A stretch of 64,000 nucleotides of DNA from Solwaraspora sp. WMMD792 (lineage in GTDB: Bacteria; Actinomycetota; Actinomycetes; Mycobacteriales; Micromonosporaceae): NCBI RefSeq assembly GCF_029626105.1, contig NZ_JARUBH010000009.1, positions 5,580,001-5,644,000 on the forward strand, given 5' to 3'. Positions within the stretch are counted from its first letter, which is position 1, and each line of letters begins with the position of its first letter. Shown piece by piece: positions 1 to 64,000 of this stretch. Made by a program: the position numbers and the translations under genes. Below the pieces are notes generated by a model. That model ran no database searches, was not told the origin of the DNA, and was given only the letters and a program-made list of their open reading frames with translations.

Positions 1-3
1 CCG

Positions 4-1470
4 ATGCCCGCACCGGCACCGCCACCCGCAGCCGCACCGCCGACCGTGGGCGTGGCCGGTTCGGCCCCCACCTCGGAGCTGCCGACGGTCCGCGCTGCGG
101 GGCTGTCCACCGGGCAGGTCGCGGCCCGGTCCGCAGCGGCTCCGGCTCCTGCGCTGGCGGCGCGGGCCGCCGTGCCGGTGCCGCCGACCGCGTCGGGTAC
201 GAGCCGGTCGCCGGCCGCCGCGACGGCCGGCGTCGTCGGCTCGGCGGCTGCCGCACTGGCCGCCTCGGCTCCCGTAGCGGCGTCGGGCAGCCGGATCCGG
301 CCCCGGCGGGTCCGCCCCGGCACCGGCCCGTTCGCCATCGGGCAGCTGGTCTACTGGCAACTGGCGGCGACCGTGCTGCTCGTCGCGTACCAGCGGGGGC
401 CGGTCGTGACGCTGGTGACGGCTGCGGCGCTGGCGCTGCTGCTGGCACCGACGGTGGTTCGGCTGCGCGGGCGGTGGCTCTACCAGTGGATGGCGGTGTG
501 GTTGCGGTACCGGCTGCGGCCCCGGCGGCTGCCGGCCGGTGGCGGCAACCGGGCGACGGGCCTGCTGCGGTTCGTGGAGCCGACCGCCATAGTGGACGAT
601 GTTACGGTCAGCGGCCGGACGATGGCGACGATCAGTCACCGGGGTGGCGTCTGCGCCGTCCTGGAGCTCGACCCTGCCGACGGTTCGCTGTTCGTCGGCT
701 CGGCACTCAGTCTGCCGTCCCCGGCGGCGCTGCTGCCGGCGCCGGATCCGGCCGCCCCGCCGACCTCGGTGCAGCTGCTCGTCCAGGTCGCGGCGGCCCC
801 CCGCGCGCACACCGGACGAGGGCTGGTGGAGCGCTCCTACCGGGAGCTGACCGGCGGTGACGTGCCGGCCCGCCGGCGGGCCTGGTTGGTGCTCCAGGTG
901 ATGCGCACGCCGGACGGCTACACCGATCGGGAGCTGGCACCAGCGCTGATGTCGTCGGTCCGGCGGGTCCAGCGCCAGCTGAAACAGGACCGGGTGCCGG
1001 CCCGGCTGCTGGGCGGCGACGATCTGCTGACCGCCGTCGGCTACCTGGCGCAGCTGCCCAGCCGGCTGGACGGCGGCAACGTCTACGGCACCGCCAGCAA
1101 CCGGGTCGCCGGCGAGGAGACCTGGCAGGCGTGGTGGAGCGGCGAGGTGCCGCAGGTCTGCCGCCGGCTGCTGCGCTGGCCGGAGCTGCCGTGGCAGCTG
1201 GACGACGTGTTGCGGCAGCTGCCGATGGTCGACACGGTGGTGTCGGTCGCCGTCGCCCGGGAGCCGGGGCATCCGACCGAGACCGCCGCCGGGGACGTGA
1301 CGGTGTCGGCCGCGGTCCGGCTCACCGCCGCCGACGTGACGACGCTGGCCGTCGGCGACCAGGCACTGACCGAGGCGGTACGCGAACGCGGCGGGCTCAC
1401 CGAGCGGATCGACGGTGAGCATGTCCGTGGGCTGGCCGCCACCCTGCCGCTCGGGGGGTTCCTGCCGTGA
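4..1470 (+). CDS. eccE: Type VII secretion protein EccE (start may lie upstream of the window)
   Basis: EccE is the peripheral membrane-pore subunit of ESX/type VII secretion. What is seen: an Ala/Pro-rich, probably disordered first ~100 residues, two adjacent membrane helices at about 109-152 (FAIGQLVYWQLAATVLLVAY and a following Val/Leu-rich stretch), then a ~330-residue soluble domain with the EccE-like VDDVTVSGRTMATISHRGG region. The reading frame is open to the left edge, so the ATG at 4 may be internal. Its stop overlaps the next GTG by four bases, so the two genes are coupled. The call rests on overall architecture and family resemblance; the rest of the ESX locus would lie to the left. 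Confidence 0.75.
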   Translation: MPAPAPPPAAAPPTVGVAGSAPTSELPTVRAAGLSTGQVAARSAAAPAPALAARAAVPVPPTASGTSRSPAAATAGVVGSAAAALAASAPVAASGSRIRPRRVRPGTGPFAIGQLVYWQLAATVLLVAYQRGPVVTLVTAAALALLLAPTVVRLRGRWLYQWMAVWLRYRLRPRRLPAGGGNRATGLLRFVEPTAIVDDVTVSGRTMATISHRGGVCAVLELDPADGSLFVGSALSLPSPAALLPAPDPAAPPTSVQLLVQVAAAPRAHTGRGLVERSYRELTGGDVPARRRAWLVLQVMRTPDGYTDRELAPALMSSVRRVQRQLKQDRVPARLLGGDDLLTAVGYLAQLPSRLDGGNVYGTASNRVAGEETWQAWWSGEVPQVCRRLLRWPELPWQLDDVLRQLPMVDTVVSVAVAREPGHPTETAAGDVTVSAAVRLTAADVTTLAVGDQALTEAVRERGGLTERIDGEHVRGLAATLPLGGFLP

Positions 1471-2156
1471 CGGGTCCGTTGTCGATCATCCCGCCGACCG
1501 GCCTGCACACCGCCGGTCTCGAAGCACTCGGCGACGTACGGTTGCGGGCCGGCGGCGACGGCATGGTCGTCGGGCGCAACCGGCAGGGCGGGCCGGTCGC
1601 GGTACGGCTGTTCCGCCCGGAACCGACCCGGCTGCTGCTGGTCGGCGGGCTGCGCTGCGCGCAACTGCTGGCGCTGCGGGCGATGGCGCTCGGCGCGCAC
1701 CTGTTCATCCAGACGGCCCGCGAGCCGGACTGGCACGGGTTTCTGCACCAGTGTGGTCTGGGTCGGGAGTCGGCGTCGTTTCTGCCGCCCGGCGCCCAGC
1801 CGCCACCACCGCCGTCACCGGCGCATCCCCAGCTGCTGGCGGTGGATGTCGGCCCGGCGATGGGTGGCACGCCGGAGGTGGGGGTGCCGTGGCGGACGAC
1901 GATGGTGCTCCGCAACGACGTGGGCAGTTGGGATCTCGACCCGCTGGTCCGCAGCGACCTGGTGGTGCTGCAGCGGTTGACCGCCGCCGAGGCGGCGCTG
2001 GTGGCGTCGGCGTTGGGATTCACCGAGGCGCAGAGCTGGTTGACCCGAATCCATCCGGAGATGGTCGGTCTGGTCAGTCAGGGCCGGCTGCAGTGGGTGA
2101 TGCTGCATCCGACGTCGATGGAGTCGGCGCTACTCGGCCCGGTCGGCCGGCCCTGA
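1467..2156 (+). CDS. Conserved unknown protein coupled to EccE
   Basis: 229 residues, no signal peptide or clear membrane helix. It starts with GTG inside the eccE stop (GTGA overlap). I do not recognise a named domain. Visible traits are a Gly/Leu-rich LLLVGGLRCAQLLALRAMALGA segment near residues 51-72 and a Pro-rich linker at about 110-120, resembling the small nucleotide-domain-like proteins that follow EccE in Micromonosporaceae ESX loci. A role as a cytosolic accessory of the secretion system is inferred from position only. Confidence 0.6.
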   Translation: MTGPLSIIPPTGLHTAGLEALGDVRLRAGGDGMVVGRNRQGGPVAVRLFRPEPTRLLLVGGLRCAQLLALRAMALGAHLFIQTAREPDWHGFLHQCGLGRESASFLPPGAQPPPPPSPAHPQLLAVDVGPAMGGTPEVGVPWRTTMVLRNDVGSWDLDPLVRSDLVVLQRLTAAEAALVASALGFTEAQSWLTRIHPEMVGLVSQGRLQWVMLHPTSMESALLGPVGRP

Positions 2157-2217
2157 CCCGGTGACCTGAACCGAGCGGGACGCCCGCTGATTGGCTTACC
2201 GGAGATAGCCGCATGCT

Positions 2218-2254
2218 CCCCGTGTATACACCCGGTGTATACACGGGGTGTATG
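2218..2254 (+). promoter_or_regulatory. PadR operator palindrome array
   Basis: A perfect 14-base inverted repeat (CCCCGTGTATACAC, centre CCG, GTGTATACACGGGG) covers 2218-2248, and a third half-site GTGTAT follows at 2248-2253. The core decamer GTGTATACAC occurs twice, 13 bases apart centre to centre. It lies immediately before the PadR gene start, so autoregulation of the padR-ABC operon is the natural reading. Other PadR-family operators are also TA-centred ATGTA-type palindromes. Confidence 0.75.
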
Positions 2255-2263
2255 GTGACCGGC

Positions 2264-2785
2264 ATGTCCCTCGGTCAGACGTTTCTCGGCCTGCTGGAGT
2301 CCGCCCCCCGGCACGGCTACGACCTCAAACGCACCTACGACGAACGGTTCGGTCGCGGCAAACCGCTGCACTTCGGGCAGGTCTACTCGACCCTGTCCCG
2401 GCTGCTGCGCGACGGCCTCGTCGAAGTCGACGCGGTGCCCGGCGACGGCCCGGAGCGCAAGCGGTACGCGATCACCGAAGCCGGCGTCACCGACGTCGCC
2501 CGGTGGCTGAGCCAACCGGAGAAACCCGACGTCTATCTGCAGAACACCCTCTACACCAAGGTGGTGCTGGCGCTGCTCACCGGCCGGCCGGCCGCCGACC
2601 TGCTCGACGTACAGCGTGCCGAGCATCTGCGGCTGATGCGCGAGCTGACCCGCCGCAAGTCCGCCGGCGACCTGGCCGACCAGTTGATCTGCGACCACGC
2701 CCTGTTCCATCTGGAGGCAGACCTGCGCTGGCTGGAGCTGACCGCCGCCCGGCTCGACCAACTCGCCAAGGAGCTGCACGCATGA
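2264..2785 (+). CDS. PadR-family transcriptional regulator
   Basis: 173 residues from ATG 2264 (an in-frame ATG at 2252 would overlap the operator and is the alternative). The N-terminus has the PadR winged helix: LGQTFLGLLESAPRHGYDLKR, then FGQVYSTLSRLLRDGLVE and the wing PERKRYAITEAG. The C-terminal ~80 residues form the usual helical dimerisation region. Its stop overlaps the ABC ATPase start (ATGA). PadR proteins next to an ABC ATPase and FtsX-like permease are typically ligand-released repressors of export or envelope-stress transporters; the palindrome just upstream supports autorepression. Confidence 0.88.
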   Translation: MSLGQTFLGLLESAPRHGYDLKRTYDERFGRGKPLHFGQVYSTLSRLLRDGLVEVDAVPGDGPERKRYAITEAGVTDVARWLSQPEKPDVYLQNTLYTKVVLALLTGRPAADLLDVQRAEHLRLMRELTRRKSAGDLADQLICDHALFHLEADLRWLELTAARLDQLAKELHA

Positions 2786-3459
2786 CGCCCCTGCTGTACG
2801 CCGAGGAGCTGCACAAGTCGTTCGGGCCGACCCCGGCGCTGGCCGGCGCGTCGATCCGGATCGCGGCCGGCGAGGTGGTCGCGATCATGGGTCCGTCCGG
2901 GTCCGGGAAGTCCACTCTGCTGCACTGCCTGGCCGGGATCATCCGACCCGATTCGGGGCGGGTCGGCTATCGCGACCAGGACGTGACCGGCATGTCAGAC
3001 GTACGGCGCAGCGCGTTGCGCCGTACCGACTTCGGGTTCGTCTTCCAGTTCGGGCAGCTGGTGCCGGAGCTGACCGCCGTGGAGAACGTCGCGTTGCCGC
3101 TGCGGCTGCGCCGGATGGGCCGCCGCGACGCCGAGCGACGGGCCGCCGAGTGGCTCGACCGACTGGAGGTCGCCGACGTGGCCGACAAGCGTCCCGGTGA
3201 GGTGTCCGGCGGGCAGGGTCAGCGGGTGGCGATCGCCCGGGCGCTGGCCGGCGACGCCTCGGTGATCTTCGCCGACGAGCCGACCGGCGCGCTCGACTCA
3301 CTCAACGGGGAACGGGTGATGCAGCTGCTGACCGCCGCCGCCCGGGACACCGGCGCGGCTGTCGTGCTGGTCACCCACGAGCCCCGGGTCGCCGCGTACG
3401 CCGATCGGGAGGTCGTGGTCCGCGACGGCCGGACCCGCGACCTGGCGCTCGCCCAGTGA
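2782..3459 (+). CDS. ABC transporter ATP-binding protein (MacB/LolD type)
   Basis: 225 residues from ATG 2782, overlapping the padR stop. All motifs of an ABC ATPase are present: Walker A GPSGSGKS, a Q-loop in FVFQFGQLVPELT, signature VSGGQGQR, Walker B VIFADEPTGALD and the H-loop VLVTHE. The VFQ...LVPELTAVENV arrangement and EPTGALD are typical of the MacB/LolD/FtsE class that partners FtsX-like permeases. GTGA overlap with the downstream permease marks a single transporter. The substrate is unknown. Confidence 0.92.
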   Translation: MTPLLYAEELHKSFGPTPALAGASIRIAAGEVVAIMGPSGSGKSTLLHCLAGIIRPDSGRVGYRDQDVTGMSDVRRSALRRTDFGFVFQFGQLVPELTAVENVALPLRLRRMGRRDAERRAAEWLDRLEVADVADKRPGEVSGGQGQRVAIARALAGDASVIFADEPTGALDSLNGERVMQLLTAAARDTGAAVVLVTHEPRVAAYADREVVVRDGRTRDLALAQ

Positions 3460-5864
3460 CCGGGCAGCGGAACACCAGCTGGCTCGGCCAGGTCGGTCAC
3501 GACGTCGCCTTCGGCGCGCGGCTGGCCTTCGCCGGCGGCCGGGACGGCTGGACACGGACGATTTTCACCGCCGTCGGCGTCGGCATCGGGGTGGCGATGC
3601 TGCTGCTGGCCGCCTCGGTGCCGGCCGCCATCGACGCCCGCGAGCAGCGCGGTGCCGACCGCGACTGGCAGCAGGTGCTGAGCACCGACGACGCCGGACC
3701 GGCATCACCGGCCGACGACGCGGGCGCGCCGACCGCGATGGCCGACGACACGCTGCTGATCGCGCAGGCCTACACGACCTTCCGGGGTCGGCCGGTGTGG
3801 GGGCGGGCGGTGCAGGCCGGTGGCCCGCAGGCCCCGGTGCCGCCGGGAGTAACCAAGCTGCCCGGGCCCGGCGAGGCGGTCGTCTCACCGGCGCTGGCCG
3901 AGCTGCTGGCCGGCCCGGACGGGGCGCTGCTGGCTCCCCGCATCGGCGAACGGATAATCGGCGAGATCGGCCCGGCCGGCCTGACCGGCCCCGCCGAGCT
4001 GGCCTTCTACCGGGGCGTCGACACGTTGCACGCCGAGTCGCATCAGCGGGTCGCGGCGTTCGGCGGCGGTCAGCCCGGCGAACCGTTCGGCCCCACCCTC
4101 ACCCTGCTGCTGGTGGTCATCTTCGTGGTGCTGCTGCTGCCGATCGTGGTCTTCCTCGGCGCGGCGGTCCGGTTCGGCGGGGCCAGCCGGGACCGGCGGC
4201 TCGCCGCGCTGCGGCTGGCCGGCGCCGACCGGCGGATGATCACCCGGATCGCCGCCGGGGAGGCGTTGGCCGGCGCGCTGCTCGGGCTGGCCGTCGGCGC
4301 ACTGCTGTTCGCCGCCGGCCGGCAGGTCGCGCCGCTGGTGCAGGTGTGGAACCTCAGCGTCTTCGCGTCGGACATCCGGCCGCCGGCCGTACTGGTGGGG
4401 CTGGTCGCCGTCGCCGCGCCGCTGGCCGCCGTCGTGGTCGGCCTGGCCGCGCTGCGCGGCGTCGTCGTCGAACCGCTCGGCGTGGTCCGCCGGGGCACGC
4501 CGCGCCGCCGCCGACCGTGGTGGCGGCTGGCCGTGCCGCTGGCCGGGCTGGCCCTGCTGTACCCGCTGCTGCGCGGCGGGATCTCCGCCTTCGAGACGGC
4601 GGCCCGCTACCAGGTGGCCGCTGGCGCGGTGCTGCTGCTGGTCGGCGTGGTTACGCTGCTGCCGTGGCTGGTCGAGGCCACCGTACGGCGACTGCGTGGC
4701 GGGCCGGTCGCCTGGCAGTTGGCGATCCGCCGGCTGCAGGTCGACGGCGGCGGCAACGCCCGGCAGGTGTGCGGGGTCGCGGTCGCGGTGGCCGGTGCCA
4801 TCGCGTTGCAGGCACTGTTCACCGGGATCGACGACGACTTCGTCCGACAGACCGGTGCCGATCCGGACCGGGCGAGCCACCGCGCCCATCTCGGCGTATC
4901 GGACCGGTCGACCGGGGATGCGCTGCTGACCCGGCTGGGCGCGGTGCCGGGGGTCGAGTCGGTCGCCGGATACCGCTCCGCCATAGCGTTCACCGGCTCC
5001 GATGCCGCGCGGCGCACCGATGAGCTGGTCATCGCCGACTGCCGGGTGCTCGCCGAACTGATCGTCGCGACCGACTGCGCCGACGGTGCCGTCTTCCTGG
5101 TCCCACCGCCCCCCGACTACCAGCGGTCCGCGATGACCGTCGACGAGCAGGGCCAGCTGGTCGAGGCGTCGGTCGAACCGATCCGGGCCGGCGAGCAGGT
5201 GCAGGTCGGACCTGGTGAGTACGAGTGGATGGTCCCCGTCGACGCCCGACCGGCGGAGTCGCGCGTCGATCCGTACGGTATCGGTCGGTTCGGGATCTTC
5301 GCCACGCCGGCCGCGATCGACGTCGACGCGGCCGGGCGGCTGCCGACCATGGCCTACCTGCAAATCGACCCCGGCCAGCCGGACGCGGTCGAGCACGTCC
5401 GCAACGTTCTCGCCACCGCCGGACCGATGGACCTGCTCTCCACCCTGTCGGCGACGACCGAGGCACGGCGGTTCACCAACGTCCGCCGTGGACTCGCCGC
5501 CGGCATCGTCGTCACGTTGCTGCTGATCGCCGCCAGCATGCTGGTCACCATGCTGGAGCAGTTGCGCGAGCGGCGCCGGCTGCTGGCCATGCTGGACGCG
5601 TTCGGCACGCCCCGGCGGGCGCTCGGATGGGCGGTCGTCTGGCAGCATCTGGTGCCCGTACTGCTCGGGCTGGTCCTGGCGGTGGCCGCCGGGGTCGGGC
5701 TCGGTGCGGTGCTGCTGGGCATGGTCGGCCGCGACCTCGTGATCAGCTGGTGGACGGTGGCCGGGGCCAGCGCGGCGGGTGCCGGTGTCGTGCTGCTGGT
5801 CGCCGCCGCCGGTCTGCCGGCGCTGTGGCGGCTGATGCGCGCCGACGGGCTGCGTACCGAGTGA
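3456..5864 (+). CDS. FtsX-like ABC permease
   Basis: 802 residues, about ten hydrophobic segments: one at 36-56, three at about 211-335, three at about 355-457 and three at about 680-790. This is the duplicated FtsX/MacB-like layout with two large extracytoplasmic loops (roughly 57-210 and 458-680). Actinobacterial long FtsX permeases of this kind pair with one ATPase to move lipids, lipoproteins or peptides, or to sense envelope stress. It starts with GTG overlapping the ATPase stop. No substrate can be read from the sequence. Confidence 0.88.
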   Translation: MTGQRNTSWLGQVGHDVAFGARLAFAGGRDGWTRTIFTAVGVGIGVAMLLLAASVPAAIDAREQRGADRDWQQVLSTDDAGPASPADDAGAPTAMADDTLLIAQAYTTFRGRPVWGRAVQAGGPQAPVPPGVTKLPGPGEAVVSPALAELLAGPDGALLAPRIGERIIGEIGPAGLTGPAELAFYRGVDTLHAESHQRVAAFGGGQPGEPFGPTLTLLLVVIFVVLLLPIVVFLGAAVRFGGASRDRRLAALRLAGADRRMITRIAAGEALAGALLGLAVGALLFAAGRQVAPLVQVWNLSVFASDIRPPAVLVGLVAVAAPLAAVVVGLAALRGVVVEPLGVVRRGTPRRRRPWWRLAVPLAGLALLYPLLRGGISAFETAARYQVAAGAVLLLVGVVTLLPWLVEATVRRLRGGPVAWQLAIRRLQVDGGGNARQVCGVAVAVAGAIALQALFTGIDDDFVRQTGADPDRASHRAHLGVSDRSTGDALLTRLGAVPGVESVAGYRSAIAFTGSDAARRTDELVIADCRVLAELIVATDCADGAVFLVPPPPDYQRSAMTVDEQGQLVEASVEPIRAGEQVQVGPGEYEWMVPVDARPAESRVDPYGIGRFGIFATPAAIDVDAAGRLPTMAYLQIDPGQPDAVEHVRNVLATAGPMDLLSTLSATTEARRFTNVRRGLAAGIVVTLLLIAASMLVTMLEQLRERRRLLAMLDAFGTPRRALGWAVVWQHLVPVLLGLVLAVAAGVGLGAVLLGMVGRDLVISWWTVAGASAAGAGVVLLVAAAGLPALWRLMRADGLRTE

Positions 5865-5911
5865 TGCTCAGACGCCGGCAACGCGGCGGCCAAGGGATGC
5901 TCAGACGCCGG
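5864..5911. repeat. 15-bp direct repeat pair
   Basis: ATGCTCAGACGCCGG occurs at 5864-5878 and again at 5897-5911, 33 bases apart. The first copy starts in the last base of the permease stop codon, and the second contains the stop codon of the convergent esterase gene. It is probably a local duplication between convergent gene ends. Confidence 0.6.
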
Positions 5912-7217
5912 ACGGGAAGGTCTCCGGTTCGCGCAGCTCGACGTGCGGGGTCCGCAGCGGGCGCACGCCTCGGCTGCGGTCGAACCAGAGGAACGCGTCG
6001 TAGCGGTCGCCGAGCACGGTCGGCACGTAGTTGCCGCGCCGTTCCATGTTCGGCTGGTAGACGACTCCGATCGCCCGGTGGTCCAGCTCGTCGGTGAGCA
6101 GATCCGGTCTGCCGTCGGTCGGGAAGACGAACAACGACTCGGTCGGGGCCGCGACGGAAAGGATCGCTTCCAGCGACCCCGGCCGGGCCGGCGGTACGGG
6201 CATCAGCCGCATCGGCGCACCCCAGGTGTCGCCGGCCACCACCGTGCCCCGGTAGGTGCCGAAACCGACCAGGACCACCCGGTCCCGGCCGTACCGCTCG
6301 CGGGCCAGCTGCCCGATGTTGACCTCGCCGAGTTCGGCCATGTCGGTGGCCCGGGCGTCGCCGACGTGCGTGTTGTGCGCCCACACCACCGCGCGGGCGT
6401 CCGGTCCGTACCGGTCGAGCAGCCGGGCGAGGGTGTCGTCCATGTGCCGGTCCCGGACGTTCCAGGACAGCCGGCCGCCGGAAACCAGCGCCCGGTAGTA
6501 GCGTTCGGCACCGGCCACCACCTCGGCGTTCTGCCAGGCACCGAAGCTGCCGGCCCCGTCGGTGGCGGCGTCGCGCCGCAGCCGGACCAGCAGGTCGATC
6601 ACCTCCGCCTCGCAGCCGGCGGGCACCAGCCGCAGGGCGGTCGCGTAGTCCTGCGGGTCCTCGCCGTACGGTTCGAAGCAGCGGTACGCGTCGAGCGCCG
6701 CCGGCACCTGGTCCGGTCGATGTTCCCGCAGGTATACGAGGATCTCGCGGAGCGACTCCCACAGCGAGTAGACGTCGAGCCCGTGGAAGCCGACCCGGGC
6801 GGATTCGCTGACCGAGTCGTTGTGCCGGCGCAGCCAGCGGCAGAAGTCGACCACCTCGTCGTTGGCCCACATCCAGGTCGGCCAGCGTTCGAAGGTGGTC
6901 AGCGCGTCGCGCGGGTCGCGGGGGGCGTCGAATCGACCCCGGACGCTGCGGTCGACCCGGTCGCAGTCCGGCCAGTCCCCTTCGACGGCGACGAAGGAGA
7001 AGTCGTGCTCGGTGATCAGGCGGCGGGTGACGGCCGCCCGCCAACCGTAGAACTCGTGCGTACCGTGGCTCGCCTCGCCGAGCATCACGACCCGCGCGTC
7101 GGCGGCCCGTTCGATCAGCGGGTCGAGGTCGTCGGCGTCGACCAACGGTCGCGCCAGCGCGGTGATGTCCGCGGCATATCTGGCCACCGGGCCCGGGTAC
7201 CCGGGCGTTACCGGCAC
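5901..7217 (-). CDS. Erythromycin esterase family hydrolase
   Basis: About 438 residues from GTG 7217 (preceded by GACGGGG; GTG 7187 is an alternative, and the frame extends further upstream without a better start). Family hallmarks are visible: LGEASHGTHEFYGWRAAVTRRLI with the catalytic-type His/Glu, FVAVEGDWPDCDRVDR, and VVWAHNTHVGDARAT. Ere-type enzymes hydrolyse macrolide lactones, but many family members, including those in actinomycetes outside resistance clusters, have unknown substrates, so resistance is not assumed. The start region contains a perfect 16-base palindrome GCCCGGGTACCCGGGC (7191-7206). Confidence 0.85.
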   Translation of the reverse strand: MPVTPGYPGPVARYAADITALARPLVDADDLDPLIERAADARVVMLGEASHGTHEFYGWRAAVTRRLITEHDFSFVAVEGDWPDCDRVDRSVRGRFDAPRDPRDALTTFERWPTWMWANDEVVDFCRWLRRHNDSVSESARVGFHGLDVYSLWESLREILVYLREHRPDQVPAALDAYRCFEPYGEDPQDYATALRLVPAGCEAEVIDLLVRLRRDAATDGAGSFGAWQNAEVVAGAERYYRALVSGGRLSWNVRDRHMDDTLARLLDRYGPDARAVVWAHNTHVGDARATDMAELGEVNIGQLARERYGRDRVVLVGFGTYRGTVVAGDTWGAPMRLMPVPPARPGSLEAILSVAAPTESLFVFPTDGRPDLLTDELDHRAIGVVYQPNMERRGNYVPTVLGDRYDAFLWFDRSRGVRPLRTPHVELREPETFPSGV

Positions 7218-7291
7218 AAACCCCGTCAGCCGGGGCCGCTGGAACTCGCGAGGCGGGTGTTGCGGGCGGGTTCGGGCTAGGCTGCCTGAGC

Positions 7292-8293
7292 ATGGAGGAG
7301 CAATCGCCTGACGCTGAGCCGAGGCGGTCCCGCGCCCCACGGGCCAGGACACCGAAGGCCGGCTTCACGCCGCCCGCCGCCATCGCTCCCGTGTTGTTCC
7401 AGCCGCCACCGAGCGCGAGCGCGGCCGGCAGCACCGAGGGCCCTACCAAGAAGGCCACGCCAGCGAAGAAGGCGACTCCGACGAAGAAGACCGCCGCGCC
7501 AGCGAAGAAGACCGCCGCCAAGAAGACCGCGCCGACGAAGAAGGCGACTCCGACGAAGAAGTCCACTGCGGCGAAGAAGACCGCGCCGACGAAAAAGACC
7601 GCGTCGGCGCCGGATCCGGCCAGCGCTCCCCCGCCAGGTCCGGTGCCCGGCGGTACGCTGCGACACCTGTTGGCGCGTCCGGCGTACGCGCCGGAACTGC
7701 TCGCCCTGGCGGCGGTGGAGCGGATCGGCCCGGCGGCGCGGGACTGGGCGGCCCGGCTACGCGACGACTACCCGGCGGCCAGCGACGACGCCCTGGCCCG
7801 GCTGGCGGCGCGCCGGTTCACCCGGCTGGCCGGGGCCGGCGCGGCGGTCGCCACCGCCGGCGGGCTGCTCGGCCCCGCCCTGGAGCTGGTGACACTCAGC
7901 TGGACGCAGGCCGCTGTCACGCTGCACGTGGCGGCCGCGTACCGACATGATCCGACCGACCGGGACCGGGCGGCGGAGCTGCTGGCTCTCACCGGTATGC
8001 AGCCGGACGTCGCGGCGGCCCACGCGGCGCTGGACGCGGCGGGCCGGCCGACGGCCGACGACGACGAGGATCCGGCGTTGCGGCTGCTCGACGGCGCGCA
8101 GCGGTTCACCGAGGCGGTGAGCCGGTTGACCGACGGCGGTTGGGCGCTGCTGCGGTTGCCGGCCCGGTTCCTGCCCGGCGGGCGGGCGCTGGTCGCCTGG
8201 TCGGGCGACACGTTGCTGCTGGAGCGGCTGGCCGCGCGGGCGAGTGCGCACTACCGGCCGGTCACGCCGGCCGCGCCGGTCACAGCCAGCTGA
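7292..8293 (+). CDS. Histone H1-like Lys-rich N-terminal tail fused to an EcsC-like hydrophobic domain
   Basis: 333 residues. Residues ~50-105 are a run of short KKATP, KKTAA and KKTAP units, the kind of tail found in bacterial H1-like proteins. The remaining ~220 residues are Ala/Leu-rich with RFTRLAGAGAAVATAGGLLGPALELVTLSWTQ..., resembling EcsC-family membrane-associated domains. Such tails can bind nucleic acid or acidic polymers; the combination suggests a membrane-nucleoid or membrane-polyanion contact, which is inference. The gene is divergent from the esterase, and its last 14 bases overlap the convergent CPBP gene. Confidence 0.7.
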   Translation: MEEQSPDAEPRRSRAPRARTPKAGFTPPAAIAPVLFQPPPSASAAGSTEGPTKKATPAKKATPTKKTAAPAKKTAAKKTAPTKKATPTKKSTAAKKTAPTKKTASAPDPASAPPPGPVPGGTLRHLLARPAYAPELLALAAVERIGPAARDWAARLRDDYPAASDDALARLAARRFTRLAGAGAAVATAGGLLGPALELVTLSWTQAAVTLHVAAAYRHDPTDRDRAAELLALTGMQPDVAAAHAALDAAGRPTADDDEDPALRLLDGAQRFTEAVSRLTDGGWALLRLPARFLPGGRALVAWSGDTLLLERLAARASAHYRPVTPAAPVTAS

Positions 8294-9140
8294 ACCAGTC
8301 GCGGGGCAGCAGCGCGTAGCCGACGAACGCGAAGACGTCCAGCAGGGTGTGCGCGATGATCAACGGCATCACCCGGCGGGTACGCAGGAAGAACAGCGAC
8401 AGCACCACACCCATGATCACGTTGCCGACGAACGCCCCGAAGCCCTGGTAGAGGTGGTAGGTGCCGCGCAGCAGGCAGCTGGTGGCGATGACCGCGCCGA
8501 TCCGCCAGCCGAGTTGCCGCAGCCGGGTCATCAGGTAGCCGACCACGATCACCTCTTCCAGGATGGCGTTCTGCGCGGCGGCCAGGATCAGCACCGGGAC
8601 CGTCCACCACAGCTGCGGTAGCGCGGCCGGGACCAGGCTGGCGTTGAGCCCGAGCAGCGCGGCGATCCAGAACAGTCCGAGTCCGGGCAGCCCGATCGCG
8701 GCGGCCAGGGCGGCCCCCCAGGCCAGGTCGCGCAGCGGTGACCGGGCGTCGAGTCCGAGCCGGGCGCGGGCGTCGGCCCGGTCCCGGCTGAGCAGGTGGA
8801 CCGCCAGCAGGACCGGCACGAGGGCGAAGAAGATCCCGAGCAGCTGGTACGTCAGGTCCAGCCAGGGGCGGGCCGACTGGGAGGCGTTCATGGTGGCGGT
8901 CTGCTGGCCCAGCGGCCGGTCGGCGGTGAGTCGCGCGGTGATGGTGACCAGGGCGTAGATGGCGGACTGGCCGAGCGACACGCCCAGGACCAGGAGCACC
9001 TCGGCGCGCAGCAGGCGCGGTGGCAGCGGGGCCGCCGGGTGGGCGTCCGGGTTGCTGCTGGCCGGTGGTGGCGTACCGGCGAGGTCGACCGTCACCGGAC
9101 CACTGTGCCCGAGCAGGTACGGCAGAGCAATGTCGCACAT
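8280..9140 (-). CDS. CPBP family intramembrane (Abi/CAAX-like) protease
   Basis: 286 residues from ATG 9140 (GTG 9095 also possible; neither has a strong ribosome site). About seven hydrophobic segments. The family motifs are present in order: ILEEVIVVGYLMTRL (the EE pair; the usual downstream Arg of EExxxR is displaced), GTYHLYQGFGAF (His motif) and LIIAHTLLDVFAF (HxxxD). These residues form the metal or glutamate active site of Rce1-like proteases. Actinobacterial members are mostly of unknown function. Confidence 0.85.
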   Translation of the reverse strand: MCDIALPYLLGHSGPVTVDLAGTPPPASSNPDAHPAAPLPPRLLRAEVLLVLGVSLGQSAIYALVTITARLTADRPLGQQTATMNASQSARPWLDLTYQLLGIFFALVPVLLAVHLLSRDRADARARLGLDARSPLRDLAWGAALAAAIGLPGLGLFWIAALLGLNASLVPAALPQLWWTVPVLILAAAQNAILEEVIVVGYLMTRLRQLGWRIGAVIATSCLLRGTYHLYQGFGAFVGNVIMGVVLSLFFLRTRRVMPLIIAHTLLDVFAFVGYALLPRDWFSWL

Positions 9141-9227
9141 CGTGTACGTCGGCTCACTACGAAGAGTGCTCACCCTGGAACTCAGTGATACGGCGTCAGT
9201 GGCGGCACGGTGACGGGGAAGGCCTCG

Positions 9228-10343
9228 ATGAGCAATCTCGCGCAACTGTTGAAGGAGAGCTGGGTGCTCGTCGAGGAGGAGCACGACCAGGTGGCGGGCT
9301 ACTTCTACGCCCGGCTGTTCCTGGACCGGCCGGACCTTCGCCAGCTCTTCCCGGTGCAGATGGACACCCAGCGGCGCTGCCTGATCGAAGCTATCGTCTC
9401 CGCCGTCGGCTCGATCGAGGACCCCGAGCAGTTCGCCGACTACCTGCAGTCACTCGGCCGGGCCCACCGCAAGTTCCATGTGCAAGCTGCGGACTACGCC
9501 GCGTTCGGCGGCATGATGCTGGAGGCGCTGCGTACCGTCGCCGGTGACCGGTGGAGCTTCGAGTACGACGAGGCCTGGGGCACCGCGCTGGAGATGCTCA
9601 CCACCAACCTGGTCATCGGCGCAGAGACCGACCCGAACCCGGCGTTCTGGCACGCTGAGGTGCTCGACCACGAACGCCGGGGCACCGACGTCGCCGTGCT
9701 GACCTGCCGGCCGCTGCAGTACCGACTGGAGTACCAGGCGGGGCAGTACGTGAGTGTCGAGGTGCCGCGCTACCTGCCGAGGCTGTGGCGCAGCTACTCG
9801 ATCGCGAACGCGCCCCGGGCGGACAACACACTGGAGTTCCACGTCCGGGCGGCCGCTGCTGGCTGGGTGTCCAGCGCGCTGGTCCGCCGGGTCCGCCCCG
9901 GCGATCTGCTGCGGGTGGCCGCCCCGATGGGCGCCATGGTGCTGGACCGGGACTCGCCACGGGACATCGTCTGCCTGGCCGGCGGGGTCGGTTTCGCCCC
10001 GGTCAAGGCCCTGATCGACGAGCTGACCCGGTACAACCGCAGCCGCTGGGTGCACGTCTACCTGGGCGGGCGGACCCGCGACGACCTGTACGACCTGGCC
10101 GAGCTGAGCCAGCTCTGCGCCGCCTACCCCTGGCTGAACGTGGTGCCGTGCTGCTCGGACGACCCTGGCTGGACCGGGGAGCACGGCGAGGTCGCCGACG
10201 TGCTGGCCCGCTACGGCCCGTGGTACGAGCACGACTTCTTCGTCGCCGGGTCGGCCGGCATGGTCCGGTCGAGTCTGCGTCGGCTGGCCGAGCTCGACGT
10301 CCCGGCCGAGCACATCCGCTACGACAGCTTCGGCGAGGTGTGA
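9228..10343 (+). CDS. hmp: Flavohaemoglobin-like NO dioxygenase (globin + FAD/NAD reductase)
   Basis: 371 residues from ATG 9228, with GGGGAAGG eight bases upstream. The N-terminal ~130 residues are a globin: LFPVQM at the CD corner and the proximal His in LGRAHRKFHVQAADY. The FAD domain follows with LWRSYSIANAP, then the NAD domain with LAGGVGFAPVKALI and the C-terminal VAGSAGMVRSSL. Hmp-type enzymes convert NO plus O2 to nitrate at the haem with electrons from NAD(P)H via FAD. It is monocistronic, divergent from the CPBP gene and convergent with the deformylase fusion (13-base gap). Confidence 0.88.
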   Translation: MSNLAQLLKESWVLVEEEHDQVAGYFYARLFLDRPDLRQLFPVQMDTQRRCLIEAIVSAVGSIEDPEQFADYLQSLGRAHRKFHVQAADYAAFGGMMLEALRTVAGDRWSFEYDEAWGTALEMLTTNLVIGAETDPNPAFWHAEVLDHERRGTDVAVLTCRPLQYRLEYQAGQYVSVEVPRYLPRLWRSYSIANAPRADNTLEFHVRAAAAGWVSSALVRRVRPGDLLRVAAPMGAMVLDRDSPRDIVCLAGGVGFAPVKALIDELTRYNRSRWVHVYLGGRTRDDLYDLAELSQLCAAYPWLNVVPCCSDDPGWTGEHGEVADVLARYGPWYEHDFFVAGSAGMVRSSLRRLAELDVPAEHIRYDSFGEV

Positions 10344-10356
10344 CCGCTTTGCCCGG

Positions 10357-11904
10357 TCAGTACACCCAGGGCCGGCCGCTGTCCCGGTACTCCTCGACCG
10401 GCACCAGGCTGGTCCCCGGTGCCATCCGGTCGACGTACAGCCGGCCCTCCAGGTGGTCGATCTCGTGCGCGACCAGCCGGGCCATCGCCCGGTCGAAGGA
10501 CGTGATCACCCGGCCGCCGTCGAACCTGGAGTGTTCGACGTCGATCCGCAGCGGACGCGGCACCAGCCCACGCACGTCGAAGTAGGACAGGCAACCCTCG
10601 TACTGGTCGTCGGTCTCCACCGAGGCGTCGACGACCCGTGGGTTGAGCAGCACCAGCGCCTCGGCTCCCGGTTCCGGCGGCCGGACCAGGGCAGCGGCCC
10701 AGGGCAGCCCGATCTGTGGTGCGGCCAGGCCCACCCCCTTGCCGAACGGGTGCAGCTCGTCGAGTCGGGCCAGCATGGCCCGCAGCCGGGCGACCGTGTC
10801 CAACGCCACCGCCTCGTCGGCCGGCAGCTCGAACGGCTGCACCTGCTGCCGGAGCATCTCGGCACCCCGCTGCACGATCCCGATGGCCCGCATCCGTTCG
10901 CTGGCCCGCGGCTCCGGCCGCGTCTCCGACCCGGCCGATGATCCGGCCGGGCCGCCGCCGTGCGTCGGCGGCCCGGACCGGAACCGCCACTCCAGCCGGT
11001 ACCGGGCGTTGAGCAGCGGGGCGTCGGTCGACCACTCCAGCACCGACCGGCCGTTCACCCGCTGCCGGCGCACCGGCGTACGCAGCGGGGCGTCCTCCGC
11101 AGACAGGGACGTCTCGACCCCCCACACCTGGGGGTCGAACGCTTCCGGGAAGTCCAGCCGTACGGTGAGCTGCCGGGTGGGCAGCCGGACGGCGCGTTGG
11201 AACCACTGCCCCCACTTCTCCTGGCCGACCCGGTAGGTGTACTCGATGCTGGTGCGCTGCCCCGGGTACAGCGGGAACCGGCCGTCGGCGTTCTCGAACA
11301 GCAGCCAGACCTCTTTGAACGCGTCCCGGTCGTGTTTCTTGCGCCACTGCATCGGCTCCTGGTGCCCGGGGGTTCCGCAGAAGGCGTGCAGGTCCAGCTC
11401 GACGAAGGTGAGCGGGTGTTCCCGGTGGTGCCGGTTGGACCGGTCCGGGTCGTCGGGGTACCGGTCGACGGCGACCCGGACCAGGTAACGGGTGACCGGG
11501 TCGGTGCCGGCGTTGTAAAGCGCCCGCCGGATCGTGCAGTGGTAGTAGCCGTCCCGGTAGGCGAGGGTGGCCACCTCCTGCTCGACGATCAGGCCGGTGC
11601 CGGGTGGCATCCACTGTTCGGGCACCGGCGGGTCGCGCGGCGGGGTGCTGGTACGGCTGTGCCGCAGTTCGTCGTACTCCTGGTAGCGCTGCCAGATCGC
11701 GCCGCCGGCGCCGAGCACCGCTTCGGCCCGGCGGGCGAAGTCCTCGGTGGGGCGGTGCCGGCGGCCTTCGACGTGGCTGATGTACGACGGGTCGAAGCCC
11801 ATCCGGGCGGCCAGTTGCTTCTTGGTCATCGCCCGGTCCAGGCGCCACTGGGCGAGCTCGGCCGCGAAGGTGTCGGCAGCGCGGTCGATGGGCGAGCTGG
11901 TCAT
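10357..11904 (-). CDS. XRE-type HTH fused to a peptide deformylase domain
   Basis: 515 residues from ATG 11904 (GAGGGG upstream). Residues ~12-62 are an XRE helix-turn-helix (MTKKQLAARMGFDPSYISHV). Residues ~85-310 are a middle beta-rich domain without a name I recognise. Residues ~335-500 are peptide deformylase with all three catalytic motifs: GVGLAAPQ (390-397), EGCLS (436-440) and HEIDH (480-484). Deformylase removes the N-formyl group from nascent proteins using a metal held by the Cys of EGCLS and the two His of HExxH. A DNA-binding head on this enzyme is unusual; it may be a regulatory or secondary deformylase. Confidence 0.88.
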   Translation of the reverse strand: MTSSPIDRAADTFAAELAQWRLDRAMTKKQLAARMGFDPSYISHVEGRRHRPTEDFARRAEAVLGAGGAIWQRYQEYDELRHSRTSTPPRDPPVPEQWMPPGTGLIVEQEVATLAYRDGYYHCTIRRALYNAGTDPVTRYLVRVAVDRYPDDPDRSNRHHREHPLTFVELDLHAFCGTPGHQEPMQWRKKHDRDAFKEVWLLFENADGRFPLYPGQRTSIEYTYRVGQEKWGQWFQRAVRLPTRQLTVRLDFPEAFDPQVWGVETSLSAEDAPLRTPVRRQRVNGRSVLEWSTDAPLLNARYRLEWRFRSGPPTHGGGPAGSSAGSETRPEPRASERMRAIGIVQRGAEMLRQQVQPFELPADEAVALDTVARLRAMLARLDELHPFGKGVGLAAPQIGLPWAAALVRPPEPGAEALVLLNPRVVDASVETDDQYEGCLSYFDVRGLVPRPLRIDVEHSRFDGGRVITSFDRAMARLVAHEIDHLEGRLYVDRMAPGTSLVPVEEYRDSGRPWVY

Positions 11905-12143
11905 CGCAAGGCGTCCCCTCAGGCCGGATCCACAGTCTGCTTTCCGACTCGTACGCCCGGTCGGATTTGGCGCGTTGCCGACAGAGCACTTGACAGCCCA
12001 GATCGGCCCACTCTGCGAGATTTGCCCATCACTCAACCGCCACGGAATGTCACCACCCCGGCTGGAAGTTTCGCCGATACTCTGGTTAGCCTAGCCTTAG
12101 CAAGCTAGGGTGAACCATCGGCGGCTGTCGGAAGGATCGAAAG
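11905..12143. other. Divergent intergenic region with an iron box
   Basis: 239 bases between the deformylase fusion (minus) and the small ORF/FhuF-like pair (plus). Apart from the iron-box match at 12081-12099 and the ribosome site at 12131-12143, I see no gene or strong hairpin. Confidence 0.5.
12081..12099 (+). promoter_or_regulatory. IdeR/DmdR1-type iron box
   Basis: Reading the minus strand, TAAGGCTAGGCTAACCAGA matches the known actinobacterial iron-box consensus TTAGGTTAGGCTAACCTAA at 15 of 19 positions, including an unbroken run of ten (TAGGCTAACC). It lies about 45 bases before the coupled small ORF and 160 bases before a FhuF-like iron reductase gene, as expected for an Fe(II)-dependent repressor site. 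Confidence 0.75.
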
Positions 12144-12263
12144 GTGAGAACGTTGCGGCGAGGCACGTGCGACCCGGTTGACCACGGGAGCGCCACCTCC
12201 TTCTCGGTTGCCACCGCGACCTGCCCGGTTGTCGCCGCGCCGCTGGATGGTTGCTCATCGTGA
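12144..12263 (+). CDS. 39-aa Cys-containing small ORF coupled to the FhuF-like gene
   Basis: GTG at 12144 follows a good ribosome site (GGAAGGATCGAAAG). The frame encodes 39 residues with three cysteines (9, 27, 37), begins MRTLRRGTCDPVDHG and ends CSS. Its TGA (12261-12263) overlaps the GTG of the next gene at 12260 as GTGA, the standard coupling arrangement in this genome. No homologue comes to mind. It may be a real small protein or a translated leader controlling the reductase. Confidence 0.45.
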   Translation: MRTLRRGTCDPVDHGSATSFSVATATCPVVAAPLDGCSS

Positions 12264-13051
12264 CCGCCGTCATAGACCCCCGGGCCCGCGCCGCCGCGCC
12301 GCTGGCCCCGATCACCGCCACGTTGCGCACCGCGTTCGGCACCGACGACCTGCCCGGCCTGCACGCCGGTCTGCTCGTCGACGACCAGACCGGCTGGCTG
12401 CCCGCCACCGAGCTGATCCACGGCGACCACCTGCCCCGGCTGCTCGACTCGGCCGCCCGACGCTGGCAGGCGAAGCGGCACGCCGCAGCCGCCCTCGCCT
12501 GGAAGGCGTACAGCTACTGGGTGGCGCTGCCGGTCGCGCTCGGCTGGGCGTCGGCCCGCCGGGTGCCGCTGATGCGCGCCGACGACGTACTGCTGCGGAT
12601 GGCCGACGACGGCCCGCTGGTCGACGTCGGCCTGCGCACCGGGATCCCGGTGGCGGTGCTGCCGCACGACCCGATCGCGGCGGCCGGGCTGCCCGAGGTG
12701 CTGGTCGTTGCCGACGAGGCCGAGCTGCTGCGGGTCCTCCGGATCGCCCTGCTCGACCAGCACATGAGCCCGCTGCTGGACGAGATCCACAGCCGGGTGA
12801 AGCTCGGCCCGCGGACGCTGCTCGGCTCCCTCTCCTCCGGCATCGCCTACGCGGTGCTGCAGGCGGCCGACGCGCTGCCCGGCTCGTCCGCCGAGACGAT
12901 CGGCACGCTGCTCGACGCGCTGGACATCGGCGACCTGATCGAGCTGGTGCCCGGCGAGGACGGGGCGGTCACCGTGCAGCGCCGGACCTGCTGTCTGGCG
13001 TTCACCCTGCCCGACCCGAAGATCTGCCCCGGCTGCTGCATCCGCCCGTAA
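12260..13051 (+). CDS. FhuF-like [2Fe-2S] siderophore-iron reductase
   Basis: 263 residues from GTG 12260. The C-terminus carries the FhuF cluster motif RRTCCLAFTLPDPKICPGCC (adjacent Cys pair, then CxxCC), which binds the [2Fe-2S] cluster that reduces Fe(III) in imported ferric siderophores. The preceding ~235 residues form the usual Ala/Leu-rich helical domain. No transporter is adjacent, but the iron box upstream supports expression under iron starvation. It is followed by two GC hairpins. Confidence 0.85.
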   Translation: MTAVIDPRARAAAPLAPITATLRTAFGTDDLPGLHAGLLVDDQTGWLPATELIHGDHLPRLLDSAARRWQAKRHAAAALAWKAYSYWVALPVALGWASARRVPLMRADDVLLRMADDGPLVDVGLRTGIPVAVLPHDPIAAAGLPEVLVVADEAELLRVLRIALLDQHMSPLLDEIHSRVKLGPRTLLGSLSSGIAYAVLQAADALPGSSAETIGTLLDALDIGDLIELVPGEDGAVTVQRRTCCLAFTLPDPKICPGCCIRP

Positions 13052-13064
13052 CCCCGCGCCGCGC

Positions 13065-13127
13065 GGCCGGGTCGATCCGGCCACGCGGACAAACGGTTCC
13101 GGCCCCGGCCGCGCGGGTAGCGGCCGG
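13065..13127. terminator. Two GC-rich hairpins between convergent genes
   Basis: GGCCGG (13065-13070) pairs with CCGGCC (13077-13082) around GTCGAT. CCGGCCGC (13105-13112) pairs with GCGGCCGG (13120-13127) around a 7-base loop. There are no T-tracts, as usual for actinomycetes; they probably terminate both the reductase and the convergent PEBP gene. Confidence 0.5.
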
Positions 13128-13135
13128 CCCAGTGG

Positions 13136-13678
13136 TCAGCCCGGCTGCTGGTAGGTGGCCGTCAGCCGCGCCCGGGCCAGGGTGTGGAAGGCCAGGTTGA
13201 AGCCGACGTACGCCGGGGTCGCCGTCGGGCCGAGGTCGAGCCCTTCGACGTCGAGGGCGTGCACCGCGAAGATGTACCGGTGCGGCCGGTCACCGGCCGG
13301 CGGTGCGGCGCCGTCGTAGCCGGGGTTACCGAAGTCGTTGCGTACGCCGAACGCGCCCGGCGCCGCCTTCTCCGGGTCACCGCCGGCACCCTGCGCCAGC
13401 TCGGTCACCGACGCCGGCAGGTTGACCAGCAGCCAGTGCCAGAACCCGCTACCGGTCGGCGCGTCCGGGTCGAAACAGGTGACCACGAACCCCTTGGTCG
13501 ATGCCGGAAAGCCCGACCAGGACAGTTGCGGGGAGAGGTTCGCCCCGCCGGCTCCGGTGAAAACGTGTGCCGTCGGCAGCGGCCCGCCGTCGGCGAGGTC
13601 GGTGCTGGTCAACGTGAACGAGTCGACCGGCGGAAGCAGGTCGTACGGATCAGGTGCGATCGGTCGGTCCAGGTTCAT
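13136..13678 (-). CDS. YbhB/YbcL-family Raf-kinase-inhibitor-like (PEBP) protein
   Basis: 180 residues from ATG 13678 (AGGA eight bases upstream; ATG 13687 is the alternative). PEBP signatures are clear: NLSPQLSWSGFP, VVTCFDPDAPTGSGFWHWLLVNLP (the anion-pocket DPDAP...WxHW) and PHRYIFAVHALDV. The family binds phosphate- or phosphonate-like ligands in a shallow pocket, and bacterial members have no settled function. It is cytosolic by appearance. Confidence 0.9.
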   Translation of the reverse strand: MNLDRPIAPDPYDLLPPVDSFTLTSTDLADGGPLPTAHVFTGAGGANLSPQLSWSGFPASTKGFVVTCFDPDAPTGSGFWHWLLVNLPASVTELAQGAGGDPEKAAPGAFGVRNDFGNPGYDGAAPPAGDRPHRYIFAVHALDVEGLDLGPTATPAYVGFNLAFHTLARARLTATYQQPG

Positions 13679-13744
13679 GCCTGGCATCCTGCCGCACCCG
13701 GCACCGGTACGCAGCCCAGCGCACCGATGCCGGGTGGAATCGCA

Positions 13745-15967
13745 TCAGGACTGCTTGGCTCCGCTGCCGACCAGCTCGGCGTCGCGCTGCGCGGCCAGCC
13801 GGGCCCGCAGCTGCTCGCCTTCGATGTCCACGTTGGGCATGATCCGGCTGAGGAAGCGCGGCAGCCACCAGGCGGCCCGGCCGAGCAGCGACATCACCGC
13901 CGGCACGATGGTCATCCGCACCACGAACGCGTCGATCAGCACGCCGATCGCCAGCGCGAAGCCCATCGACTTGATCACCGGGTCGTCGACCAGCATGAAG
14001 CCGCCGAAGACCGAGATCATGATCAGCGCGGCGGCGGTGACCACCCGAGCGCCGTGTCCCATCCCGTTGATGGTGGCCTGGGTAGCGGTGTCACCGTGCA
14101 CGAAGTCCTCCCGCATCCGGGAGACCAGGAACACCTCGTAGTCCATGGCCAGGCCGAACAGGATGCCGATCAGCAGGATCGGCAGGAAGCTGACCAGCGG
14201 GCCCGGGGTGTCCAGGCCGACCAGGTCGGCGAGCCAGCCCCACTGGAAGACCGCGACGGTGATGCCGAACGCCGCGCCGACGGTCAGCAGGAAACCGAGG
14301 GCGGCCTTCACCGGCACCAGGATCGACCGGAACACCAGCATCAGCAGCAGGATCGACAGCCCGACGACCAGCAGCAGGTAGACCGGCATCGCGTCGGCGA
14401 GCTTGTCGGAGACGTCGATGCCGACGGCGGTGACACCGGTCAACGCGATCGCGGCGGGGCCGTCGTCGTCCGGGGCCAGCCCGAGCTCGGCGATCTCCAC
14501 GCGGATCCGCTCGACGAGCTCCTCGGTCTCGGCCTCGGTGGGGCCGGTCGCCGGGATGACCGCCAGGATCGCGGTCTGCCCGTCCCGGCTGGGCTGCGGC
14601 GGCGCGACCATCAGTACGCCGTCGAGGGCCTGCACCGTACCGGTGATCTGGCCGGCGGCGGCGGTGGTGGCCTCCGCCGAGTCACCGGAGACCACCATGA
14701 TCAGCCGGCCGTTGAAGCCGGGCCCGAACCCTTCGCTGGTCAGGTCGTACGCGGTCCGTTCGCTGCTGCCCAGCGGGGCGGTGCTGGCGTCCGGCAGGGC
14801 GATCCGCATGTCGGCGGCGGGGATCGCCAGGGCACCGAGGCCGGCCACGCCGAGCACGATCACCGGGATCCGCAGCTTCACCATCAGTCGGGCCCAGCGG
14901 AACCCGAAGGACTCCTGGTTTTCGTGGGTGGTCGGTGCCTGCGCCGGGTCGACGGCCCGCTTGCCGCGCGGCAGCACCCGGCGGCCGGCGTAGCCGAGCA
15001 GCGCCGGCTGCAGAGTGATCGCGACCAGGACGGCGACGCTGACCGTGCCGGCGGCGGCCAGACCCATCACGGTCAGGAACGGGATGCCGACGACGGACAG
15101 ACCGGCGAGGGCGATGACCACGGTGGCGCCGGCGAACACCACTGCGGAGCCGGCGGTGGCGACGGCACGGGCGGCCGCCTCCTCCGGCTCCAGCCCTTCG
15201 AGCAGGTGCTGCCGGTGCCGGGAGGTGATGAACAGCGAGTAGTCGATGCCGACGGCCAGGCCGAGCATCAGCGCCAGCACCGGGGCGGTGGAGGTGAGGT
15301 CGATGACGCCGCTCAGCACGAACAGACCGGCCATGCCGGCGCCGACGCCGATCAGCGCGTTCAGCATCGTCATCCCGGCGGCGACCAGCGAACCGAAGGT
15401 GATGATCAGGACGACCAGGGCGATCGCCACGCCGATCGCCTCCTGGGAGCCGACGTGCGGCTCGGTGCTCATCACCTCGCCGCCGTGGGCCACCTGGAAG
15501 CCGGCGTCGCGGGCCGGACCACCGACCGCTTCGTACGCTTCCCGCGATTCGTCGCTGACCTCGTCGTTCGGCACAGCGAACTGGACGTTTACCAGGGCGA
15601 ACCGGCCGTCGGGCGACACGCTGCCGGTCTGGAACGGGTCGAGCGCGGCGATCACGCCGGGGATCTGGTTGGCTTCGCCGACCACCTGCAGGACGGCGGC
15701 CTGACCTTCGGGGGTGGTGAGCTGCTCGCCCTCCGGCGCGGCGATCACGATCGTGCCGCCGGCCCCGCTGGCTTCCGGGAACTGCTCCTGGAGCAGCTCC
15801 AACGCCTCCTGGGATTCGGTGCCGGGGATGTTGAAGTCGCTGGCGGTCGGCCCGCGGAAGGCGAGCGCGGCGGCGCCGAGACCGACCAGGGCGATCAACC
15901 AGATCGAAACGACCAGGTGTCGCTTGCGAAAGGCGGTCCGGCCGAGCCGGTATAGCAGGGTGGCCAT
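13745..15967 (-). CDS. MMPL-family RND transporter
   Basis: 740 residues from ATG 15967 (AGAGGA ribosome site). Twelve membrane segments in the RND pattern: one near 15-35, a ~135-residue outer loop, five segments at ~175-330, a second large loop, then five at ~535-690. MMPL hallmarks include GLAVGIDYSLFITSRHR in the first half and GLAMDYEVFLVSRMRED in the second, carrying the Asp-Tyr pairs used in proton coupling. Such proteins export lipids or drugs. The adjacent TetR and its palindrome suggest an inducible efflux unit. Confidence 0.92.
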   Translation of the reverse strand: MATLLYRLGRTAFRKRHLVVSIWLIALVGLGAAALAFRGPTASDFNIPGTESQEALELLQEQFPEASGAGGTIVIAAPEGEQLTTPEGQAAVLQVVGEANQIPGVIAALDPFQTGSVSPDGRFALVNVQFAVPNDEVSDESREAYEAVGGPARDAGFQVAHGGEVMSTEPHVGSQEAIGVAIALVVLIITFGSLVAAGMTMLNALIGVGAGMAGLFVLSGVIDLTSTAPVLALMLGLAVGIDYSLFITSRHRQHLLEGLEPEEAAARAVATAGSAVVFAGATVVIALAGLSVVGIPFLTVMGLAAAGTVSVAVLVAITLQPALLGYAGRRVLPRGKRAVDPAQAPTTHENQESFGFRWARLMVKLRIPVIVLGVAGLGALAIPAADMRIALPDASTAPLGSSERTAYDLTSEGFGPGFNGRLIMVVSGDSAEATTAAAGQITGTVQALDGVLMVAPPQPSRDGQTAILAVIPATGPTEAETEELVERIRVEIAELGLAPDDDGPAAIALTGVTAVGIDVSDKLADAMPVYLLLVVGLSILLLMLVFRSILVPVKAALGFLLTVGAAFGITVAVFQWGWLADLVGLDTPGPLVSFLPILLIGILFGLAMDYEVFLVSRMREDFVHGDTATQATINGMGHGARVVTAAALIMISVFGGFMLVDDPVIKSMGFALAIGVLIDAFVVRMTIVPAVMSLLGRAAWWLPRFLSRIMPNVDIEGEQLRARLAAQRDAELVGSGAKQS

Positions 15968-16020
15968 GCGGCATCCTCTGTCGTGTCGGTCGTTACGGAA
16001 CTTCGGGTTTTCAGCTGGCG

Positions 16021-16605
16021 TCAGGTCTCGGTTCTTACGGCGGGCCTGGGTTCGCCGAGGGTCCGGTCGATCACCTGGGTCAGCAGCGGGCGGAGTCGGT
16101 CGGCGTCGAGGTCGAGGTGTTTGGAGCTGGCGGCGGCGACCCCGGCCAGCACCACCAGGGCGGCGAACCGGTCCTCCAGGCGCCCGGACCGGCCGGTGAG
16201 GGCGTCGAGCAGCCGGTCGATCATCTGTTCGAGGTCGCAGAAGGCGGGTTGGTGCAGCATCTGCGGGATCTCGGCGTAGAGCACCGCGATCTGCCGCTGG
16301 TAGCGAAGGCAGAGTTCGATGAAGCCGTCGATCGCGGTACGGCGGGCGGTCTCGTCGTCGAGTCCGGCCAGTTGCCGGTCGAGTTGGGCCAGGCTGGCGA
16401 CCGCCGGGTTCATCAGGGCGGCGAGGATCGCGTCCTTGCTGTCGAAGTGGTAGAGCAGGGACGCCTTGGCGCAGCCCACCTCGGCGGCGATGTCCTGAAG
16501 GGAGGCGCCCCGGAAGCCGACCACCGCGAAGCGCTGGGCGGCCACGTCGAGGATCTGTTCGCGTAGCTCGGGCCGCGCTGCGCCGCCCCGGCCGGTCTGC
16601 GTCAC
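16021..16605 (-). CDS. TetR-family regulator of the MMPL exporter
   Basis: 194 residues. GTG 16605 is chosen because AGGAGG lies eight bases before it, whereas GTG 16614 directly abuts that ribosome site. The N-terminal HTH is typical ([44 protein letters not shown]), and the C-terminal ~140 residues are helical ligand-binding. It lies 53 bases upstream of, and co-directional with, the exporter, so it probably controls a two-gene operon through the palindrome at 16671-16686. Confidence 0.9.
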
Positions 16606-16670
16606 CTTGCCCACCTCCTCTCCTCAGGTCACCTGCCGCGACCAAGGATGCCGGAGCGAACCCAGAAACC

Positions 16671-16686
16671 CTGACCGATCGGTCAG
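16671..16686 (+). promoter_or_regulatory. TetR operator palindrome
   Basis: CTGACCGATCGGTCAG is a perfect 16-base palindrome 66 bases before the tetR GTG. The GACCGATCGGTC core is the kind of site bound by TetR-family dimers, which fits autoregulation plus control of the MMPL gene. Confidence 0.75.
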
Positions 16687-16824
16687 AAGGTGAAGCAGCT
16701 CACAGAGACGGCCCGCTCAACCTCGATCTCGACCAGCAAATCTCACCCGAAGCGGGTGGAAGCCTGACGAGAGCCTGATGAGAGTTCGTTAAGAGTCACC
16801 CGGAGCAGGGGCGACGGAAGACGG

Positions 16825-17484
16825 TCACCGGGCCGGCAGGACCGCGTGTTTCAGCTGGCTGGCCAGCCAGTCCCGGAAGTCGGTCTCGTTCCAGCCGCAG
16901 CGCAGCACCAGGCTGGCGTAGTGCGCCGGGTCGTTGTAGAACCAGACCAGATCCACCGACCGGTCGAGGTCGGATCCGTACCGCAGCGGTCCCAGGTCGC
17001 GCAGTCGCGCGACCACGCCGGTGGCGCCGATCCGGCGGTTACGCAGCAGCGTCTCCCAGACCTGGGCGACCTCTTCGGCGTCGTCGGCCGCCTGCCGTAC
17101 GGTCTCGAAGATTCGTGCCGTCCGGCCGCCGATCAGCCGGCACACCTCCGCGTACGCGTCGAGGACACCTTCGGCGGTGTCGGCGAGACGCACCGGCTGG
17201 AACCAGGGCCGCTCGACGACCGGCACCGGTTCGTCGTCGCCGGCGAGGGCCTCGTCGAGGACCTGGCGCAGCAGGGCCGGTTTGGAGCCGAAGGCGGCGA
17301 AGACGGTGGGGCGGGCGACACCGGCCACGACGGCGACGTCGGCGAGCGAGGCACCGGCGTAGCCGCGTTCGACGAAGAGGTCCCGGGCTGCGTCGACGAT
17401 CGCCCGTCGGGTCCGGCGGGCGTTCTCCTCGCGTACCGCTGATCGGTATTTCCGGGTCGGCCTGGTCTCGTTGTCGGCTGCCAT
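16825..17484 (-). CDS. TetR-family transcriptional regulator
   Basis: 219 residues from ATG 17484. The HTH is at about residues 25-70 (AIVDAARDLFVERGYAGASLADVAVVAGVARPTVFAAFGSKPALL). The C-terminal domain contains paired Trp-rich helices (LVWFYNDPAHYASLVLRCGWN). It is not in an operon with the neighbouring TetR/MMPL unit, and its target is unknown. AGACAGCGTCT (17514-17524) in its promoter region is a likely operator. Confidence 0.88.
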   Translation of the reverse strand: MAADNETRPTRKYRSAVREENARRTRRAIVDAARDLFVERGYAGASLADVAVVAGVARPTVFAAFGSKPALLRQVLDEALAGDDEPVPVVERPWFQPVRLADTAEGVLDAYAEVCRLIGGRTARIFETVRQAADDAEEVAQVWETLLRNRRIGATGVVARLRDLGPLRYGSDLDRSVDLVWFYNDPAHYASLVLRCGWNETDFRDWLASQLKHAVLPAR

Positions 17485-17511
17485 AGCTCCGTCACCCTAC
17501 CAAGATATTAA

Positions 17512-17525
17512 CTAGACAGCGTCTC
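17512..17525 (-). promoter_or_regulatory. Candidate TetR operator
   Basis: AGAC-AGC-GTCT (17514-17524) is an inverted repeat 30 bases before the TetR start; TAGACA (17513-17518) is echoed by TGTCTA about 15 bases further on. The sequence resembles ACTAGACAGCGTCTAGT-type TetR sites. Confidence 0.4.
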
Positions 17526-17632
17526 TGGACTAGCTGGTGTCTATTGAATATGCTCAGAGCAGCCTGACCGGCGTCGGACCGCCAGCACGGTCCCGACCGG
17601 GGCGGCTTCCCGCTGCGACGAAAGGGTCAGCC

Positions 17633-18208
17633 ATGCCAGGACCACGCGTCGGCGCCGCGCGCCGTACGCACCGACCCGGGCCGCCTCGCCAGCTCCTGTC
17701 CGGCCTCTTCGGCCTCACGACGGCGCTGCTGGTCGTGACGGCCGCCGCCTGCTCGCCGGGCGGCACCACACAACCGGCCGAGCCCGGCGGTCAGCCGGCC
17801 GGGTCGGCCAGCCAGCCGGCGGGCGGGCAGCCCGGCGACGAGTCGCCACCGCCGGTCGACGCCTGCACGCTGCTCACCGCCGACGAGGTCACCCCGATCA
17901 TCGGCGCACACGACGGCGGCGGGCCCGGCGACGGCCTCGGCGAAAGCGTCTGCGTGTGGGAGAACCCCGACACCTACCACTCCGTGACGGTCAGCATCGG
18001 CAGCCCAGGGACGGCCGCCTCCGGTGAGCTGCCCGCCGAATCGGCGTACGGCGAGACCGAACCCGGCCCGGACGGGATCCGGTTCGCTCCCGGCGGCTTC
18101 GCCGAGTTCATCGTCGACGACCGGGCCTGTGAGGTCCAGGTCGTCGCCCCGGACGACGACCGGGACGTCACCGTCGAGCTGATCGGGCTGATCAGGAGCC
18201 GGATGTGA
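17633..18208 (+). CDS. Secreted lipoprotein, DUF3558-like
   Basis: 191 residues from ATG 17633 (AAAGGG upstream). An Arg-rich start and hydrophobic stretch lead to a lipobox TAAAC with the lipidated Cys at 40. A Gly/Pro/Gln-rich linker follows, then a DUF3558-like domain beginning DACTLLTADEVTPIIG with two further cysteines that could form a disulfide. It is anchored on the outside of the membrane; function unknown. It is the first gene of a run of exported proteins and is coupled by GTGA to the next. Confidence 0.8.
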   Translation: MPGPRVGAARRTHRPGPPRQLLSGLFGLTTALLVVTAAACSPGGTTQPAEPGGQPAGSASQPAGGQPGDESPPPVDACTLLTADEVTPIIGAHDGGGPGDGLGESVCVWENPDTYHSVTVSIGSPGTAASGELPAESAYGETEPGPDGIRFAPGGFAEFIVDDRACEVQVVAPDDDRDVTVELIGLIRSRM

Positions 18209-18777
18209 CCGGGCGGCCGATCACCGGCGGCCGGCGGGCCGCCCGGCTGACGCTGCACTGTCTGCTGGCGGCCGCCGTCGTCGCGGCCGGCACCGGATGC
18301 GGCGACACCACAGAGTCCCCGACCGGACTGCCGACCGGATTCCCGGACGACAGCGTCGCGGCCAGCCAGGCTCCACCAGCGAGTACGGAGACCGACCCGC
18401 CGGCCGCGCCGGCCGTGATCAACCCCTGTGATTTGGTGACCCAGCAGGAAGCGGAGCAGTTGGCCGGCACGCCACTCGACGCGCCCCGGCAGGTCGAGGC
18501 GACCTGCACGTTCACCTCGCCACCGACGGGGCCGACCGCCCAGGTGGAGGTCTTCGTCGGACCCGGCGCCAAGAAGATGCTCGACATCAACCGGGAGCTC
18601 GGGCACGAGTTCCGTGAGCTGCCCGGCATCGGCGACGAGGCGTACGCCGAAGACAACAACGTGTACGTCAACATCTCCGGCCAGTGGATCTCGATCCGGT
18701 TGGTGCTGCTCAACGATCCCGCCGAGAACCGGCAGGCGCTCGAAGACCTCGCCCGCGTCGTCGCCGGTCGGCTCTGA
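18205..18777 (+). CDS. Secreted lipoprotein, DUF3558-like, second copy
   Basis: 190 residues from GTG 18205 inside the previous stop. Signal peptide with lipobox AGTGC (Cys ~32), a Thr/Pro/Ala linker, then INPCDLVTQQEAEQLAG, the same CxLLTxxEA start as its neighbour and a second Cys in VEATCTF. The pair are probably diverged duplicates. The YAEDNNVYVNISGQWISIRL strand region near the end is typical of the fold. Function unknown. Confidence 0.8.
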   Translation: MTGRPITGGRRAARLTLHCLLAAAVVAAGTGCGDTTESPTGLPTGFPDDSVAASQAPPASTETDPPAAPAVINPCDLVTQQEAEQLAGTPLDAPRQVEATCTFTSPPTGPTAQVEVFVGPGAKKMLDINRELGHEFRELPGIGDEAYAEDNNVYVNISGQWISIRLVLLNDPAENRQALEDLARVVAGRL

Positions 18778-18832
18778 ACCCCGTCCATCGTCAACCATCC
18801 ACCGTCATCGGCTCACCCGAAGGGTGTCGGTC

Positions 18833-20266
18833 ATGGGATCGAGCTTCACCAACTCCCGGCGGCTGACCGGGTCGGCCGTCGCCGTACTCCTGGCGGTGTC
18901 GGCCTGCGGCGGCGCGGGCCCGGCGGACGGTCCGCGGCCGGACGCGGCATCGCCGGTGAATGCCGAGGCCGAGCAGCGGTACGGTGCCGCACCGACGCCG
19001 CACCCGGACGTCACCTACCAACCGGACGTGGTGTTCGTCGGCGGCGGCGCGGACACGGTCCGCTCGGTCGCCGCGGACATCTTCACCTGGCGCATCGACC
19101 CGGCGGCGAAGAACGCCGACCGGCTCGCACCGGGCAAGGTCATGTTCCTTACGGGGCGGGCGGTGGGCCGGGTGCTCGACGTCCGACGCGACGGCGACGA
19201 CCTGGCCGTGGCCCTCGGCCCGGTGGACATCACCGAGGTGATCCGGGACGGCACCTTCACCAGTGCCGAACCGGTCCCGTTGACGGCTGCGGTCCCGATG
19301 CCGGACGCGGCGGCCAGCTGGGCGGAGTCCGGCGACGACAGCGGCGGCGTCGGTGGTGGTGGCGCGGTCGTCGGCACCGGTGGGGGTGCAGGCGGTGGCG
19401 GTCGCACGGTGCCGGCGGCCGCCAAGGTCGGCAAGCTGGCCGCCACGCCGATCTGCTGCTCGGACGGGGTCGGCGCCAAGTTCACCTACGACAGCAACGG
19501 AGTGCGCCTGCTCGGCAAGGTTCTGCTCAAGATGACCGCACCGACCGCCGGCTTCCACCTGGAGATCCGGGGAGCGACGGTGACCCGGGCCGAGTTCATG
19601 GTGAACGGGGCCGCCGCGCTGCGGGTGGAGATCGAAGCGACGACGTCGACCGGTCACAACATCGACCCCCGCATCCCGATCCCGGTCGACTTCAGCGTCC
19701 CGATCGGCGAAGTGCTGGGTGTGCCGTTCTCCGCGACGGTGACCCAGGTCATCGGGGTGAACACGGCGTTCGGTGCCAAGGACGGCAACATCAAGGCTGC
19801 CGGCGAGTGGTCGCTGAGCCAGTCGATAGGCTTCGGCTACGCCAACGGCTCGTTCGGCGTACGGGCACCGAACTCGATCAGCGTCGACCAGAGCCTGATC
19901 GACTCGATCTCCGGCATCTCGGTCGGCGTCAACGGCGTGTGGCTCGACTACCACGCCAAGTTCCACGTCGGGCTCGGCGCGCTCGGCTTCATCGCCGGGC
20001 TGTACTTCGAGTTGACCCTTACCCTCGGAATGACCATCGGCTCCGCACTCGGCGCGCCGATCGCACTGTGCCGCAGCGCCCAACTCGGCCTCTGGGCGTC
20101 GTACGGTGTCGGCTACACCATCCCGGCCGGTCTGGCCGCAGTGATCAACACGTTTCTGCAGCTCTTCAACGCCAAACCCATTCCAAAGGAAGGCGGCGTC
20201 GGCGACACGAAAAACCTTTACGACAAGAATGTGGTGCACCCGAACGTGCCGATCTGTCGAGACTGA
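18833..20266 (+). CDS. Large exported lipoprotein of unknown function
   Basis: 477 residues from ATG 18833 (GTG 18824 also possible). Lipobox LAVSAC (Cys ~24), a ~150-residue first domain, a Gly-rich low-complexity linker (~165-190), then ~280 residues beginning CCSDGVGAKFTYDSNGVRLLGKVLLK with alternating hydrophobic beta strands and two Gly/Ala/Leu-rich stretches (LGALGFIAGLYFELTLTLGM; VGYTIPAGLAAVINTFLQLF). I do not recognise the family. The alternating pattern suggests a beta-rich shell rather than helical membrane spans. It lies 55 bases after the DUF3558 pair. Confidence 0.7.
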   Translation: MGSSFTNSRRLTGSAVAVLLAVSACGGAGPADGPRPDAASPVNAEAEQRYGAAPTPHPDVTYQPDVVFVGGGADTVRSVAADIFTWRIDPAAKNADRLAPGKVMFLTGRAVGRVLDVRRDGDDLAVALGPVDITEVIRDGTFTSAEPVPLTAAVPMPDAAASWAESGDDSGGVGGGGAVVGTGGGAGGGGRTVPAAAKVGKLAATPICCSDGVGAKFTYDSNGVRLLGKVLLKMTAPTAGFHLEIRGATVTRAEFMVNGAAALRVEIEATTSTGHNIDPRIPIPVDFSVPIGEVLGVPFSATVTQVIGVNTAFGAKDGNIKAAGEWSLSQSIGFGYANGSFGVRAPNSISVDQSLIDSISGISVGVNGVWLDYHAKFHVGLGALGFIAGLYFELTLTLGMTIGSALGAPIALCRSAQLGLWASYGVGYTIPAGLAAVINTFLQLFNAKPIPKEGGVGDTKNLYDKNVVHPNVPICRD

Positions 20267-20282
20267 TTGATACCCTGGGGCT

Positions 20283-21089
20283 GTGTCGGCCACCGTGGAT
20301 CCACCGCCGCCGCGCACAGATCCGTCCACGCCCCGGCAAAAGATCAGCTGGGTCGACCGTCTCATTCAGGCGGCAGCCATCGCCGGGTCGATCGCCGGTG
20401 TCGCGTCCTTCTTCACCGAGCATCCCACGGCTGGGCTGCGGCTCATCGCGGGCAGCCTACTCGTCGGCGGGGTCGCGCTCGCTTTCAGATGGCGTACGGC
20501 CGGCGGTCCTCGCTTTGGTTTCACCGGTGCGCTGGCGTTGGCGCTGGTCGGGGCCGGCGTCTTCGGCTGGTCGGTGCGGCCGGGCGCCACACCGGACGTC
20601 GCGGCACCGGACGTCGCCGCGCCGGCACCGGGCCCGACCGGGAGCAGTTCGTCGGGTTCGTCGCCAACCACTGCCGGGCCGGATCCCGCACCCGACGGCA
20701 CATCGGTGACGGTGCACCGGGCAGAAACCGTCGTCCCCCTCTCCGCGAGAACGGAGATCGACCTCGACTCACTCGCGCCGGACTGGGACGTCGCGGGCTA
20801 CGACGAGACGGGCCGGGCCGATCTTCGGTTCAGCACCGTCGGCCTCGAAGCGATCAACAACGCCGAACTACGGAAGGCCGCAGGTGACGGCCCGGAGCTC
20901 TGCCAGCAGGCGACGGCGCAGTACCAACTGACGCTCGACGAGGACCTGCCCGAGACCAGGTACACCTGCGCGATCACCAACGAAGACCGCTTCGCCTCGG
21001 TGCGGTTCAACCGCGAAGACGTCCGGATGGGATACACCGTATTCAGCTCGATCAACCTGACGATCACGGTCTACAACCGCGCCGCCTGA
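20283..21089 (+). CDS. Membrane protein with extracytoplasmic domain, unknown
   Basis: 268 residues from GTG 20283 (TGGGG upstream), 16 bases after the lipoprotein stop. The N-terminal ~35 residues are Pro-rich, followed by three hydrophobic segments (~27-45, ~50-65, ~80-98), a Pro/Ala/Ser linker, and a ~130-residue C-terminal domain with two cysteines (ELCQQATAQ and TRYTCAITNEDRF). Probably cotranscribed with the three lipoproteins. No family recognised. Confidence 0.65.
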   Translation: MSATVDPPPPRTDPSTPRQKISWVDRLIQAAAIAGSIAGVASFFTEHPTAGLRLIAGSLLVGGVALAFRWRTAGGPRFGFTGALALALVGAGVFGWSVRPGATPDVAAPDVAAPAPGPTGSSSSGSSPTTAGPDPAPDGTSVTVHRAETVVPLSARTEIDLDSLAPDWDVAGYDETGRADLRFSTVGLEAINNAELRKAAGDGPELCQQATAQYQLTLDEDLPETRYTCAITNEDRFASVRFNREDVRMGYTVFSSINLTITVYNRAA

Positions 21090-21118
21090 CCACCGTCCGA
21101 CCCGGCCGCCGGGGAGGG

Positions 21119-21379
21119 TTACGACCCGTCGTGCCGGGGCAGACGATAAAGTCCGTCACGTTGCACGAATATCTCCCGCCGCTCGGCGGCATCGCCGGAT
21201 TTGTCGATCACGTAACCCGTGACCCAGAGCCAGCCCTCGTACGTCGGCTTGGGGTCCACCGAGATGACCCGGAGCCGCAGCCTGCGCTCACCAGCGAACT
21301 GCACACTGGCCTCACCGCCGACCACCAGCACGTCACCCGGCCTCGGCTCGGGCGCACGGAGCAGCCGACTACCCGCCAC
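21119..21379 (-). CDS. Small unknown protein, last gene of the minus-strand operon
   Basis: 86 residues from GTG 21379, overlapping the preceding 45-codon gene by 11 bases. A beta-rich sequence (GDVLVVGGEASVQFAGERRLRLRVISVDP...GWLWVTGYVID) suggests an SH3- or OB-like small fold. No family recognised. Convergent with the membrane-protein gene at 21089. Confidence 0.55.
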   Translation of the reverse strand: MAGSRLLRAPEPRPGDVLVVGGEASVQFAGERRLRLRVISVDPKPTYEGWLWVTGYVIDKSGDAAERREIFVQRDGLYRLPRHDGS

Positions 21380-21506
21380 GCCGATCCGCCAACGGATACG
21401 TCGTACGCCCGCAGTCCGGGCACCACCGCGACTTCACCTTGAACGACCACAGCCCGGCGCAGAAGCCCAGCAGCGCCGCACTGAACAGCGCCCCGACATC
21501 CCACAT
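21369..21506 (-). CDS. 45-aa membrane/zinc-ribbon microprotein
   Basis: ATG 21506 follows a strong ribosome site (GGGAGAGG). It encodes one predicted membrane helix (VGALFSAALLGFCAGLWSF, residues 4-22), a basic KVKSRW segment, and a half zinc-ribbon CPDCG at 29-33. It ends in TAG, overlapping the next gene's GTG. Too short for automatic calling, but spacing, ribosome site and overlap argue that it is real. A homodimer could complete a four-Cys metal site; that is inference. Confidence 0.6.
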   Translation of the reverse strand: MWDVGALFSAALLGFCAGLWSFKVKSRWCPDCGRTTYPLADRRGG

Positions 21507-21549
21507 CGATTCGTTCCTCTCCCAAGAATCCCGACGCGGTCATCCGTCG

Positions 21550-21783
21550 TCAGTCGTCGAACGCCACCGGCTCGCCGCCGTTGGCCTGCCACCGGGCAAG
21601 GATCTCGGCGAGGATCCGGCGGGCACCGGCCTCACCGTGCTCGGCCTTCAAGTCCTCGAAGCTCCACCGCAGCGTGAGAGCCACCTCGGCCGCTTCATCG
21701 GTTTCGCACTCTCGGGTGACACCGGCGTCGTCGGCGTCGGCGTTCGGACCCGACTCGCCAGCACCGTCGTCCACCAGGATCAC
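21550..21783 (-). CDS. Small acidic unknown protein
   Basis: 77 residues from GTG 21783, overlapping the upstream stop (GTGA). The first half is acidic (DDGAGESGPNADADDAG), the second a likely helix pair (EVALTLRWSFEDLKAEHGEAGARRILAEILARW). No family recognised. It sits in the compact minus-strand operon that faces an AlpA-like HTH gene, an arrangement reminiscent of cargo or plasmid-type small genes. Confidence 0.5.
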   Translation of the reverse strand: MILVDDGAGESGPNADADDAGVTRECETDEAAEVALTLRWSFEDLKAEHGEAGARRILAEILARWQANGGEPVAFDD

Positions 21784-22019
21784 AACCCAGCCGGTACGCG
21801 GTAGCCGACCATCTGGCCGTAGGTCATCAGCGGACGCAGCGTCGGAGTGAGCATCGTCGGCTCGGACGACCAGCGGTGCCCACGGTTGCCCGCCAACCGC
21901 CGCTGCCTGGCCGCCGCCCGCTCCTGGTCGAGCCGGGCCAGGCGCTTCGACGCCGCCGACCGCCCGTCCCGCCACTCCTGCCACCGCACCACCAGTTCAC
22001 GAATCATCTCGACGATCAC
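21780..22019 (-). CDS. Small basic helical protein, first gene of the minus-strand operon
   Basis: 79 residues from GTG 22019 with GGGAGAG upstream. The N-terminal half is a long amphipathic, Arg-rich helix (RELVVRWQEWRDGRSAASKRLARLDQERAAARQRR), probably a coiled coil. The rest is short and unstructured-looking. No family recognised. Transcription would start in the 155-bp region shared with the divergent HTH gene. Confidence 0.55.
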   Translation of the reverse strand: MIVEMIRELVVRWQEWRDGRSAASKRLARLDQERAAARQRRLAGNRGHRWSSEPTMLTPTLRPLMTYGQMVGYRVPAGL

Positions 22020-22174
22020 TGCTCTCTCCCTTTCAAGATCGTTTTCGTGTTACCCAATCGATCAAGCCCACGGAGTCACACCGCAGATGTCTCGCCCGGA
22101 CAGCATCCACGACCGTCCACAGGCAACCTTGCAACTGTCAAGGTTCACGGGGTGCTGGTGCTTACGTTCAGCTC

Positions 22175-22369
22175 GTGAGAGTCGTCGCGCTATCCGATGT
22201 CGCCGAGATGCTCGGCGGTGTATCGCGCACCCGCGCCACCGAGATCACCAACCGGGCGAGCTTCCCGGCACCAGTCGCGCTCGTCGCCTCCGGCCGGATG
22301 CGGATCTGGGACCGCGATGAGGTCGCCGAGTGGATCCGCACCCACCGCCCGACCCAACAAGAAGACTGA
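22175..22369 (+). CDS. AlpA/excisionase-type helix-turn-helix protein
   Basis: 64 residues from GTG 22175. The MerR-like wHTH reads VVALSDVAEMLGGVSRTRATEITNRASFPAPVAL...MRIWDRDEVAEWIRTHR, the form found in AlpA and excisionase-like DNA-binding proteins associated with phages and integrative elements. Divergent from the small-gene operon, so a regulator of that operon is plausible. No integrase is visible nearby. Confidence 0.7.
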   Translation: MRVVALSDVAEMLGGVSRTRATEITNRASFPAPVALVASGRMRIWDRDEVAEWIRTHRPTQQED

Positions 22370-22470
22370 TCGGCATCACCAGATCAAGAACCATCTCGAC
22401 AATCACCGCCCACCCGATCAGGCTTCACGCTGTCCTGACTAGATACTCATCCACCGACTACGCGCAGTGA

Positions 22471-22569
22471 ACGCATCAGGCGTACGTCTTCGCTGATGGG
22501 TCGGACGGCAACTGGTACGCGGCGTACGACTTCACTCGCCGCCCAAGGCTGCGCAGGCTCAATCCGTGA
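22471..22569 (+). pseudogene. C-terminal remnant of an unidentified protein
   Basis: A plus-strand frame bounded by stops ends in protein-like sequence AYVFADGSDGNWYAAYDFTR then a basic RPRLRRLNP tail. It has no start or ribosome site, and codon use is ordinary. It looks like the 3' end of a lost gene, consistent with decay elsewhere in this strip. Confidence 0.3.
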
Positions 22570-22575
22570 GAATGC

Positions 22576-23722
22576 TCAGGACCCCGCACCCAGCAGGTCA
22601 GCCAGCCCGGCCAGTTCCTGGCTCACCGGCCGACGGCGACGGGTAAGGATCGTGGTGACGATGTCCCGGGCGTACCGCTGATGCCGCAACCAGGTCGGCG
22701 ACACCGCTCGGAGCCCGGACAGGATGCGCGTCGCTTCGACCAGGTCGCCGCGTTCGACGGTGGCCCAGGCCCGGTCGAGCTGGTGACGATTCCGGTTGTC
22801 CGACGTAGCCCGGCCGCTCCCCGGCGGTACGCGCCCCGCCAGCGCGAGCGCCGTGACCGGGTCGCCCGCTACGGCCGACATCTCCACCCGTTTCATTCCG
22901 ACGGTCACCGGGCAGAAGGCACCCATGGTCACCGGCATGCGGAGAGCCACGTCTGCTGGTAACTGCTCGCCGATCCGGACCGCTGCCGCACCGGCGGCGT
23001 CGAGCATTTCTCCGGCGTCGGCGGCGCGGCCATCGCGGATCGCGGCGGCCGACCCGCGCAGCATGAGCCAGCCCCAGACCGCCAGCCGGGTCGGGTCCGT
23101 ACGGGAGAAACGTGGCTCCACCGCGTCCGCCGTGGCGACAGCCAACCGCTCTGCCTCGCCAAACCGGCCCTGCCGAAGCAACAGCCAACACATCGTGGTG
23201 ACGACTGACGCGGCGACCAGTTCGTCTCCGGATTCGTCCGCGACGTCGAGCGCGAGATTCAGCGCGTGGTAGGCAAGATCGAAACGCCGGAGCTGGATCA
23301 ACGCCGTCCCGGCGATCTGGTACGCCTGAGCGAGCTGTCCGGCGCCTGCGGCCCGCTGATCGCCGCCACTCGCGTCGACAAGGCTACGAGCTTCGCCGAT
23401 CAGCACCGGCAACCGGGCCAGCGCGCTGGCGTAATCGTCACCATGGTAGATCCGGTCGATCTCGGCAATCGACGTCTGCAATTCTCGCACTGTCGGCGGA
23501 TCTGTCGAGACAACACCGACAGTCATCCCGCTCAAGCCACGGGCCGGAGTCAGCGCCCGCCGTAGCAGGCCAACCGCGATCTCGTCGCCATCGGCTCCGG
23601 CACCGGCCGCCGGGCTGACGTGACGGAGCCGTTCAACATCGCCGGCGGCGAAGAGGTCCGATGGCTACCCCGTAGTCGCGCAGTAGGGCTGCTCGTTCCG
23701 CGGTAGACTTCTGGATCTTCGA
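22576..23722 (-). pseudogene. Frameshifted HTH/TPR-type transcriptional regulator
   Basis: The intact part (from about 23535, 319 codons with a TTG start) is a helical TPR-like domain (LAQAYQIAGTALIQLRRFDLAYHALNLALDVADESGDE). In-frame codons continue upstream (DLFAAGDVERLRHVSP) to a stop near 23665. Removing one base near 23662 would join them to TAERAALLRDYGVA in another frame, which itself ends at a stop at 23723-23725. The N-terminal HTH expected in such regulators is missing. So the gene is frameshifted and 5'-truncated; the TPR part could still be translated from TTG or from ATG 23526. Confidence 0.6.
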
Positions 23723-23726
23723 CTAG

Positions 23727-23873
23727 GCTGTTGTCGTAATCAACCACTTTGACGGCTATGGCGGCAAACTGCGCCATCAGCAGCTAGACGACACAGCGCT
23801 AGCGACGCAGTACTCGCTGGCGTTCGAGGACATCTGGGATCGCGCTACCCCGCACGCGGAGTACGTGATCTAG
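23727..23873 (+). pseudogene. C-terminal remnant, DUF6879-like or similar
   Basis: A plus-strand frame after a stop at 23724 reads VVVINHFDGYGGKLRHQQLD... and ends ...FEDIWDRATPHAEYVI. The ending resembles the C-termini of actinobacterial regulators and DUF6879-type proteins found beside HTH genes. No start codon with a ribosome site is present and the 5' part is absent. Family assignment is tentative. Confidence 0.4.
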
Positions 23874-23900
23874 CGCAAACGCATGATCTAGCGCAACGCA
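23866..23900. repeat. Tandem 17-18-bp repeat
   Basis: TGATCTAGCGCAAACGCA (23866-23883) is followed directly by TGATCTAGCGCAACGCA (23884-23900), differing by one A. It sits exactly between the end of one remnant and the start of the next. Confidence 0.7.
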
Positions 23901-24001
23901 TGGCTAGTCCATTTTCCGCCGCGCACGAAGCGCGTGCAGCGCTCGCCAATCGGCTTCGGGATATTTGCAACCGGGCGGGTCTCTCGGGCCGTGGAGGTTG
24001 A
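23900..24001 (+). pseudogene. N-terminal fragment of an XRE/DUF5753 (Scr1-type) regulator
   Basis: ATG 23900 opens a 33-codon frame, MASPFSAAHEARAALANRLR then DICNRAGLSGR, closely resembling the first helices of XRE-family antitoxin-like regulators (normally followed by ALAELTGW...). It stops at 23999. The rest of the gene is missing, and the NACHT gene ends 30 bases later on the other strand, so this marks one boundary of the inserted or rearranged DNA. Confidence 0.45.
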
Positions 24002-24031
24002 ACCGGTGGCCGTCTACGCGACGATGCAGCG

Positions 24032-27000
24032 TTACGACATTGCGAGGACAGACTCGCTAACCAGCGAACGGAGCGCGCTATGCGCCTCGTCCACTCCTGG
24101 CAGGCCTTCGCCGTCGTGTCCATCGCCAGTAGAGTGGCTGCAGACGGCGGCGAGAGCTACAGCGATCGCTTCGGTGCTGGCAGGGTGCTGGCGAGCAATC
24201 GCAACCAGGGTACGTCCAACGTCAGCTCCAAACGATTGATTCTTAACGGTGAAGAGGGACACCAACCTGGCGATGATGGCTTCCGTAGGCGATGCCCGCC
24301 TCAGTGCCTCCACCGCGTGCTTCCGTACCCACCAGATGATTCCATCGTCAACAGCGATTCCCACTGCCACCTCCGCCGCCACCGGCGGCAACGACCCACC
24401 CACCGCCAACGCCCGCACCGTCTCCACCCGCACCGCCGCATCGACTTCACCATCTAACGCCAGCCTCATTGCCACCTCCACCACCACCGGCGACAAAAAC
24501 CCACCCACGGCCAATGCCCGCACCGCCAACACCCGCACCGCCAGATCGACACCATCGTCCACCACGAACTCCACCAACGCCTCCACCACCACCGGCGACA
24601 AAGGCCCACCCACGGTCAATGCCCGCACCGCCGCTACCCGGTCCAATAAGCCAACGCCTGCGTTCAACACGAACCCCACCAACGCCTCCGCCACTACCGG
24701 CGGCAACGGCCCCCCCGCCACCAACACACACGCCGTCTGCCTCCGCACCCACAAGTCGACCTCTGCGTCAAGCACGAACCCCATCAGCACCTCCACCCCC
24801 GACGGCAAGAACGGCCCACTCGCCGCCAACGCCGTCAATGCACTGCCCCGCACAGGAAGTTTGGCATTATCGTCCACAACGAACTCCACCAACCGTTCAA
24901 CCGCCGACGGCCGCAACACCCCACCCGCCGCCACCACAAGCGCCGCCCGACTCCGCACCCACAGTTCGACGTCAGCATCCAGCACGACCCCGACCAGCGC
25001 CTCCACCACTACCGGCGACAACGGCGAACCGGCCGCCAACGCCTCCACCGCCACAGTTGGTTCGAGCTCAGTGTCCAGCAAGAACTTCAGCGCCACCTCG
25101 ACCACCGGCATCGGCAGCGACCCAACCACCGTCAGTACCCGCAACGCCGCCAGTCGCACCCACAAGTCGGAACAATCGTCCTGCACGAACTCGACCAGTA
25201 CTTCCACCAGAGACGGTGACAACGACTCACCCGCTACCGACGCAGCCAAGGCCTCTAAGGCCTCCATCCGCACCAACGAGTCAACGGCTATGTCCACCGC
25301 GAACCCCGACACCGCCGGTGCCAACGACCCGCCCGCCGCCAATACCGCCACTGCCCGCGCCCGATTCAACTGATCGACGCCGGCGCCTACTACGAGTGTG
25401 GTCAGCGCTGTGTCGATGTGCGGGGTGAGTGGTCCGAGAGCTACGGCGACAGCGGCGAGCCCGGTGAACGCTGTGGGTTCAGTCTCGGCGAGAGCCGCAG
25501 CCTGCTGATCCAGGATTGCGCGGAAACGGTCGCCGGCCTTGGTGCCGGCGAGACTGCGCAGCCGTTCGAACAGGACCTCGCGGTAGCTACGGAAACGGCA
25601 TCGGCTGGTCTCAGGGGTGAGCCATTCAGCTATCGCACAGTGCAGCACTGCGTCGATGGTCGCCGTCTGTAGTGGGGTATCGTCGGCCAAGACGCGGAGC
25701 ATGAACAGAAAGTCGCGACCCAGCAGGTCTTCGTACCGACTCGGCGCGGCGGTCGCGGGCCAGATGGCCTCGGCCACGACGGTTTCGATCTGCTCGGTGT
25801 AGTCGGTGCCGATCAGACCCAGCGCGAGCAGGATCGGCTCGTCATAGCGGGGGTCGTGCAGCCGGCTACGGATGGCAGCGATCCGCTGCTCGGCGGTGCC
25901 TCGGAAGGCCAGGGCCCGGCCGGCGTAGTACTCCTCGAACGTCAAGTGCGGAAATCCGTACCGGCCAGGCGCCCGTTCGATGAGCAGCCCAGTGTGCCGG
26001 TCTGCTTCCTCGACGAACTCGATGACCCCGACGCCGGCATTTGTACTCAGCGGATCGGCGGCTTCCACCACGGTTGGGTCCCACTCGACGCCGTGGTGAG
26101 CAGCCCACAACGGACCCAGCACGGTCAGCAGTTCCACCTGGCTGGCCGCACCCTCGGGCCGGTGCTCGTGCATCCAGAAGCCCAACTCGGTCAGCCAACG
26201 GGTCAGCATCCGCTCGTCCGGCAGATCGGCCGCGGCTACCCCCTGCGCGGTACGCCAGGTGCGGCCCAGCGCGTTGCACACCTCCACGTACGCCTCGACC
26301 CGCCGGTGCGGCAGCCGGCCGCTGGCCCGATGGACCAGCACCAACGCGGTCAGCAGCAGCGGGTTCGCCGCCAATCGCCGTACCCCATGGTTGGTTGCCA
26401 ACGCCTCGCGGATCGCTGCGGCCTCCTGCTGGCCGGCCTGCACGATCGCCGGGTCGCTCTTGTCCGGAGTCTCGGCTCGCTCCACCTCCCGGCAGTACAC
26501 CTCCAGGAACCGGTCGATCGTCTCCTGGTCCATGTCCTGCAGCCGCACCGCCACGAACGGCTCCGGCAGCGGCGCTGCCTGATATCCCGCGATCCGGCTG
26601 GTCACCACGAACCGGTTGCCCTGCCGCGAATGCGCGGTGACGAACCGGGTCACCGCTTCCACCACGCCCCGACGCAGTTCGGCCGAGGCGATCTCGTCCA
26701 GGCCGTCCAGCAGGACCAGGCACCGGCCGGCGTCCAGCTCCCGCCGCAGCAGGTCGGCAAGACCAGGGGTACGGCACTCCAACCGGTTGAGGTAGCCCGG
26801 CAGAAACTCACCGATGCCCTGCTCCGGGTACCCCTGCCGGGCGTAGTCGCCGATCCGCAGATAGATCGGGAACCGCGCCGGTTTCCCTTGCACCGGCTTG
26901 CCCGATGCCAACGCCAGCGCATGCGTGAGCGCCAGGTGCTTCAGCAGGGTCGTCTTCCCGCTCCCCGGATCGCCCAGGACCAGCGACTGGGCGTGGTTGC

Positions 27001-27838
27001 GTACCGCGTCCAACACCGGTGCCGGCTGTGCGCGATCCGACTCGTCCGCGACGTCGAACCGGCGACCGGCCTGCAGGTGCAACCGGTCCAGGGCCGCCTC
27101 GAACCCGGTGGCGTCGAGCCGCCCCGACTCGACCATCGCGGCCAGCTTGTCGCGTTCCTGCTCGAACCAGAGCCTGGCCCGGTCGCCGGGGTGCTTCTCC
27201 GGGCGGGCACGCAGCCCGACGAACACCTCGGCCAGCGGCAGCTGCACCCTGGTCTTGCGCACCACACCGACGTTCGGCAGATAGCGGTGCTGATCGGCCA
27301 GCCAGCGCAGGTAGGCGATCAGGTCATCCTCGCCGGCCACCCCGGCCCCCGCGTGGGTGGCCAGCTGCGTTGCCGCCCGCGCCGTATCCGCGGCGTCCGT
27401 CCGCCCCAACACCACCTGCAGTACGGGCTCTCCCCGCACCTCGACTGACAGCTCGTCCAGCAACGTCGTGAACACCGGCCGCAGCAGCACGATCCGGTCG
27501 AGTCGATCGTCCTCCGATGCCTGCGGTCCCAACGAGTCGACTGCCCGACGCGCCAACCCGGCTGCAGAGGCTGCCGTCCCCGGGACCAGGACCTTCGCCA
27601 GCTCCTCGGCACCCTCGTGTTTCCAGAAGCCCGCGTTGACATCGAAGTCCGCCAGACGGCGGCCGTGACGTTTCTCGACGGTCGCAAATGCCCGTGCCAA
27701 CGCCCGTGCCAGGGCCTTCTGCTCCGGGTCGCCGAAGATCCGCGCCCGCACGCCCTGCGTTGCGGAACCAGCCAGCCGCTTGGCCGCTGACGCGATGATC
27801 GACTCTGCCACCGGCACCAGCATCGACACAGGATCCAC
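24032..27838 (-). CDS. NACHT NTPase with C-terminal HEAT-like repeats (NLR-like candidate defence protein)
   Basis: 1268 residues from GTG 27838. Residues 1-~270 form a helical N-terminal region of the type preceding actinobacterial NACHT domains. Residues ~280-480 are the NACHT P-loop module: Walker A GDPGSGKT (289-296), Walker B LVLLDGLDE (374-382) and a sensor-type VVTSR (~411-415). The winged-helix motif GFPHLTFEEYYAGRAL is at 628-643. Residues ~838-1183 contain about ten ~35-residue HEAT-like units (LSPVVVEALVEFVVDD...VRALAVGG). NACHT proteins are signal-responsive STAND ATPases, and several bacterial ones abort phage infection. No separate effector domain is obvious; the N-terminal helices may act as effector or adaptor. 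It is a single gene flanked by decayed genes. Confidence 0.9.
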   Translation of the reverse strand: MDPVSMLVPVAESIIASAAKRLAGSATQGVRARIFGDPEQKALARALARAFATVEKRHGRRLADFDVNAGFWKHEGAEELAKVLVPGTAASAAGLARRAVDSLGPQASEDDRLDRIVLLRPVFTTLLDELSVEVRGEPVLQVVLGRTDAADTARAATQLATHAGAGVAGEDDLIAYLRWLADQHRYLPNVGVVRKTRVQLPLAEVFVGLRARPEKHPGDRARLWFEQERDKLAAMVESGRLDATGFEAALDRLHLQAGRRFDVADESDRAQPAPVLDAVRNHAQSLVLGDPGSGKTTLLKHLALTHALALASGKPVQGKPARFPIYLRIGDYARQGYPEQGIGEFLPGYLNRLECRTPGLADLLRRELDAGRCLVLLDGLDEIASAELRRGVVEAVTRFVTAHSRQGNRFVVTSRIAGYQAAPLPEPFVAVRLQDMDQETIDRFLEVYCREVERAETPDKSDPAIVQAGQQEAAAIREALATNHGVRRLAANPLLLTALVLVHRASGRLPHRRVEAYVEVCNALGRTWRTAQGVAAADLPDERMLTRWLTELGFWMHEHRPEGAASQVELLTVLGPLWAAHHGVEWDPTVVEAADPLSTNAGVGVIEFVEEADRHTGLLIERAPGRYGFPHLTFEEYYAGRALAFRGTAEQRIAAIRSRLHDPRYDEPILLALGLIGTDYTEQIETVVAEAIWPATAAPSRYEDLLGRDFLFMLRVLADDTPLQTATIDAVLHCAIAEWLTPETSRCRFRSYREVLFERLRSLAGTKAGDRFRAILDQQAAALAETEPTAFTGLAAVAVALGPLTPHIDTALTTLVVGAGVDQLNRARAVAVLAAGGSLAPAVSGFAVDIAVDSLVRMEALEALAASVAGESLSPSLVEVLVEFVQDDCSDLWVRLAALRVLTVVGSLPMPVVEVALKFLLDTELEPTVAVEALAAGSPLSPVVVEALVGVVLDADVELWVRSRAALVVAAGGVLRPSAVERLVEFVVDDNAKLPVRGSALTALAASGPFLPSGVEVLMGFVLDAEVDLWVRRQTACVLVAGGPLPPVVAEALVGFVLNAGVGLLDRVAAVRALTVGGPLSPVVVEALVEFVVDDGVDLAVRVLAVRALAVGGFLSPVVVEVAMRLALDGEVDAAVRVETVRALAVGGSLPPVAAEVAVGIAVDDGIIWWVRKHAVEALRRASPTEAIIARLVSLFTVKNQSFGADVGRTLVAIARQHPASTEAIAVALAAVCSHSTGDGHDGEGLPGVDEAHSALRSLVSESVLAMS
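24290..25327 (-). repeat. ~105-bp repeats encoding HEAT-like units
   Basis: About ten diverged units inside the NACHT gene encode ~35-residue helix pairs with the consensus L(S/P)PVVVEALVxFVxDDxVDLxVR and RAxxVLAVGG. Their internal similarity on the DNA level suggests unit duplication or gene conversion, a common way for recognition domains to diversify. Confidence 0.75.
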
Positions 27839-27841
27839 GAC

Positions 27842-27885
27842 CGGCGAGTATAGATATCACTGTCCACTGTTGTCTTCGTGAGGAT
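27842..27885 (-). promoter_or_regulatory. Likely leaderless promoter of the NACHT gene
   Basis: Reading the minus strand, TATACT lies eight bases before the GTG start, and AAGACA lies 18 bases further upstream as a weak -35. There is no Shine-Dalgarno sequence between the -10 and the GTG. This spacing predicts a leaderless mRNA starting at or next to the GTG, which is common in actinomycetes. Confidence 0.5.
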
Positions 27886-27970
27886 TTTTCGGATTCGCTA
27901 CCTGCGTCTGAACGACCGTCGACGCCGAATTTTGGTGGCGGGTCGGCGCCGGGGTCGGCAGGATCGGGCC

Positions 27971-28717
27971 ATGACCACCGAACCAGACCGACAGGCGGTC
28001 GGCTCACTGCGGGCCGTGGCGATCGACGCGCCGGACATCGACCGCCTGGCCACCTTCTACGAACAGCTCGCCGGCTGGCGACGCCGGCCCACCGGCGACG
28101 ATGACGACGACTGGATCACCCTTGTCACCGACGACGGCTGGCAGATCGGGCTGCAACAGGCGGTTGACCACGTACCGCCGCACTGGCCCGGCCAGGACCG
28201 GCCGCAGCAGGCCCACCTCGACTTCCAGGTGTCAGACATCGACGCAGCGGCCGAACGCGCCCAGCAGCTCGGTGCCAGCCTGCTGCAACGAAACGAACGG
28301 TGGCACACCCTCGCCGACCCGGCCGGCCACCCGTTCTGCCTGTGTCTGAAAGCTGACGAGCCGCGCACCACCCTGGCGGGCGTCATGCTCGACTGCCCCG
28401 ACGCCAAGGCACTGAGCCACTTCTACGCGGAGCTACTCGGCAAACCGGTGACCTATGAGGGGGACGGCATCGCCATGATCGGCGAACAGGGTGCGCAGCC
28501 CGTCCTGTTTCAGCAGGTGGAGCAGTACGCCGCGCCCCGCTGGCCGGATCCTGCGTACCCGCAGCAGATCCACCTCGACGTGCAGGTCCAGGACGTCGAC
28601 ACGGCCGAACGGGCTGCCCTCGCCATCGGCGCCACCCGACTCGACGGCGCAGGCCCCGGCTGGCGCGTCTACGCCGACCCCGCCGGCCACCCATTCTGCC
28701 TCGTCTGGGCGGCCTGA
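27971..28717 (+). CDS. Two-domain VOC (glyoxalase/bleomycin-resistance fold) protein
   Basis: 248 residues from ATG 27971. Two tandem VOC modules: residues ~12-120 (RAVAIDAPDIDRLATFYEQLAGWRR ... QAHLDFQVSDIDAAAERAQQLGA ... LADPAGHPFCLC) and ~130-248 (AGVMLDCPDAKALSHFYAELLGKPV ... IHLDVQVQDVDTAERAALAIGA ... ADPAGHPFCLVW). The repeated HLDxQVxDxD and DPAGHPFCL motifs are diagnostic. Many such proteins bind or modify small molecules without a known substrate. Divergent from the NACHT gene. Confidence 0.9.
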   Translation: MTTEPDRQAVGSLRAVAIDAPDIDRLATFYEQLAGWRRRPTGDDDDDWITLVTDDGWQIGLQQAVDHVPPHWPGQDRPQQAHLDFQVSDIDAAAERAQQLGASLLQRNERWHTLADPAGHPFCLCLKADEPRTTLAGVMLDCPDAKALSHFYAELLGKPVTYEGDGIAMIGEQGAQPVLFQQVEQYAAPRWPDPAYPQQIHLDVQVQDVDTAERAALAIGATRLDGAGPGWRVYADPAGHPFCLVWAA

Positions 28718-28796
28718 CCAGCCGTGATCCGACGGTGGGCACAGCGCCGGTAATCACGCGAAGGAGCCTCTCCTCCGGCCAGACCTGGTCAGGCGA

Positions 28797-30278
28797 TCAG
28801 CGGAGCGCTGGCCGAGGCGCGAGGACCTGCACCGGGATCAACTCTCTACCGGAAGCGCCATTACCGAGCTGCCCAAACTCGTTCCAGCCCCAGGCTGCCA
28901 CCGTGTAGTCCGGCTGTAGCGCCAGGTTGTGTTGGTAGCTGGCGGAGACAGCTCTGATCAAGGACAAGTACTTGGTGCAAGGCGCGACCTGCCCCACCGC
29001 ACACACCCGCACCGGAGTCAGGCGATTGGTGCTGGTGCCATCACCGAGTTGGCCGACCTCGTTGTAGCCCCAGGCCACGACACCACCGCTACTGAGTTGC
29101 GCGATGCCGTGGCTATCGCCGCCCGCGATGTGCCGGATCCCGTACAGGAACCGGGTGCAGGGCGCGACCTGCCCCGCCGCGCACACCCGTACGGGAGTGA
29201 GCCGACGCTCCCTGGTGCCGTCACCAAGCTGACCTGAATAATTGTCACCCCAGGTCACGGCGCTACCGTCGCCCAGCAGAGCCATGCTGTTAGACCCTTC
29301 AGCCGCCAATGCCTTCACCGCGTACAGGAACCGGGTGCAGGGCGCGACCTGCCCCACCGCACACACCGGCACCGGCGTCAGGCGATTGACGGTGGTCCCG
29401 TCACCAAGCTGACCAAAATAGTTGGCACCCCAGGCGATAGCCTGCGCGTTGTCCACCGCCGCCAAAGAGTGGGAAAGGACGGCATCGATGGATCTGACTC
29501 CGGTTAGGAACCGGGTGCAGGGCGCGACCTGCCCGACCGCGCACACCCGCACCGGAGTGACGCGGTCGACGGTAGTGCCGTCACCCAGCTGACCAGAGCT
29601 GTTGTAGCCCCAGGCAACCACAGTGCCGTCGGTCAGCTGAGCAAGGCTGTGTGCACCACCTGCGGACAGGGTCCGGACCCCACTCAGCAATCCGTCACAG
29701 GGTGGGCCCCACACCTGCACCGCGCACACCCGCACCGGACTGTATCCGTCTCCATTGGAGCGGTCACCCAGCTGACCGTAGGCGTTGTAGCCCCAGGCAA
29801 CGACCGTACGGTCCCGCAGCAGAGCAAGATTGTGAAACGTGCCCGCGGCGATGGCGATCACGCCGGTGAGGAATTCGGTGCAGGGTGACCGCTGCCCGAC
29901 GGCGCAGACCGGCGTCGGGGTGAGGCTCGGACGTGTCGAGCCATTGCCGAGCTGGCCCCAACTGTTCAGAGCCCCCCAAGCGACGACGGTGCCATCCGAA
30001 CGCAGGGCGATACTGTGCAGGGTGCCAGCAGCGACAGCGGTCACGGAACCCAGCTCGGCCGGAACCTGTCGAGTCCCTGCGTCGCCGGCAGACACGGAAG
30101 CGGTCGCATTCTCGGCCTGTCCACTGTTCGCGTAACCGGCGGAGGCGTCACCGATCACCAAGCCCATGGCCGCAGCCAGCACCACCGCCACAGCACCGAC
30201 CACCGACCACCGTCGACGACCAGTCATCACAGAAAATGAAACGTCTGACAGTCCTTGAGGGGAGTGGCAACTCATCAT
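28797..30278 (-). CDS. Secreted seven-bladed RCC1-type beta-propeller protein
   Basis: 493 residues from ATG 30278 (AGGCAGGAA just upstream; the next codon is also ATG). A signal peptide at about 17-45 (WSVVGAVAVVLAAAMGLVIGDASA) is followed by seven RCC1 repeats, each with the core WGxNxxGQLGxG. That number closes a propeller like eukaryotic RCC1. Six repeats also carry a paired-Cys insert of the form VCAVGQVAPCT, probably a disulfide loop on each blade. Exported RCC1 repeats usually mediate protein binding. The partner is unknown. Confidence 0.88.
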   Translation of the reverse strand: MMSCHSPQGLSDVSFSVMTGRRRWSVVGAVAVVLAAAMGLVIGDASAGYANSGQAENATASVSAGDAGTRQVPAELGSVTAVAAGTLHSIALRSDGTVVAWGALNSWGQLGNGSTRPSLTPTPVCAVGQRSPCTEFLTGVIAIAAGTFHNLALLRDRTVVAWGYNAYGQLGDRSNGDGYSPVRVCAVQVWGPPCDGLLSGVRTLSAGGAHSLAQLTDGTVVAWGYNSSGQLGDGTTVDRVTPVRVCAVGQVAPCTRFLTGVRSIDAVLSHSLAAVDNAQAIAWGANYFGQLGDGTTVNRLTPVPVCAVGQVAPCTRFLYAVKALAAEGSNSMALLGDGSAVTWGDNYSGQLGDGTRERRLTPVRVCAAGQVAPCTRFLYGIRHIAGGDSHGIAQLSSGGVVAWGYNEVGQLGDGTSTNRLTPVRVCAVGQVAPCTKYLSLIRAVSASYQHNLALQPDYTVAAWGWNEFGQLGNGASGRELIPVQVLAPRPALR

Positions 30279-30335
30279 TTTCCTGCCTGTGATCGTGATC
30301 GACACCTGGTCGCCAATTTCACCTCCCCGCCCCAC

Positions 30336-30591
30336 AGATAAGGCGTCAGGGATTTAGATCAGACCATAAGCCAAAACACCATGGTCAAGAAATAGGTTTC
30401 CCGAACGAGTACTTTACTCACAAGTAGGCGAGAACTGTTTTCACGTCGCCCCCAGCCCGCCGGGCTCGTCTGAGCGGCGTCGGGGTGGTCGGACCAGGAA
30501 AAATGATCACGACAAACTGGCGTACCGCTGTCACCATCAGGCCATGGCCCGGCATCGCCGACGCCAACACCCTTCGATCAGCGAGGAAGCC
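30336..30591. other. Intergenic region, AT-richer than its surroundings
   Basis: About 250 bases between the divergent RCC1 gene and a small membrane-protein gene. It contains several A/T-rich stretches suitable for promoters in both directions but no coding frame, hairpin or repeat that I can support. Confidence 0.4.
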
Positions 30592-30933
30592 ATGGCCGAC
30601 ATGTCCGGCGACCGCAGCGACGCTGCCGGTCCGCGTACCGACGAGGTAGGTCAGCCCCGGCGTGGCCGGCAGCAGGTCACCCTGCCGGCTTGGATCCGTG
30701 ACCCGGAGCCGGTCCGGGTCACCTGGCGGCGGCGGGCGGCACTGGCCGCGCTGCGCCTGCCCGGCGGACGAACAGTCCGCCGGGCCTGGTGGCGCTGGCA
30801 GCGGCGGCAACGGCTACACCGCCGGTTTCCGATTCTGACAGCGTTGATCGCAGTGCCGCTGGCCTTCGTCGCGATCATGGCGCTGGTGTCGCTGGTCTAC
30901 TGGCTGTGGGCCCGGATCTGGGTCATCCCGTAG
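30592..30933 (+). CDS. Small basic membrane protein, unknown
   Basis: 113 residues from ATG 30592 with GAGGAAG upstream. Residues 1-~80 are hydrophilic and strongly Arg-rich (RRAWWRWQRRQRLHRR just before the membrane). Residues ~83-108 form one membrane helix (ILTALIAVPLAFVAIMALVSLVYWLW). The positive-inside rule puts the N-terminus in the cytoplasm. No family recognised. Convergent with the excalibur gene, 15 bases apart. Confidence 0.65.
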   Translation: MADMSGDRSDAAGPRTDEVGQPRRGRQQVTLPAWIRDPEPVRVTWRRRAALAALRLPGGRTVRRAWWRWQRRQRLHRRFPILTALIAVPLAFVAIMALVSLVYWLWARIWVIP

Positions 30934-30948
30934 GCCGACCGGCCGGCA

Positions 30949-31704
30949 CTACTCGCAGGCGACGCCGTCGCCGTCGCGGTCCAGGTCGTAGACGTCGGGT
31001 CCGACGACCTTCACCGGCCCGCTGACGTACGCCGGACCGTTGCCGCTGCCGCCGGCACAGTCGACATCGCTGGCGAACGGCACGCAGGCGCCGGTGTAGC
31101 TGGGGTGGCACTGCTGGGTGACCTTGGTGCCGACCAGCACCACCTTGGTGACCGGCTGCTTCGTCACCTTCTCACTGATCAGCTCCTTGGCGGTCTGCAC
31201 CCCGTCGGTGTACGTCACCCGGTAGGTCAGCGTCTTCACGCCGGTGACACCCGCGGTCTTCACCTTCGTCTTGCCCTTGGCGAGATTGGGGTCGTCGACC
31301 CGCTTCTCCTTGAAGGGGATCTCGCGCGTCTCGGTCACCGTCTTCGTCTCCACCTTCGGCTGCGCAACGCTCGGAGCGGCGGCCGTCGGGGACGAGGACG
31401 GGCTCGGGGTCGGGGTCGGGGAGGCGGTCGGGCTGGCCGAGGCTGAGCCGCGTGACACGGCGGAGGTGGGCGGTGCCGACCGGTCGCCGTCGGCACCGCT
31501 TCCGCTGAGCGCGGTGAGTTTGTCACCGGTGGCCTGCGGCTCCGAGGAGACCAGACTGGCCAGGAACGAACTACCGCCGCAGAGCAGGACGAAGACCGCC
31601 AGACCAATACCGAGGTAGGCGGCTGCTTTCTGGCCGGGGCCGAGCCGCCCGGCACCGGCGGCGGGCAACGGACGCTGGTTGATGTCGCGCGCTGGATAGG
31701 TCAC
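30949..31704 (-). CDS. Membrane-anchored G5 and excalibur domain protein
   Basis: 251 residues from GTG 31704. One membrane helix at ~30-52 (LGIGLAVFVLLCGGSSFLASLV), a Ser/Thr/Pro linker, a G5 domain at ~115-190 (VETKTVTETREIPFKEKRVDDPNLAKG...RVTYTDG), two Cys, then a C-terminal excalibur calcium-binding motif DLDRDGDGVACE. G5 domains bind cell-wall N-acetylglucosamine polymers, and excalibur resembles the EF-hand loop. So this is a surface protein facing the wall, possibly Ca-stabilised. Confidence 0.88.
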   Translation of the reverse strand: MTYPARDINQRPLPAAGAGRLGPGQKAAAYLGIGLAVFVLLCGGSSFLASLVSSEPQATGDKLTALSGSGADGDRSAPPTSAVSRGSASASPTASPTPTPSPSSSPTAAAPSVAQPKVETKTVTETREIPFKEKRVDDPNLAKGKTKVKTAGVTGVKTLTYRVTYTDGVQTAKELISEKVTKQPVTKVVLVGTKVTQQCHPSYTGACVPFASDVDCAGGSGNGPAYVSGPVKVVGPDVYDLDRDGDGVACE

Positions 31705-31897
31705 CGGCGAAGTGTGCCGGTCGGCATCGATGGCTTACAGCAGTCGAAGAGGGACAGTTTCCTGCGACCAGGGCAATCGGGGATGTCCGATCATCCTCTC
31801 TCGGCGGCCGTCCCGCTCAGTCCAGCTCGGACCCAACGGCGGCGGCGAATGTCCAAAGCGGCAAGGTACCCGTTGGACAATCAGCCATCCTTCATGT

Positions 31898-32545
31898 TCA
31901 GGCCGGGACGGGCAGCGCGCCGAGGGCACGGCCGGCCTCCCGGGCGGCCTGTAGCGCTCCGGCGTGCAACTGCGCGGCCTCGTCGGTGAAGGCGTCCAGC
32001 GCGGGGTTGACCCCGACAAGGGTGAACTCACGTTCGACCACGGTGAGCTCGGCACCCCAGCAGTCGGCGATGACCCGCCGCAGGTACGGCGTGGAGTGGT
32101 CCCAGCCCTCCCGTGGGGTGCCCGGTCCGTACGCGCCGCCACGGACCGTGGCGAGCACGACCGGCTTTCCGGCGAGGAACGGGACCCCGGTCGCCCGTGG
32201 ATCGGCCAGGACCACATCGAGGTACGTCTTGAAGTGCTGGGAGACGCCGTAGTTGTAGAGCGGTACGGCGAACAGGATCGCGTCGGCGGCGATCAGTTGG
32301 TCCACGAGTGTCGCGGCGAGGGCGACGGCGTCGCGCTGCTCGGCGGGCTGCTCCTCAGCCGGTGTCATGCCGGCGGTCACTGCGGCCGCCCAGACGGTCG
32401 AGGGCAGAGCGTTGACGCCGATGTGGCGGGTCACCACCGGGTCGCCGGGGTGGGCGGCGCGCCACTCCTGCTCGACGATGTCGGCGATCTCGCGGCTTGC
32501 GGAACCGTGCGTACGGATGCTGGCGTCCAGCCGGAACAGGGTCAC
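31898..32545 (-). CDS. FMN-dependent NADH-azoreductase-like flavodoxin-fold oxidoreductase
   Basis: 215 residues from GTG 32545 (GGAG five bases upstream). Flavodoxin-like fold with LFRLDASIRTHGSASREIADIVEQEW (FMN phosphate loop), FAVPLYNYGVSQHFKTYLDVV, and ATVRGGAYGPG near the flavin. AzoR-type enzymes reduce quinones and azo compounds with NADH through FMN. It is divergent from a MarR gene across twin palindromes, so it is very likely the MarR target and an inducible quinone- or electrophile-detoxifying enzyme. Confidence 0.88.
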   Translation of the reverse strand: MTLFRLDASIRTHGSASREIADIVEQEWRAAHPGDPVVTRHIGVNALPSTVWAAAVTAGMTPAEEQPAEQRDAVALAATLVDQLIAADAILFAVPLYNYGVSQHFKTYLDVVLADPRATGVPFLAGKPVVLATVRGGAYGPGTPREGWDHSTPYLRRVIADCWGAELTVVEREFTLVGVNPALDAFTDEAAQLHAGALQAAREAGRALGALPVPA

Positions 32546-32567
32546 CACTACTCCAGATGCTCGTAGG

Positions 32568-32579
32568 TTCAAGCTTGAA
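32568..32579 (+). promoter_or_regulatory. MarR operator 1
   Basis: TTCAAGCTTGAA, a perfect 12-base palindrome 23 bases before the azoreductase start; the same core occurs again 34 bases away (operator 2). It is placed to block azoreductase transcription. Confidence 0.75.
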
Positions 32580-32598
32580 GCCCAACGGTAGCCGACAT

Positions 32599-32616
32599 TG
32601 GTTCAAGCTTGAACCA
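32599..32616 (+). promoter_or_regulatory. MarR operator 2
   Basis: TGGTTCAAGCTTGAACCA, a perfect 18-base palindrome containing the operator-1 core. It lies in the shared promoter region, 53 bases before the marR GTG, and would allow autoregulation. Confidence 0.78.
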
Positions 32617-32668
32617 GTTGAGACATCAGTCACTTCAACGATGAAGCCGCAGACGTACGCTTGGCCTC

Positions 32669-33130
32669 GTGCCGGACGAACCCCGATGGCTGACCGACCG
32701 CGAGCGCGAGGCGTGGTTGGCCCTGGCCAAGCTCATGTTCAACCTGCCCAGCGCGCTCGACGCCCAACTGCTGCGGGACAACAACCTCACGCTGTTCGAC
32801 TACTTCGTGCTCAGCGTCCTGTCCATGACACCCGGCCGCACCCTGCGCCTGAGCGACCTGGCCGGTCAGCTCTCCAGCTCACTGTCCCGGCTGTCGAACG
32901 TCGTCAAGCGCCTGGAACGACGCGGTCTGCTGCGGCGCGAGCCCGACGCCGACAACCCCCGCTACACCAACGCCGTCCTCACCGACGCCGGCTGGGAGCT
33001 GGTCGTCGCCGCCGCCCCCGGGCACGTCGCCGCCGTCCGCCGGTACGTCATCGACGGCCTCACCGACCACCAGATCGACGTACTCCGCGAGATCGCCTGC
33101 CACGTCACCCGCAACCTCGCCGTGGACTAG
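32669..33130 (+). CDS. MarR-family regulator
   Basis: 153 residues from GTG 32669. Winged helix at ~50-110 (LRLSDLAGQLSSSLSRLSNVVKRLERRGLLRREPDADNPRYTNAVLTDAGW), including the wing Asp-Asn-Arg pattern typical of MarR. No Cys residues are seen, so ligand rather than thiol sensing is more likely. It is divergent from the azoreductase with two palindromes between. Its TAG overlaps the stop of the convergent methyltransferase at CTAG (33127-33130). Confidence 0.9.
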   Translation: MPDEPRWLTDREREAWLALAKLMFNLPSALDAQLLRDNNLTLFDYFVLSVLSMTPGRTLRLSDLAGQLSSSLSRLSNVVKRLERRGLLRREPDADNPRYTNAVLTDAGWELVVAAAPGHVAAVRRYVIDGLTDHQIDVLREIACHVTRNLAVD

Positions 33131-33576
33131 TCCCGGTCGACGAAACGGAACAGCGTCTCGTCGAGGCGCAGACGCAACGCCGCAGGCACCCCGGCGAAGC
33201 GGTGCACGCCGACCCCGTACCCCTCAGATTTTTCGGAAAGCCAGACCTGGACGAAGCCGGCGACGGCGAACCACTCCAGGATGCGCGGCACCAGGTCCGG
33301 CTCCCGGCGGTGCCGCGTCCAGATCACCGTGCCGCCGGCAGCGGTCAGCTGCGGCGCGGCCGCGACCACCCGGGCGACATCGACGTCGGCGATGTTGCCG
33401 AACACCCCGCAGAGCAGGACCAGATCGGCGGGCACGGCACCCGCGTAGTGGGCGGATCGGGCCGCGTCCAACGTCTCCCGGATCCGGGCCTGCACCACCG
33501 CCAACCGCCGGGACAGCGCGGAGTCCGGATCCGCGTACGCCTCGTGCCAGGCACTCCAGTCAGGGTCGCCGCCCAT
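33127..33576 (-). pseudogene. Class I SAM methyltransferase with the SAM-binding segment deleted
   Basis: 149 codons from ATG 33576. It opens GGDPDWSAWHEAYADPDSAL then SRRLAVVQARIRETLDAA and then jumps (near 33455) to SAHYAGAVPADLVLLCGVFGNI...GGTVIWTRHRREPD. In relatives as I know them, ~60-75 residues intervene here, including the glycine-rich SAM-binding motif I (CAGQGRD-like) and the acidic ELDP motif. The frame is intact, so this is an in-frame deletion rather than random decay, but cofactor binding should be lost. The protein might survive as a non-catalytic domain. Confidence 0.65.
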
Positions 33577-33728
33577 GTCGCCAGGATACGTCCCGGTCAA
33601 TCCCCCACTCTGGAGCATCGCCATACAGGCTGCGCTACCACGACGGAGCAGCAGGCAGGATTGGCCCACCCCATCCCGTCCCACATGATCGAGAGGCACC
33701 TATCGACGCTCGACAAAAACGGAGCACT

Positions 33729-34463
33729 ATGAAAGTCCTACGCAGACTGGCCGCATTGGCCATGACCCTGACCTTGGCCGCTACCGGGCTGCTGGTCGAG
33801 ACGACAGCCGCCCAGGCGATCATCGGCGGCAGCAACGCCGGCTACCTGAGGGGGCAGGTCCAGATCTGGGTCAACAGCAACTTCAGCTGCTCCGGCAGCC
33901 TCGTGCACGTACGGTGGGTACTCACCAGCAGCCACTGCGTCCCCCTCAATACACCGACTTTCAACATCGGGATCTATCTCGGCGATCGCAGGTTCGGAGA
34001 AGGGCACCGCAGCACGGTCAACTCCTGGCAGCGCCGTGGCGACGGCTACGACCTCATGCTCATCGAGCTTGCTCAGCCAGCAAGGGCGGACCAGATCATC
34101 AAGCTCGGGTACGGGTCGGCACCTGTCAATCAGGAGGTGTCGATCAGCGGCTGGGGGCAAACGAACAACGTCGGTACCGGCCCGCCTCAGGTTTCACCCG
34201 TCCTGAAGATCTGCGGCGTACGGGTCTCTGCGGAACACCAGTCCCACCACACCTACCATCTGGTCTACAAGGGCAGCGGATACCCCAGCTACGGTGACTC
34301 GGGAGCCGGGTTGATCTACCGAAACCGGGTGGTCGGCGTCTACTCGAACAGCAACCACAACCGGGACTACCAGTGGATGGGGGTCGCGTTCATGACGATC
34401 GCCCATCTCCACTGGATCCACACGTCAAGCAGAAACGAGGTAGTCCCACACGTATACGACTGA
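33729..34463 (+). CDS. Secreted trypsin-like (S1) serine protease
   Basis: 244 residues from ATG 33729 (GGAG upstream). The signal peptide runs to about residue 30, and the mature protein would begin near IIGGSNAG, as in trypsins. The triad is complete: His in LTSSHC (instead of the usual TAAHC), Asp in GYDLMLIEL, Ser in YPSYGDSGAGL. Cys pairs fit the conserved disulfides. There is little or no propeptide between the signal peptide and IIGG, so it may be active on export. Monocistronic. Confidence 0.9.
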   Translation: MKVLRRLAALAMTLTLAATGLLVETTAAQAIIGGSNAGYLRGQVQIWVNSNFSCSGSLVHVRWVLTSSHCVPLNTPTFNIGIYLGDRRFGEGHRSTVNSWQRRGDGYDLMLIELAQPARADQIIKLGYGSAPVNQEVSISGWGQTNNVGTGPPQVSPVLKICGVRVSAEHQSHHTYHLVYKGSGYPSYGDSGAGLIYRNRVVGVYSNSNHNRDYQWMGVAFMTIAHLHWIHTSSRNEVVPHVYD

Positions 34464-34513
34464 CCGATATCCCTGAGCCTGCGGGGTGACCCAGCTCCCC
34501 TGCCGGGGCGTGT

Positions 34514-34547
34514 GCGGCCCTTGACCGGTGAGCCGGTCGAGGGCCGC
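34514..34547. terminator. Strong hairpin between protease gene and tRNA
   Basis: GCGGCCCTTGACCGG (34514-34528) pairs with CCGGTCGAGGGCCGC (34533-34547) around TGAG: 15 base pairs with one wobble. It serves the 3' ends of the plus-strand protease gene and the minus-strand tRNA. Confidence 0.75.
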
Positions 34548-34562
34548 TGTGTGTTGGTGGAG

Positions 34563-34649
34563 CGGAGGGCGTGGGATTCGAACCCACGAAGACATTGCTG
34601 CCTTACCGGTTTTCAAGACCAGCGCCATCGGCCACTAGGCGAGCCCTCC
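34563..34649 (-). tRNA. tRNA-Ser (anticodon TGA)
   Basis: 87-nt cloverleaf on the minus strand: acceptor GGAGGGC/GCCCTCC plus discriminator G, anticodon stem CTGGT/ACCGG with loop CTTGAAA (anticodon 34613-34615), a long class II variable arm and T-arm CGTGGGTTCGAATCCCACG. CCA is not encoded. I looked for an integrase or duplicated 3' end on both sides and found none. Confidence 0.95.
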
Positions 34650-34789
34650 CGGTGCGAGGCGAGCCGGAGACGGTCGGCTGCCGCGCCGCTGAGCCCTAGT
34701 GTGCCATGCGCACCGCGGGCCCGCCCGGCCCCGTGGTTAACGCGGCGGTAGCCGCCCGGCAACCGGCTCGACCGGGTAAGACTTATCCC

Positions 34790-35779
34790 ATGTACGCGAT
34801 CACCGTGCCGCAGCCCGGCGGACCCGACGCCCTGGTCTGGGCCGAGGTGCCCGACCCCACCCCCTGCCCGGACGAGGTGATCGTCGACGTCGCCGCGACC
34901 GCCGTCAACCGGGCCGACCTGCTACAACGGCAGGGACACTACCCACCGCCACCGGGCGCGTCGCCGTACCTCGGATTGGAATGCTCCGGGGTGATCAGCG
35001 CGGTCGGCGCGGACGTCTCCCACCACAAGGTCGGCGACCAGGTGTGCGCGCTGCTGGCCGGCGGCGGGTACGCCGAGCGGGTCGCCGTGCCCGCCGGGCA
35101 GCTGCTGCCGGTGCCGGCCGGGTTGAGCCTGGTCGACGCCGCCGCGCTGCCCGAGGTGGCCTGCACCGTCTGGTCGAACGTGGTCAAGCTCGCTGGGCTG
35201 CGGGCCGGCGAGTCGCTGCTGGTGCACGGCGGCGGCAGCGGGATCGGCACCTTCGCCGTCCAGCTCGGTGCGGCGCTCGGCGCGACCGTGCTGACCACCG
35301 CCCGCGCCGCCAAGCATGAACAGCTGCGGGCGCTCGGCGCCCACCACACGATCGACTACACCACCGAGGATTTCGTCGCCCGCGCCCGCGAGCTGACCGG
35401 CGACGGTGACGGCGGGGTCGACGTGATCCTGGACATCGTCGGCGGCGCCTACCTGGAGCGCAACGTACGGACGCTGGCCACCGGCGGCCGGTTGACGATC
35501 ATCGGGTTGCAGGGCGGCCGCACCGCCGAGCTGAACCTGGGTGCGCTGCTGGCCAAACGGGCCACGATCTTCGCGACCACGCTGCGGTCCCGGCCGCTCG
35601 CCGAGAAGGCGGAGATCGTCCGCCGGGTGCACGACCAGATCTGGCCGCTGGTCGCCTCGGGTGCGATCCGCCCGGTCATCGACCGCCGGATGCCGATGGC
35701 CCAGGCGGCGCAGGCGCACCGGATCGTCGAGAGCAGCGACCACCTGGGCAAGGTGCTGCTGGTGACCGGGGAGAGCTAG
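34790..35779 (+). CDS. NAD(P)H-quinone oxidoreductase (zinc-free MDR, QOR/PIG3 type)
   Basis: 329 residues from ATG 34790. GroES-like N-domain (QPGGPDALVWAEVPDP; NRADLLQRQGHYPPPPG) and a Rossmann domain with SLLVHGGGSGIGTFAVQLGAALGATVLTTARAAKHEQLRALGA for NADPH. Lack of the zinc-ligand pattern places it with the QOR/TP53I3-like reductases that reduce quinones, one electron or two depending on the member. TAAGACT and TTATCC directly upstream with no ribosome site suggest a leaderless transcript. Confidence 0.9.
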   Translation: MYAITVPQPGGPDALVWAEVPDPTPCPDEVIVDVAATAVNRADLLQRQGHYPPPPGASPYLGLECSGVISAVGADVSHHKVGDQVCALLAGGGYAERVAVPAGQLLPVPAGLSLVDAAALPEVACTVWSNVVKLAGLRAGESLLVHGGGSGIGTFAVQLGAALGATVLTTARAAKHEQLRALGAHHTIDYTTEDFVARARELTGDGDGGVDVILDIVGGAYLERNVRTLATGGRLTIIGLQGGRTAELNLGALLAKRATIFATTLRSRPLAEKAEIVRRVHDQIWPLVASGAIRPVIDRRMPMAQAAQAHRIVESSDHLGKVLLVTGES

Positions 35780-35805
35780 CCGCGAGTCAGCCGCCGCCGG
35801 GAAAA

Positions 35806-36246
35806 CTAGCCGCCGTCGAGCAGGATGCGCGGGCCGGGGCCGGTGGCGGCCAGCCGGTCGGCCGGGTTGTACAGCGTGCACGACCGCAGCGACAGGCAGC
35901 CGCAGCCGATGCACCCGGTCAGGTCGTCGCGCAGCCGGGTGAGCAGCGCGATCCGCTCGTCGAGCCGGGCCTGCCAGCGCTGGGACAGCCGCGCCCAGTC
36001 GGCCTTCGTCGGGGTACGCGACTCGGGCAGCTCGTCCAGCGCTTGGCGGATCTCGTCCAGCGGCACCCCGATCTGCTGGGCGATCCGGATGAACGCCACC
36101 CGGCGCAGCTCGGAGCGTTCGTACCGGCGCTGGTTGCCGCCGGTACGCCCGGCCCGGATCAGCCCGATCCGCTCGTAGTACCGCAGCGCCGACGGTGCCA
36201 CCCCGGACCGGGCGGCCAGATCGCCGATGGTCAGTGTCCGCTGCAT
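35806..36246 (-). CDS. soxR: SoxR redox-sensing regulator
   Basis: 146 residues from ATG 36246 (a GTG directly precedes it). MerR-type HTH (TIGDLAARSGVAPSALRYYERIGLI), the dimerisation helix, then the SoxR-specific cluster CIGCGCLSLRSC (CxxCxCxxxxxC) binding a redox-active [2Fe-2S]. Actinobacterial SoxR responds mainly to redox-cycling metabolites. Between soxR and the divergent transketolase gene is a 20-base palindrome; the quinone oxidoreductase ends 26 bases beyond soxR. Confidence 0.95.
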   Translation of the reverse strand: MQRTLTIGDLAARSGVAPSALRYYERIGLIRAGRTGGNQRRYERSELRRVAFIRIAQQIGVPLDEIRQALDELPESRTPTKADWARLSQRWQARLDERIALLTRLRDDLTGCIGCGCLSLRSCTLYNPADRLAATGPGPRILLDGG

Positions 36247-36259
36247 CACACCACCCTTG

Positions 36260-36279
36260 AGTTGAAGTCAACTTCAACT
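36260..36279 (+). promoter_or_regulatory. soxR: SoxR operator palindrome
   Basis: AGTTGAAGTCAACTTCAACT is a palindrome (nine-base arms, CA centre) 14 bases before soxR and 15 before the transketolase ATG. It resembles the TTGACnTnnnGTCAA-like SoxR boxes (CCTCAAGTTAACTTGAGG type). No second site is visible. Confidence 0.75.
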
Positions 36280-36293
36280 TGCAGGGTAGGGGC

Positions 36294-37208
36294 ATGCCAG
36301 CCTTCGTAGCCAGCCCGGTCGCGGCGCCGCACCCGCCGCCGACGACTACCGGGTCCACTGCCCACCCGCCGACGAGCACCGCAGGGTCCGCGACCCTCCC
36401 GCCGACCGACACCGGGTACGCGGCCCTTCCGCCGCTACTGCGCCGGATCACCGGCGACGAGAAACACGAGCCCAGCGCCAACTCGACGCTGGACGTGCTG
36501 TGGGTCCTCTACGACCGGATTCTGCGGATCAGCCCGCAGACCGTCGACGCCGTCGACCGCGACCGGTTCCTGCTGTCCAAGGGGCACGGGCCGGCCGCCT
36601 ACTACGCCGTACTCGCCGCGAAGGGGTTCATCCCCGACGCCTGGCTCGACGACCTGGCCGGGCCGGACAGCCCGCTCGGACACCACCCGGACCGGCTGCT
36701 GGTGCCCGGGGTGGAGATCGGCTCCGGCTCGCTCGGGCACGGGCTCGGCCTCGGCGTCGGCATGCTGCTCGGCCTGCGCGCCCAGGGCCTGACCTACCAG
36801 GCCAGCGGGGCCGATCAGGCCGGCGGGGCTGGCGGGGTCGGTCGGGCCGGTCGGGTCGGCGGAGCCCGGGTCTACGTCCTGGTCGGCGACGCCGAGCTCG
36901 ACGAAGGGTCGAACCACGAGGCGATCGCGTACGCCGGCAGCCGGCAGCTCGCCGAGCTGACCGCGATCGTCGTCGACAACGACTCGGCCACCCACGGCTG
37001 GCCCGGTGGGCTGGCCAGCCGGTTCAGTGTGAACGGCTGGACCACGACCATCGTCGACGGCCGCGACCACGAGGCACTGACCGACGCGTTGACCGGACAC
37101 GACGGGGTACGCCCGCACCTGGTGGTCGCCCGGACCCCGGCCAAGTACGCCGCGTCGGAGCCGGGCGAGTACACCACCTCGGGTAGCAAGGAGAACGGTC
37201 ATGCGTGA
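36294..37208 (+). CDS. Transketolase, N-terminal (thiamine diphosphate-binding) subunit
   Basis: 304 residues from ATG 36294 (AGGGTAGGGG upstream). Contains STLDVLWVLYDRILR, FLLSKGHGPAAYYAVLAAKGF, LGHHPDR, GSGSLGHGLGLGVGMLLGLR and the ThDP motif VLVGDAELDEGSNHEAIAYA...VDNDSATH. Residues ~165-190 are a Gly/Ala-rich insertion not seen in typical subunits, as is the Pro/Thr-rich N-terminus. The enzyme moves two-carbon units between sugar phosphates; stand-alone split forms often serve secondary metabolism or pentose supply. Confidence 0.9.
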   Translation: MPAFVASPVAAPHPPPTTTGSTAHPPTSTAGSATLPPTDTGYAALPPLLRRITGDEKHEPSANSTLDVLWVLYDRILRISPQTVDAVDRDRFLLSKGHGPAAYYAVLAAKGFIPDAWLDDLAGPDSPLGHHPDRLLVPGVEIGSGSLGHGLGLGVGMLLGLRAQGLTYQASGADQAGGAGGVGRAGRVGGARVYVLVGDAELDEGSNHEAIAYAGSRQLAELTAIVVDNDSATHGWPGGLASRFSVNGWTTTIVDGRDHEALTDALTGHDGVRPHLVVARTPAKYAASEPGEYTTSGSKENGHA

Positions 37209-38097
37209 CGCCTTCACCCGCGCCGCCACCGGCCTGCTGGACGACGACCCGCGAACCGCGTTGGTGCTGGCCGACATCTCGGCCGAGGCGTTCGCCCCGG
37301 CCGCCCGCCGGCACCCCGACCGGGTACTCAACGTCGGCATCCGCGAACAGTTGATGATCGGCGTGTCCGGCGGGCTGGCGTTGACCGGGCTGCGGGCCAT
37401 CGCCCACTCCTACGCGCCGTTCCTGGTCGACCGGGCGTACGAGCAGATCAAGCTCGACCTCGACCACCAGGGCGTCGGCGCGGTGCTGGTCAGCATCGGC
37501 GGGTCGTACGACGCGGCGGCGGAGGGCCGTACCCACATGTCCCCCGGTGACGTGGCGCTGCTCGACACGGCCGGACCGTGGACGGTGCACGTACCGGGCC
37601 ATCCGGACGAGGTCGGGCCGTTGCTGCGGGCGGCGGCCGGTCACGACGACGCCGTCTACCTGCGGCTGGCCGCGCGCGGTAACCACAGCCCGCATGGTGA
37701 CGGGGTGTCGGGTCGGCTGGTGACGGTGCGTCGGGGCAGCGGGGGAGCCCCGGTCGTCGTCGCGGTCGGCCCGATGCTCGATGCGACGTTGGACGCGGTC
37801 GCCGGGTTGGACGTCACGGTGGCGTACACGAACACGCCGCGCCCGTTCGACGTCACCGGCCTACGGATGCTCGTCGACTATGTCGATCCGGTGGTGGTGC
37901 TGGTCGAGCCGTACCTGGCCGGCACATCCAGTCACCTGGTCGGCGCCGCGCTGGCGGACCGGCCGTACCGGCTGCTGTCGTTGGGGGTCGGCCGGGAGGA
38001 CCTGCATCGGTACGGCAGCGCGGCGGACCATGACCGCTGGCACGGGCTGGACCCGGCCGGGCTGCGGGGATCGGTCACCCGGTTCGTCACCGGCTGA
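37201..38097 (+). CDS. Transketolase, C-terminal (pyrimidine-binding) subunit
   Basis: 298 residues from ATG 37201, overlapping the N-subunit stop by eight bases. VLADISAEAF, the catalytic-Glu segment RVLNVGIREQLMIGVSGGLAL, YAPFLVDRAYEQIKLD, and the C-terminal transketolase domain (VAVGPMLDATLDAV...VVLVEPYLAGTSSHLV). It forms the active heterotetramer with the preceding gene product. Position across the SoxR palindrome makes it a candidate SoxR-controlled enzyme. Confidence 0.9.
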   Translation: MRDAFTRAATGLLDDDPRTALVLADISAEAFAPAARRHPDRVLNVGIREQLMIGVSGGLALTGLRAIAHSYAPFLVDRAYEQIKLDLDHQGVGAVLVSIGGSYDAAAEGRTHMSPGDVALLDTAGPWTVHVPGHPDEVGPLLRAAAGHDDAVYLRLAARGNHSPHGDGVSGRLVTVRRGSGGAPVVVAVGPMLDATLDAVAGLDVTVAYTNTPRPFDVTGLRMLVDYVDPVVVLVEPYLAGTSSHLVGAALADRPYRLLSLGVGREDLHRYGSAADHDRWHGLDPAGLRGSVTRFVTG

Positions 38098-38155
38098 ACG
38101 GGGCTCGTCAGCGGCTGACCGGATTCGTTGGCAGCTGGGCGGGAGACGGCAGGGC

Positions 38156-38863
38156 TCAGGCGCCGGGGACGGCACGCCCCTGGCGCCGGGTCCGCTCCCG
38201 ACCCAGGATCCACAGTGCCTCGACCCCGTCCTTCCAGGTGATCTTCTTGCCTTCCTCGCGGCCCCGGGCCCGGTAGGAGATCGGCACCTCGTACGGGCGG
38301 ATCCGGCGGCGCAGCAGCTTGCCGGTGACCTCCGCCTCCATGCCGAACCCGCGCGAGCGCACGTCGAGTGAGCGGTACAACGACAGCGGCAGCAGCTTGA
38401 AGCAGGTCTCCAGGTCGCCGATGTAGGAGTTGAACATCACATTCGCCGCCGTGGTCACGGCCTTGTTGCCCATCACGTACCAGAAGCTGTAGGCGCTGTG
38501 GCTGCCGAAGGTCCGGTTGCCGTAGACCACCGTGGCCCGACCGTCCAGCACCGGCTCGAGCAGCTTCGGGATGTCCTGCGGGTCGTACTCAAGGTCTGCG
38601 TCGAGGATCACCATGTAGTCACCCTCGGCGGAGTCCACCGCGGTCTTGATCGCCGCGCCCTTGCCGGCGTTACGCGGATGGGTGATCACCCGCAGCCGTG
38701 CGTCGTCGACGCTCTCCAGGATCGCACCGGTGCCGTCCCGGCTGCCGTCGTCGACGACCAGGAACTCGATCTCGCACGGATAGTCGACAGCGAGCGCCTG
38801 TTTGAGGGCATCGCCGACCCGCGCCTCCTCGTTGTAGACCGGCATGAGGATCGAGAGCTTCAC
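38156..38863 (-). CDS. Family 2 glycosyltransferase (dolichol-P-mannose synthase-like)
   Basis: 235 residues from GTG 38863 (GGAG upstream). GT-A fold: KLSILMPVYNEEARV, EFLVVDDGSRDGT, NAGKGAAIKTAV, YMVILDADLEYDP (DxD), GFGMEAEVTGKLLRRR. No membrane segments, so this is the soluble DPM1-like type. It probably transfers a sugar to polyprenyl phosphate for cell-wall or glycoprotein glycans. Monocistronic. Confidence 0.88.
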   Translation of the reverse strand: MKLSILMPVYNEEARVGDALKQALAVDYPCEIEFLVVDDGSRDGTGAILESVDDARLRVITHPRNAGKGAAIKTAVDSAEGDYMVILDADLEYDPQDIPKLLEPVLDGRATVVYGNRTFGSHSAYSFWYVMGNKAVTTAANVMFNSYIGDLETCFKLLPLSLYRSLDVRSRGFGMEAEVTGKLLRRRIRPYEVPISYRARGREEGKKITWKDGVEALWILGRERTRRQGRAVPGA

Positions 38864-39024
38864 GGTGGTCTCCGAATGCGTACGGTGGCAGTGGACCTAG
38901 ACTAGCCCAACCCGTAGGGGCGTACCGGCCCGGCGAGCCGCAGGTGCACCCCCAGGTCGCCCGAAAGATTTTCGGCGGTGGTCGACTTCCACTCGCAGTA
39001 ATGGTGGGCGGTAATCTCGCCCCC

Positions 39025-39201
39025 ATGGGCGAGAAAGATGATCTGCCGGGACCGAGGAGACGGCGGCCGCCGATCTGCCCGAAATGCCTCGGTGCCGGTA
39101 AGGCCTTCACCTTCGCCCTGATCAGTGGCCGCACCCGCGAGGTGTGGTTGAAGTGCTCGGCTTGTTCCGGGTCGATCCAGTCGCCGATCGCCGGTCCGTG
39201 A
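39025..39201 (+). CDS. Small zinc-ribbon protein
   Basis: 58 residues from ATG 39025 (an upstream in-frame ATG at 38944 is less likely). A basic start (PRRRRPPI) precedes two CxxC knuckles: CPKC and CSAC, 34-37 residues from the start and about 25 residues apart. A zinc-ribbon of this size could bind nucleic acid or protein. Ribosome site weak. Neighbours give no clue. Confidence 0.5.
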   Translation: MGEKDDLPGPRRRRPPICPKCLGAGKAFTFALISGRTREVWLKCSACSGSIQSPIAGP

Positions 39202-39258
39202 CCGGCTGGCCGCCGGCCGCTACGACTACGCCGCATGCCGGCGGCCGGTTACCGCCAG

Positions 39259-39711
39259 TCAGGCGGCGGCACCGCTGCGGGCGTCCAACGGGCGGGCCAG
39301 GAACGCGTAGCCGAACAGGGCTTCGATGTGGCTGGCCCGGGCCGGATCGCCGGCCTTGATGAGGAACCGTTCCCGGATGCCGTCGACGGCGGTGACCGCG
39401 AGCTCGACGATGCCGGCCCGCGGATCGGTGGTCCAGGTGACGTGGTCGAGGTGACGCAGTTCGCTGTTGAGGTGCAGCCGCAGCCGGCGCCACAGCAGCG
39501 TCTCCTGGGTCACCACCAGTCGCCGCCGGGTCAACAGGAGCAGGTAGTCACCCTGCATCGGCTGGTCGGGGCGTTGGCACCGGGTGACGAGCACGGTGCG
39601 TTCGTTGGGCGAGACACAGCGGCGGAACACCGGCATGTGCCGGCTGGTGGTCGAGATCGGGACGGCGGTCTCTGCCGCCGCCGGCAGGAACGTGCGGGAG
39701 AAGACGTCCAT
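39259..39711 (-). CDS. Conserved actinobacterial protein, PH-like fold likely
   Basis: 150 residues from ATG 39711. Alternating beta strands (GDYLLLLTRRRLVVTQET...LRHLDHVTWTTDP...IVELAVTAVDGIRERFLI) and a C-terminal helix (ARASHIEALFGYAFLARPL) match the pattern of bacterial PH-like domains. No signal or membrane helix. Role unknown. Confidence 0.6.
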   Translation of the reverse strand: MDVFSRTFLPAAAETAVPISTTSRHMPVFRRCVSPNERTVLVTRCQRPDQPMQGDYLLLLTRRRLVVTQETLLWRRLRLHLNSELRHLDHVTWTTDPRAGIVELAVTAVDGIRERFLIKAGDPARASHIEALFGYAFLARPLDARSGAAA

Positions 39712-39766
39712 GTCGTGTTAACGACACGTCAACGCGCAATGACTCGGGGTGACGGCGAAATTTCAG

Positions 39767-40969
39767 CTACAGAATTTCCACGATGGTCGCGTTGGCCATC
39801 CCGCCGCCCTCGCACATCGTCTGCAGCCCGTACCGGATGCCGTTGGAGCGCATGTGGTGCAGCATCGTGGTCATGATCCGGGCGCCGCTGGCCCCGAGTG
39901 GATGGCCCAGCGCGATCGCGCCGCCACGCGGGTTCAACCGGGCCGGGTCCGCACCGGTCTCGGCCAGCCAGGCGAGCGGAACCGGCGCGAACGCCTCGTT
40001 GACCTCGTACACCCCGATGTCGGTCAGGTCGAGCCCGGACCGGCGCAACGCCTTCGCCGTCGCCGGGATCGGGGCGGTCAGCATCATCACCGGATCGTCA
40101 CCGGCCACCACGGCGGTGTGCACCCGGGCCAACGGCCGTACGCCGTGCGCCCGGGCCCACTCCGACGTGGTCACCGCGAGCGCCGCCGCGCCGTCGGAGA
40201 TCTGTGACGCGGAGCCTGCGGTCACCACCCCGTCGGTCCGGAACGGGGTGGCCAACTCACCGAGCTTCGCCAGTGAGGTGTCCCGGCGGATGCCCTCGTC
40301 GGCACCGAACTTGTCGGCACCGAACTTGTCGGCGTCGGGCCCGGCGGCGTCGGTGACCGGCACCGGCGCGATCTCGGCGTCGAACTCGCCGGCGTCCTGG
40401 GCGGCCGCCGCCCGCTGGTGGCTGGTCAGCGCGAACTCGTCCAACGCGGTGCGCGACAACCCCCAGCGCCGCGCGATCAGTTCGGCGCCGACCCCCTGGT
40501 TGAACGGGACGGGATCGTCCGCGACGACGCCGTCGACCCCCCGGTACCGGTCCCGCACCTGGTCGCCGAACGGCCGTCCGGCACCGGTGCTGGCCCCCAT
40601 CGGCACCCGGGTCATCGACTCGACGCCACCGGCCACCACCAGGTCGGCCTGGCCGGAGATCACCGTGGCGGCCGCGAAGTGCAGCGCCTGCTGGCTGGAC
40701 CCGCACTGCCGGTCGACGGTGGTGCCGGGCACCGACTCCGGCCAGCCGGCCGCGAGCACGGCGTTGCGCCCGATGTTCCAGCTCTGGTCGCCCGCCTGGA
40801 ACACACAGCCCCAGACGACGTCGTCGACGTCGGCCGGATCGAGACCGGTCCGCTGGGCGAGCGCCCGCAGCACGTGGCTGGACAGTTCAACCGGGTGCAC
40901 CGATGCCAGGGCACCCTTGCGTCGCCCGATCGGGGTCCGGACCGCTCCGACGATGACCGCGTCCCTCAT
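39767..40969 (-). CDS. Acetyl-CoA C-acyltransferase (thiolase)
   Basis: 400 residues from ATG 40969. Thiolase catalytic residues: nucleophilic Cys in TVDRQCGSSQQAL, His in GGAIALGHPLGASGAR, and the C-terminal Cys in MCEGGGMANA. It cleaves or condenses 3-ketoacyl-CoA in fatty-acid or sterol side-chain metabolism. A 15-bp in-frame duplication gives DKFGADKFGAD around residue 215. Monocistronic, followed by no other beta-oxidation gene. Confidence 0.93.
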   Translation of the reverse strand: MRDAVIVGAVRTPIGRRKGALASVHPVELSSHVLRALAQRTGLDPADVDDVVWGCVFQAGDQSWNIGRNAVLAAGWPESVPGTTVDRQCGSSQQALHFAAATVISGQADLVVAGGVESMTRVPMGASTGAGRPFGDQVRDRYRGVDGVVADDPVPFNQGVGAELIARRWGLSRTALDEFALTSHQRAAAAQDAGEFDAEIAPVPVTDAAGPDADKFGADKFGADEGIRRDTSLAKLGELATPFRTDGVVTAGSASQISDGAAALAVTTSEWARAHGVRPLARVHTAVVAGDDPVMMLTAPIPATAKALRRSGLDLTDIGVYEVNEAFAPVPLAWLAETGADPARLNPRGGAIALGHPLGASGARIMTTMLHHMRSNGIRYGLQTMCEGGGMANATIVEIL

Positions 40970-41048
40970 GCCTACCTACTCCCGGGTAACTCTCGTTTCC
41001 CGAATCGTACGCCGCGATTCGCGCGACCGGCAGCCTCGCCAGGCGGCT

Positions 41049-41114
41049 GGCAGCCTCGGCCGGTGCGACTGGCAGCCTCGGCCGGTGCGACTGGCAGGCT
41101 CGGCCGGTGCACAG
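41049..41114. repeat. Three tandem 22-bp repeats
   Basis: GGCAGCCTCGGCCGGTGCGACT occurs twice exactly (41049-41070, 41071-41092), then once with four changes (41093-41114). A further GACCGGTGCACAG follows, in the promoter region of the gene at 41128. Confidence 0.85.
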
Positions 41115-41127
41115 CGATCCTTGACCG

Positions 41128-41835
41128 GTGCACAGCGAACTCAGCGAACCCACGGAGCTGACCTGGCGGGTCGCCGGCAAGGTCCCGGCGGGCAAGATCG
41201 CGGTCGCCGTACTGATCGGCGCCGCCGGCCTGCTCCTCGGCGACGGGGATCCGGTCCGGCTGGTCCTCGCGCTGCTGGCCGCCACCGGCCTGGTCGGCTG
41301 GGCGGTCCGCGACCTGGTGGTGCCGGTACGGCTGACCGCCGGGCCGGACGGGGTCGGCGTCGTCACCGGTTTCGCCCGCCGGCACACCATCGCCTGGGAC
41401 CGGATCGAGTCGATCAGCGTGGACCGCCGGGGCCACCGGGGCATCCGCAGCGAGTTGTTGGAGATCGACGCGGGCGACTCGCTGCACCTGATCGGCGGCA
41501 ACGAGTTGGGTGGTGCCTCGCCGGACGACGTCGCGGCGGCGCTGCAGCGGGTGGCACTGCAGCGGTCGGCGCCGCGGAGCCTGCGCCCGGCCGCGCCCGG
41601 ACCGTCAGCCGGCGTGCACCAGGGCTATCCGGGCCACCGTGACCAGGATCAGGAAGAGCAGCACGGCACCGGCACCGACCGCCTGCACGACGGTGCGGTT
41701 GGTACGCGGAGCGTAGGCCAGGATCGCCCCGATCAAACCGCCGGTGATCAGACCGCCGAGGTGACCGGCGATCGACAGGCTGGACACGGTGAAGGTCAGG
41801 ATCAGGTTGATCACCAGGATGCCGACCACCGCTGA
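41128..41835 (+). CDS. Membrane protein with PH-like domain, long 3' overlap with the rhomboid gene
   Basis: 235 residues from GTG 41128. Two membrane segments at ~20-60 (IAVAVLIGAAGLLLG; LVLALLAATGLVGWAVRDLVV) and a PH-like beta domain (VRLTAGPDGVGVVTGFARRHTIAWDRIESISVDRRGHRGIRSELLEID). The last ~77 residues (hydrophilic, Gln/Asp/His-rich) are antisense to the rhomboid gene for 231 bases and look like run-on translation. The functional protein probably ends near residue 155, so either the original stop was lost or the tail is genuine. Confidence 0.6.
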   Translation: MHSELSEPTELTWRVAGKVPAGKIAVAVLIGAAGLLLGDGDPVRLVLALLAATGLVGWAVRDLVVPVRLTAGPDGVGVVTGFARRHTIAWDRIESISVDRRGHRGIRSELLEIDAGDSLHLIGGNELGGASPDDVAAALQRVALQRSAPRSLRPAAPGPSAGVHQGYPGHRDQDQEEQHGTGTDRLHDGAVGTRSVGQDRPDQTAGDQTAEVTGDRQAGHGEGQDQVDHQDADHR

Positions 41836-42543
41836 GGTGTCCCGCTTCAGCCGGCGCAGCACGATGAAGAACGCGGCGAACAGGCCGAAGACCGCGGTGG
41901 ACGCGCCGGCGGACAGCGCACCCGGGTCGACCAGGTAGGCCGCGACGTTGCCGCCGAGCCCGGCGATCAGGTACAGCGCCAGGAACCGGGCCGGCCCGAG
42001 CACCGCCTCCAGGTTGCGGCCGAGCACCCACAGTGCCCACATGTTGAACAGCAGGTGCAGCAGCCCGTAGTGGATGAACATCGCGGTGATCAGCCGGTAG
42101 ACGCCGCCGCCGTCGATGCCGATGAAGACGTCGCCGTACCCGGGCAGCGCCCCGGCGAGCACGGTGCCGTTGGGCCGGACGGTGACGTCCGGGCCGATGA
42201 CCCCGCCGAACGCGTGCAGCCGCCCAGCCGCCGAGAAGAGTCCGGCGCCGAGCAGCGAACCGCCGCCGGAGATCGCCACCCCGATCAGTGCGACGACCGC
42301 GTTGATGCCGATCAGGACCTTGGTGACGGTGCCCTGTTGGCCGGCGGCACTGCCACCGAAGGCAGTGCGCGCCGACCGTTGGGTCCGTCGCCCTTCGGCG
42401 ACGCACTCCGGGCACTGGTGCCCGACCGCCGCGTCCCGCATGCAGTCGGGGCAGATCGGCCGCTCGCACCGGGCGCACCGGACCCAGGTCTCCCGGGACG
42501 TGTGCCGGTAGCAGACCGGCACCGTCGGGGCCGGATCACTCAT
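41605..42543 (-). CDS. Rhomboid-family intramembrane serine protease with N-terminal B-box-like zinc finger
   Basis: 312 residues from ATG 42543 (the preceding codon is another start). N-terminal zinc finger CYRHTSRETWVRCARCERPICPDCMRDAAVGHQC. Then seven hydrophobic segments with the catalytic Ser in GASTAVFG and His in AGHLGG. The NMWALWVLGRNLE region matches rhomboid helix 2 (HxxxNMxxLWxxG). Cleaves membrane proteins within the bilayer; substrates unknown. Confidence 0.93.
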   Translation of the reverse strand: MSDPAPTVPVCYRHTSRETWVRCARCERPICPDCMRDAAVGHQCPECVAEGRRTQRSARTAFGGSAAGQQGTVTKVLIGINAVVALIGVAISGGGSLLGAGLFSAAGRLHAFGGVIGPDVTVRPNGTVLAGALPGYGDVFIGIDGGGVYRLITAMFIHYGLLHLLFNMWALWVLGRNLEAVLGPARFLALYLIAGLGGNVAAYLVDPGALSAGASTAVFGLFAAFFIVLRRLKRDTSAVVGILVINLILTFTVSSLSIAGHLGGLITGGLIGAILAYAPRTNRTVVQAVGAGAVLLFLILVTVARIALVHAG

Positions 42544-42665
42544 CACGCCACCTCACTGCGCCGGTGCCGACGACCCGCGCCGAGAGCCGGCAACCCCGGT
42601 GCTCGCTCATGAGCGCCAAGGTTACCCGGCAGGTTTCGCGCCTGCCGCCTCGTGATCGGCCGGTT

Positions 42666-43193
<528 letters not shown>

Positions 43194-43313
43194 GGGTACT
43201 CCTCAGTTGTTGGTCAGTTCCATGCGGATCCTCCCATGTGCCCGATCCGGTCACACGGAGGCACCCGAAGGTGGAGGATGACGGCGTAACGACGGCACAG
43301 GAGGTAGGCAGCG

Positions 43314-43946
43314 GTGTTGAGGATCTCCAGGCGCGCCAGGCGGCGGGACCTCGTCCGAGCGGAGCTCGGCGAGAGCCTAGATCATTTCATGCAGGCAGCG
43401 ACGCACGCGGCCGGGGGCGTGGGGGCCACCGTCGGACCCCGGATCCACGCCGCCCGGGACGCGGTGGCACCCACCGCCGACCGGGTACGCGGCTCCGCGT
43501 CCCAGGGCATGACCGCGACCATGGCCACGCTGGCACCGCTGGCGGTGGCCGCCGCCGACGGGGCCCGCCAGGCCCGCCGGGCAACCAGGAAGGCGAAGGC
43601 GAAGAACATGAAAAACATGAAGGTAGCGAAACGGACCGCGATGCCGGCGATGAAGGCGAAGCTCACCCCGTCGAAGCGTGCCAAGCACAGCCGCCGCCGC
43701 TGGCCGATGATCGTCGGCGTGCTCGCGGCGGGAGCCGCGATCGGCACCATCGCGGTACGGCGTCGCCAGGCCGCCCAGTGGGAGGAGTACGACCCGGGTC
43801 AGGCGCTGGACACGATGCGGGCGGCCGGCAGTGCCACCCACGAGTCGGTCACGCCGAAGCCGGCCGACGGCGGCAAGCCGCACGGCGACCCGATCTCCGC
43901 GATGGACAGCGACCCGACGACGACCGCCCGCAACGGGCAGGCCTGA
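43314..43946 (+). CDS. Basic single-span membrane protein of unknown function
   Basis: 210 residues from GTG 43314 with a perfect AGGAGGTAGGCAGC leader. The N-terminal ~85 residues are Ala-rich helical, ~85-128 are Lys/Arg/Met-rich (KAKAKNMKNMKVAKR), then one membrane helix (IVGVLAAGAAIGTIAV) and a hydrophilic tail. Resembles actinobacterial DUF5324-like proteins but I cannot confirm the family. Convergent with corA. Confidence 0.65.
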   Translation: MLRISRRARRRDLVRAELGESLDHFMQAATHAAGGVGATVGPRIHAARDAVAPTADRVRGSASQGMTATMATLAPLAVAAADGARQARRATRKAKAKNMKNMKVAKRTAMPAMKAKLTPSKRAKHSRRRWPMIVGVLAAGAAIGTIAVRRRQAAQWEEYDPGQALDTMRAAGSATHESVTPKPADGGKPHGDPISAMDSDPTTTARNGQA

Positions 43947-43981
43947 GTACCGGCGGTCGGACCGGCGCACGGTTGGCGGGT

Positions 43982-45133
43982 TCAGAGCCAGCCGTTGCGC
44001 CGGAACGACCGGTACAGCACCAGTGAGATGCTCAGCATCAGGGCGAGCACGACCGGGTAGCCGAACTCCCAACCGGTCTCCGGCATGAACTCGAAGTTCA
44101 TCCCGTAGATGCCGGCCAACGCGGTCCACACCGCGGCGATACCGGCCCAGGCGGCGATCTTGCGCATGTCGTTGTTCTGCGCCACGGTCACCTGCGCCAG
44201 CCGGGCCTGCAGGATCGAGTTCAGCAGATCGTCGTACGCGTTGACCTGCTCCACCACCCGGCTGAGGTGGTCCTGCACGTCCCGGAAGTAGCGGCGGATC
44301 TCGGCCGGCACGTCCTCGTTGATCTCGGCGGTCAGGGTCATCATCGGCCGCTGCAGCGGGGCGACGGTGCGCTTGAACTCCACCAGCTCCCGCTTCAGCT
44401 GGTAGATCTCGTGCACCTTGTCGCTGGCCTCGGGCGAGAAGACGTCCGCCTCGACGGTGTCCAGGTCGGTCTCCACCCGGTCCACCACCTCCAGGTAGAG
44501 GTCCACCACCCGGTCGGTGATCGCGTACGCCACCGCCCACGGCCCCTGCACCATCAGGTCCCGGTTGCGTTCCAGGTCGGCCCGCACCGGTGCCAGCCGG
44601 CAGGCGTCGCCGTGCCGCACGCTGATCACGAAGCCCTGCCCGATGAACAGCATCACCTGGCCGGTCTCCACCACCTCCGAGTCGCCGGTCAGCTTCTCGT
44701 GGTCGACGTACCGGGCGGTCCGCAGCACCAGGAAGTTGACCTCGCCGAACTGCTCCAGCTTCGGTCGCTGCTCGGCCTTGACCGCGTCCTCCACGGCCAG
44801 CTCGTGCAGCCCGTACGTGTCGGCGATGCCGGCCATCTCGGCCAGGCTCGGCTCGTGCAGCCCCAGCCAGACGAACGCGTTGCGCTCCCGACGGGCGGTG
44901 GCCAACGCCTCGGGATGCTGCCACGAGCCCGGCTGGCGGATGCCGTCGATGTAGAGCGCGCAGTCGACGACCCCGCTGCGTTCCTCGACCGGCGCCGGGT
45001 CCGGCGCGAGCGGCGTCTCGGTCGAGTTGAGCATCCGGCTGACCGCCCGGACCGGGGCCGTCCAGGCCCGCGACAACGCCCGGCTGCTCCCGCCGTCCGG
45101 CCACCGCTGCTGCCCACGGTCCTGGTCCGCCAT
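43982..45133 (-). CDS. corA: CorA-family magnesium/cobalt channel
   Basis: 383 residues from ATG 45133. A long cytoplasmic N-domain (~1-310), the stalk helix, then two C-terminal membrane helices with the ion-selectivity motif GMN in GIYGMNFEFMPE. Pentameric CorA channels import Mg(II) down the electrochemical gradient. Residues 1-~50 are an additional Arg/Ser/Pro-rich extension. Confidence 0.95.
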   Translation of the reverse strand: MADQDRGQQRWPDGGSSRALSRAWTAPVRAVSRMLNSTETPLAPDPAPVEERSGVVDCALYIDGIRQPGSWQHPEALATARRERNAFVWLGLHEPSLAEMAGIADTYGLHELAVEDAVKAEQRPKLEQFGEVNFLVLRTARYVDHEKLTGDSEVVETGQVMLFIGQGFVISVRHGDACRLAPVRADLERNRDLMVQGPWAVAYAITDRVVDLYLEVVDRVETDLDTVEADVFSPEASDKVHEIYQLKRELVEFKRTVAPLQRPMMTLTAEINEDVPAEIRRYFRDVQDHLSRVVEQVNAYDDLLNSILQARLAQVTVAQNNDMRKIAAWAGIAAVWTALAGIYGMNFEFMPETGWEFGYPVVLALMLSISLVLYRSFRRNGWL

Positions 45134-45205
45134 CCGCCCGTCTCCTTCCCGGCACTCCGGCTCCCCGGCACCCGGCCGGCCGAAGCCGGCAGAGACGCCG
45201 GCCGG

Positions 45206-46303
45206 CTACCCCGCGCGTACCTCGTCGATCGCGGCCGCCAACCGGCGTACGCCTTCGTCGATCTGATCGACGGTGACCGCCGAGTACGCCAACCGCAGCG
45301 CGTGTTCGCCGCCGTCGAGCAGGAAGTCACTGCCCTTGACCACCGCGACACCGCGCCGCGCGGCCGCCGGCATCAGCGCGTCCACCGCCACGTCGTCCGG
45401 CAGGTCGACCCAGAGGAAGTACCCGCCGTCCGGCTCGGTGAACCGTACCCCCGGGATGTGCTTGCGCAACGACTCGGCCAGCACCCGGGCGCGCTCGGCC
45501 AGCGCGGTGCGCACCGTGGTGATCGACCGGTCCAGGTCACCGGAGACGCAGAACTGGTGCACGATCGCCTGGGCCACCATGCCCGGCGAGATGTACAGGT
45601 TGGTGGCGCGCGCCGCGATCTCCTTGATCAGCCCGGCCTCGCCGACCAGGTAGCCGACCCGGACCCCCGGGCAGACGGTCTTGGTGAAGCTGGAGGCGTG
45701 CACCACCACGCCGGCGGTGTCCAGCGAGAGCATCGACGGCAGTGCCTCGCCCCGGAACCGGATGTCGGCGTACGGGTCGTCCTCGAAGATGGTGAACCCG
45801 AACTCGGCCGCGAGCTCCAGCAACGCCCGCCGCTTCGGCAGCGACAGCGTCACCCCGGCCGGGTTCTGGTAGTTCGGGATGACGTGCGCCAGCCGCGGCC
45901 GCACCCCGGACTCCAGCAGCTTGCGCAGCTCGTCGGTGTCCAGCCCGTCCGGCTGCACCGTCACCGGGTGCACCTCGGCACCGAGCTGGCGCAGGTTGAG
46001 CAGCGTCCGGTCGTACGTCGGCCGTTCCACCACCACCGCGTCGCCCGGCTTCACCAGGTGGTCGAAGAGAAACGCGTCGGCCTGCAGCGACCCGTTCGTC
46101 ACCAGCACCTGCTCCGGCGCGACCCGGTGCTTGTCGGCGATCCAGCGGCGCAACGGAACGTAGCCGACGGAGGTGCCGTAGGCGGTCACCCCGGCCGGGT
46201 CGGCGTCGAAGGCCCGGCCGGCGGCGGCCTTCAGCCCGTCGATGTCGACGATGTCCAGCGAGGGCGCCCCACGGGCGAACGAGATCAGCTGCTCGGCGCT
46301 CAT
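45206..46303 (-). CDS. PLP-dependent aminotransferase, class I/II (LysN/ArAT-like)
   Basis: 365 residues from ATG 46303. Fold type I features: ISFARGAPSLD, YGTSVGYVPLRRWIADKH, VTNGSLQADAF, NYQNPAGVTLS, FEDDPYADIRF, and the PLP-binding Lys in SSFTKTVCPGVRVGYL. The sequence resembles 2-aminoadipate aminotransferases and the catalytic half of MocR regulators, but there is no HTH. Substrate (aromatic, branched or aminoadipate) cannot be set from sequence. Confidence 0.9.
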   Translation of the reverse strand: MSAEQLISFARGAPSLDIVDIDGLKAAAGRAFDADPAGVTAYGTSVGYVPLRRWIADKHRVAPEQVLVTNGSLQADAFLFDHLVKPGDAVVVERPTYDRTLLNLRQLGAEVHPVTVQPDGLDTDELRKLLESGVRPRLAHVIPNYQNPAGVTLSLPKRRALLELAAEFGFTIFEDDPYADIRFRGEALPSMLSLDTAGVVVHASSFTKTVCPGVRVGYLVGEAGLIKEIAARATNLYISPGMVAQAIVHQFCVSGDLDRSITTVRTALAERARVLAESLRKHIPGVRFTEPDGGYFLWVDLPDDVAVDALMPAAARRGVAVVKGSDFLLDGGEHALRLAYSAVTVDQIDEGVRRLAAAIDEVRAG

Positions 46304-46406
46304 GGGTGCCAGCGTACGACCTGCCCGGCCGATCACTGCCGGCTGGTGCGCCAGCACACATGCTGGTCCTGGTTCTTCCCCCGGGGTGCTCGCTAGGGTC
46401 ACAGGC

Positions 46407-46883
46407 GTGTCCGCCCCACCCCCCGACCCTGCGGCAGCCAGCGAACCGCTGCGCTGCGTCGCGGCGCTGATCGTCGACGACGACGGCCGGATCTTCTTCC
46501 AGCGCCGGTCGCCGCAGCGTCGACTGTTCCCTGACACCTGGGACATCGCCGGCGGCCACCTCGAAGCCGGCGAGACGCCGATCGAGGCCCTGCACCGGGA
46601 GGTACGCGAGGAGACCGGGTGGACCGTCTCCCACATTCTCGCCGAGGTCGGCGAGTACACCTACGTCGGCAACGACGGCATCGCCCGGGTCGAGCTCGAC
46701 TATCTGGTACGGGTCGACGGTGACCTGGCCAATCCGCAGCTCGAAGCCGGCAAGCACACCGAGTTCCGCTGGCTCGCCGCCGACGCGCTCGACGTGCTCG
46801 ACGAATCGGCCCACGTCAACGACGGGCTGATCCGGCGGATCGCCGAGAACGGCTTCGCCGTACTGCGTTCCCTGGGCCTGTGA
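46407..46883 (+). CDS. NUDIX hydrolase
   Basis: 158 residues from GTG 46407. A complete Nudix box is present (GGHLEAGETPIEALHREVREETGW, matching Gx5Ex7REUxEExGU), with FQRRSPQRRLFPDTWDIAG before it. Cleaves a nucleoside-diphosphate-linked substrate. Its stop overlaps the next gene (GTGA), so they are coupled. Confidence 0.92.
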   Translation: MSAPPPDPAAASEPLRCVAALIVDDDGRIFFQRRSPQRRLFPDTWDIAGGHLEAGETPIEALHREVREETGWTVSHILAEVGEYTYVGNDGIARVELDYLVRVDGDLANPQLEAGKHTEFRWLAADALDVLDESAHVNDGLIRRIAENGFAVLRSLGL

Positions 46884-47677
46884 GCGCCGGCGACCAGCTG
46901 TGGCTGCCCGGTCACCGGTGCGCGGCGCTGACCGCCCCCGTCGTCGACCGGGTGCACCGGGCCGCGATGGCCGCCGCCGACACCGCCGGGGCCGAGCTGC
47001 GTCAGCGGTACGGCGGTCCGGCCGCCGTCGGCTACCTGGTCGACCTGCGGACCCGGCTGGCCGCGCCGGCCGGTCTGGTCGGCGCCGCCGGGTTCGCCGC
47101 CGTCACCCGCTACCAGGACCCGGCGAGCTGTCAGCGGGTGCTGGACAAGCAGGTCGCGTACGGGATGCTGGTGCGCCATCCGGACGGGGCGCTGCGGGCC
47201 ACCGAACGCGGCGGTGCCTTCCTCACCGACCTGTACGCGCTGCATGCCACGGTCACCGGGCAGATCTGGGGTGCCGAGCACGCGGCCCGACTGGCCCGGC
47301 TGGTCGAACTGACCGGCCGACTGCTGGCCGCCGCGCTGGCCGGTAGTGACACCGTCGGGCAGGACACCGACGGGCTGGCGGCAGGCGGGCAGGACGCGTT
47401 CCGCGCGGTCGCCCCGCCGTACGAACCGGAGGGCACCCCGGCCGGGGTGCTGCTGCTCAACCGGCTCACCGTGCTGCGCTACCACCGGGCAGACGCGCAC
47501 GCCGCCGCCTGGACCGCCGCCGGGCACACCGCCCGCAGCATCGTCGACCTGCCGCCCGGACCGGCCCGGCTGGCCATCGAGCAGGAGACCGACCGCCGGG
47601 CCGCCGGCCCGTACCAGTCGCTGGAGCCGGAGCAGCGGTTGACGCTGCTCGCCGACCTCGCCGCGCTTCCCGGCTGA
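46880..47677 (+). CDS. SCO6745-like helical protein
   Basis: 265 residues from GTG 46880, coupled to the NUDIX gene. Ala/Leu/Arg-rich all-helical sequence with a wHTH-like stretch (ASCQRVLDKQVAYGMLVRHPDGALRATERGGAFLTDLYALH) and VVDRVHRAAMAAADTAGA at the start, resembling SCO6745-family proteins. No known activity. It overlaps nothing else; the nucleotidyltransferase follows after 53 bases. Confidence 0.65.
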   Translation: MSAGDQLWLPGHRCAALTAPVVDRVHRAAMAAADTAGAELRQRYGGPAAVGYLVDLRTRLAAPAGLVGAAGFAAVTRYQDPASCQRVLDKQVAYGMLVRHPDGALRATERGGAFLTDLYALHATVTGQIWGAEHAARLARLVELTGRLLAAALAGSDTVGQDTDGLAAGGQDAFRAVAPPYEPEGTPAGVLLLNRLTVLRYHRADAHAAAWTAAGHTARSIVDLPPGPARLAIEQETDRRAAGPYQSLEPEQRLTLLADLAALPG

Positions 47678-47730
47678 TGCCGCTATCCTCCACCGGTACC
47701 CCACCCACCCCTCACCAGGAGGACCGTCTG

Positions 47731-48462
47731 ATGATCGGTCTCGTGCTCGCTGCCGGAGCGGGACGGCGGCTGCGGCCGTACACCGACACTCTGCCGAAAG
47801 CGCTGGTACCGGTCGACGGGGAGACCACGATCCTGGACATCGGGCTGCGCAACCTCGCCGCCGCCGGGCTCACCGACGTGGTCGTCGTCGTCGGCTACGC
47901 CGCGGACGCGGTCCGGACCCGGCAGGCCGACCTGCAGGACCGGCACGGCGTGAAACTGACCCTGGTCGACAACGACCGCGCCGAGGAATGGAACAACGCG
48001 TACTCGCTGTGGCTGGCGCGGGACCACTTCGCCGCCGGCGCGCTGCTGGTCAACGGCGACACCGTGCACCCGGCCAGCGTCGAGCAGACGCTGCTGGCCG
48101 GGCGCGGGCCGGGCATCCTGCTCGCCGTCGACACGGTCAAGAAGCTCGCCGACGAGGAGATGAAGGTCGTCTTCGACGACGCCGGGCAGCTGACCCGGAT
48201 CACCAAGCTGATGGATCCGGCGCAGGCGCACGGCGAGTACATCGGCGCGACGCTGATCGAGGCGTCGGCCGCCGCCGGGCTCGCCGAGGCGCTGGAGGCG
48301 ACCTGGCGTCGCGACCCCAACCTCTACTACGAGGACGGCTACCAGGAGTACGCCGACCGTGGCGGTGAGGTACGGGCAGCGCCGATCGGCGACGTCGACT
48401 GGGTCGAGGTGGACAACCACGACGACCTGATCAAGGCTCGGGACATCGCATGCCGCTACTAG
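47731..48462 (+). CDS. Sugar/polyol-phosphate nucleotidyltransferase
   Basis: 243 residues from ATG 47731 (AGGAGG). NTP_transferase fold: MIGLVLAAGAGRRLRPYTDTLPKALVPVDG, VVVVGYAADAVR, NGDTVHPAS, and a C-terminal VDWVEVDNHDDLIKARDIACRY typical of short CTP- or UTP-dependent enzymes (for example alcohol-phosphate cytidylyltransferases). It overlaps the next gene by 13 bases. Next to a CDP-alcohol phosphotransferase, it most likely makes a CDP-activated head group. Confidence 0.85.
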   Translation: MIGLVLAAGAGRRLRPYTDTLPKALVPVDGETTILDIGLRNLAAAGLTDVVVVVGYAADAVRTRQADLQDRHGVKLTLVDNDRAEEWNNAYSLWLARDHFAAGALLVNGDTVHPASVEQTLLAGRGPGILLAVDTVKKLADEEMKVVFDDAGQLTRITKLMDPAQAHGEYIGATLIEASAAAGLAEALEATWRRDPNLYYEDGYQEYADRGGEVRAAPIGDVDWVEVDNHDDLIKARDIACRY

Positions 48463-49517
48463 CCCGTACCGTGCACACCCCGCTCGCCATCGACGTGCGC
48501 CGGGGTGCCGTCGCCGGCCTGGGCGCGCTGCTCGCCGACCGCCGGATCTCCGCCGGCGGCGAGGTCGCCGTGGTGGTCGGCCCCGGCCAGGGCGAGCGGA
48601 TCGCCGAGCTGATCGCTCCCGGGCTCGGCCGGGCCGACGTCTTCACCGTCGCCGGTGGCACCCTGGAGGCCGCCCACGAGCTGGGCGAGAAGCTGCGGCA
48701 ACGCTCCTACGACGCGGTCGTCGGCATCGGCGGCGGCAAGACCATCGACACCGCCAAGTACGCCGCCTCCCGGTACGCCGTACCGATGGTGAGCGTGGCG
48801 ACCAGCCTGGCCAACGACGGGATCGCCTCCCCGGTGGCGTCGCTGGACCACGACGGCGGACGCGGGTCGTACGGTGTGCACATCCCGCTGGCGATCGTGG
48901 TCGATCTGGACTTCGTTGAGGACGGCCCGGACCGGCAGACCCGGGCCGGCATCGGCGACGCGTTGAGCAACCTCAGCGCGGTCGCCGACTGGGAGTTGGC
49001 GCACGCGGTCCGCGACGAGCCGATCGACGGTCTCGCCGTGACGCTGGCCCGCACCGGGGCGGAGGCGCTGATCAGCCATCCGGGCGGGCTCGGCGACGAC
49101 GCGTTCCTGACCACCCTCGCCGAGGCGTTGATCCTGGGCGGGATCGCGATGGCGGTGTGCGGGTCGAGCCGGCCGGCCAGTGGCGGCTGCCACGAGATCT
49201 CGCACGCCCTCGACCTGCTGCACCCCGGTGCCGGTTCGCACGGCGAGCAGGTCGGGCTGGGCGCGCTGTTCTGCACCTTCCTGCGCGGGGACCAGCTGCG
49301 GTTCGGGCAGTTGGCGGCGGCACTGCGCCGGCACGGGCTGCCGGTACGCCCGGCTGACCTGGGGCTGACCGACGACGACTTTGTCGCCGCCGTGCTGCAC
49401 GCCCCGCACACCCGGCCGGACCGGTACACCATCCTGGAACACCTGCACCTCGGTGCGGATGCCGTCCGGGAGCGGCTGGCAGAATACCTCGGTGCCCTCA
49501 GCATGCCCGCAAGGTGA
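48450..49517 (+). CDS. Iron-type dehydrogenase, sn-glycerol-1-phosphate dehydrogenase-like
   Basis: 355 residues from ATG 48450. NAD(H) region AVVGIGGGKTIDTAKYAA, SVATSLANDGIASPVASL, GDALSNLSAVADW, and metal-ligand His residues in SGGCHEISHALDL and HGEQVGLG. This pattern matches EgsA/AraM-type G1P dehydrogenases, which reduce dihydroxyacetone phosphate, rather than simple Fe-alcohol dehydrogenases. Placed between the nucleotidyltransferase and the CDP-alcohol phosphotransferase, it probably makes the polyol phosphate to be activated. Confidence 0.85.
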   Translation: MPLLARTVHTPLAIDVRRGAVAGLGALLADRRISAGGEVAVVVGPGQGERIAELIAPGLGRADVFTVAGGTLEAAHELGEKLRQRSYDAVVGIGGGKTIDTAKYAASRYAVPMVSVATSLANDGIASPVASLDHDGGRGSYGVHIPLAIVVDLDFVEDGPDRQTRAGIGDALSNLSAVADWELAHAVRDEPIDGLAVTLARTGAEALISHPGGLGDDAFLTTLAEALILGGIAMAVCGSSRPASGGCHEISHALDLLHPGAGSHGEQVGLGALFCTFLRGDQLRFGQLAAALRRHGLPVRPADLGLTDDDFVAAVLHAPHTRPDRYTILEHLHLGADAVRERLAEYLGALSMPAR

Positions 49518-49524
49518 ACAAACA

Positions 49525-50223
49525 GTGTCTACCCCGTTCCTGAAAGACTTCTTTCAGGCGAACAGAGGGGGCGGGCTGTTCAGCGAGGCGGTCAGCCAGC
49601 GGCTGGGGGCGGTGTTCGCGTACGCCGCCGCCCGGCTGCGGTTGGCACCGACCGTGCTGACCGTGGCGAACCTGCTGCTCGGGCTGGCCGCGTCGGTGGT
49701 GGTGATCGCGACCGCCGACGCGGTGGCCGACGGCTCCGTCCCGGCCTGGCTGATCGGGCTGGTCGCGCTGGTCGGCTGGCAGATCGCGTACGCGCTGGAC
49801 TGCGCCGACGGGCAGTTGGCCCGGGTGACCGGGCAGACCAGCGCGGCCGGTGCCCGGGTCGACGTGCTCTGCGACGTGGCCGCGCAGATCGCGCTGGTCA
49901 CGGCGCTGTCCGCGGTGGCGGTGGCGCAGCTGCCGGAGACCCCGGTGTGGCTGCTCGCGGCGTTCGCCGGCACCTGGATGGTGAACCTGGTGACCTCGGT
50001 GATGCAGGCCGGCCCGAACGCGGCCAGCATGGTCACCTCGACCTCGCTGCCCGTACGGCTGGTGAAGCTGATCCGCGACTACGGCGCGGTGATCTTCGTC
50101 GCCGGGTTGGTGCTGATCGCCGCCCCGGCGCTGACGGTCTGGCTGATCGCCGCGTTCACCGTGGTCAACGGCGGTTTCCTGCTGGCCAGCATCACCTTCT
50201 CCGCCCGCTCCGCCCTGCGCTGA
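49525..50223 (+). CDS. CDP-alcohol phosphotransferase (membrane)
   Basis: 232 residues from GTG 49525, seven bases after the dehydrogenase. The full CAP motif is present: D-CA-DG-QL-AR, eight residues, G-xxx-D-xxx-D. About six membrane segments. Such enzymes couple a CDP-activated alcohol to another alcohol to form phospholipid or polymer-linkage phosphodiesters. It is the membrane end of a three-gene pathway with the two preceding genes. Confidence 0.92.
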   Translation: MSTPFLKDFFQANRGGGLFSEAVSQRLGAVFAYAAARLRLAPTVLTVANLLLGLAASVVVIATADAVADGSVPAWLIGLVALVGWQIAYALDCADGQLARVTGQTSAAGARVDVLCDVAAQIALVTALSAVAVAQLPETPVWLLAAFAGTWMVNLVTSVMQAGPNAASMVTSTSLPVRLVKLIRDYGAVIFVAGLVLIAAPALTVWLIAAFTVVNGGFLLASITFSARSALR

Positions 50224-50227
50224 CCGA

Positions 50228-50269
50228 CCCTCACGGGCCGGAAGATCACCCTCGCGGGCCTGAAGATCA
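50228..50269. repeat. 21-bp imperfect tandem repeat
   Basis: CCCTCACGGGCCGGAAGATCA (50228-50248) is followed by CCCTCGCGGGCCTGAAGATCA (50249-50269), two mismatches, just after the phosphotransferase stop. Confidence 0.7.
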
Positions 50270-50315
50270 CATGATGGAAATTCGGGATGGCACCGGCGTG
50301 TCGGCCGGTTTTTCG

Positions 50316-51509
50316 TCAACTGATCTTGGTGGCGACCGCGTCGTAGATCGCGAGGTGCTGCTTCATCACCACGTCGGGGTGGAAGGTGGTCTCGTAGCGG
50401 GTGCGGGCGACGCCGGCCAGCGCGGCGGCGCCAGCGCGGGCGACCGGCAGGGCGGCGGCGAGTGCGGCAGTCTCCGGCGGCACGACCCAGCCGGCAGCAG
50501 TGCCGGTGCCAGCATGGCCAGCGGTGTCGGCGCCGACCAGGTACGGGATGCCGCCGAGGGCGGTGCCGAGCACCGGCCGGCCGCTGGCCAACGCCTCGAT
50601 CACCACGGTCGGCAGGACGTCGTGCCAGGTGGAGACGGCCAGCACCACGGCGCTGGCGCGCAGCGCGTCGCGTACCGCTGATCTGTCCAGCGGGCCGAGG
50701 AAGTCGATGTCGGCGCGGCCGGCGGCGGCCGAGGCGACCAGCGGCCGCAGCTCGCCGTCGCCGCCGATCCGCAGCGTGCCGAGCGACCCGTCCGGGTGCC
50801 GCTGCCAGGCGTCGAGCAGCAGGCCGATGCCCTTCTCCGGGGTGAGCCGGCCGAGGAAGAGGAAACCGTCGCCGAGCGGGGCGGGCGGGCCGGGATCGGC
50901 GATCGCGTTCGGCTTGACCACGATCCGCTCGTCGGGGATGCCGTAGTCGCGCAGGTGCCCGGCGACCGCCGAGGTGAGCGCGATGAACCGGTCGACCGAG
51001 CGCCAGGTGGGCCGGTGCAGGGCCAGGGTCGCCGCCATCACCGCGCTCTGCGCCCGGGAGCCGCGGTAGCAGCGGTGCACCACCCCGGGCAGGCCGATCG
51101 CCCGGCCCCGGCAGTCGGTGCAGATCCGGCCGTCGCGGAAGTACAGCCCGGCCGAGCAGACCTGCCGGTAGTTGTGCACGGTGTGCACCACCGGCACCCG
51201 GTGCCGGTGCGCGGTGCGGATCGCCCAGGGCGAGATCAGCGGGTACGGGTTGTGCAGGTGCAGCACGTCCGGCCGGTGCTCGGTGAGCAGCCGGTCCAGG
51301 TCGCGTTGGGCGGCCGGGGCGTAGCTGGGCGAGATCGGCAGCAGCGCCTTGCCGGTGGCCGGCAGCGCCGGGATGTCGTCGGAGCTGCGCAGGAACGGGA
51401 TCACCTCGACACCGGCAGCGGCCAACTGGTCGATCTCGCTGTCGACGATGACGTTCTCGCCGGACGGCTGGGCCTGCCGGTATCGGTTGTGCGCCACGAC
51501 GACTCTCAC
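50316..51509 (-). CDS. Family 4 glycosyltransferase
   Basis: 397 residues from GTG 51509. GT-B fold: N-domain VVVAHNRYRQAQPSGENVIVDSE, HLHNPYPLISPWAIR, VVHTVHNYRQVC; C-domain FLFLGRLTPEKGIGLLLDAWQ, FLGPLDRSAVRDALRASAVVLAVSTWHDVLPTVVIEALASGRPVLGTALGGIP (nucleotide-sugar site). Contains a C-x(n)-C pair (CSAGLYFRDGRICTDC). Probably builds an envelope glycan with the downstream sugar transferase, though it points the other way. Confidence 0.9.
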   Translation of the reverse strand: MRVVVAHNRYRQAQPSGENVIVDSEIDQLAAAGVEVIPFLRSSDDIPALPATGKALLPISPSYAPAAQRDLDRLLTEHRPDVLHLHNPYPLISPWAIRTAHRHRVPVVHTVHNYRQVCSAGLYFRDGRICTDCRGRAIGLPGVVHRCYRGSRAQSAVMAATLALHRPTWRSVDRFIALTSAVAGHLRDYGIPDERIVVKPNAIADPGPPAPLGDGFLFLGRLTPEKGIGLLLDAWQRHPDGSLGTLRIGGDGELRPLVASAAAGRADIDFLGPLDRSAVRDALRASAVVLAVSTWHDVLPTVVIEALASGRPVLGTALGGIPYLVGADTAGHAGTGTAAGWVVPPETAALAAALPVARAGAAALAGVARTRYETTFHPDVVMKQHLAIYDAVATKIS

Positions 51510-51555
51510 CCGGTCAACCCTCCTGCTCGACGTCGTCAGACGCTACCGTCTGAGG

Positions 51556-52416
51556 GTGCCCGAGTTGCCGGAGGTACAGGCGCTCGCGGCCTACCTGCGC
51601 CAGCGCGCGGTCGGCCGCCGGGTCGAGCGTGTCGAGGTGTCGGCGATCAACGCGCTCAAGACGTACGACCCGCCGCCGTCGGTGGTCGCCGGTCGGCCGG
51701 TGACCGGCGCCGGCCGGCACGGCAAGTTCCTCGACGTCGAGCTGGACGGCACCCTTCATCTGGTGGTGCATCTGGCGCGGGCCGGCTGGCTGCACTACCG
51801 GGAGTCGTTTCCCTCGGCCGCGCCGTTGAAGCCGGGCAAGGGGCCGATCGCCGTACGGGTCCGCCTCGACGACGGCTCGGGCTTCGACCTGACCGAGGCC
51901 GGTACGCAGAAGAAGCTGGCCGCGTACCTGGTGACCGATCCGGCGCAGGTGCCCGGGGTGGCCCGGCTGGGTCCGGACGCGCTCGCGGTGGACCCGGACA
52001 CCTTCGCGCAGCGGCTGCGCGGTCGGCGGGGTCAGGTCAAGGGGGTGCTGACCGAGCAGGAGGTGCTGGCCGGCATCGGTAACGCGTACTCCGACGAGAT
52101 CCTGCACACCGCGCGGTTGTCGCCGTTCGCGTTGACGAACCGGCTCACCGACGATCAGCTGGCGGGGTTGTACGAGGCGGCGCGGCGGGTGCTGACCGAC
52201 GCGGTGGACCGGTCGGTGGGTCAGCGGGCGGCCGAGCTGAAGGGCGAGAAGCGCTCGGGGATGCGGGTGCACGGTCGAACCGGCCTGCCCTGCCCTGTTT
52301 GCGGCGATCAGGTGCGAGAAGTCTCTTTTGCAGATTCGAGCCTGCAGTACTGCCCCACCTGCCAGACCGGCGGCCGCCCACTCGCTGACCGACGGTTGTC
52401 CCGTCTTGTGCGTTAG
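51556..52416 (+). CDS. Fpg/Nei-family DNA glycosylase
   Basis: 286 residues from GTG 51556. After Met removal the catalytic Pro-Glu start is PELPEVQAL; GRHGKFLDV holds the Lys of the phosphate site; the H2TH segment is TEQEVLAGIGNAYSDEIL; the C-terminal zinc finger is CPVC...CPTC. It excises oxidised bases (8-oxoguanine, formamidopyrimidines or oxidised pyrimidines). The actinobacterial subgroup with KGEKRSGMRVHGRTGLPC is known to be diverse in substrate. Confidence 0.92.
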   Translation: MPELPEVQALAAYLRQRAVGRRVERVEVSAINALKTYDPPPSVVAGRPVTGAGRHGKFLDVELDGTLHLVVHLARAGWLHYRESFPSAAPLKPGKGPIAVRVRLDDGSGFDLTEAGTQKKLAAYLVTDPAQVPGVARLGPDALAVDPDTFAQRLRGRRGQVKGVLTEQEVLAGIGNAYSDEILHTARLSPFALTNRLTDDQLAGLYEAARRVLTDAVDRSVGQRAAELKGEKRSGMRVHGRTGLPCPVCGDQVREVSFADSSLQYCPTCQTGGRPLADRRLSRLVR

Positions 52417-52624
52417 GTGACCAAATGGGGCGCAGAAGCCCGTACGTCCCGCGCCACGGCGATCTGCACCACAACGGAGACTTCCTCGGAGACGATCCAT
52501 CGGTATAGTGGCCCGGTCCCAATGCTTCAACACCACCGGAACCGCCGGTCCCCACCGTTCGGCCGGGGGGCGTAAAGTCTTTCGGGTTACCGTCCGTGTA
52601 CGGGCACCGTGAGAGACTGAGCTG
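52417..52624. other. Intergenic region upstream of the sugar transferase
   Basis: 208 bases. It holds CCCCACCGTTCGGCCGGGGGG-type GC dyads and TATAGTG near 52504 as a possible -10, but I cannot assign a terminator or riboswitch with confidence. Confidence 0.35.
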
Positions 52625-54250
52625 GTGGGCGAGCCAAGCCTTCACGGAGAGTGGGCGGCACGTGTCACGCGGGAGGACGTGGGTGAGGTGACGACAAGCC
52701 TCCAGCGCCCGGTAACCAACACCAGCCGGAGCAACAGGGTGCGCCACGTCGACAGCTTCGAGATCCAACCGCCGACACCGACACCGACCAACGGCGTACC
52801 CCGGTCCGCCTGGGCTCGGGCCCGGCGTCGCGCGTCGCGCTGGCACCGTCCGTACACCGCGATCCTGCTCGCGCTGGACTTCGCGGCGGCGGTGCTGGCC
52901 AGCTACCTGTCGATCTCGCTGTTCGAGAAGGCCACCTCCGGGTTCTCCGACGCCGATGTGGACGCCACCTGGTTCCACACCGTCACCTACCTGCTGCTGC
53001 CGCTCGGCTGGGTGGTGGTGCTCTGGGGCACCGGCGCCTACGACCGGCGCTACCTCGGCCTCGGCACCGACGAGTTCAAGCGGGTGCTGCGCGGTGGGGT
53101 GACGGTCGCCGCCAGCGTCTCGTTCCTCGCCTTCGCCACCAAGACCGACCTGTCCCGGCTCTCGGTGGCCACCGCGCTGCTCGGCGCGCTGGCGTTCATC
53201 CTGATGTTCCGCTTCCTCGCCCGGTACGCCCTGCACGTACTGCGTCGGCGGATCGGGCAGGCCACGCACCGGATGGTGCTGGTCGGCACCCTGCCGGAGA
53301 CCCTGGAGGTCTTCACGGCGGTGACCCGCAGTCCCGCCGCCGGGCTGATGCCGGTCGCCATCCACCTCACCGACGGCTACGCGGCGGCCCGGGGCCTCGA
53401 GACCCCGGTGCCGGTGTACGCCGGCCGCAACGTCCTCGCGCTGGTCCGGGAGGTCGGCGCGGACACCATCGCGGTCTGCGGCTCGGCCAGCTCCGAGCCG
53501 GGCGAGCTGCGCCGGCTCGCCTGGCAACTGGAGGGCAGCGGGATCGACCTGGTGGTCGCACCGCAGCTGACCGACATCGCCGGTCCACGGGTGCACATTC
53601 GGCCGATCGAAGGTCTGCCGCTGCTGCACGTCGAGGAGCCCACCCTCTCCGGGCTGGGCTGGCTGGCCAAGAACCTGCTGGACCGGGTGGCCGCCGGGCT
53701 GGGTCTGATCATGCTGGCACCGCTGTTCCTGGCGGTGGCGATCGCGATCCGGTTCTCCGACCGGGGCCCGGTCTTCTTCCGGCAGCCCCGGGTCGGCCAC
53801 GAGGGCCGGGTGTTCCGGGTCTGGAAGTTCCGGACCATGTACGTCGACGCCGAGGAGCGGCTCGCCTCCCTGGTCGACCAGAACGAGACCGACGGCATGC
53901 TGTTCAAGATCCGCAACGATCCGCGGGTCTTCCCGATCGGTCGGTTCCTGCGAGCCAGCTCGATCGACGAGCTGCCCCAGCTGATCAACGTGCTCAAGGG
54001 CGAGATGTCACTGGTCGGGCCGCGACCACTGCCCGCCGACGACGGAGACTTCCTCGGCGACGTCCGGCGGCGGCTGCTGGTCCGGCCCGGGATGACCGGG
54101 CTGTGGCAGGTCTCCGGCCGGTCCGACCTGTCCTGGGACGAAGCGGTCCGGCTGGACCTCTACTACGTCGACAACTGGTCGCTGACCTACGACCTGAGCA
54201 TCCTGTGGCGCACCATCGGCGTCGTACTGGCCCGCAAGGGTGCCTACTGA
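52625..54250 (+). CDS. Polyprenyl-phosphate glycosylphosphotransferase (exopolysaccharide initiating enzyme)
   Basis: 541 residues from GTG 52625. Four N-terminal membrane segments (~78-210), a Rossmann-like CoA-binding-type middle domain (HRMVLVGTLPETLEVFTAV), one further membrane helix (~350), then the catalytic bacterial sugar transferase domain: VFFRQPRVGHEGRVFRVWKFRTMYVDAE, SIDELPQLINVLKGEMSLVGPRP and RPGMTGLWQVSGRSD. Loads a sugar phosphate onto undecaprenyl phosphate to start a repeat unit. No other polymer genes follow. Confidence 0.93.
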   Translation: MGEPSLHGEWAARVTREDVGEVTTSLQRPVTNTSRSNRVRHVDSFEIQPPTPTPTNGVPRSAWARARRRASRWHRPYTAILLALDFAAAVLASYLSISLFEKATSGFSDADVDATWFHTVTYLLLPLGWVVVLWGTGAYDRRYLGLGTDEFKRVLRGGVTVAASVSFLAFATKTDLSRLSVATALLGALAFILMFRFLARYALHVLRRRIGQATHRMVLVGTLPETLEVFTAVTRSPAAGLMPVAIHLTDGYAAARGLETPVPVYAGRNVLALVREVGADTIAVCGSASSEPGELRRLAWQLEGSGIDLVVAPQLTDIAGPRVHIRPIEGLPLLHVEEPTLSGLGWLAKNLLDRVAAGLGLIMLAPLFLAVAIAIRFSDRGPVFFRQPRVGHEGRVFRVWKFRTMYVDAEERLASLVDQNETDGMLFKIRNDPRVFPIGRFLRASSIDELPQLINVLKGEMSLVGPRPLPADDGDFLGDVRRRLLVRPGMTGLWQVSGRSDLSWDEAVRLDLYYVDNWSLTYDLSILWRTIGVVLARKGAY

Positions 54251-54367
54251 CCGATCCCGGATGCCGACGGATGACAGAAAGTCCGTCGAAAGCGGGCAGC
54301 CGACCGCTGACCGACCGATCGTCGCCTTCCGCTTGGCAGCACCGCCGGTAGCGGACAAGATCTGTCC

Positions 54368-55621
54368 GTGGCGGCAAACCTATCCGCACCACTGGCGGTC
54401 CTGGCTCTGGTGACCGCGCTGGCCGCCGCAGTGTACGCGGTCGTCCGGCTGCGCGCCCGGCGCGGGATCGCCACCGCGACGCAGCGGGCGACGTACCAGG
54501 TCCTGCACACCGCCGGCCTGGCCGCCGAACCGCTGCGCAACGGGCTGGGCGCGACCGACGCGGCCAAGGCCGTTCGGCACCTGCGGGCGCTGGTCGGCGC
54601 CCCGGGCGCGGCGCTGACCGGCAGCGAGGCGGTGCTCGCGTTCGACGGCCGCGGCCAGCACCACGCCGAGCAGTTCACCGCCGCCGCCCAGCGGGCGTTC
54701 GACGCCGGCCGCTCCCTCGTGCTGACCGCCCGGGACCTGCCCTGTGACCGGCCCGACTGTCTGGTGCGCGGGGCCGTCGTCGCCCCGCTCACCGGGCCGG
54801 ACGGCGACGCCACCGTCGCGCTGGTCGCGGTGGTCGACGACGATCCGGCACCAGGGCTGGTGCAGGCGACCCTGGAGACCGCCCGGTGGGCCGGCAGCCA
54901 ACTGGCGCTGGCCGAGCTGGACTCGTCCCGGGAACGGCTGGCCAGAGCCGAGGTACGGGCGCTGCGGGCGCAGATCAGCCCGCACTTCATCTACAACGCG
55001 CTGACCGCGATCGCGTCGTTCGTCCGGACCGACCCGGAACGGGCCCGGGATCTGATCCTGGAGTTCGCCGAATTCACCCGCTACTCGTTCCGGGCGCACG
55101 GCGAGTTCACCACGCTCGCCGAGGAGCTGCGGTCGATCGACCGGTACCTGACCATCGAACGGGCCCGGTTCGGCGAACGGCTCCAGGTCCGGCTGCAGAT
55201 CGCCCCGGAGGTGCTGCCGGTGCATCTGCCCTTCCTCTGCCTGCAGCCACTGGTGGAGAATGCGGTACGGCACGGACTGTCGCGCAAGCCAGGGCTCGGC
55301 ACGGTCAGCATCGAGGCGCGCGACGCCGGGACCGAGTGCCACATCACCGTCGAGGACGACGGGGTGGGGATGGACCCGGCGGTGCTGACCGCCGGTGCCG
55401 ACCCGGTACGTCGCGGCGCCGACCCGGCCGACGACGCCGGCCAGCACGTCGGCCTGTCGAACGTCGACGAACGGCTGCGCTCGGTCTTCGGCGACGAGTT
55501 CGGGCTGGTGGTGGAGACGGCGGTGGGAGCGGGTACGAAGGTGAGCATGCGGGTGCCGAAGTTCCACCCCGACGTACGGCCGGGGGCGGGCGCGACCGGC
55601 CGGTGGGAGGTGCTGTCGTGA
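54368..55621 (+). CDS. LytS-like sensor histidine kinase
   Basis: 417 residues from GTG 54368. One N-terminal membrane helix, a GAF-like domain (~50-190), then the LytS/YpdA His_kinase module: phosphoacceptor His in LRAQISPHFIYNALTAIASF, and ATPase LCLQPLVENAVRHGLSRKPGLG (N-box) with DDGVGMDP (G1) and GLSNVDERLRSVFG. Coupled to its regulator by GTGA. Confidence 0.93.
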   Translation: MAANLSAPLAVLALVTALAAAVYAVVRLRARRGIATATQRATYQVLHTAGLAAEPLRNGLGATDAAKAVRHLRALVGAPGAALTGSEAVLAFDGRGQHHAEQFTAAAQRAFDAGRSLVLTARDLPCDRPDCLVRGAVVAPLTGPDGDATVALVAVVDDDPAPGLVQATLETARWAGSQLALAELDSSRERLARAEVRALRAQISPHFIYNALTAIASFVRTDPERARDLILEFAEFTRYSFRAHGEFTTLAEELRSIDRYLTIERARFGERLQVRLQIAPEVLPVHLPFLCLQPLVENAVRHGLSRKPGLGTVSIEARDAGTECHITVEDDGVGMDPAVLTAGADPVRRGADPADDAGQHVGLSNVDERLRSVFGDEFGLVVETAVGAGTKVSMRVPKFHPDVRPGAGATGRWEVLS

Positions 55622-56373
55622 CCCCGTTCCTGCGGGTACTCGCGGTGGACGACGAACCCCCCGCCCTCGACGAACTGGCGTACCTGCTGCGGGCCGACCC
55701 CCGGGTGGCCCGGCTGCACACCGCCGCCGACGCGACCGAGGCGCTGCGGGTGCTGCGCGACACCGACGTCGACGCCGTCTTCCTCGACATCCGGATGCCC
55801 GGGCTGGACGGCATGGAGCTGGCCCGGGTGCTGCGCCGGTTCGCCCGGCCACCGGCGATCGTCTTCGTCACCGCGTACGACGACGCCGCGGTCGACGCCT
55901 TCGACCTCGGTGTCACCGACTACGTCCGCAAGCCGGTACGCGCGGAGCGGCTGGCCGAGTCGGTCCGCCGGGTGCTGACCGCCCGGGTGGTGCCGACCCA
56001 TCCGGCGGCAATCGCCCGCAACGAGGAGGACCCGGCGATCCCGGTGGAGCTGGCCGGGACCACCCGGATGCTGCCCCGGTCGGCGGTGCGCTGGGTGGAG
56101 GCGCAGGGTGACTACGCCCGGCTGCACACGGCCGACGGCTCGCACCTGGTCCGGGTGCCGCTGGCCACCCTCGGCGAACGCTGGGCCGATGCCGGCTTCG
56201 TCCGCATCCACCGGTCGTTCCTGGTCCAGCTCCGGCTGATCACCGAGCTGCGGCTGGCCAACTCCGGGTACGTGGTGGTGATCGACGGCACCGAGCTGCC
56301 GGTCTCCCGACGGCACACCCGGGAACTGAAGGACAAGCTGGTCCGGGCGGCCAAACACGACTGGAGCAGGTGA
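55618..56373 (+). CDS. LytTR response regulator
   Basis: 251 residues from GTG 55618. Receiver: VLAVDDEPPALDEL (acidic pocket), phosphoacceptor Asp in AVFLDIRMPGLDGMEL, VTAYDDAAVDAFDLGVTDYVRKPV (Lys). Then LytTR DNA-binding domain ~145-250 (VRWVEAQGDYARLHTADGSHLVRVPLATL...FVRIHRSFLVQL...LPVSRRHTRELKDKL). Cognate of the LytS-like kinase; such pairs regulate envelope or peptide-uptake genes. Confidence 0.95.
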   Translation: MTPFLRVLAVDDEPPALDELAYLLRADPRVARLHTAADATEALRVLRDTDVDAVFLDIRMPGLDGMELARVLRRFARPPAIVFVTAYDDAAVDAFDLGVTDYVRKPVRAERLAESVRRVLTARVVPTHPAAIARNEEDPAIPVELAGTTRMLPRSAVRWVEAQGDYARLHTADGSHLVRVPLATLGERWADAGFVRIHRSFLVQLRLITELRLANSGYVVVIDGTELPVSRRHTRELKDKLVRAAKHDWSR

Positions 56374-56431
56374 CCGACGGGTCTGGCGTGCCCGGCGCGA
56401 GCCGGGGGCCGGTGTCAGCCGAGGGCCGGTG

Positions 56432-56833
56432 TCAGGCGGCCCGGCGGCGACGCAGCGTGGCGACCGCCGACCCGGCCAGCGTGAGCAGGCACTCCGGCAG
56501 CTGCCCGTCGGCCAGCGCGGCACCGAACAGCGCCTCCCCGGTCGAGTCGTCCGAGTTGGCGTACGCGCTGATGAACCTGGCCACCCACCGCGCGTCATAG
56601 CCCGCCTCGTCGATGCCGGGAAAGTCGAGGGCCCAGCCGCCAGCCGGTACGTCGTCGCCGACCATCGTCGCGGCCAGGCACCACGCGACGTCGTACGCCC
56701 CGGTGACCCCGCTGCGGTCCACCACCGCGTCGAAGACATCCGCGACGCCGTCGCTGTCACCGGCCAGGGCGGAGCGCAGGATCTCCGCAGCGTCGGTGAA
56801 CGCCTCGTCGGACCCATCGCGTCGGTCGGTCAT
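56432..56833 (-). CDS. Small helical protein of unknown function
   Basis: 133 residues from ATG 56833. All-helical, acidic (RRDGSDEAFTDAAEILRSALAGDSDGVADVFDAVVD...GEALFGAALADGQLPECLLTLAGSAVATLRRRRAA). No membrane or signal segment. I do not recognise a family. Confidence 0.6.
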   Translation of the reverse strand: MTDRRDGSDEAFTDAAEILRSALAGDSDGVADVFDAVVDRSGVTGAYDVAWCLAATMVGDDVPAGGWALDFPGIDEAGYDARWVARFISAYANSDDSTGEALFGAALADGQLPECLLTLAGSAVATLRRRRAA

Positions 56834-56964
56834 GAGCCGAAGGGTAGGCGGCGAGGTCAAGCCGCTGGCGGGGTCGCTGTCACCGGCAGGCCGGCTGACG
56901 TCGCGTTCCAGCCGAGGAGGCGCTAAGGTGCCCTGCGGACCTTCGGCCGATGGAGGACGTCCCC

Positions 56965-58311
56965 ATGCTCGTGTCACGCGGCTCCCGCACCGCCGCCCTG
57001 GCGTTCTGCACAATCATGCTGGTCGGCGCGGCGAGCTGCGCCGAACCGGCGGCCACCGAGGAGTCCCAGGTCAACCCGGTGCGGCTGTACGGCACCGACG
57101 GCAACATGAGCAACTCGTTCGGGGCAGAGTTCGAGGGGCAGACCACGCTGCTGACCGGGATGAAGGGCACCAGCCCGCTCACCCCGCTGTCGGACGACTT
57201 CATCAGCAGGCTGCGCACGGTCGACCGGCAACTCAACGACTTCCTGTACGCCGGCGAGGCGTACGACGCGGTGGTGATCAGCGCGCTCGCCACCCAGTTG
57301 GCCGGCAGCACCGACCCGACCGACATCGCCGCCCAGATCAACGGGGTGACCACCGGCGGCGAGCAGTGCGACGTGGTCGCGGTATGTCTGGAGCTGGCCC
57401 GGGACGGGACGGACATCGCCTACCGGGGGGTCTCCCTGAAACGGGGTGGCTTCACCGACGCCGGGGAGCCGTCCACCGCCAGCTACGCCACCCTGCACTT
57501 CGACGGCGACGGCCAGATCAACGACGGCAAGACCGAGTTCGTCGGTGCCGGGGACGAGTCGACGACCACCACGGCCGCGCCGCCACCGGCCGAGCCGGAG
57601 ACCTTCGCCACCCGCGCCGAGGCACCGCTGAAGCTGGGCGGCCTGCTGCCGCGCACCGGCGACCTGGCGTTGGCGTACCCGCCGTTGGCGGCCGGCGCGG
57701 CGCTCGCGGTCCGGGAGATCAACGAGGCCGGCGGGGTGCTCGGTGAGCCGGTCGAGTGGTTCGACGGCGACGACGGGACCAACCCGGACGTGGCCCGCCG
57801 GACCGTCGCCGGGCACGTCGACGAAGGGGTGCACGTCATCATCGGTGCCGGTGCGTCCGGCATCTCCCGCGAGGTGCTGCCGGACGTGGCGGCCGCCGGG
57901 CTGATCCTGTTCTCGCCCAGCAACACCGACGCCGGGCTGAGCGAGGTCGACGACCAGGGGCTGTACTTCCGTACCGCGCCGTCGGACCTGCTGCAGGGGC
58001 GGGCGCTCGCCGACGTGATCCTGCGGGACGGGTCGCAGCGGATCGCACTGGTGGCCCGCAGGGACTCGTACGGCGAGGGCCTGCAGGAGAACGTCCGGGC
58101 GGAGCTGGACCGGGCCGGGGTCGGACCGGACCGGCTCAAGCTGCTCAGCTACGAGCCGCCGGCTGGCGCGGACGCGCCGCCGGTGAACTTCGACAGTGAA
58201 GCCCAGGAGATCAAGGCGTTCGGCGCGGACGCGATCCTGATCATCGGTTTCGCCGAGTCGGCCGAGGTGATCAAGTCGCTGGCCGCAGCCGGGCTGCCGA
58301 TCGCCGAGTAG
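56965..58311 (+). CDS. Lipoprotein with circularly permuted type I periplasmic binding fold
   Basis: 448 residues from ATG 56965 (ATG 56950 alternative). Lipobox GAASC (Cys ~25). Residues ~30-200 match the normal C-terminal half of branched-chain-amino-acid binding proteins (AGEAYDAVVISALATQLAGSTDPTDIAAQINGVTTGGEQC, then YATLHFDGDGQI). After a Thr/Pro/Ala linker, residues ~215-448 match the normal N-terminal part (LKLGGLLPRTGDLALAYPPLAAGAALAVREINEAGGVLGEPVEWFDGDDGTN ... AAAGLILFSPSNTDAGLS). So the segments are in swapped order. Surface ligand binding is expected; no ABC genes adjoin, suggesting a sensor or orphan binding role. Confidence 0.8.
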   Translation: MLVSRGSRTAALAFCTIMLVGAASCAEPAATEESQVNPVRLYGTDGNMSNSFGAEFEGQTTLLTGMKGTSPLTPLSDDFISRLRTVDRQLNDFLYAGEAYDAVVISALATQLAGSTDPTDIAAQINGVTTGGEQCDVVAVCLELARDGTDIAYRGVSLKRGGFTDAGEPSTASYATLHFDGDGQINDGKTEFVGAGDESTTTTAAPPPAEPETFATRAEAPLKLGGLLPRTGDLALAYPPLAAGAALAVREINEAGGVLGEPVEWFDGDDGTNPDVARRTVAGHVDEGVHVIIGAGASGISREVLPDVAAAGLILFSPSNTDAGLSEVDDQGLYFRTAPSDLLQGRALADVILRDGSQRIALVARRDSYGEGLQENVRAELDRAGVGPDRLKLLSYEPPAGADAPPVNFDSEAQEIKAFGADAILIIGFAESAEVIKSLAAAGLPIAE

Positions 58312-58331
58312 ACCGGGCCGGTAGCAGATCG

Positions 58332-58360
58332 GGCCGGCGGTCGCCGGTCCCCCGCCGGCC
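58332..58360 (+). terminator. Hairpin after the binding-protein gene
   Basis: GGCCGGCGG (58332-58340) pairs with CCGCCGGCC (58352-58360) around an 11-base loop, 21 bases past the stop. Confidence 0.55.
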
Positions 58361-58460
58361 GGTCCGTCCAGCTGGCACTTTCTCGGGATCACAGGCAGGT
58401 CGCCGCTGCGTACGGTTTCCCTTGTCAGCAGCCAGGACGATCTGCGGAAGAGGCGGCAGG

Positions 58461-59048
58461 ATGAGTGAGTGGGTCGATCCGGCCCTCGGTGACGAGGCGG
58501 TCGAAGCGGAACAGGGACTGGGCCCGAGCGGCGACCCGGGCCACGACGATGCCGGCTACGAGCCGTACGGCGACGGCCCTTACGGCGTCGAGCCGTACGG
58601 CGACGGTGGGTCCTACACGATCGTCCAACACAATCTTGACGGCTCCACCGACGTGCTGGTCGACCGGGACGGGGACGGCCTCGCCGACGTGGTCCTGCAC
58701 GACGGTGACGGCGACGGGCTGGCGGAGGCCGCGTACGTCGATGGCGACGGGGACGGTCGGCTGGAGAGCATGCTGCGCGACTTCGACGGCGACGGGCTGG
58801 TCGACGAGGTCAGCGCGGACACCAACGGCGACGGCTGGATCGACGTCGTCGCCACCGACACCGACGGTGACGGCCTGATCGACCAGGTGGCGGCCGACAC
58901 CGATCACGACGGACGGACGGACACCTGGGTCCAGGACACCGACTACGACGGTCGGGCGGACCAGACGCTGCGCGACGCCGACCAGGACGGCGTGCCGGAG
59001 ACGGTGACCTACCTGCATCCGACGGTCAACCCGTACGCGGCGAGGTGA
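58461..59048 (+). CDS. Cytosolic-looking calcium-binding repeat protein (DxDxDG repeats)
   Basis: 195 residues from ATG 58461 (GGAAGAGGCGGCAGG upstream). Residues ~50-180 hold about ten short repeats of the form (D/T)DxDGDGxxD (DRDGDGLADV, DGDGDGLAEA, DFDGDGLVDE, DTNGDGWIDV, DTDGDGLIDQ), the geometry of thrombospondin type 3/EF-hand loops that bind Ca. There is no signal peptide or membrane helix, so export would need a non-Sec route. A Tyr/Gly/Pro-rich N-terminus (GYEPYGDGPYGVEPYGDGG) precedes the repeats. Confidence 0.8.
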   Translation: MSEWVDPALGDEAVEAEQGLGPSGDPGHDDAGYEPYGDGPYGVEPYGDGGSYTIVQHNLDGSTDVLVDRDGDGLADVVLHDGDGDGLAEAAYVDGDGDGRLESMLRDFDGDGLVDEVSADTNGDGWIDVVATDTDGDGLIDQVAADTDHDGRTDTWVQDTDYDGRADQTLRDADQDGVPETVTYLHPTVNPYAAR

Positions 59049-59138
59049 GGCCGGGTCGCGCCCGGGTCGCGGCCGGCCGGATGGCACCCTACTGTCGACA
59101 TCCGCAGCTGTTGTGACTGAGCGATGGAGGGACCTGGG

Positions 59139-59387
59139 ATGACCGAGGCACAGGAGTCGGTGGAGACGCGCGGTGACGATCGCGTCGATCTGCTCAAGGC
59201 CGACACCAACAACGACGGGCAGACCGACGTCTGGGTGGTCGACACCGACGGGGACGGCAAGGCCGACATGTACCAGTTCGACACCGACGGGGACGGCAAG
59301 GTGGACATCACCATGGTCGATCTGGACGAGGACGGCACCCCGGACGAGGTGGTCGACGGCGACGGCGGGCACCCGCCGGCGAGCTGA
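59139..59387 (+). CDS. Small DxDxDG repeat protein, second of a pair
   Basis: 82 residues from ATG 59139 (GGAGG nine bases upstream; ATG 59124 alternative). Four to five units, KADTNNDGQTDVW, VDTDGDGKADMY, FDTDGDGKVDIT, VDLDEDGTPDEV, the same repeat as its 195-residue neighbour 90 bases upstream. No signal peptide. Probably a duplicate; Ca binding expected. Followed by a very strong terminator. Confidence 0.8.
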   Translation: MTEAQESVETRGDDRVDLLKADTNNDGQTDVWVVDTDGDGKADMYQFDTDGDGKVDITMVDLDEDGTPDEVVDGDGGHPPAS

Positions 59388-59405
59388 GTACGGTACGCAT
59401 CGTGA

Positions 59406-59443
59406 CGACGGCGGCCCGGCGGATCTCCGCCGGGCCGCCGTCG
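59406..59443 (+). terminator. 18-bp-stem terminator
   Basis: CGACGGCGGCCCGGCGGA (59406-59423) pairs perfectly with TCCGCCGGGCCGCCGTCG (59426-59443); the innermost pairs open to give a usable loop. It is 18 bases past the small DxDxDG gene. Confidence 0.8.
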
Positions 59444-59470
59444 ACGCAGTGCACGTCGACGTCCATGAAA

Positions 59471-59513
59471 CAAGGGGCGGTGACCCCGGACGAACCGGGA
59501 TCACCGCCCCTTG
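59471..59513 (-). terminator. Terminator of bldC
   Basis: CAAGGGGCGGTGA (59471-59483) pairs with TCACCGCCCCTTG (59501-59513). One C-A mismatch leads to an inner CCCGG/CCGGG stem with loop ACGAA. It lies 33 bases past the bldC stop on the minus strand. Confidence 0.8.
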
Positions 59514-59546
59514 GCGTAGCCGATGTCAGCCACTTGGAGAGGCCAG

Positions 59547-59756
59547 TCAATCACCCTGCCGCTGCTGGGGAATCTGCCCCTGCAGCAGGGCACGTACTTC
59601 CGACTCCCGGTATCGGCGGTGGCCGCCCAACGTCCGTATGGCGCTGAGCTTGCCGGCCTTCGCCCACCGGGTGACGGTTTTCGGGTCGACTCGGAACATC
59701 GACGCCACCTCGGCCGGCGTGAGCAACGGCTCTGGTTCGTGCGTACGCGATGCCAT
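59547..59756 (-). CDS. bldC: BldC developmental regulator
   Basis: 69 residues from ATG 59756 (GGAGGAG). Single MerR-like wHTH domain: LLTPAEVASMFRVDPKTVTRWAKAGKLSAIRTLGGHRRYRESEVRALLQG, nearly identical to Streptomyces BldC in my memory, with the Arg-Pro-Gln-rich short tail. BldC controls the timing of development in actinomycetes by co-operative binding of head-to-tail monomers to A/T-rich direct repeats. Monocistronic, with its own strong terminator and a long A/T-rich upstream region. Confidence 0.96.
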   Translation of the reverse strand: MASRTHEPEPLLTPAEVASMFRVDPKTVTRWAKAGKLSAIRTLGGHRRYRESEVRALLQGQIPQQRQGD

Positions 59757-60045
59757 CAGTCACTCCTCCACAGTGCTATAGACATCGGCCGGGGTCCCGC
59801 CGGCCGACGCGTCTCCCATGGTCCGGCTAGTCCCCGATGTCCGACATGGGCCGAACGGCCGAACGTCCTTGGATGGACGGATGAGCAATGACCGATTTTT
59901 ATCCCTTTTTTGTGACAGAACATACCATAATCGGACTCTTGATCACCGGTCGTGAACGGGTGATTACGAATCTTATTCAGGATTCGCGGCAGAATCTGCG
60001 CCTAATACCCGGTGATTGAAACCGATTCGTCCTTTTGATCGACTA
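59757..60045 (-). promoter_or_regulatory. A/T-rich upstream region of bldC with long dyad
   Basis: About 290 bases, distinctly lower in G+C than its surroundings (TTTTTATCCCTTTTTTG). It contains a split inverted repeat: AATCGG-N7-ATCACCGG (59929-59949) against CCGGTGAT-N5-CCGATT (60009-60027), with GAATC/GATTC inside. A promoter with regulatory structure or direct repeats is likely; no coding frame is supported. Confidence 0.55.
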
Positions 60046-60894
60046 CTAGTTGCAGCGCTCCAGTAGCTGAACGGCACGCCACCGGGCAACCAGCTTCTCG
60101 TACGCCTCGCCGGCCGCCTCGGCGTCGCCCCGGCCGAGCGCCGCCAGCCCGGCGCTCACCAGACCCGGCGAATCGTCGGCCTCCAGCGTCTCGTCCGGCA
60201 GCAGCCGCACCAACCCACCGTAGTCAAGCTCCACCACCGACCGGGGATGGAACTCCTCGAGCCACCGGGCGCTCTCTTCCACCGCCTCGGTGATCGGCGC
60301 ATCCCCCACCGACTTGCGCAACACCGACAGTCCGCGCGACGCCCGGCGACGGGCCTTGGAGATCTCGGTCCGATAGCGCAGCGCCCGGCGCGCCCCAGTG
60401 ACGATCAGGTCACGCTCGGCCAGGTCCACGAAGACGAACCATCGCAACGGCACCCCCCAGGTGGCGGCCTGCTCGTGCACCCGCGGCACCCCGTGCTCCA
60501 GAACCCGGGCCCCGCTGCGCCAGTCGTCGATCACCGCCCTGGCCTGACCGGCCAGTACCGGCGGGACGAACGCGTCGGCCAACACCGACGGGACACCGTC
60601 GCGCGCGCTCAACGCCGCCTCCGCTACCCGCACCCGCAGGTTCCATGGGCAGACCAGCAGCGTGTCGTCCGACTCCAGCACGTACGCCTCGTCCGGCAGG
60701 TCGGGCAGCCGGGTCCAGCCCGCGCCGAGCGCCTCGATCACGGCCGTCCGCTGCCGGCCCGGCCCTTCCAGCGGGCCGACCGCGCGGCCTTCCCGCACGT
60801 ATCGGCGCCAGTAGACCTGACGCTCACGGTCGAACGCGGCCAGCGGCTCGTACACCCGCAGGTATGAGGCGAAGGAAGCGAAGAGGGACGGCAC
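60046..60894 (-). CDS. Conserved actinobacterial protein of unknown function
   Basis: 282 residues from GTG 60894. Soluble, alpha/beta looking, Trp- and Arg-rich ([90 protein letters not shown]). Proteins of this type are often found between bldC and the amino-acid dehydrogenase in actinomycetes, as far as I recall. No catalytic motif recognised. Confidence 0.7.
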
Positions 60895-61067
60895 GGCGCG
60901 ATCCTCCCACGAAACCGCACGACACCGCCCCTGCCGGGGGCAAACACCCCCGCAGCGGGCTGGTCCGTCGCGCTGCGGCCGATACTAGGCTCGGAGCCAG
61001 CAGGGCCCACCGGCCCGGCGCACCGGACGCACCTCACGAGGGTGCCGACACCGTCTCAGGAGCAGAC

Positions 61068-62186
61068 ATGGGCGTCTTCACCACCACTGCCGGCCCCGGC
61101 ACCGCCACCGGGCACGAACAGGTCGTCTTCTGCCAGGACCAGCCGACCGGGCTACGAGCGATCATCGCCATCTACTCGACCGCGCTCGGGCCGGCGCTCG
61201 GCGGCACCCGGTTCTACCCGTACGCCTCCGAGGCCGACGCCCTGCACGACGTGCTGGAGCTGTCCCGGGGGATGGCCTACAAGAACGCGATGGCCGGACT
61301 GGACCTCGGTGGCGGCAAAGCAGTCATCTGGGGCGACCCGGAGCAGCTCAAGACCGAGCCGCTGCTGCGCGCGTACGGCCGGTTCGTCGAATCGCTCGGC
61401 GGGCGCTACTACACCGCCTGTGACGTCGGCACCTACGTGCCGGACATGGACGTCGTGGCCCGGGAGACCCGGTTCGCCACCGGGCGTAGTCGCGAGCAGG
61501 GCGGGGCCGGTGACTCCTCCGAGCTCACCGCCTGGGGGGTGTTCCAGGGCATGCGCGCCGCCGCCGAGCACCGCTGGGGTTCGGCCAGCCTCGCCGGCCG
61601 GCGGGTCGGCGTCGCCGGGCTCGGCAAGGTCGGCCGGCAGCTGACCGGTCACCTGCTCGACGACGGAGCCGCGGTGGTGGCCACCGACGTCAGCGAACGG
61701 GCGGTGGACTGGGCCCGGAGCACCTACCCGCAGGTCGACCTGGTGGACGACACCGACGTGCTGATCCGTCAGGAGATCGACGTCTACGCGCCCTGCGCGC
61801 TCGGTGGGGCGCTCGACGACGACACCGTGCCGGCCCTGCGGGCCGAGATCGTCGCCGGGGCCGCCAACAACCAGTTGGCCCACCCCGGCGTCGAGAAGTT
61901 GCTCGCCGAACGGGGCATCCTCTACGCCCCGGACTACGTGGTCAACGCCGGTGGGGTGATCCAGGTGGCCGACGAGGTGACCGGGGCCGCCACACCGTCG
62001 GCCAACGGCCGGTACGGGTTCGACTTCGACCGGGCCAAGGCCCGAGCGACCGGTATCTACCAGACCACCCGGGAGATCCTGCGCAGCGCCGACCGGGAGG
62101 GCGTACCCCCGGCGGTGGCGGCCGACCGGCTCGCCGAACGCCGGATGGCCGAGGTCGGTCGGCTGCGCGCGATCCATCTCCGGTGA
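61068..62186 (+). CDS. vdh: Glu/Leu/Phe/Val dehydrogenase (valine dehydrogenase type)
   Basis: 372 residues from ATG 61068 (CAGGAG). [38 protein letters not shown] contains the substrate and catalytic Lys residues; [10 protein letters not shown] follows; the NAD domain has [12 protein letters not shown] and [30 protein letters not shown]. Oxidatively deaminates branched-chain amino acids to 2-keto acids, which feed catabolism and branched fatty-acid or polyketide starters. Confidence 0.93.
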
Positions 62187-62280
62187 GCCACCGCCAACCC
62201 GAGCGCCGCCGTCCTGGGCGCTGACTCGCCGGTCCGCCCCGGGTGGCCGTCACCGGGCGTGTGGAGAATCACCCGTACGG

Positions 62281-62328
62281 GTCACGAGCGGCGGGGATCG
62301 GGCTCCTTACCCCGCCGCTGCCCGTGAC
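62281..62328 (+). terminator. Terminator after the dehydrogenase
   Basis: GTCACG pairs with CGTGAC at the base (62281-62286/62323-62328). After a 3-base bulge, AGCGGCGGGG (62287-62296) pairs with CCCCGCCGCT (62310-62319) over a 13-base loop. Confidence 0.7.
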
Positions 62329-62352
62329 GGACCCCGCCGCTGCCCCTGACGA
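62309..62352. repeat. 22-bp tandem repeat
   Basis: Two adjacent copies of ACCCCGCCGCTGCCCGTGAC plus two bases (62309-62330, 62331-62352), differing at two positions. The first copy forms the right arm of the terminator. Confidence 0.7.
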
Positions 62353-62504
62353 TGTCGGCCGCCGATGACGCGCGGGAGCGACCCGATGCAACCCGAGGTG
62401 CCGAACCTGGGTCCGCCCATGTACCGTAAGAGCCACGAGAGATGCCTGACGTCATCGGGGCCCGCCTTCGGGCTGCCCCGAATTCTGTGCGAGGGGGTCG
62501 AGCC

Positions 62505-62726
62505 ATGGGGCGCGGCCGTGCTAAGGCCAAGCAGACAAAGGTGGCCAGGGAGCTGAAATACCACTCCCCGAACACCGACCTCGCCGCCTTGCAGCGAGAG
62601 CTCGCCGGCAGCGGCAAGTCGGACCGTGATTTCGACGACGAGTACGATCCGTACCTCGACGACGATGACGAGGACGACCCAGCCGACGACGACCGGGGTA
62701 ACTGGACACCCTCATCGTCCCGCTGA
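62505..62726 (+). CDS. DUF3073 family protein
   Basis: 73 residues from ATG 62505 (GAGGGGG upstream). Begins MGRGRAKAKQTKVARELKYH, then NTDLAALQRELAG and a very acidic tail (DFDDEYDPYLDDDDEDDP). This basic-head/acidic-tail small protein is widespread in Actinobacteria, usually highly expressed, function unknown; it may contact RNA or ribosomes, which is inference. Confidence 0.92.
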   Translation: MGRGRAKAKQTKVARELKYHSPNTDLAALQRELAGSGKSDRDFDDEYDPYLDDDDEDDPADDDRGNWTPSSSR

Positions 62727-62742
62727 GGGTCCGACTGATCAG

Positions 62743-62767
62743 AGCACGCGGTCAGTGTCCGCGTGCT
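62743..62767 (+). terminator. Terminator of the DUF3073 gene
   Basis: AGCACGCGG (62743-62751) pairs with CCGCGTGCT (62759-62767) around TCAGTGT, 17 bases past the stop. Confidence 0.7.
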
Positions 62768-62826
62768 GATTCATGTCGACGAGGACTCCGGCCCGGCTGG
62801 TCGCCGTACGTCTGTCGGAATGCCAC

Positions 62827-62870
62827 CATCCGGTGGTGCGTACCCCGAACGGGGTAGGCACCACCGGATG
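62827..62870. repeat. 44-bp nested hairpin
   Basis: CATCCGGTGGTGC (62827-62839) pairs perfectly with GCACCACCGGATG (62858-62870). Inside a G/G mismatch, TACCCC (62841-62846) pairs with GGGGTA (62851-62856) over loop GAAC. It sits between convergent transcripts and may be a bidirectional terminator or a palindromic intergenic element. Confidence 0.75.
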
Positions 62871-62902
62871 TCCGTCGCGCCAGGCGGGCGACTGATAGGT
62901 GC

Positions 62903-62934
62903 CGCCCTGCCCGGGGACGGGGCCGGGCAGGGCG
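62903..62934 (-). terminator. Terminator after the RiPP precursor
   Basis: CGCCCTGCCCGG (62903-62914) pairs with CCGGGCAGGGCG (62923-62934) around GGACGGGG, 24 bases downstream of the precursor stop on the minus strand. Confidence 0.7.
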
Positions 62935-62958
62935 CCAGATACGCGCTGGTCGGAGCGG

Positions 62959-63213
62959 TCAACGGGGGCGGTTGTTCCAGTTGTAGAAGGTCGGGATGTT
63001 CTCGAAGTGGTTCCAGGCGCAGACCGCGCCGTCGGCACCGGCTGCCTCGGCGCGACGCCGCCGGGCCTGTTCCGCTTCGGCGAGCAGCAGTGCCAGACCG
63101 TCCCGGACGGCGTACACCCGGTCCGCCACCTGATCGTCGCCACCTGCCTCGGCGACGGTGGCTCCCGGGGCCGCGCCGACCGGTTCAGGCCGCTGCCGGC
63201 TGGTCTCTGGCAT
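62959..63213 (-). CDS. Triceptide (cyclophane) RiPP precursor peptide, AmcA-like
   Basis: 84 residues from ATG 63213 (GGAGGGAG ten bases upstream). Residues 1-~64 are a helical leader rich in Ala, Arg and Glu (VYAVRDGLALLLAEAEQARRRR). From W67 the C-terminus falls on a three-residue register: WNH, FEN, IPT, FYN, WNN, then RPR. Four triplets start with an aromatic residue, and three of those end in Asn. Aromatic-X-X units are the substrates of cyclophane-forming (3-CyFE/triceptide) radical SAM enzymes, which join the ring of residue 1 to Cbeta of residue 3. The gene overlaps the SPASM maturase gene by 29 bases, as expected for a dedicated pair. No cleavage protease or exporter lies within the window. 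Confidence 0.8.
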   Translation of the reverse strand: MPETSRQRPEPVGAAPGATVAEAGGDDQVADRVYAVRDGLALLLAEAEQARRRRAEAAGADGAVCAWNHFENIPTFYNWNNRPR

Positions 63214-64000
63214 GGGCCAACACTCCCTCCAGTAGATGGATCTTGCTGTTACGGCAGTGGTTGGTCTCCGTACCATCAAAACGCCCGTGTTCGAAGTAAC
63301 GGTTGGCAGCGTGACCACCTCCGCAGAACCCGAAGTACGGGCAGGTGGTCCGGCATGCCTCGACGCCCGCCACGAACTCGGTGACCCAGGGTGTCCGTTC
63401 CGGCGTGGCGAGGATCTCGGCCAGCCCGCTGGCCAACACGTTTCCGCTGGTGAAGTCCCCGTACCGCGGGTCGGAGAAGCCGGCCAGCTCCGGCGAGAGC
63501 AGCACCACCGACCCGTCGTACCCGATGGTGGGGATCGGGTCGAGCTGGCGGGGCAGCACCTCGTCGGCCGTGCCGTCGAGTACGGCTGCCGCGTACCGCA
63601 GTGACCATTCCACCTCGCGCAGATGGATCCGCGGTGCCTGCCGCCAGGCTCCGACCAGTTCCGCCCAGAAGCCGGCGACGGCCCGGTCCGGCCAGCGGTT
63701 CGACCGGACGTTCACGCCCTCCGTCTCCTCGATGTTGACGCCCAGCACGTCACAGCCGAGGTCGAGGAAGAACCGGTACAGCTCGGTGGCCAGGCCGGGG
63801 CTCGGGTCGCTGACCACGCAGAGCGCCGAGAATTCGATCCCGTGCCGACGTAGCGCTTCGACACCGCTCCGGATCTGGTCGTACGCGGGCCGACCACCCC
63901 GGGTGTGCCGGCTGTCGTTACGCGCCCGCGGGCCGTCGACGCTGACGCTGACCCGGATCCGGTGTTCGCGGAAGAACTCGCACCAGGGGTCGTCGATCAA
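63185..64000 (-). CDS. Radical SAM/SPASM peptide maturase, C-terminal part (cut by the window end)
   Basis: 271 residues visible; the frame is open to the right edge, so the CxxxCxxC SAM-cluster motif lies outside. Visible: later part of the radical SAM barrel (HRIRVSVSVDGPRARNDSRHTRGGRPAYDQIRSGVEALRRHG, VNIEETEGVN) and a C-terminal SPASM-type domain with auxiliary-cluster cysteines in GVEACRTTCPYFGFCGGGHAANRYFEHGRFDGTETNHCRNSKI. The CPYFGFCGGG pattern matches cyclophane/GRRM-type maturases. The overlapping precursor with aromatic triplets indicates a triceptide-type enzyme. Confidence 0.85.
   Translation of the reverse strand: MIDDPWCEFFREHRIRVSVSVDGPRARNDSRHTRGGRPAYDQIRSGVEALRRHGIEFSALCVVSDPSPGLATELYRFFLDLGCDVLGVNIEETEGVNVRSNRWPDRAVAGFWAELVGAWRQAPRIHLREVEWSLRYAAAVLDGTADEVLPRQLDPIPTIGYDGSVVLLSPELAGFSDPRYGDFTSGNVLASGLAEILATPERTPWVTEFVAGVEACRTTCPYFGFCGGGHAANRYFEHGRFDGTETNHCRNSKIHLLEGVLAHARDQPAAA

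Follow-up and report, generated by a model that had tools for sequence, protein, structure and literature searches.

At the right-hand end of the window, by which is meant the whole stretch of 64,000 nucleotides analysed here (G000:C9:5580001-5644000 in the source genome), the minus strand carries a cassette that is a member of an already curated family, and its kind is already known. The explanation that best accounts for the observations as a whole, and one that we regard as very probable, is a two-gene AmcA/AmcB cassette of type 3a, with predicted ring chemistry and a suggested resident job in the cell. Judged from its genes, its product is probably a small peptide stitched into rings. Gene identity, motifs, conservation and synteny come directly from the analysis, and from these we infer the chemistry, the number of rings, the recognition of the leader, the processing and the role. 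The conservation of the core peptide is an aspect that deserves specialist attention, and a near-invariant core at a single fixed locus across most of the sampled genomes of the family, a group of soil bacteria, provides a good experimental handle.

The precursor, its maturase and their surroundings

The precursor gene amcA occupies positions 62959-63213 of the minus strand, with its ATG at 63213, and encodes an AmcA peptide of type 3a, 84 amino acids in length, whose C-terminus was read from the sequence as CAWNHFENIPTFYNWNNRPR. These 20 residues constitute the core (62962-63021, minus). They are preceded by a variable leader (63022-63213, minus) which contains, just ahead of the core, a conserved A-R-x-x-R-x-E stretch whose A, R, R and E columns do not vary in any of the 78 aligned loci. 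Against the curated model NF041722, for which the cut-off is 65, the precursor reaches 106.1 bits; this score was obtained on a 119-residue reading from an upstream GTG start, as given by a mechanical list of open reading frames. A ribosome binding site, GGAGGGAG, lies at 63223-63230 on the minus strand, 9 nt upstream of the amcA ATG, and the stop of the maturase gene ends at 63185, which makes the overlap between the two genes 29 nt long. An earlier, sequence-only reading of this DNA had described an 84-residue peptide ending in the triplets discussed below, a strong ribosome site, a 29-base overlap and the order maturase-then-precursor, and each of these was found as described. The order is the usual one. 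For comparison, 412 relatives were confirmed among 595 pattern stretches, and the 80 best matches to the window's AmcB were used (the best 80 of 412 loci), which by genus we take to be Micromonosporaceae and which are labelled so where they occur in the Vdh tree described below. In 80 of these 80 loci the maturase precedes and overlaps the precursor, and in 80 of 80 an SD-like word of 4-5 bases stands ahead of the start, both counts being based on starts chosen by a script, partly by that word.

The C-terminal 271 amino acids of the maturase AmcB are encoded at 63185-64000 on the minus strand, and the gene would end its upstream extension at 64357, beyond the window. In the genome it continues for 357 nt past the window edge as a 390-residue open frame (L027:5185-6357), of which the exact start codon is unsure. 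The full-length protein scores 507.3 bits against NF041718 (cut-off 425), and the window's 271-residue part alone scores 365.4 bits. The sequence-only reading had called the product a triceptide, with three-residue cyclophanes, and had proposed a search against the AmcA/AmcB families, a search for CxxxCxxC in the sequence to the right, and abandonment of the call if the N-terminus of the maturase lacked the radical SAM motif. Since both proteins score above the curated cut-offs, the triceptide call was right, and the rightward extension supports it as well: AmcB contains the motif as CNLDCSYC, and the radical SAM cysteines C41, C45 and C48 are invariant in 33 of 33 aligned AmcB rows. The further description of the enzyme as a SPASM maturase is only loosely correct. 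Pfam assigns Radical_SAM (PF04055, 60 bits) alone and detects no full SPASM domain in full-length AmcB, and TIGR04085 yields 16.1 bits (cut-off 27) when scored on the truncated window protein, but four C-terminal cysteines, C335, C339, C345 and C368, arranged as CX3CX5C-X22-C, are invariant in 33 of 33 AmcB rows and would fit one auxiliary cluster.

Beyond amcA lies a convergent DUF3073 gene (62505-62726, plus; PF11273, 85.4 bits), which stands outside the cassette and serves as a landmark of its chromosomal slot, and upstream of the maturase the window genome has purM. The interval that separates amcA from the convergent DUF3073 gene contains a strong inverted repeat (62827-62870, strandless) with 21-nt arms that are 95% complementary, and two others are found downstream of amcA, including a likewise strong one at 62900-62937. 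The inverted repeats in this interval probably act as a two-way terminator that has no T-run; a terminator scan requiring a T-run found none, and a promoter scan was likewise empty. Elsewhere in the window, two adjacent open reading frames beside bldC (58422-59048 and 59124-59387, plus) contain acidic DTDGDGxAD repeats which by eye are calcium-binding-like, and a 282-residue protein encoded at 60046-60894 (minus) has no Pfam match at E 0.01.

Conservation of the core and the predicted rings

Of 300 genomes in the family, 224 have the exact 20-residue core, as searched for with a degenerate DNA pattern from which the last base had been trimmed and in which the codons for Arg let in Ser AGY as well; a control pattern of the core written backwards gave no match among the matches listed. 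Given this frequency, the score of 106.1 bits and the lack of any AmcA_3a match in 14 control genomes, the amcA observation stands far above chance. Among the best 80 of 412 loci, the C-terminal ends comprise 72 exact cores, 1 core followed by Gln, 5 with FFN in place of FYN and 2 of type 3b. The 72 identical core peptides are encoded by 50 distinct core DNA sequences, and pS in the core is 0.34, so the possibilities that the conservation resides at the DNA level or is very recent were rejected. When the two 3b loci (L141, L142) are dropped from these 80 and the column counts and pN/pS are computed over the remaining 78, pN/pS is 0.0135 in the core, 0.56 in the leader, 0.31 in AmcB and 0.25 in DUF3073, the corresponding values for PurM and BldC being 0.22 and 0.045 (77 loci each). 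The minimum over the 66 tested 20-codon windows of AmcB is 0.072, which places all of them above the core, and 19 of the 20 columns of the core show no change. Ten precursors of type 3a were also read out of the 19 genomes that lie above the 3a cut-off without the exact core, and their core changes are limited to Y to F (seven) or the tail RPPR (three). Since the precursor found in the slot differs in several genera, as type 3b and further variants, the product is nevertheless not frozen everywhere.

The slot precursors were compared over 105 rows, consisting of the best 80 of 412 loci, the window and 24 others. The loci include probable duplicate genomes (L142/L207, L124/L225, L137/L223 and L141/L208), and those read singly exclude the 37 loci L028-L064. 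On the minus strand of the window, the first aromatic unit of the core is WNH (63007-63015), which all 78 aligned 3a loci share and which is represented by WRP, WRA or PRP in other slot precursors. It is followed by FEN (62998-63006), seen as FEN, FED, FSD or WTD in slot precursors, and by IPT (62989-62997), a spacer predicted to be linear, which is IPT in type 3a, AFPT, SFPT or VFTTQ elsewhere in the slot and xP[TGA] in AmcA_1 paralogues. Next come FYN (62980-62988), which appears across the 105 rows as FYN, FFN, FYQ, FYE, FWE, FTE or YYN, and WNN (62971-62979), which across the same rows is WNN, FTN or FSN and always aromatic-x-N. The tail RPR (62962-62970) takes the form RPR, RPRQ, RPPR, KPR, RPQR and similar among relatives. 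The five in-register triplets announced by the sequence-only reading are thus four aromatic-first units (WNH, FEN, FYN and WNN), and the fifth is the IPT spacer.

Several arrangements of these units occur in the slot: WRP-FED-AFPT-FYQ-FTN, which is AmcA_3b (L205-L209, L141, L142); WRA-FED-SFPT-FYE-FTN (L210); WRA-FSD-AFPT-FWE-FSN (L230); PRP-FED-AFPT-FYQ-FSN (L213, L214, L231); WTD-VFTTQ-FTE-FSN (L215, L216); and ESTGT-YYN-WNN (L218). All 105 slot precursor rows have the FYN-type and WNN-type units, and 104 have the FEN-type unit, which is lost in L218; this last count takes the WTD of L215 and L216 as a FEN-type unit and admits Asn or Asp at the third place. The divergent purM-slot precursors of L215, L216 and L218 are represented by RWTDVFTTQFTEFSNRPR and ESTGTYYNWNNRSR. 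Because spacers in the same slot can be 4-5 residues long, a single unbroken register is not a rule of the family. The strict three-residue frame is kept by the type-3a precursors that were read and by the AmcA_1 paralogues, but it is broken in 3b and the further variants, so that homologues without the triplet register, which the earlier reading had counted as evidence against itself, do exist in part of the family. A fixed register as the feature under selection was rejected, since same-slot precursors break the register while the units persist.

The bond in known 3-CyFEs links Trp or Phe with the beta-carbon of an Asn that stands two positions later, and the acceptors named in the available part of the source are Asn, Asp, Arg, Ser and Ala, His not being among them (PMC11002830). 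The persistence of the FEN, FYN and WNN units, taken together with this characterised chemistry, in which Asn, Asp, Arg or Ser accepts the bond from Trp or Phe, predicts three rings, which are likely at FEN, FYN and WNN; the WNH unit does not persist, and a ring there is doubtful. The earlier estimate of up to four cyclophanes is accordingly best kept for three of them. It is rather unlikely that all four aromatic-first units are closed: WNH is in register and invariant in the aligned 3a loci, as a fourth ring would lead one to expect, but its position is occupied in other slot precursors by WRP, WRA or PRP, the last of which has no aromatic residue, and His is absent from the acceptors named in the part of the source available (PMC11002830). 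The invariant C-A-W-N-H of type 3a, in which Cys and His stand four apart and which is absent in 3b, might serve to bind a metal or have a thiol function, with no ring.

The mechanism that we propose runs as follows. Translation of amcA would probably be coupled to the end of amcB through the 29-nt overlap, and AmcB would recognise the leader, perhaps by way of the A-R-x-x-R-x-E stretch. The enzyme would generate a 5'-deoxyadenosyl radical, the third residue in every aromatic-x-x unit would lose a beta-hydrogen, and the ring would be closed onto the aromatic first residue. FEN, FYN and WNN would most likely be stitched, with about 6 Da lost in all, and WNH perhaps, while IPT and RPR would stay linear. 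Removal of the leader, if it occurs, would fall to a protease encoded elsewhere. It is unlikely that the modified peptide is never cut and acts as a crosslinked small protein, leader included. Such a peptide would agree with the finding that ten Pfam-scanned proteins of the window genome include a single protease, trypsin-like and encoded about 10 kb away from amcB (L027:16753-17427), a distance beyond the 8-kb flanks of the other loci, but the leader evolves fast beside a frozen core, a pattern that a product consisting of the core alone would predict.

Distribution, inheritance and biological role

All 7 genomes searched from the genus have AmcA_3a, which also matched in 249 of 300 family genomes, 243 of them above the cut-off. 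A search for AmcA_3b, which cross-hits 3a, matched 3 of 345 genomes of the class, all from the window's family and none above the 3b cut-off. Close AmcB relatives (E 1e-45) occur in 50 of 298 genomes of the order, and 46 of the 50 belong to the window's own family. At E 1e-3 the AmcB search of the phylum was unspecific, matching 232 of 396 genomes with only 2 above the cut-off, both in the window's family, and it matched 12 of 14 control genomes with none above the cut-off. No precursor was recognised beside the more distant AmcB genes of the order (L198-L201). Downstream of the AmcB relative of one of these, from another family of the order, a domain split over two frames (L198:5777-6282) stands where a precursor would be, and is presumably an intramolecular-chaperone of tail-fibre type.

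The surroundings of the best 80 of 412 loci were compared using eight marker genes, so that "next" here denotes the next among those markers and not necessarily the next gene. DUF3073 comes next after AmcB in 80 of 80 loci, its match lying 38-1075 nt beyond the stop of amcA, and in 75 of 80 purM lies ahead of AmcB and points the same way, the pur block being inverted in 4 and the contig too short in 1. The inverted blocks, purM-purF-SCP_3 relative to amcB, are those of L132, L133, L137 and L140 (Catellatospora and Catelliglobosispora). Pairwise distances of AmcB and PurM are correlated over 78 loci with an r of 0.87, which 0 of 999 permutations reach; the comparable housekeeping values are 0.81 for PurM-PurF and 0.79 for PurM-Vdh, and all such pairwise statistics overcount shared history. 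The purM-DUF3073 synteny and the AmcB-PurM correlation disfavour horizontal spread as the main mode of transmission.

Among 20 genomes drawn from the 51 family genomes without an AmcA_3a match (G065 and G066 were also searched loosely for AmcA_3a), 7 have AmcB above the cut-off and 12 have no AmcB at E 1e-15, so the cassette is not universal and is dispensable in some lineages. In 6 of the 7, AmcB adjoins purM and the precursor is different or divergent (L213-L218; L217/L230). The 12 genomes without the cassette have DUF3073 in 12 of 12 cases, with Vdh adjoining it in 9 and purM within the 1.5-kb flank in 2; in one of them, L236, purM and DUF3073 face each other 416 nt apart with nothing AmcB-like between. 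In a Vdh tree of 104 rows, the 9 rows that lack the cassette fall in two places and require 2 changes, a placing made unsure by a long branch and unsettled bootstrap values. An early gain of the cassette followed by one or more losses fits these observations.

The frozen core, the fixed chromosomal slot and the vertical inheritance together suggest a constant resident job in Micromonosporaceae cells, which would make the product a physiological peptide passed down vertically and not a weapon. More specifically, and tentatively, since we put its probability somewhat below even, it may be a resident cofactor-, signal- or morphogen-like molecule whose structure selection has kept near unchanged since an early entry into the purM-DUF3073 slot; against a resident role, some genera lack the cassette and others have an altered product. 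It is improbable that the peptide is secreted as an antibiotic or for competition, in the manner of darobactin or dynobactin. AmcB does belong to a broad enzyme group with the maturases of dynobactin and darobactin, whose models match it weakly, at 114 and 66 bits respectively and far below the cut-offs, and these two products are described as three-residue-ring peptides with known activities, which counts in favour of an antibiotic (PMC12257519). The near invariance of the core, with its pN/pS of 0.0135, and a cassette that is common and syntenic within the family argue against it, as does the Pfam scan of ten proteins of the window genome, in which neither an exporter nor an immunity protein was seen, the flanks of all other loci having been checked for the eight marker genes only. 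The cores of competition peptides diversify, and PQQ and mycofactocin are examples of resident molecules derived from RiPPs. By analogy, the pattern of frozen core, fast leader, fixed slot and vertical descent is unlike that of competition peptides and resembles that of PQQ or mycofactocin, in keeping with a resident molecule.

Comparison with known systems

By sequence, the closest solved relatives of AmcB include the anaerobic sulfatase maturase 4k37 (E 2.5e-16, over AmcB residues 34-199 only) and the radical SAM domain of ChlB, 9gm3 (E 7.9e-14), which aligns over residues 37-369. Among curated maturase models, that of the GrrM/OscB triceptide maturases (TIGR04261) matches AmcB over nearly its full length with 250.3 bits, below the cut-off of 310, and the dynobactin/darobactin, FxsB, XyeB and YhhB models give 62-114 bits against cut-offs of 370-650. 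The precursors of the GrrM/OscB family are Gly-rich repeats.

AmcA type 1 (NF041721) is found at a second locus. Within the family, certain genomes of a different genus, probably Micromonospora, carry a second cassette of this type (L177:1483-2768, also L178, L180, L181 and, in shortened form, L204), and partial second AmcB matches were seen in G146, G149 and G069. The core of the AmcA_1 paralogue, FDN-RPT-WDN-KGK-FDS-RPG-WDN-WNK, resembles the window peptide in its aromatic-x-[NS] units, its three-residue register and its xP[TGA] spacers, but it differs in its FDN, WDN and FDS units and in its locus, and the accompanying AmcB is about 38-40% identical to that of the window.

No product, mass or crosslink came to light for this core. 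A literature search covering Micromonospora and Micromonosporaceae returned nothing on point about AmcA, AmcB or triceptides, the text of Phan and Morinaka 2022, who reportedly worked on actinobacterial triceptides, lying outside its coverage; the models NF041722 and NF041718 presumably stem from that work. AmcA type 3b (NF041723) has its slot and maturase lineage in common with the window, its AmcB being about 65-71% identical in alignments longer than 250 residues, and its peptide is similar in having FED, FYQ and FTN units and mostly an RPR tail. It differs in lacking the C-A-W-N-H start and in having a four-residue spacer, and the window peptide scores 38.1 bits against the 3b model, below its cut-off of 65. 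From AmcA type 3a and its AmcB (NF041722/NF041718) no separating difference was found: the window pair is a member of this family, and its precursor matches the model, "phane_AmcA_3a", at 58 of 58 positions.
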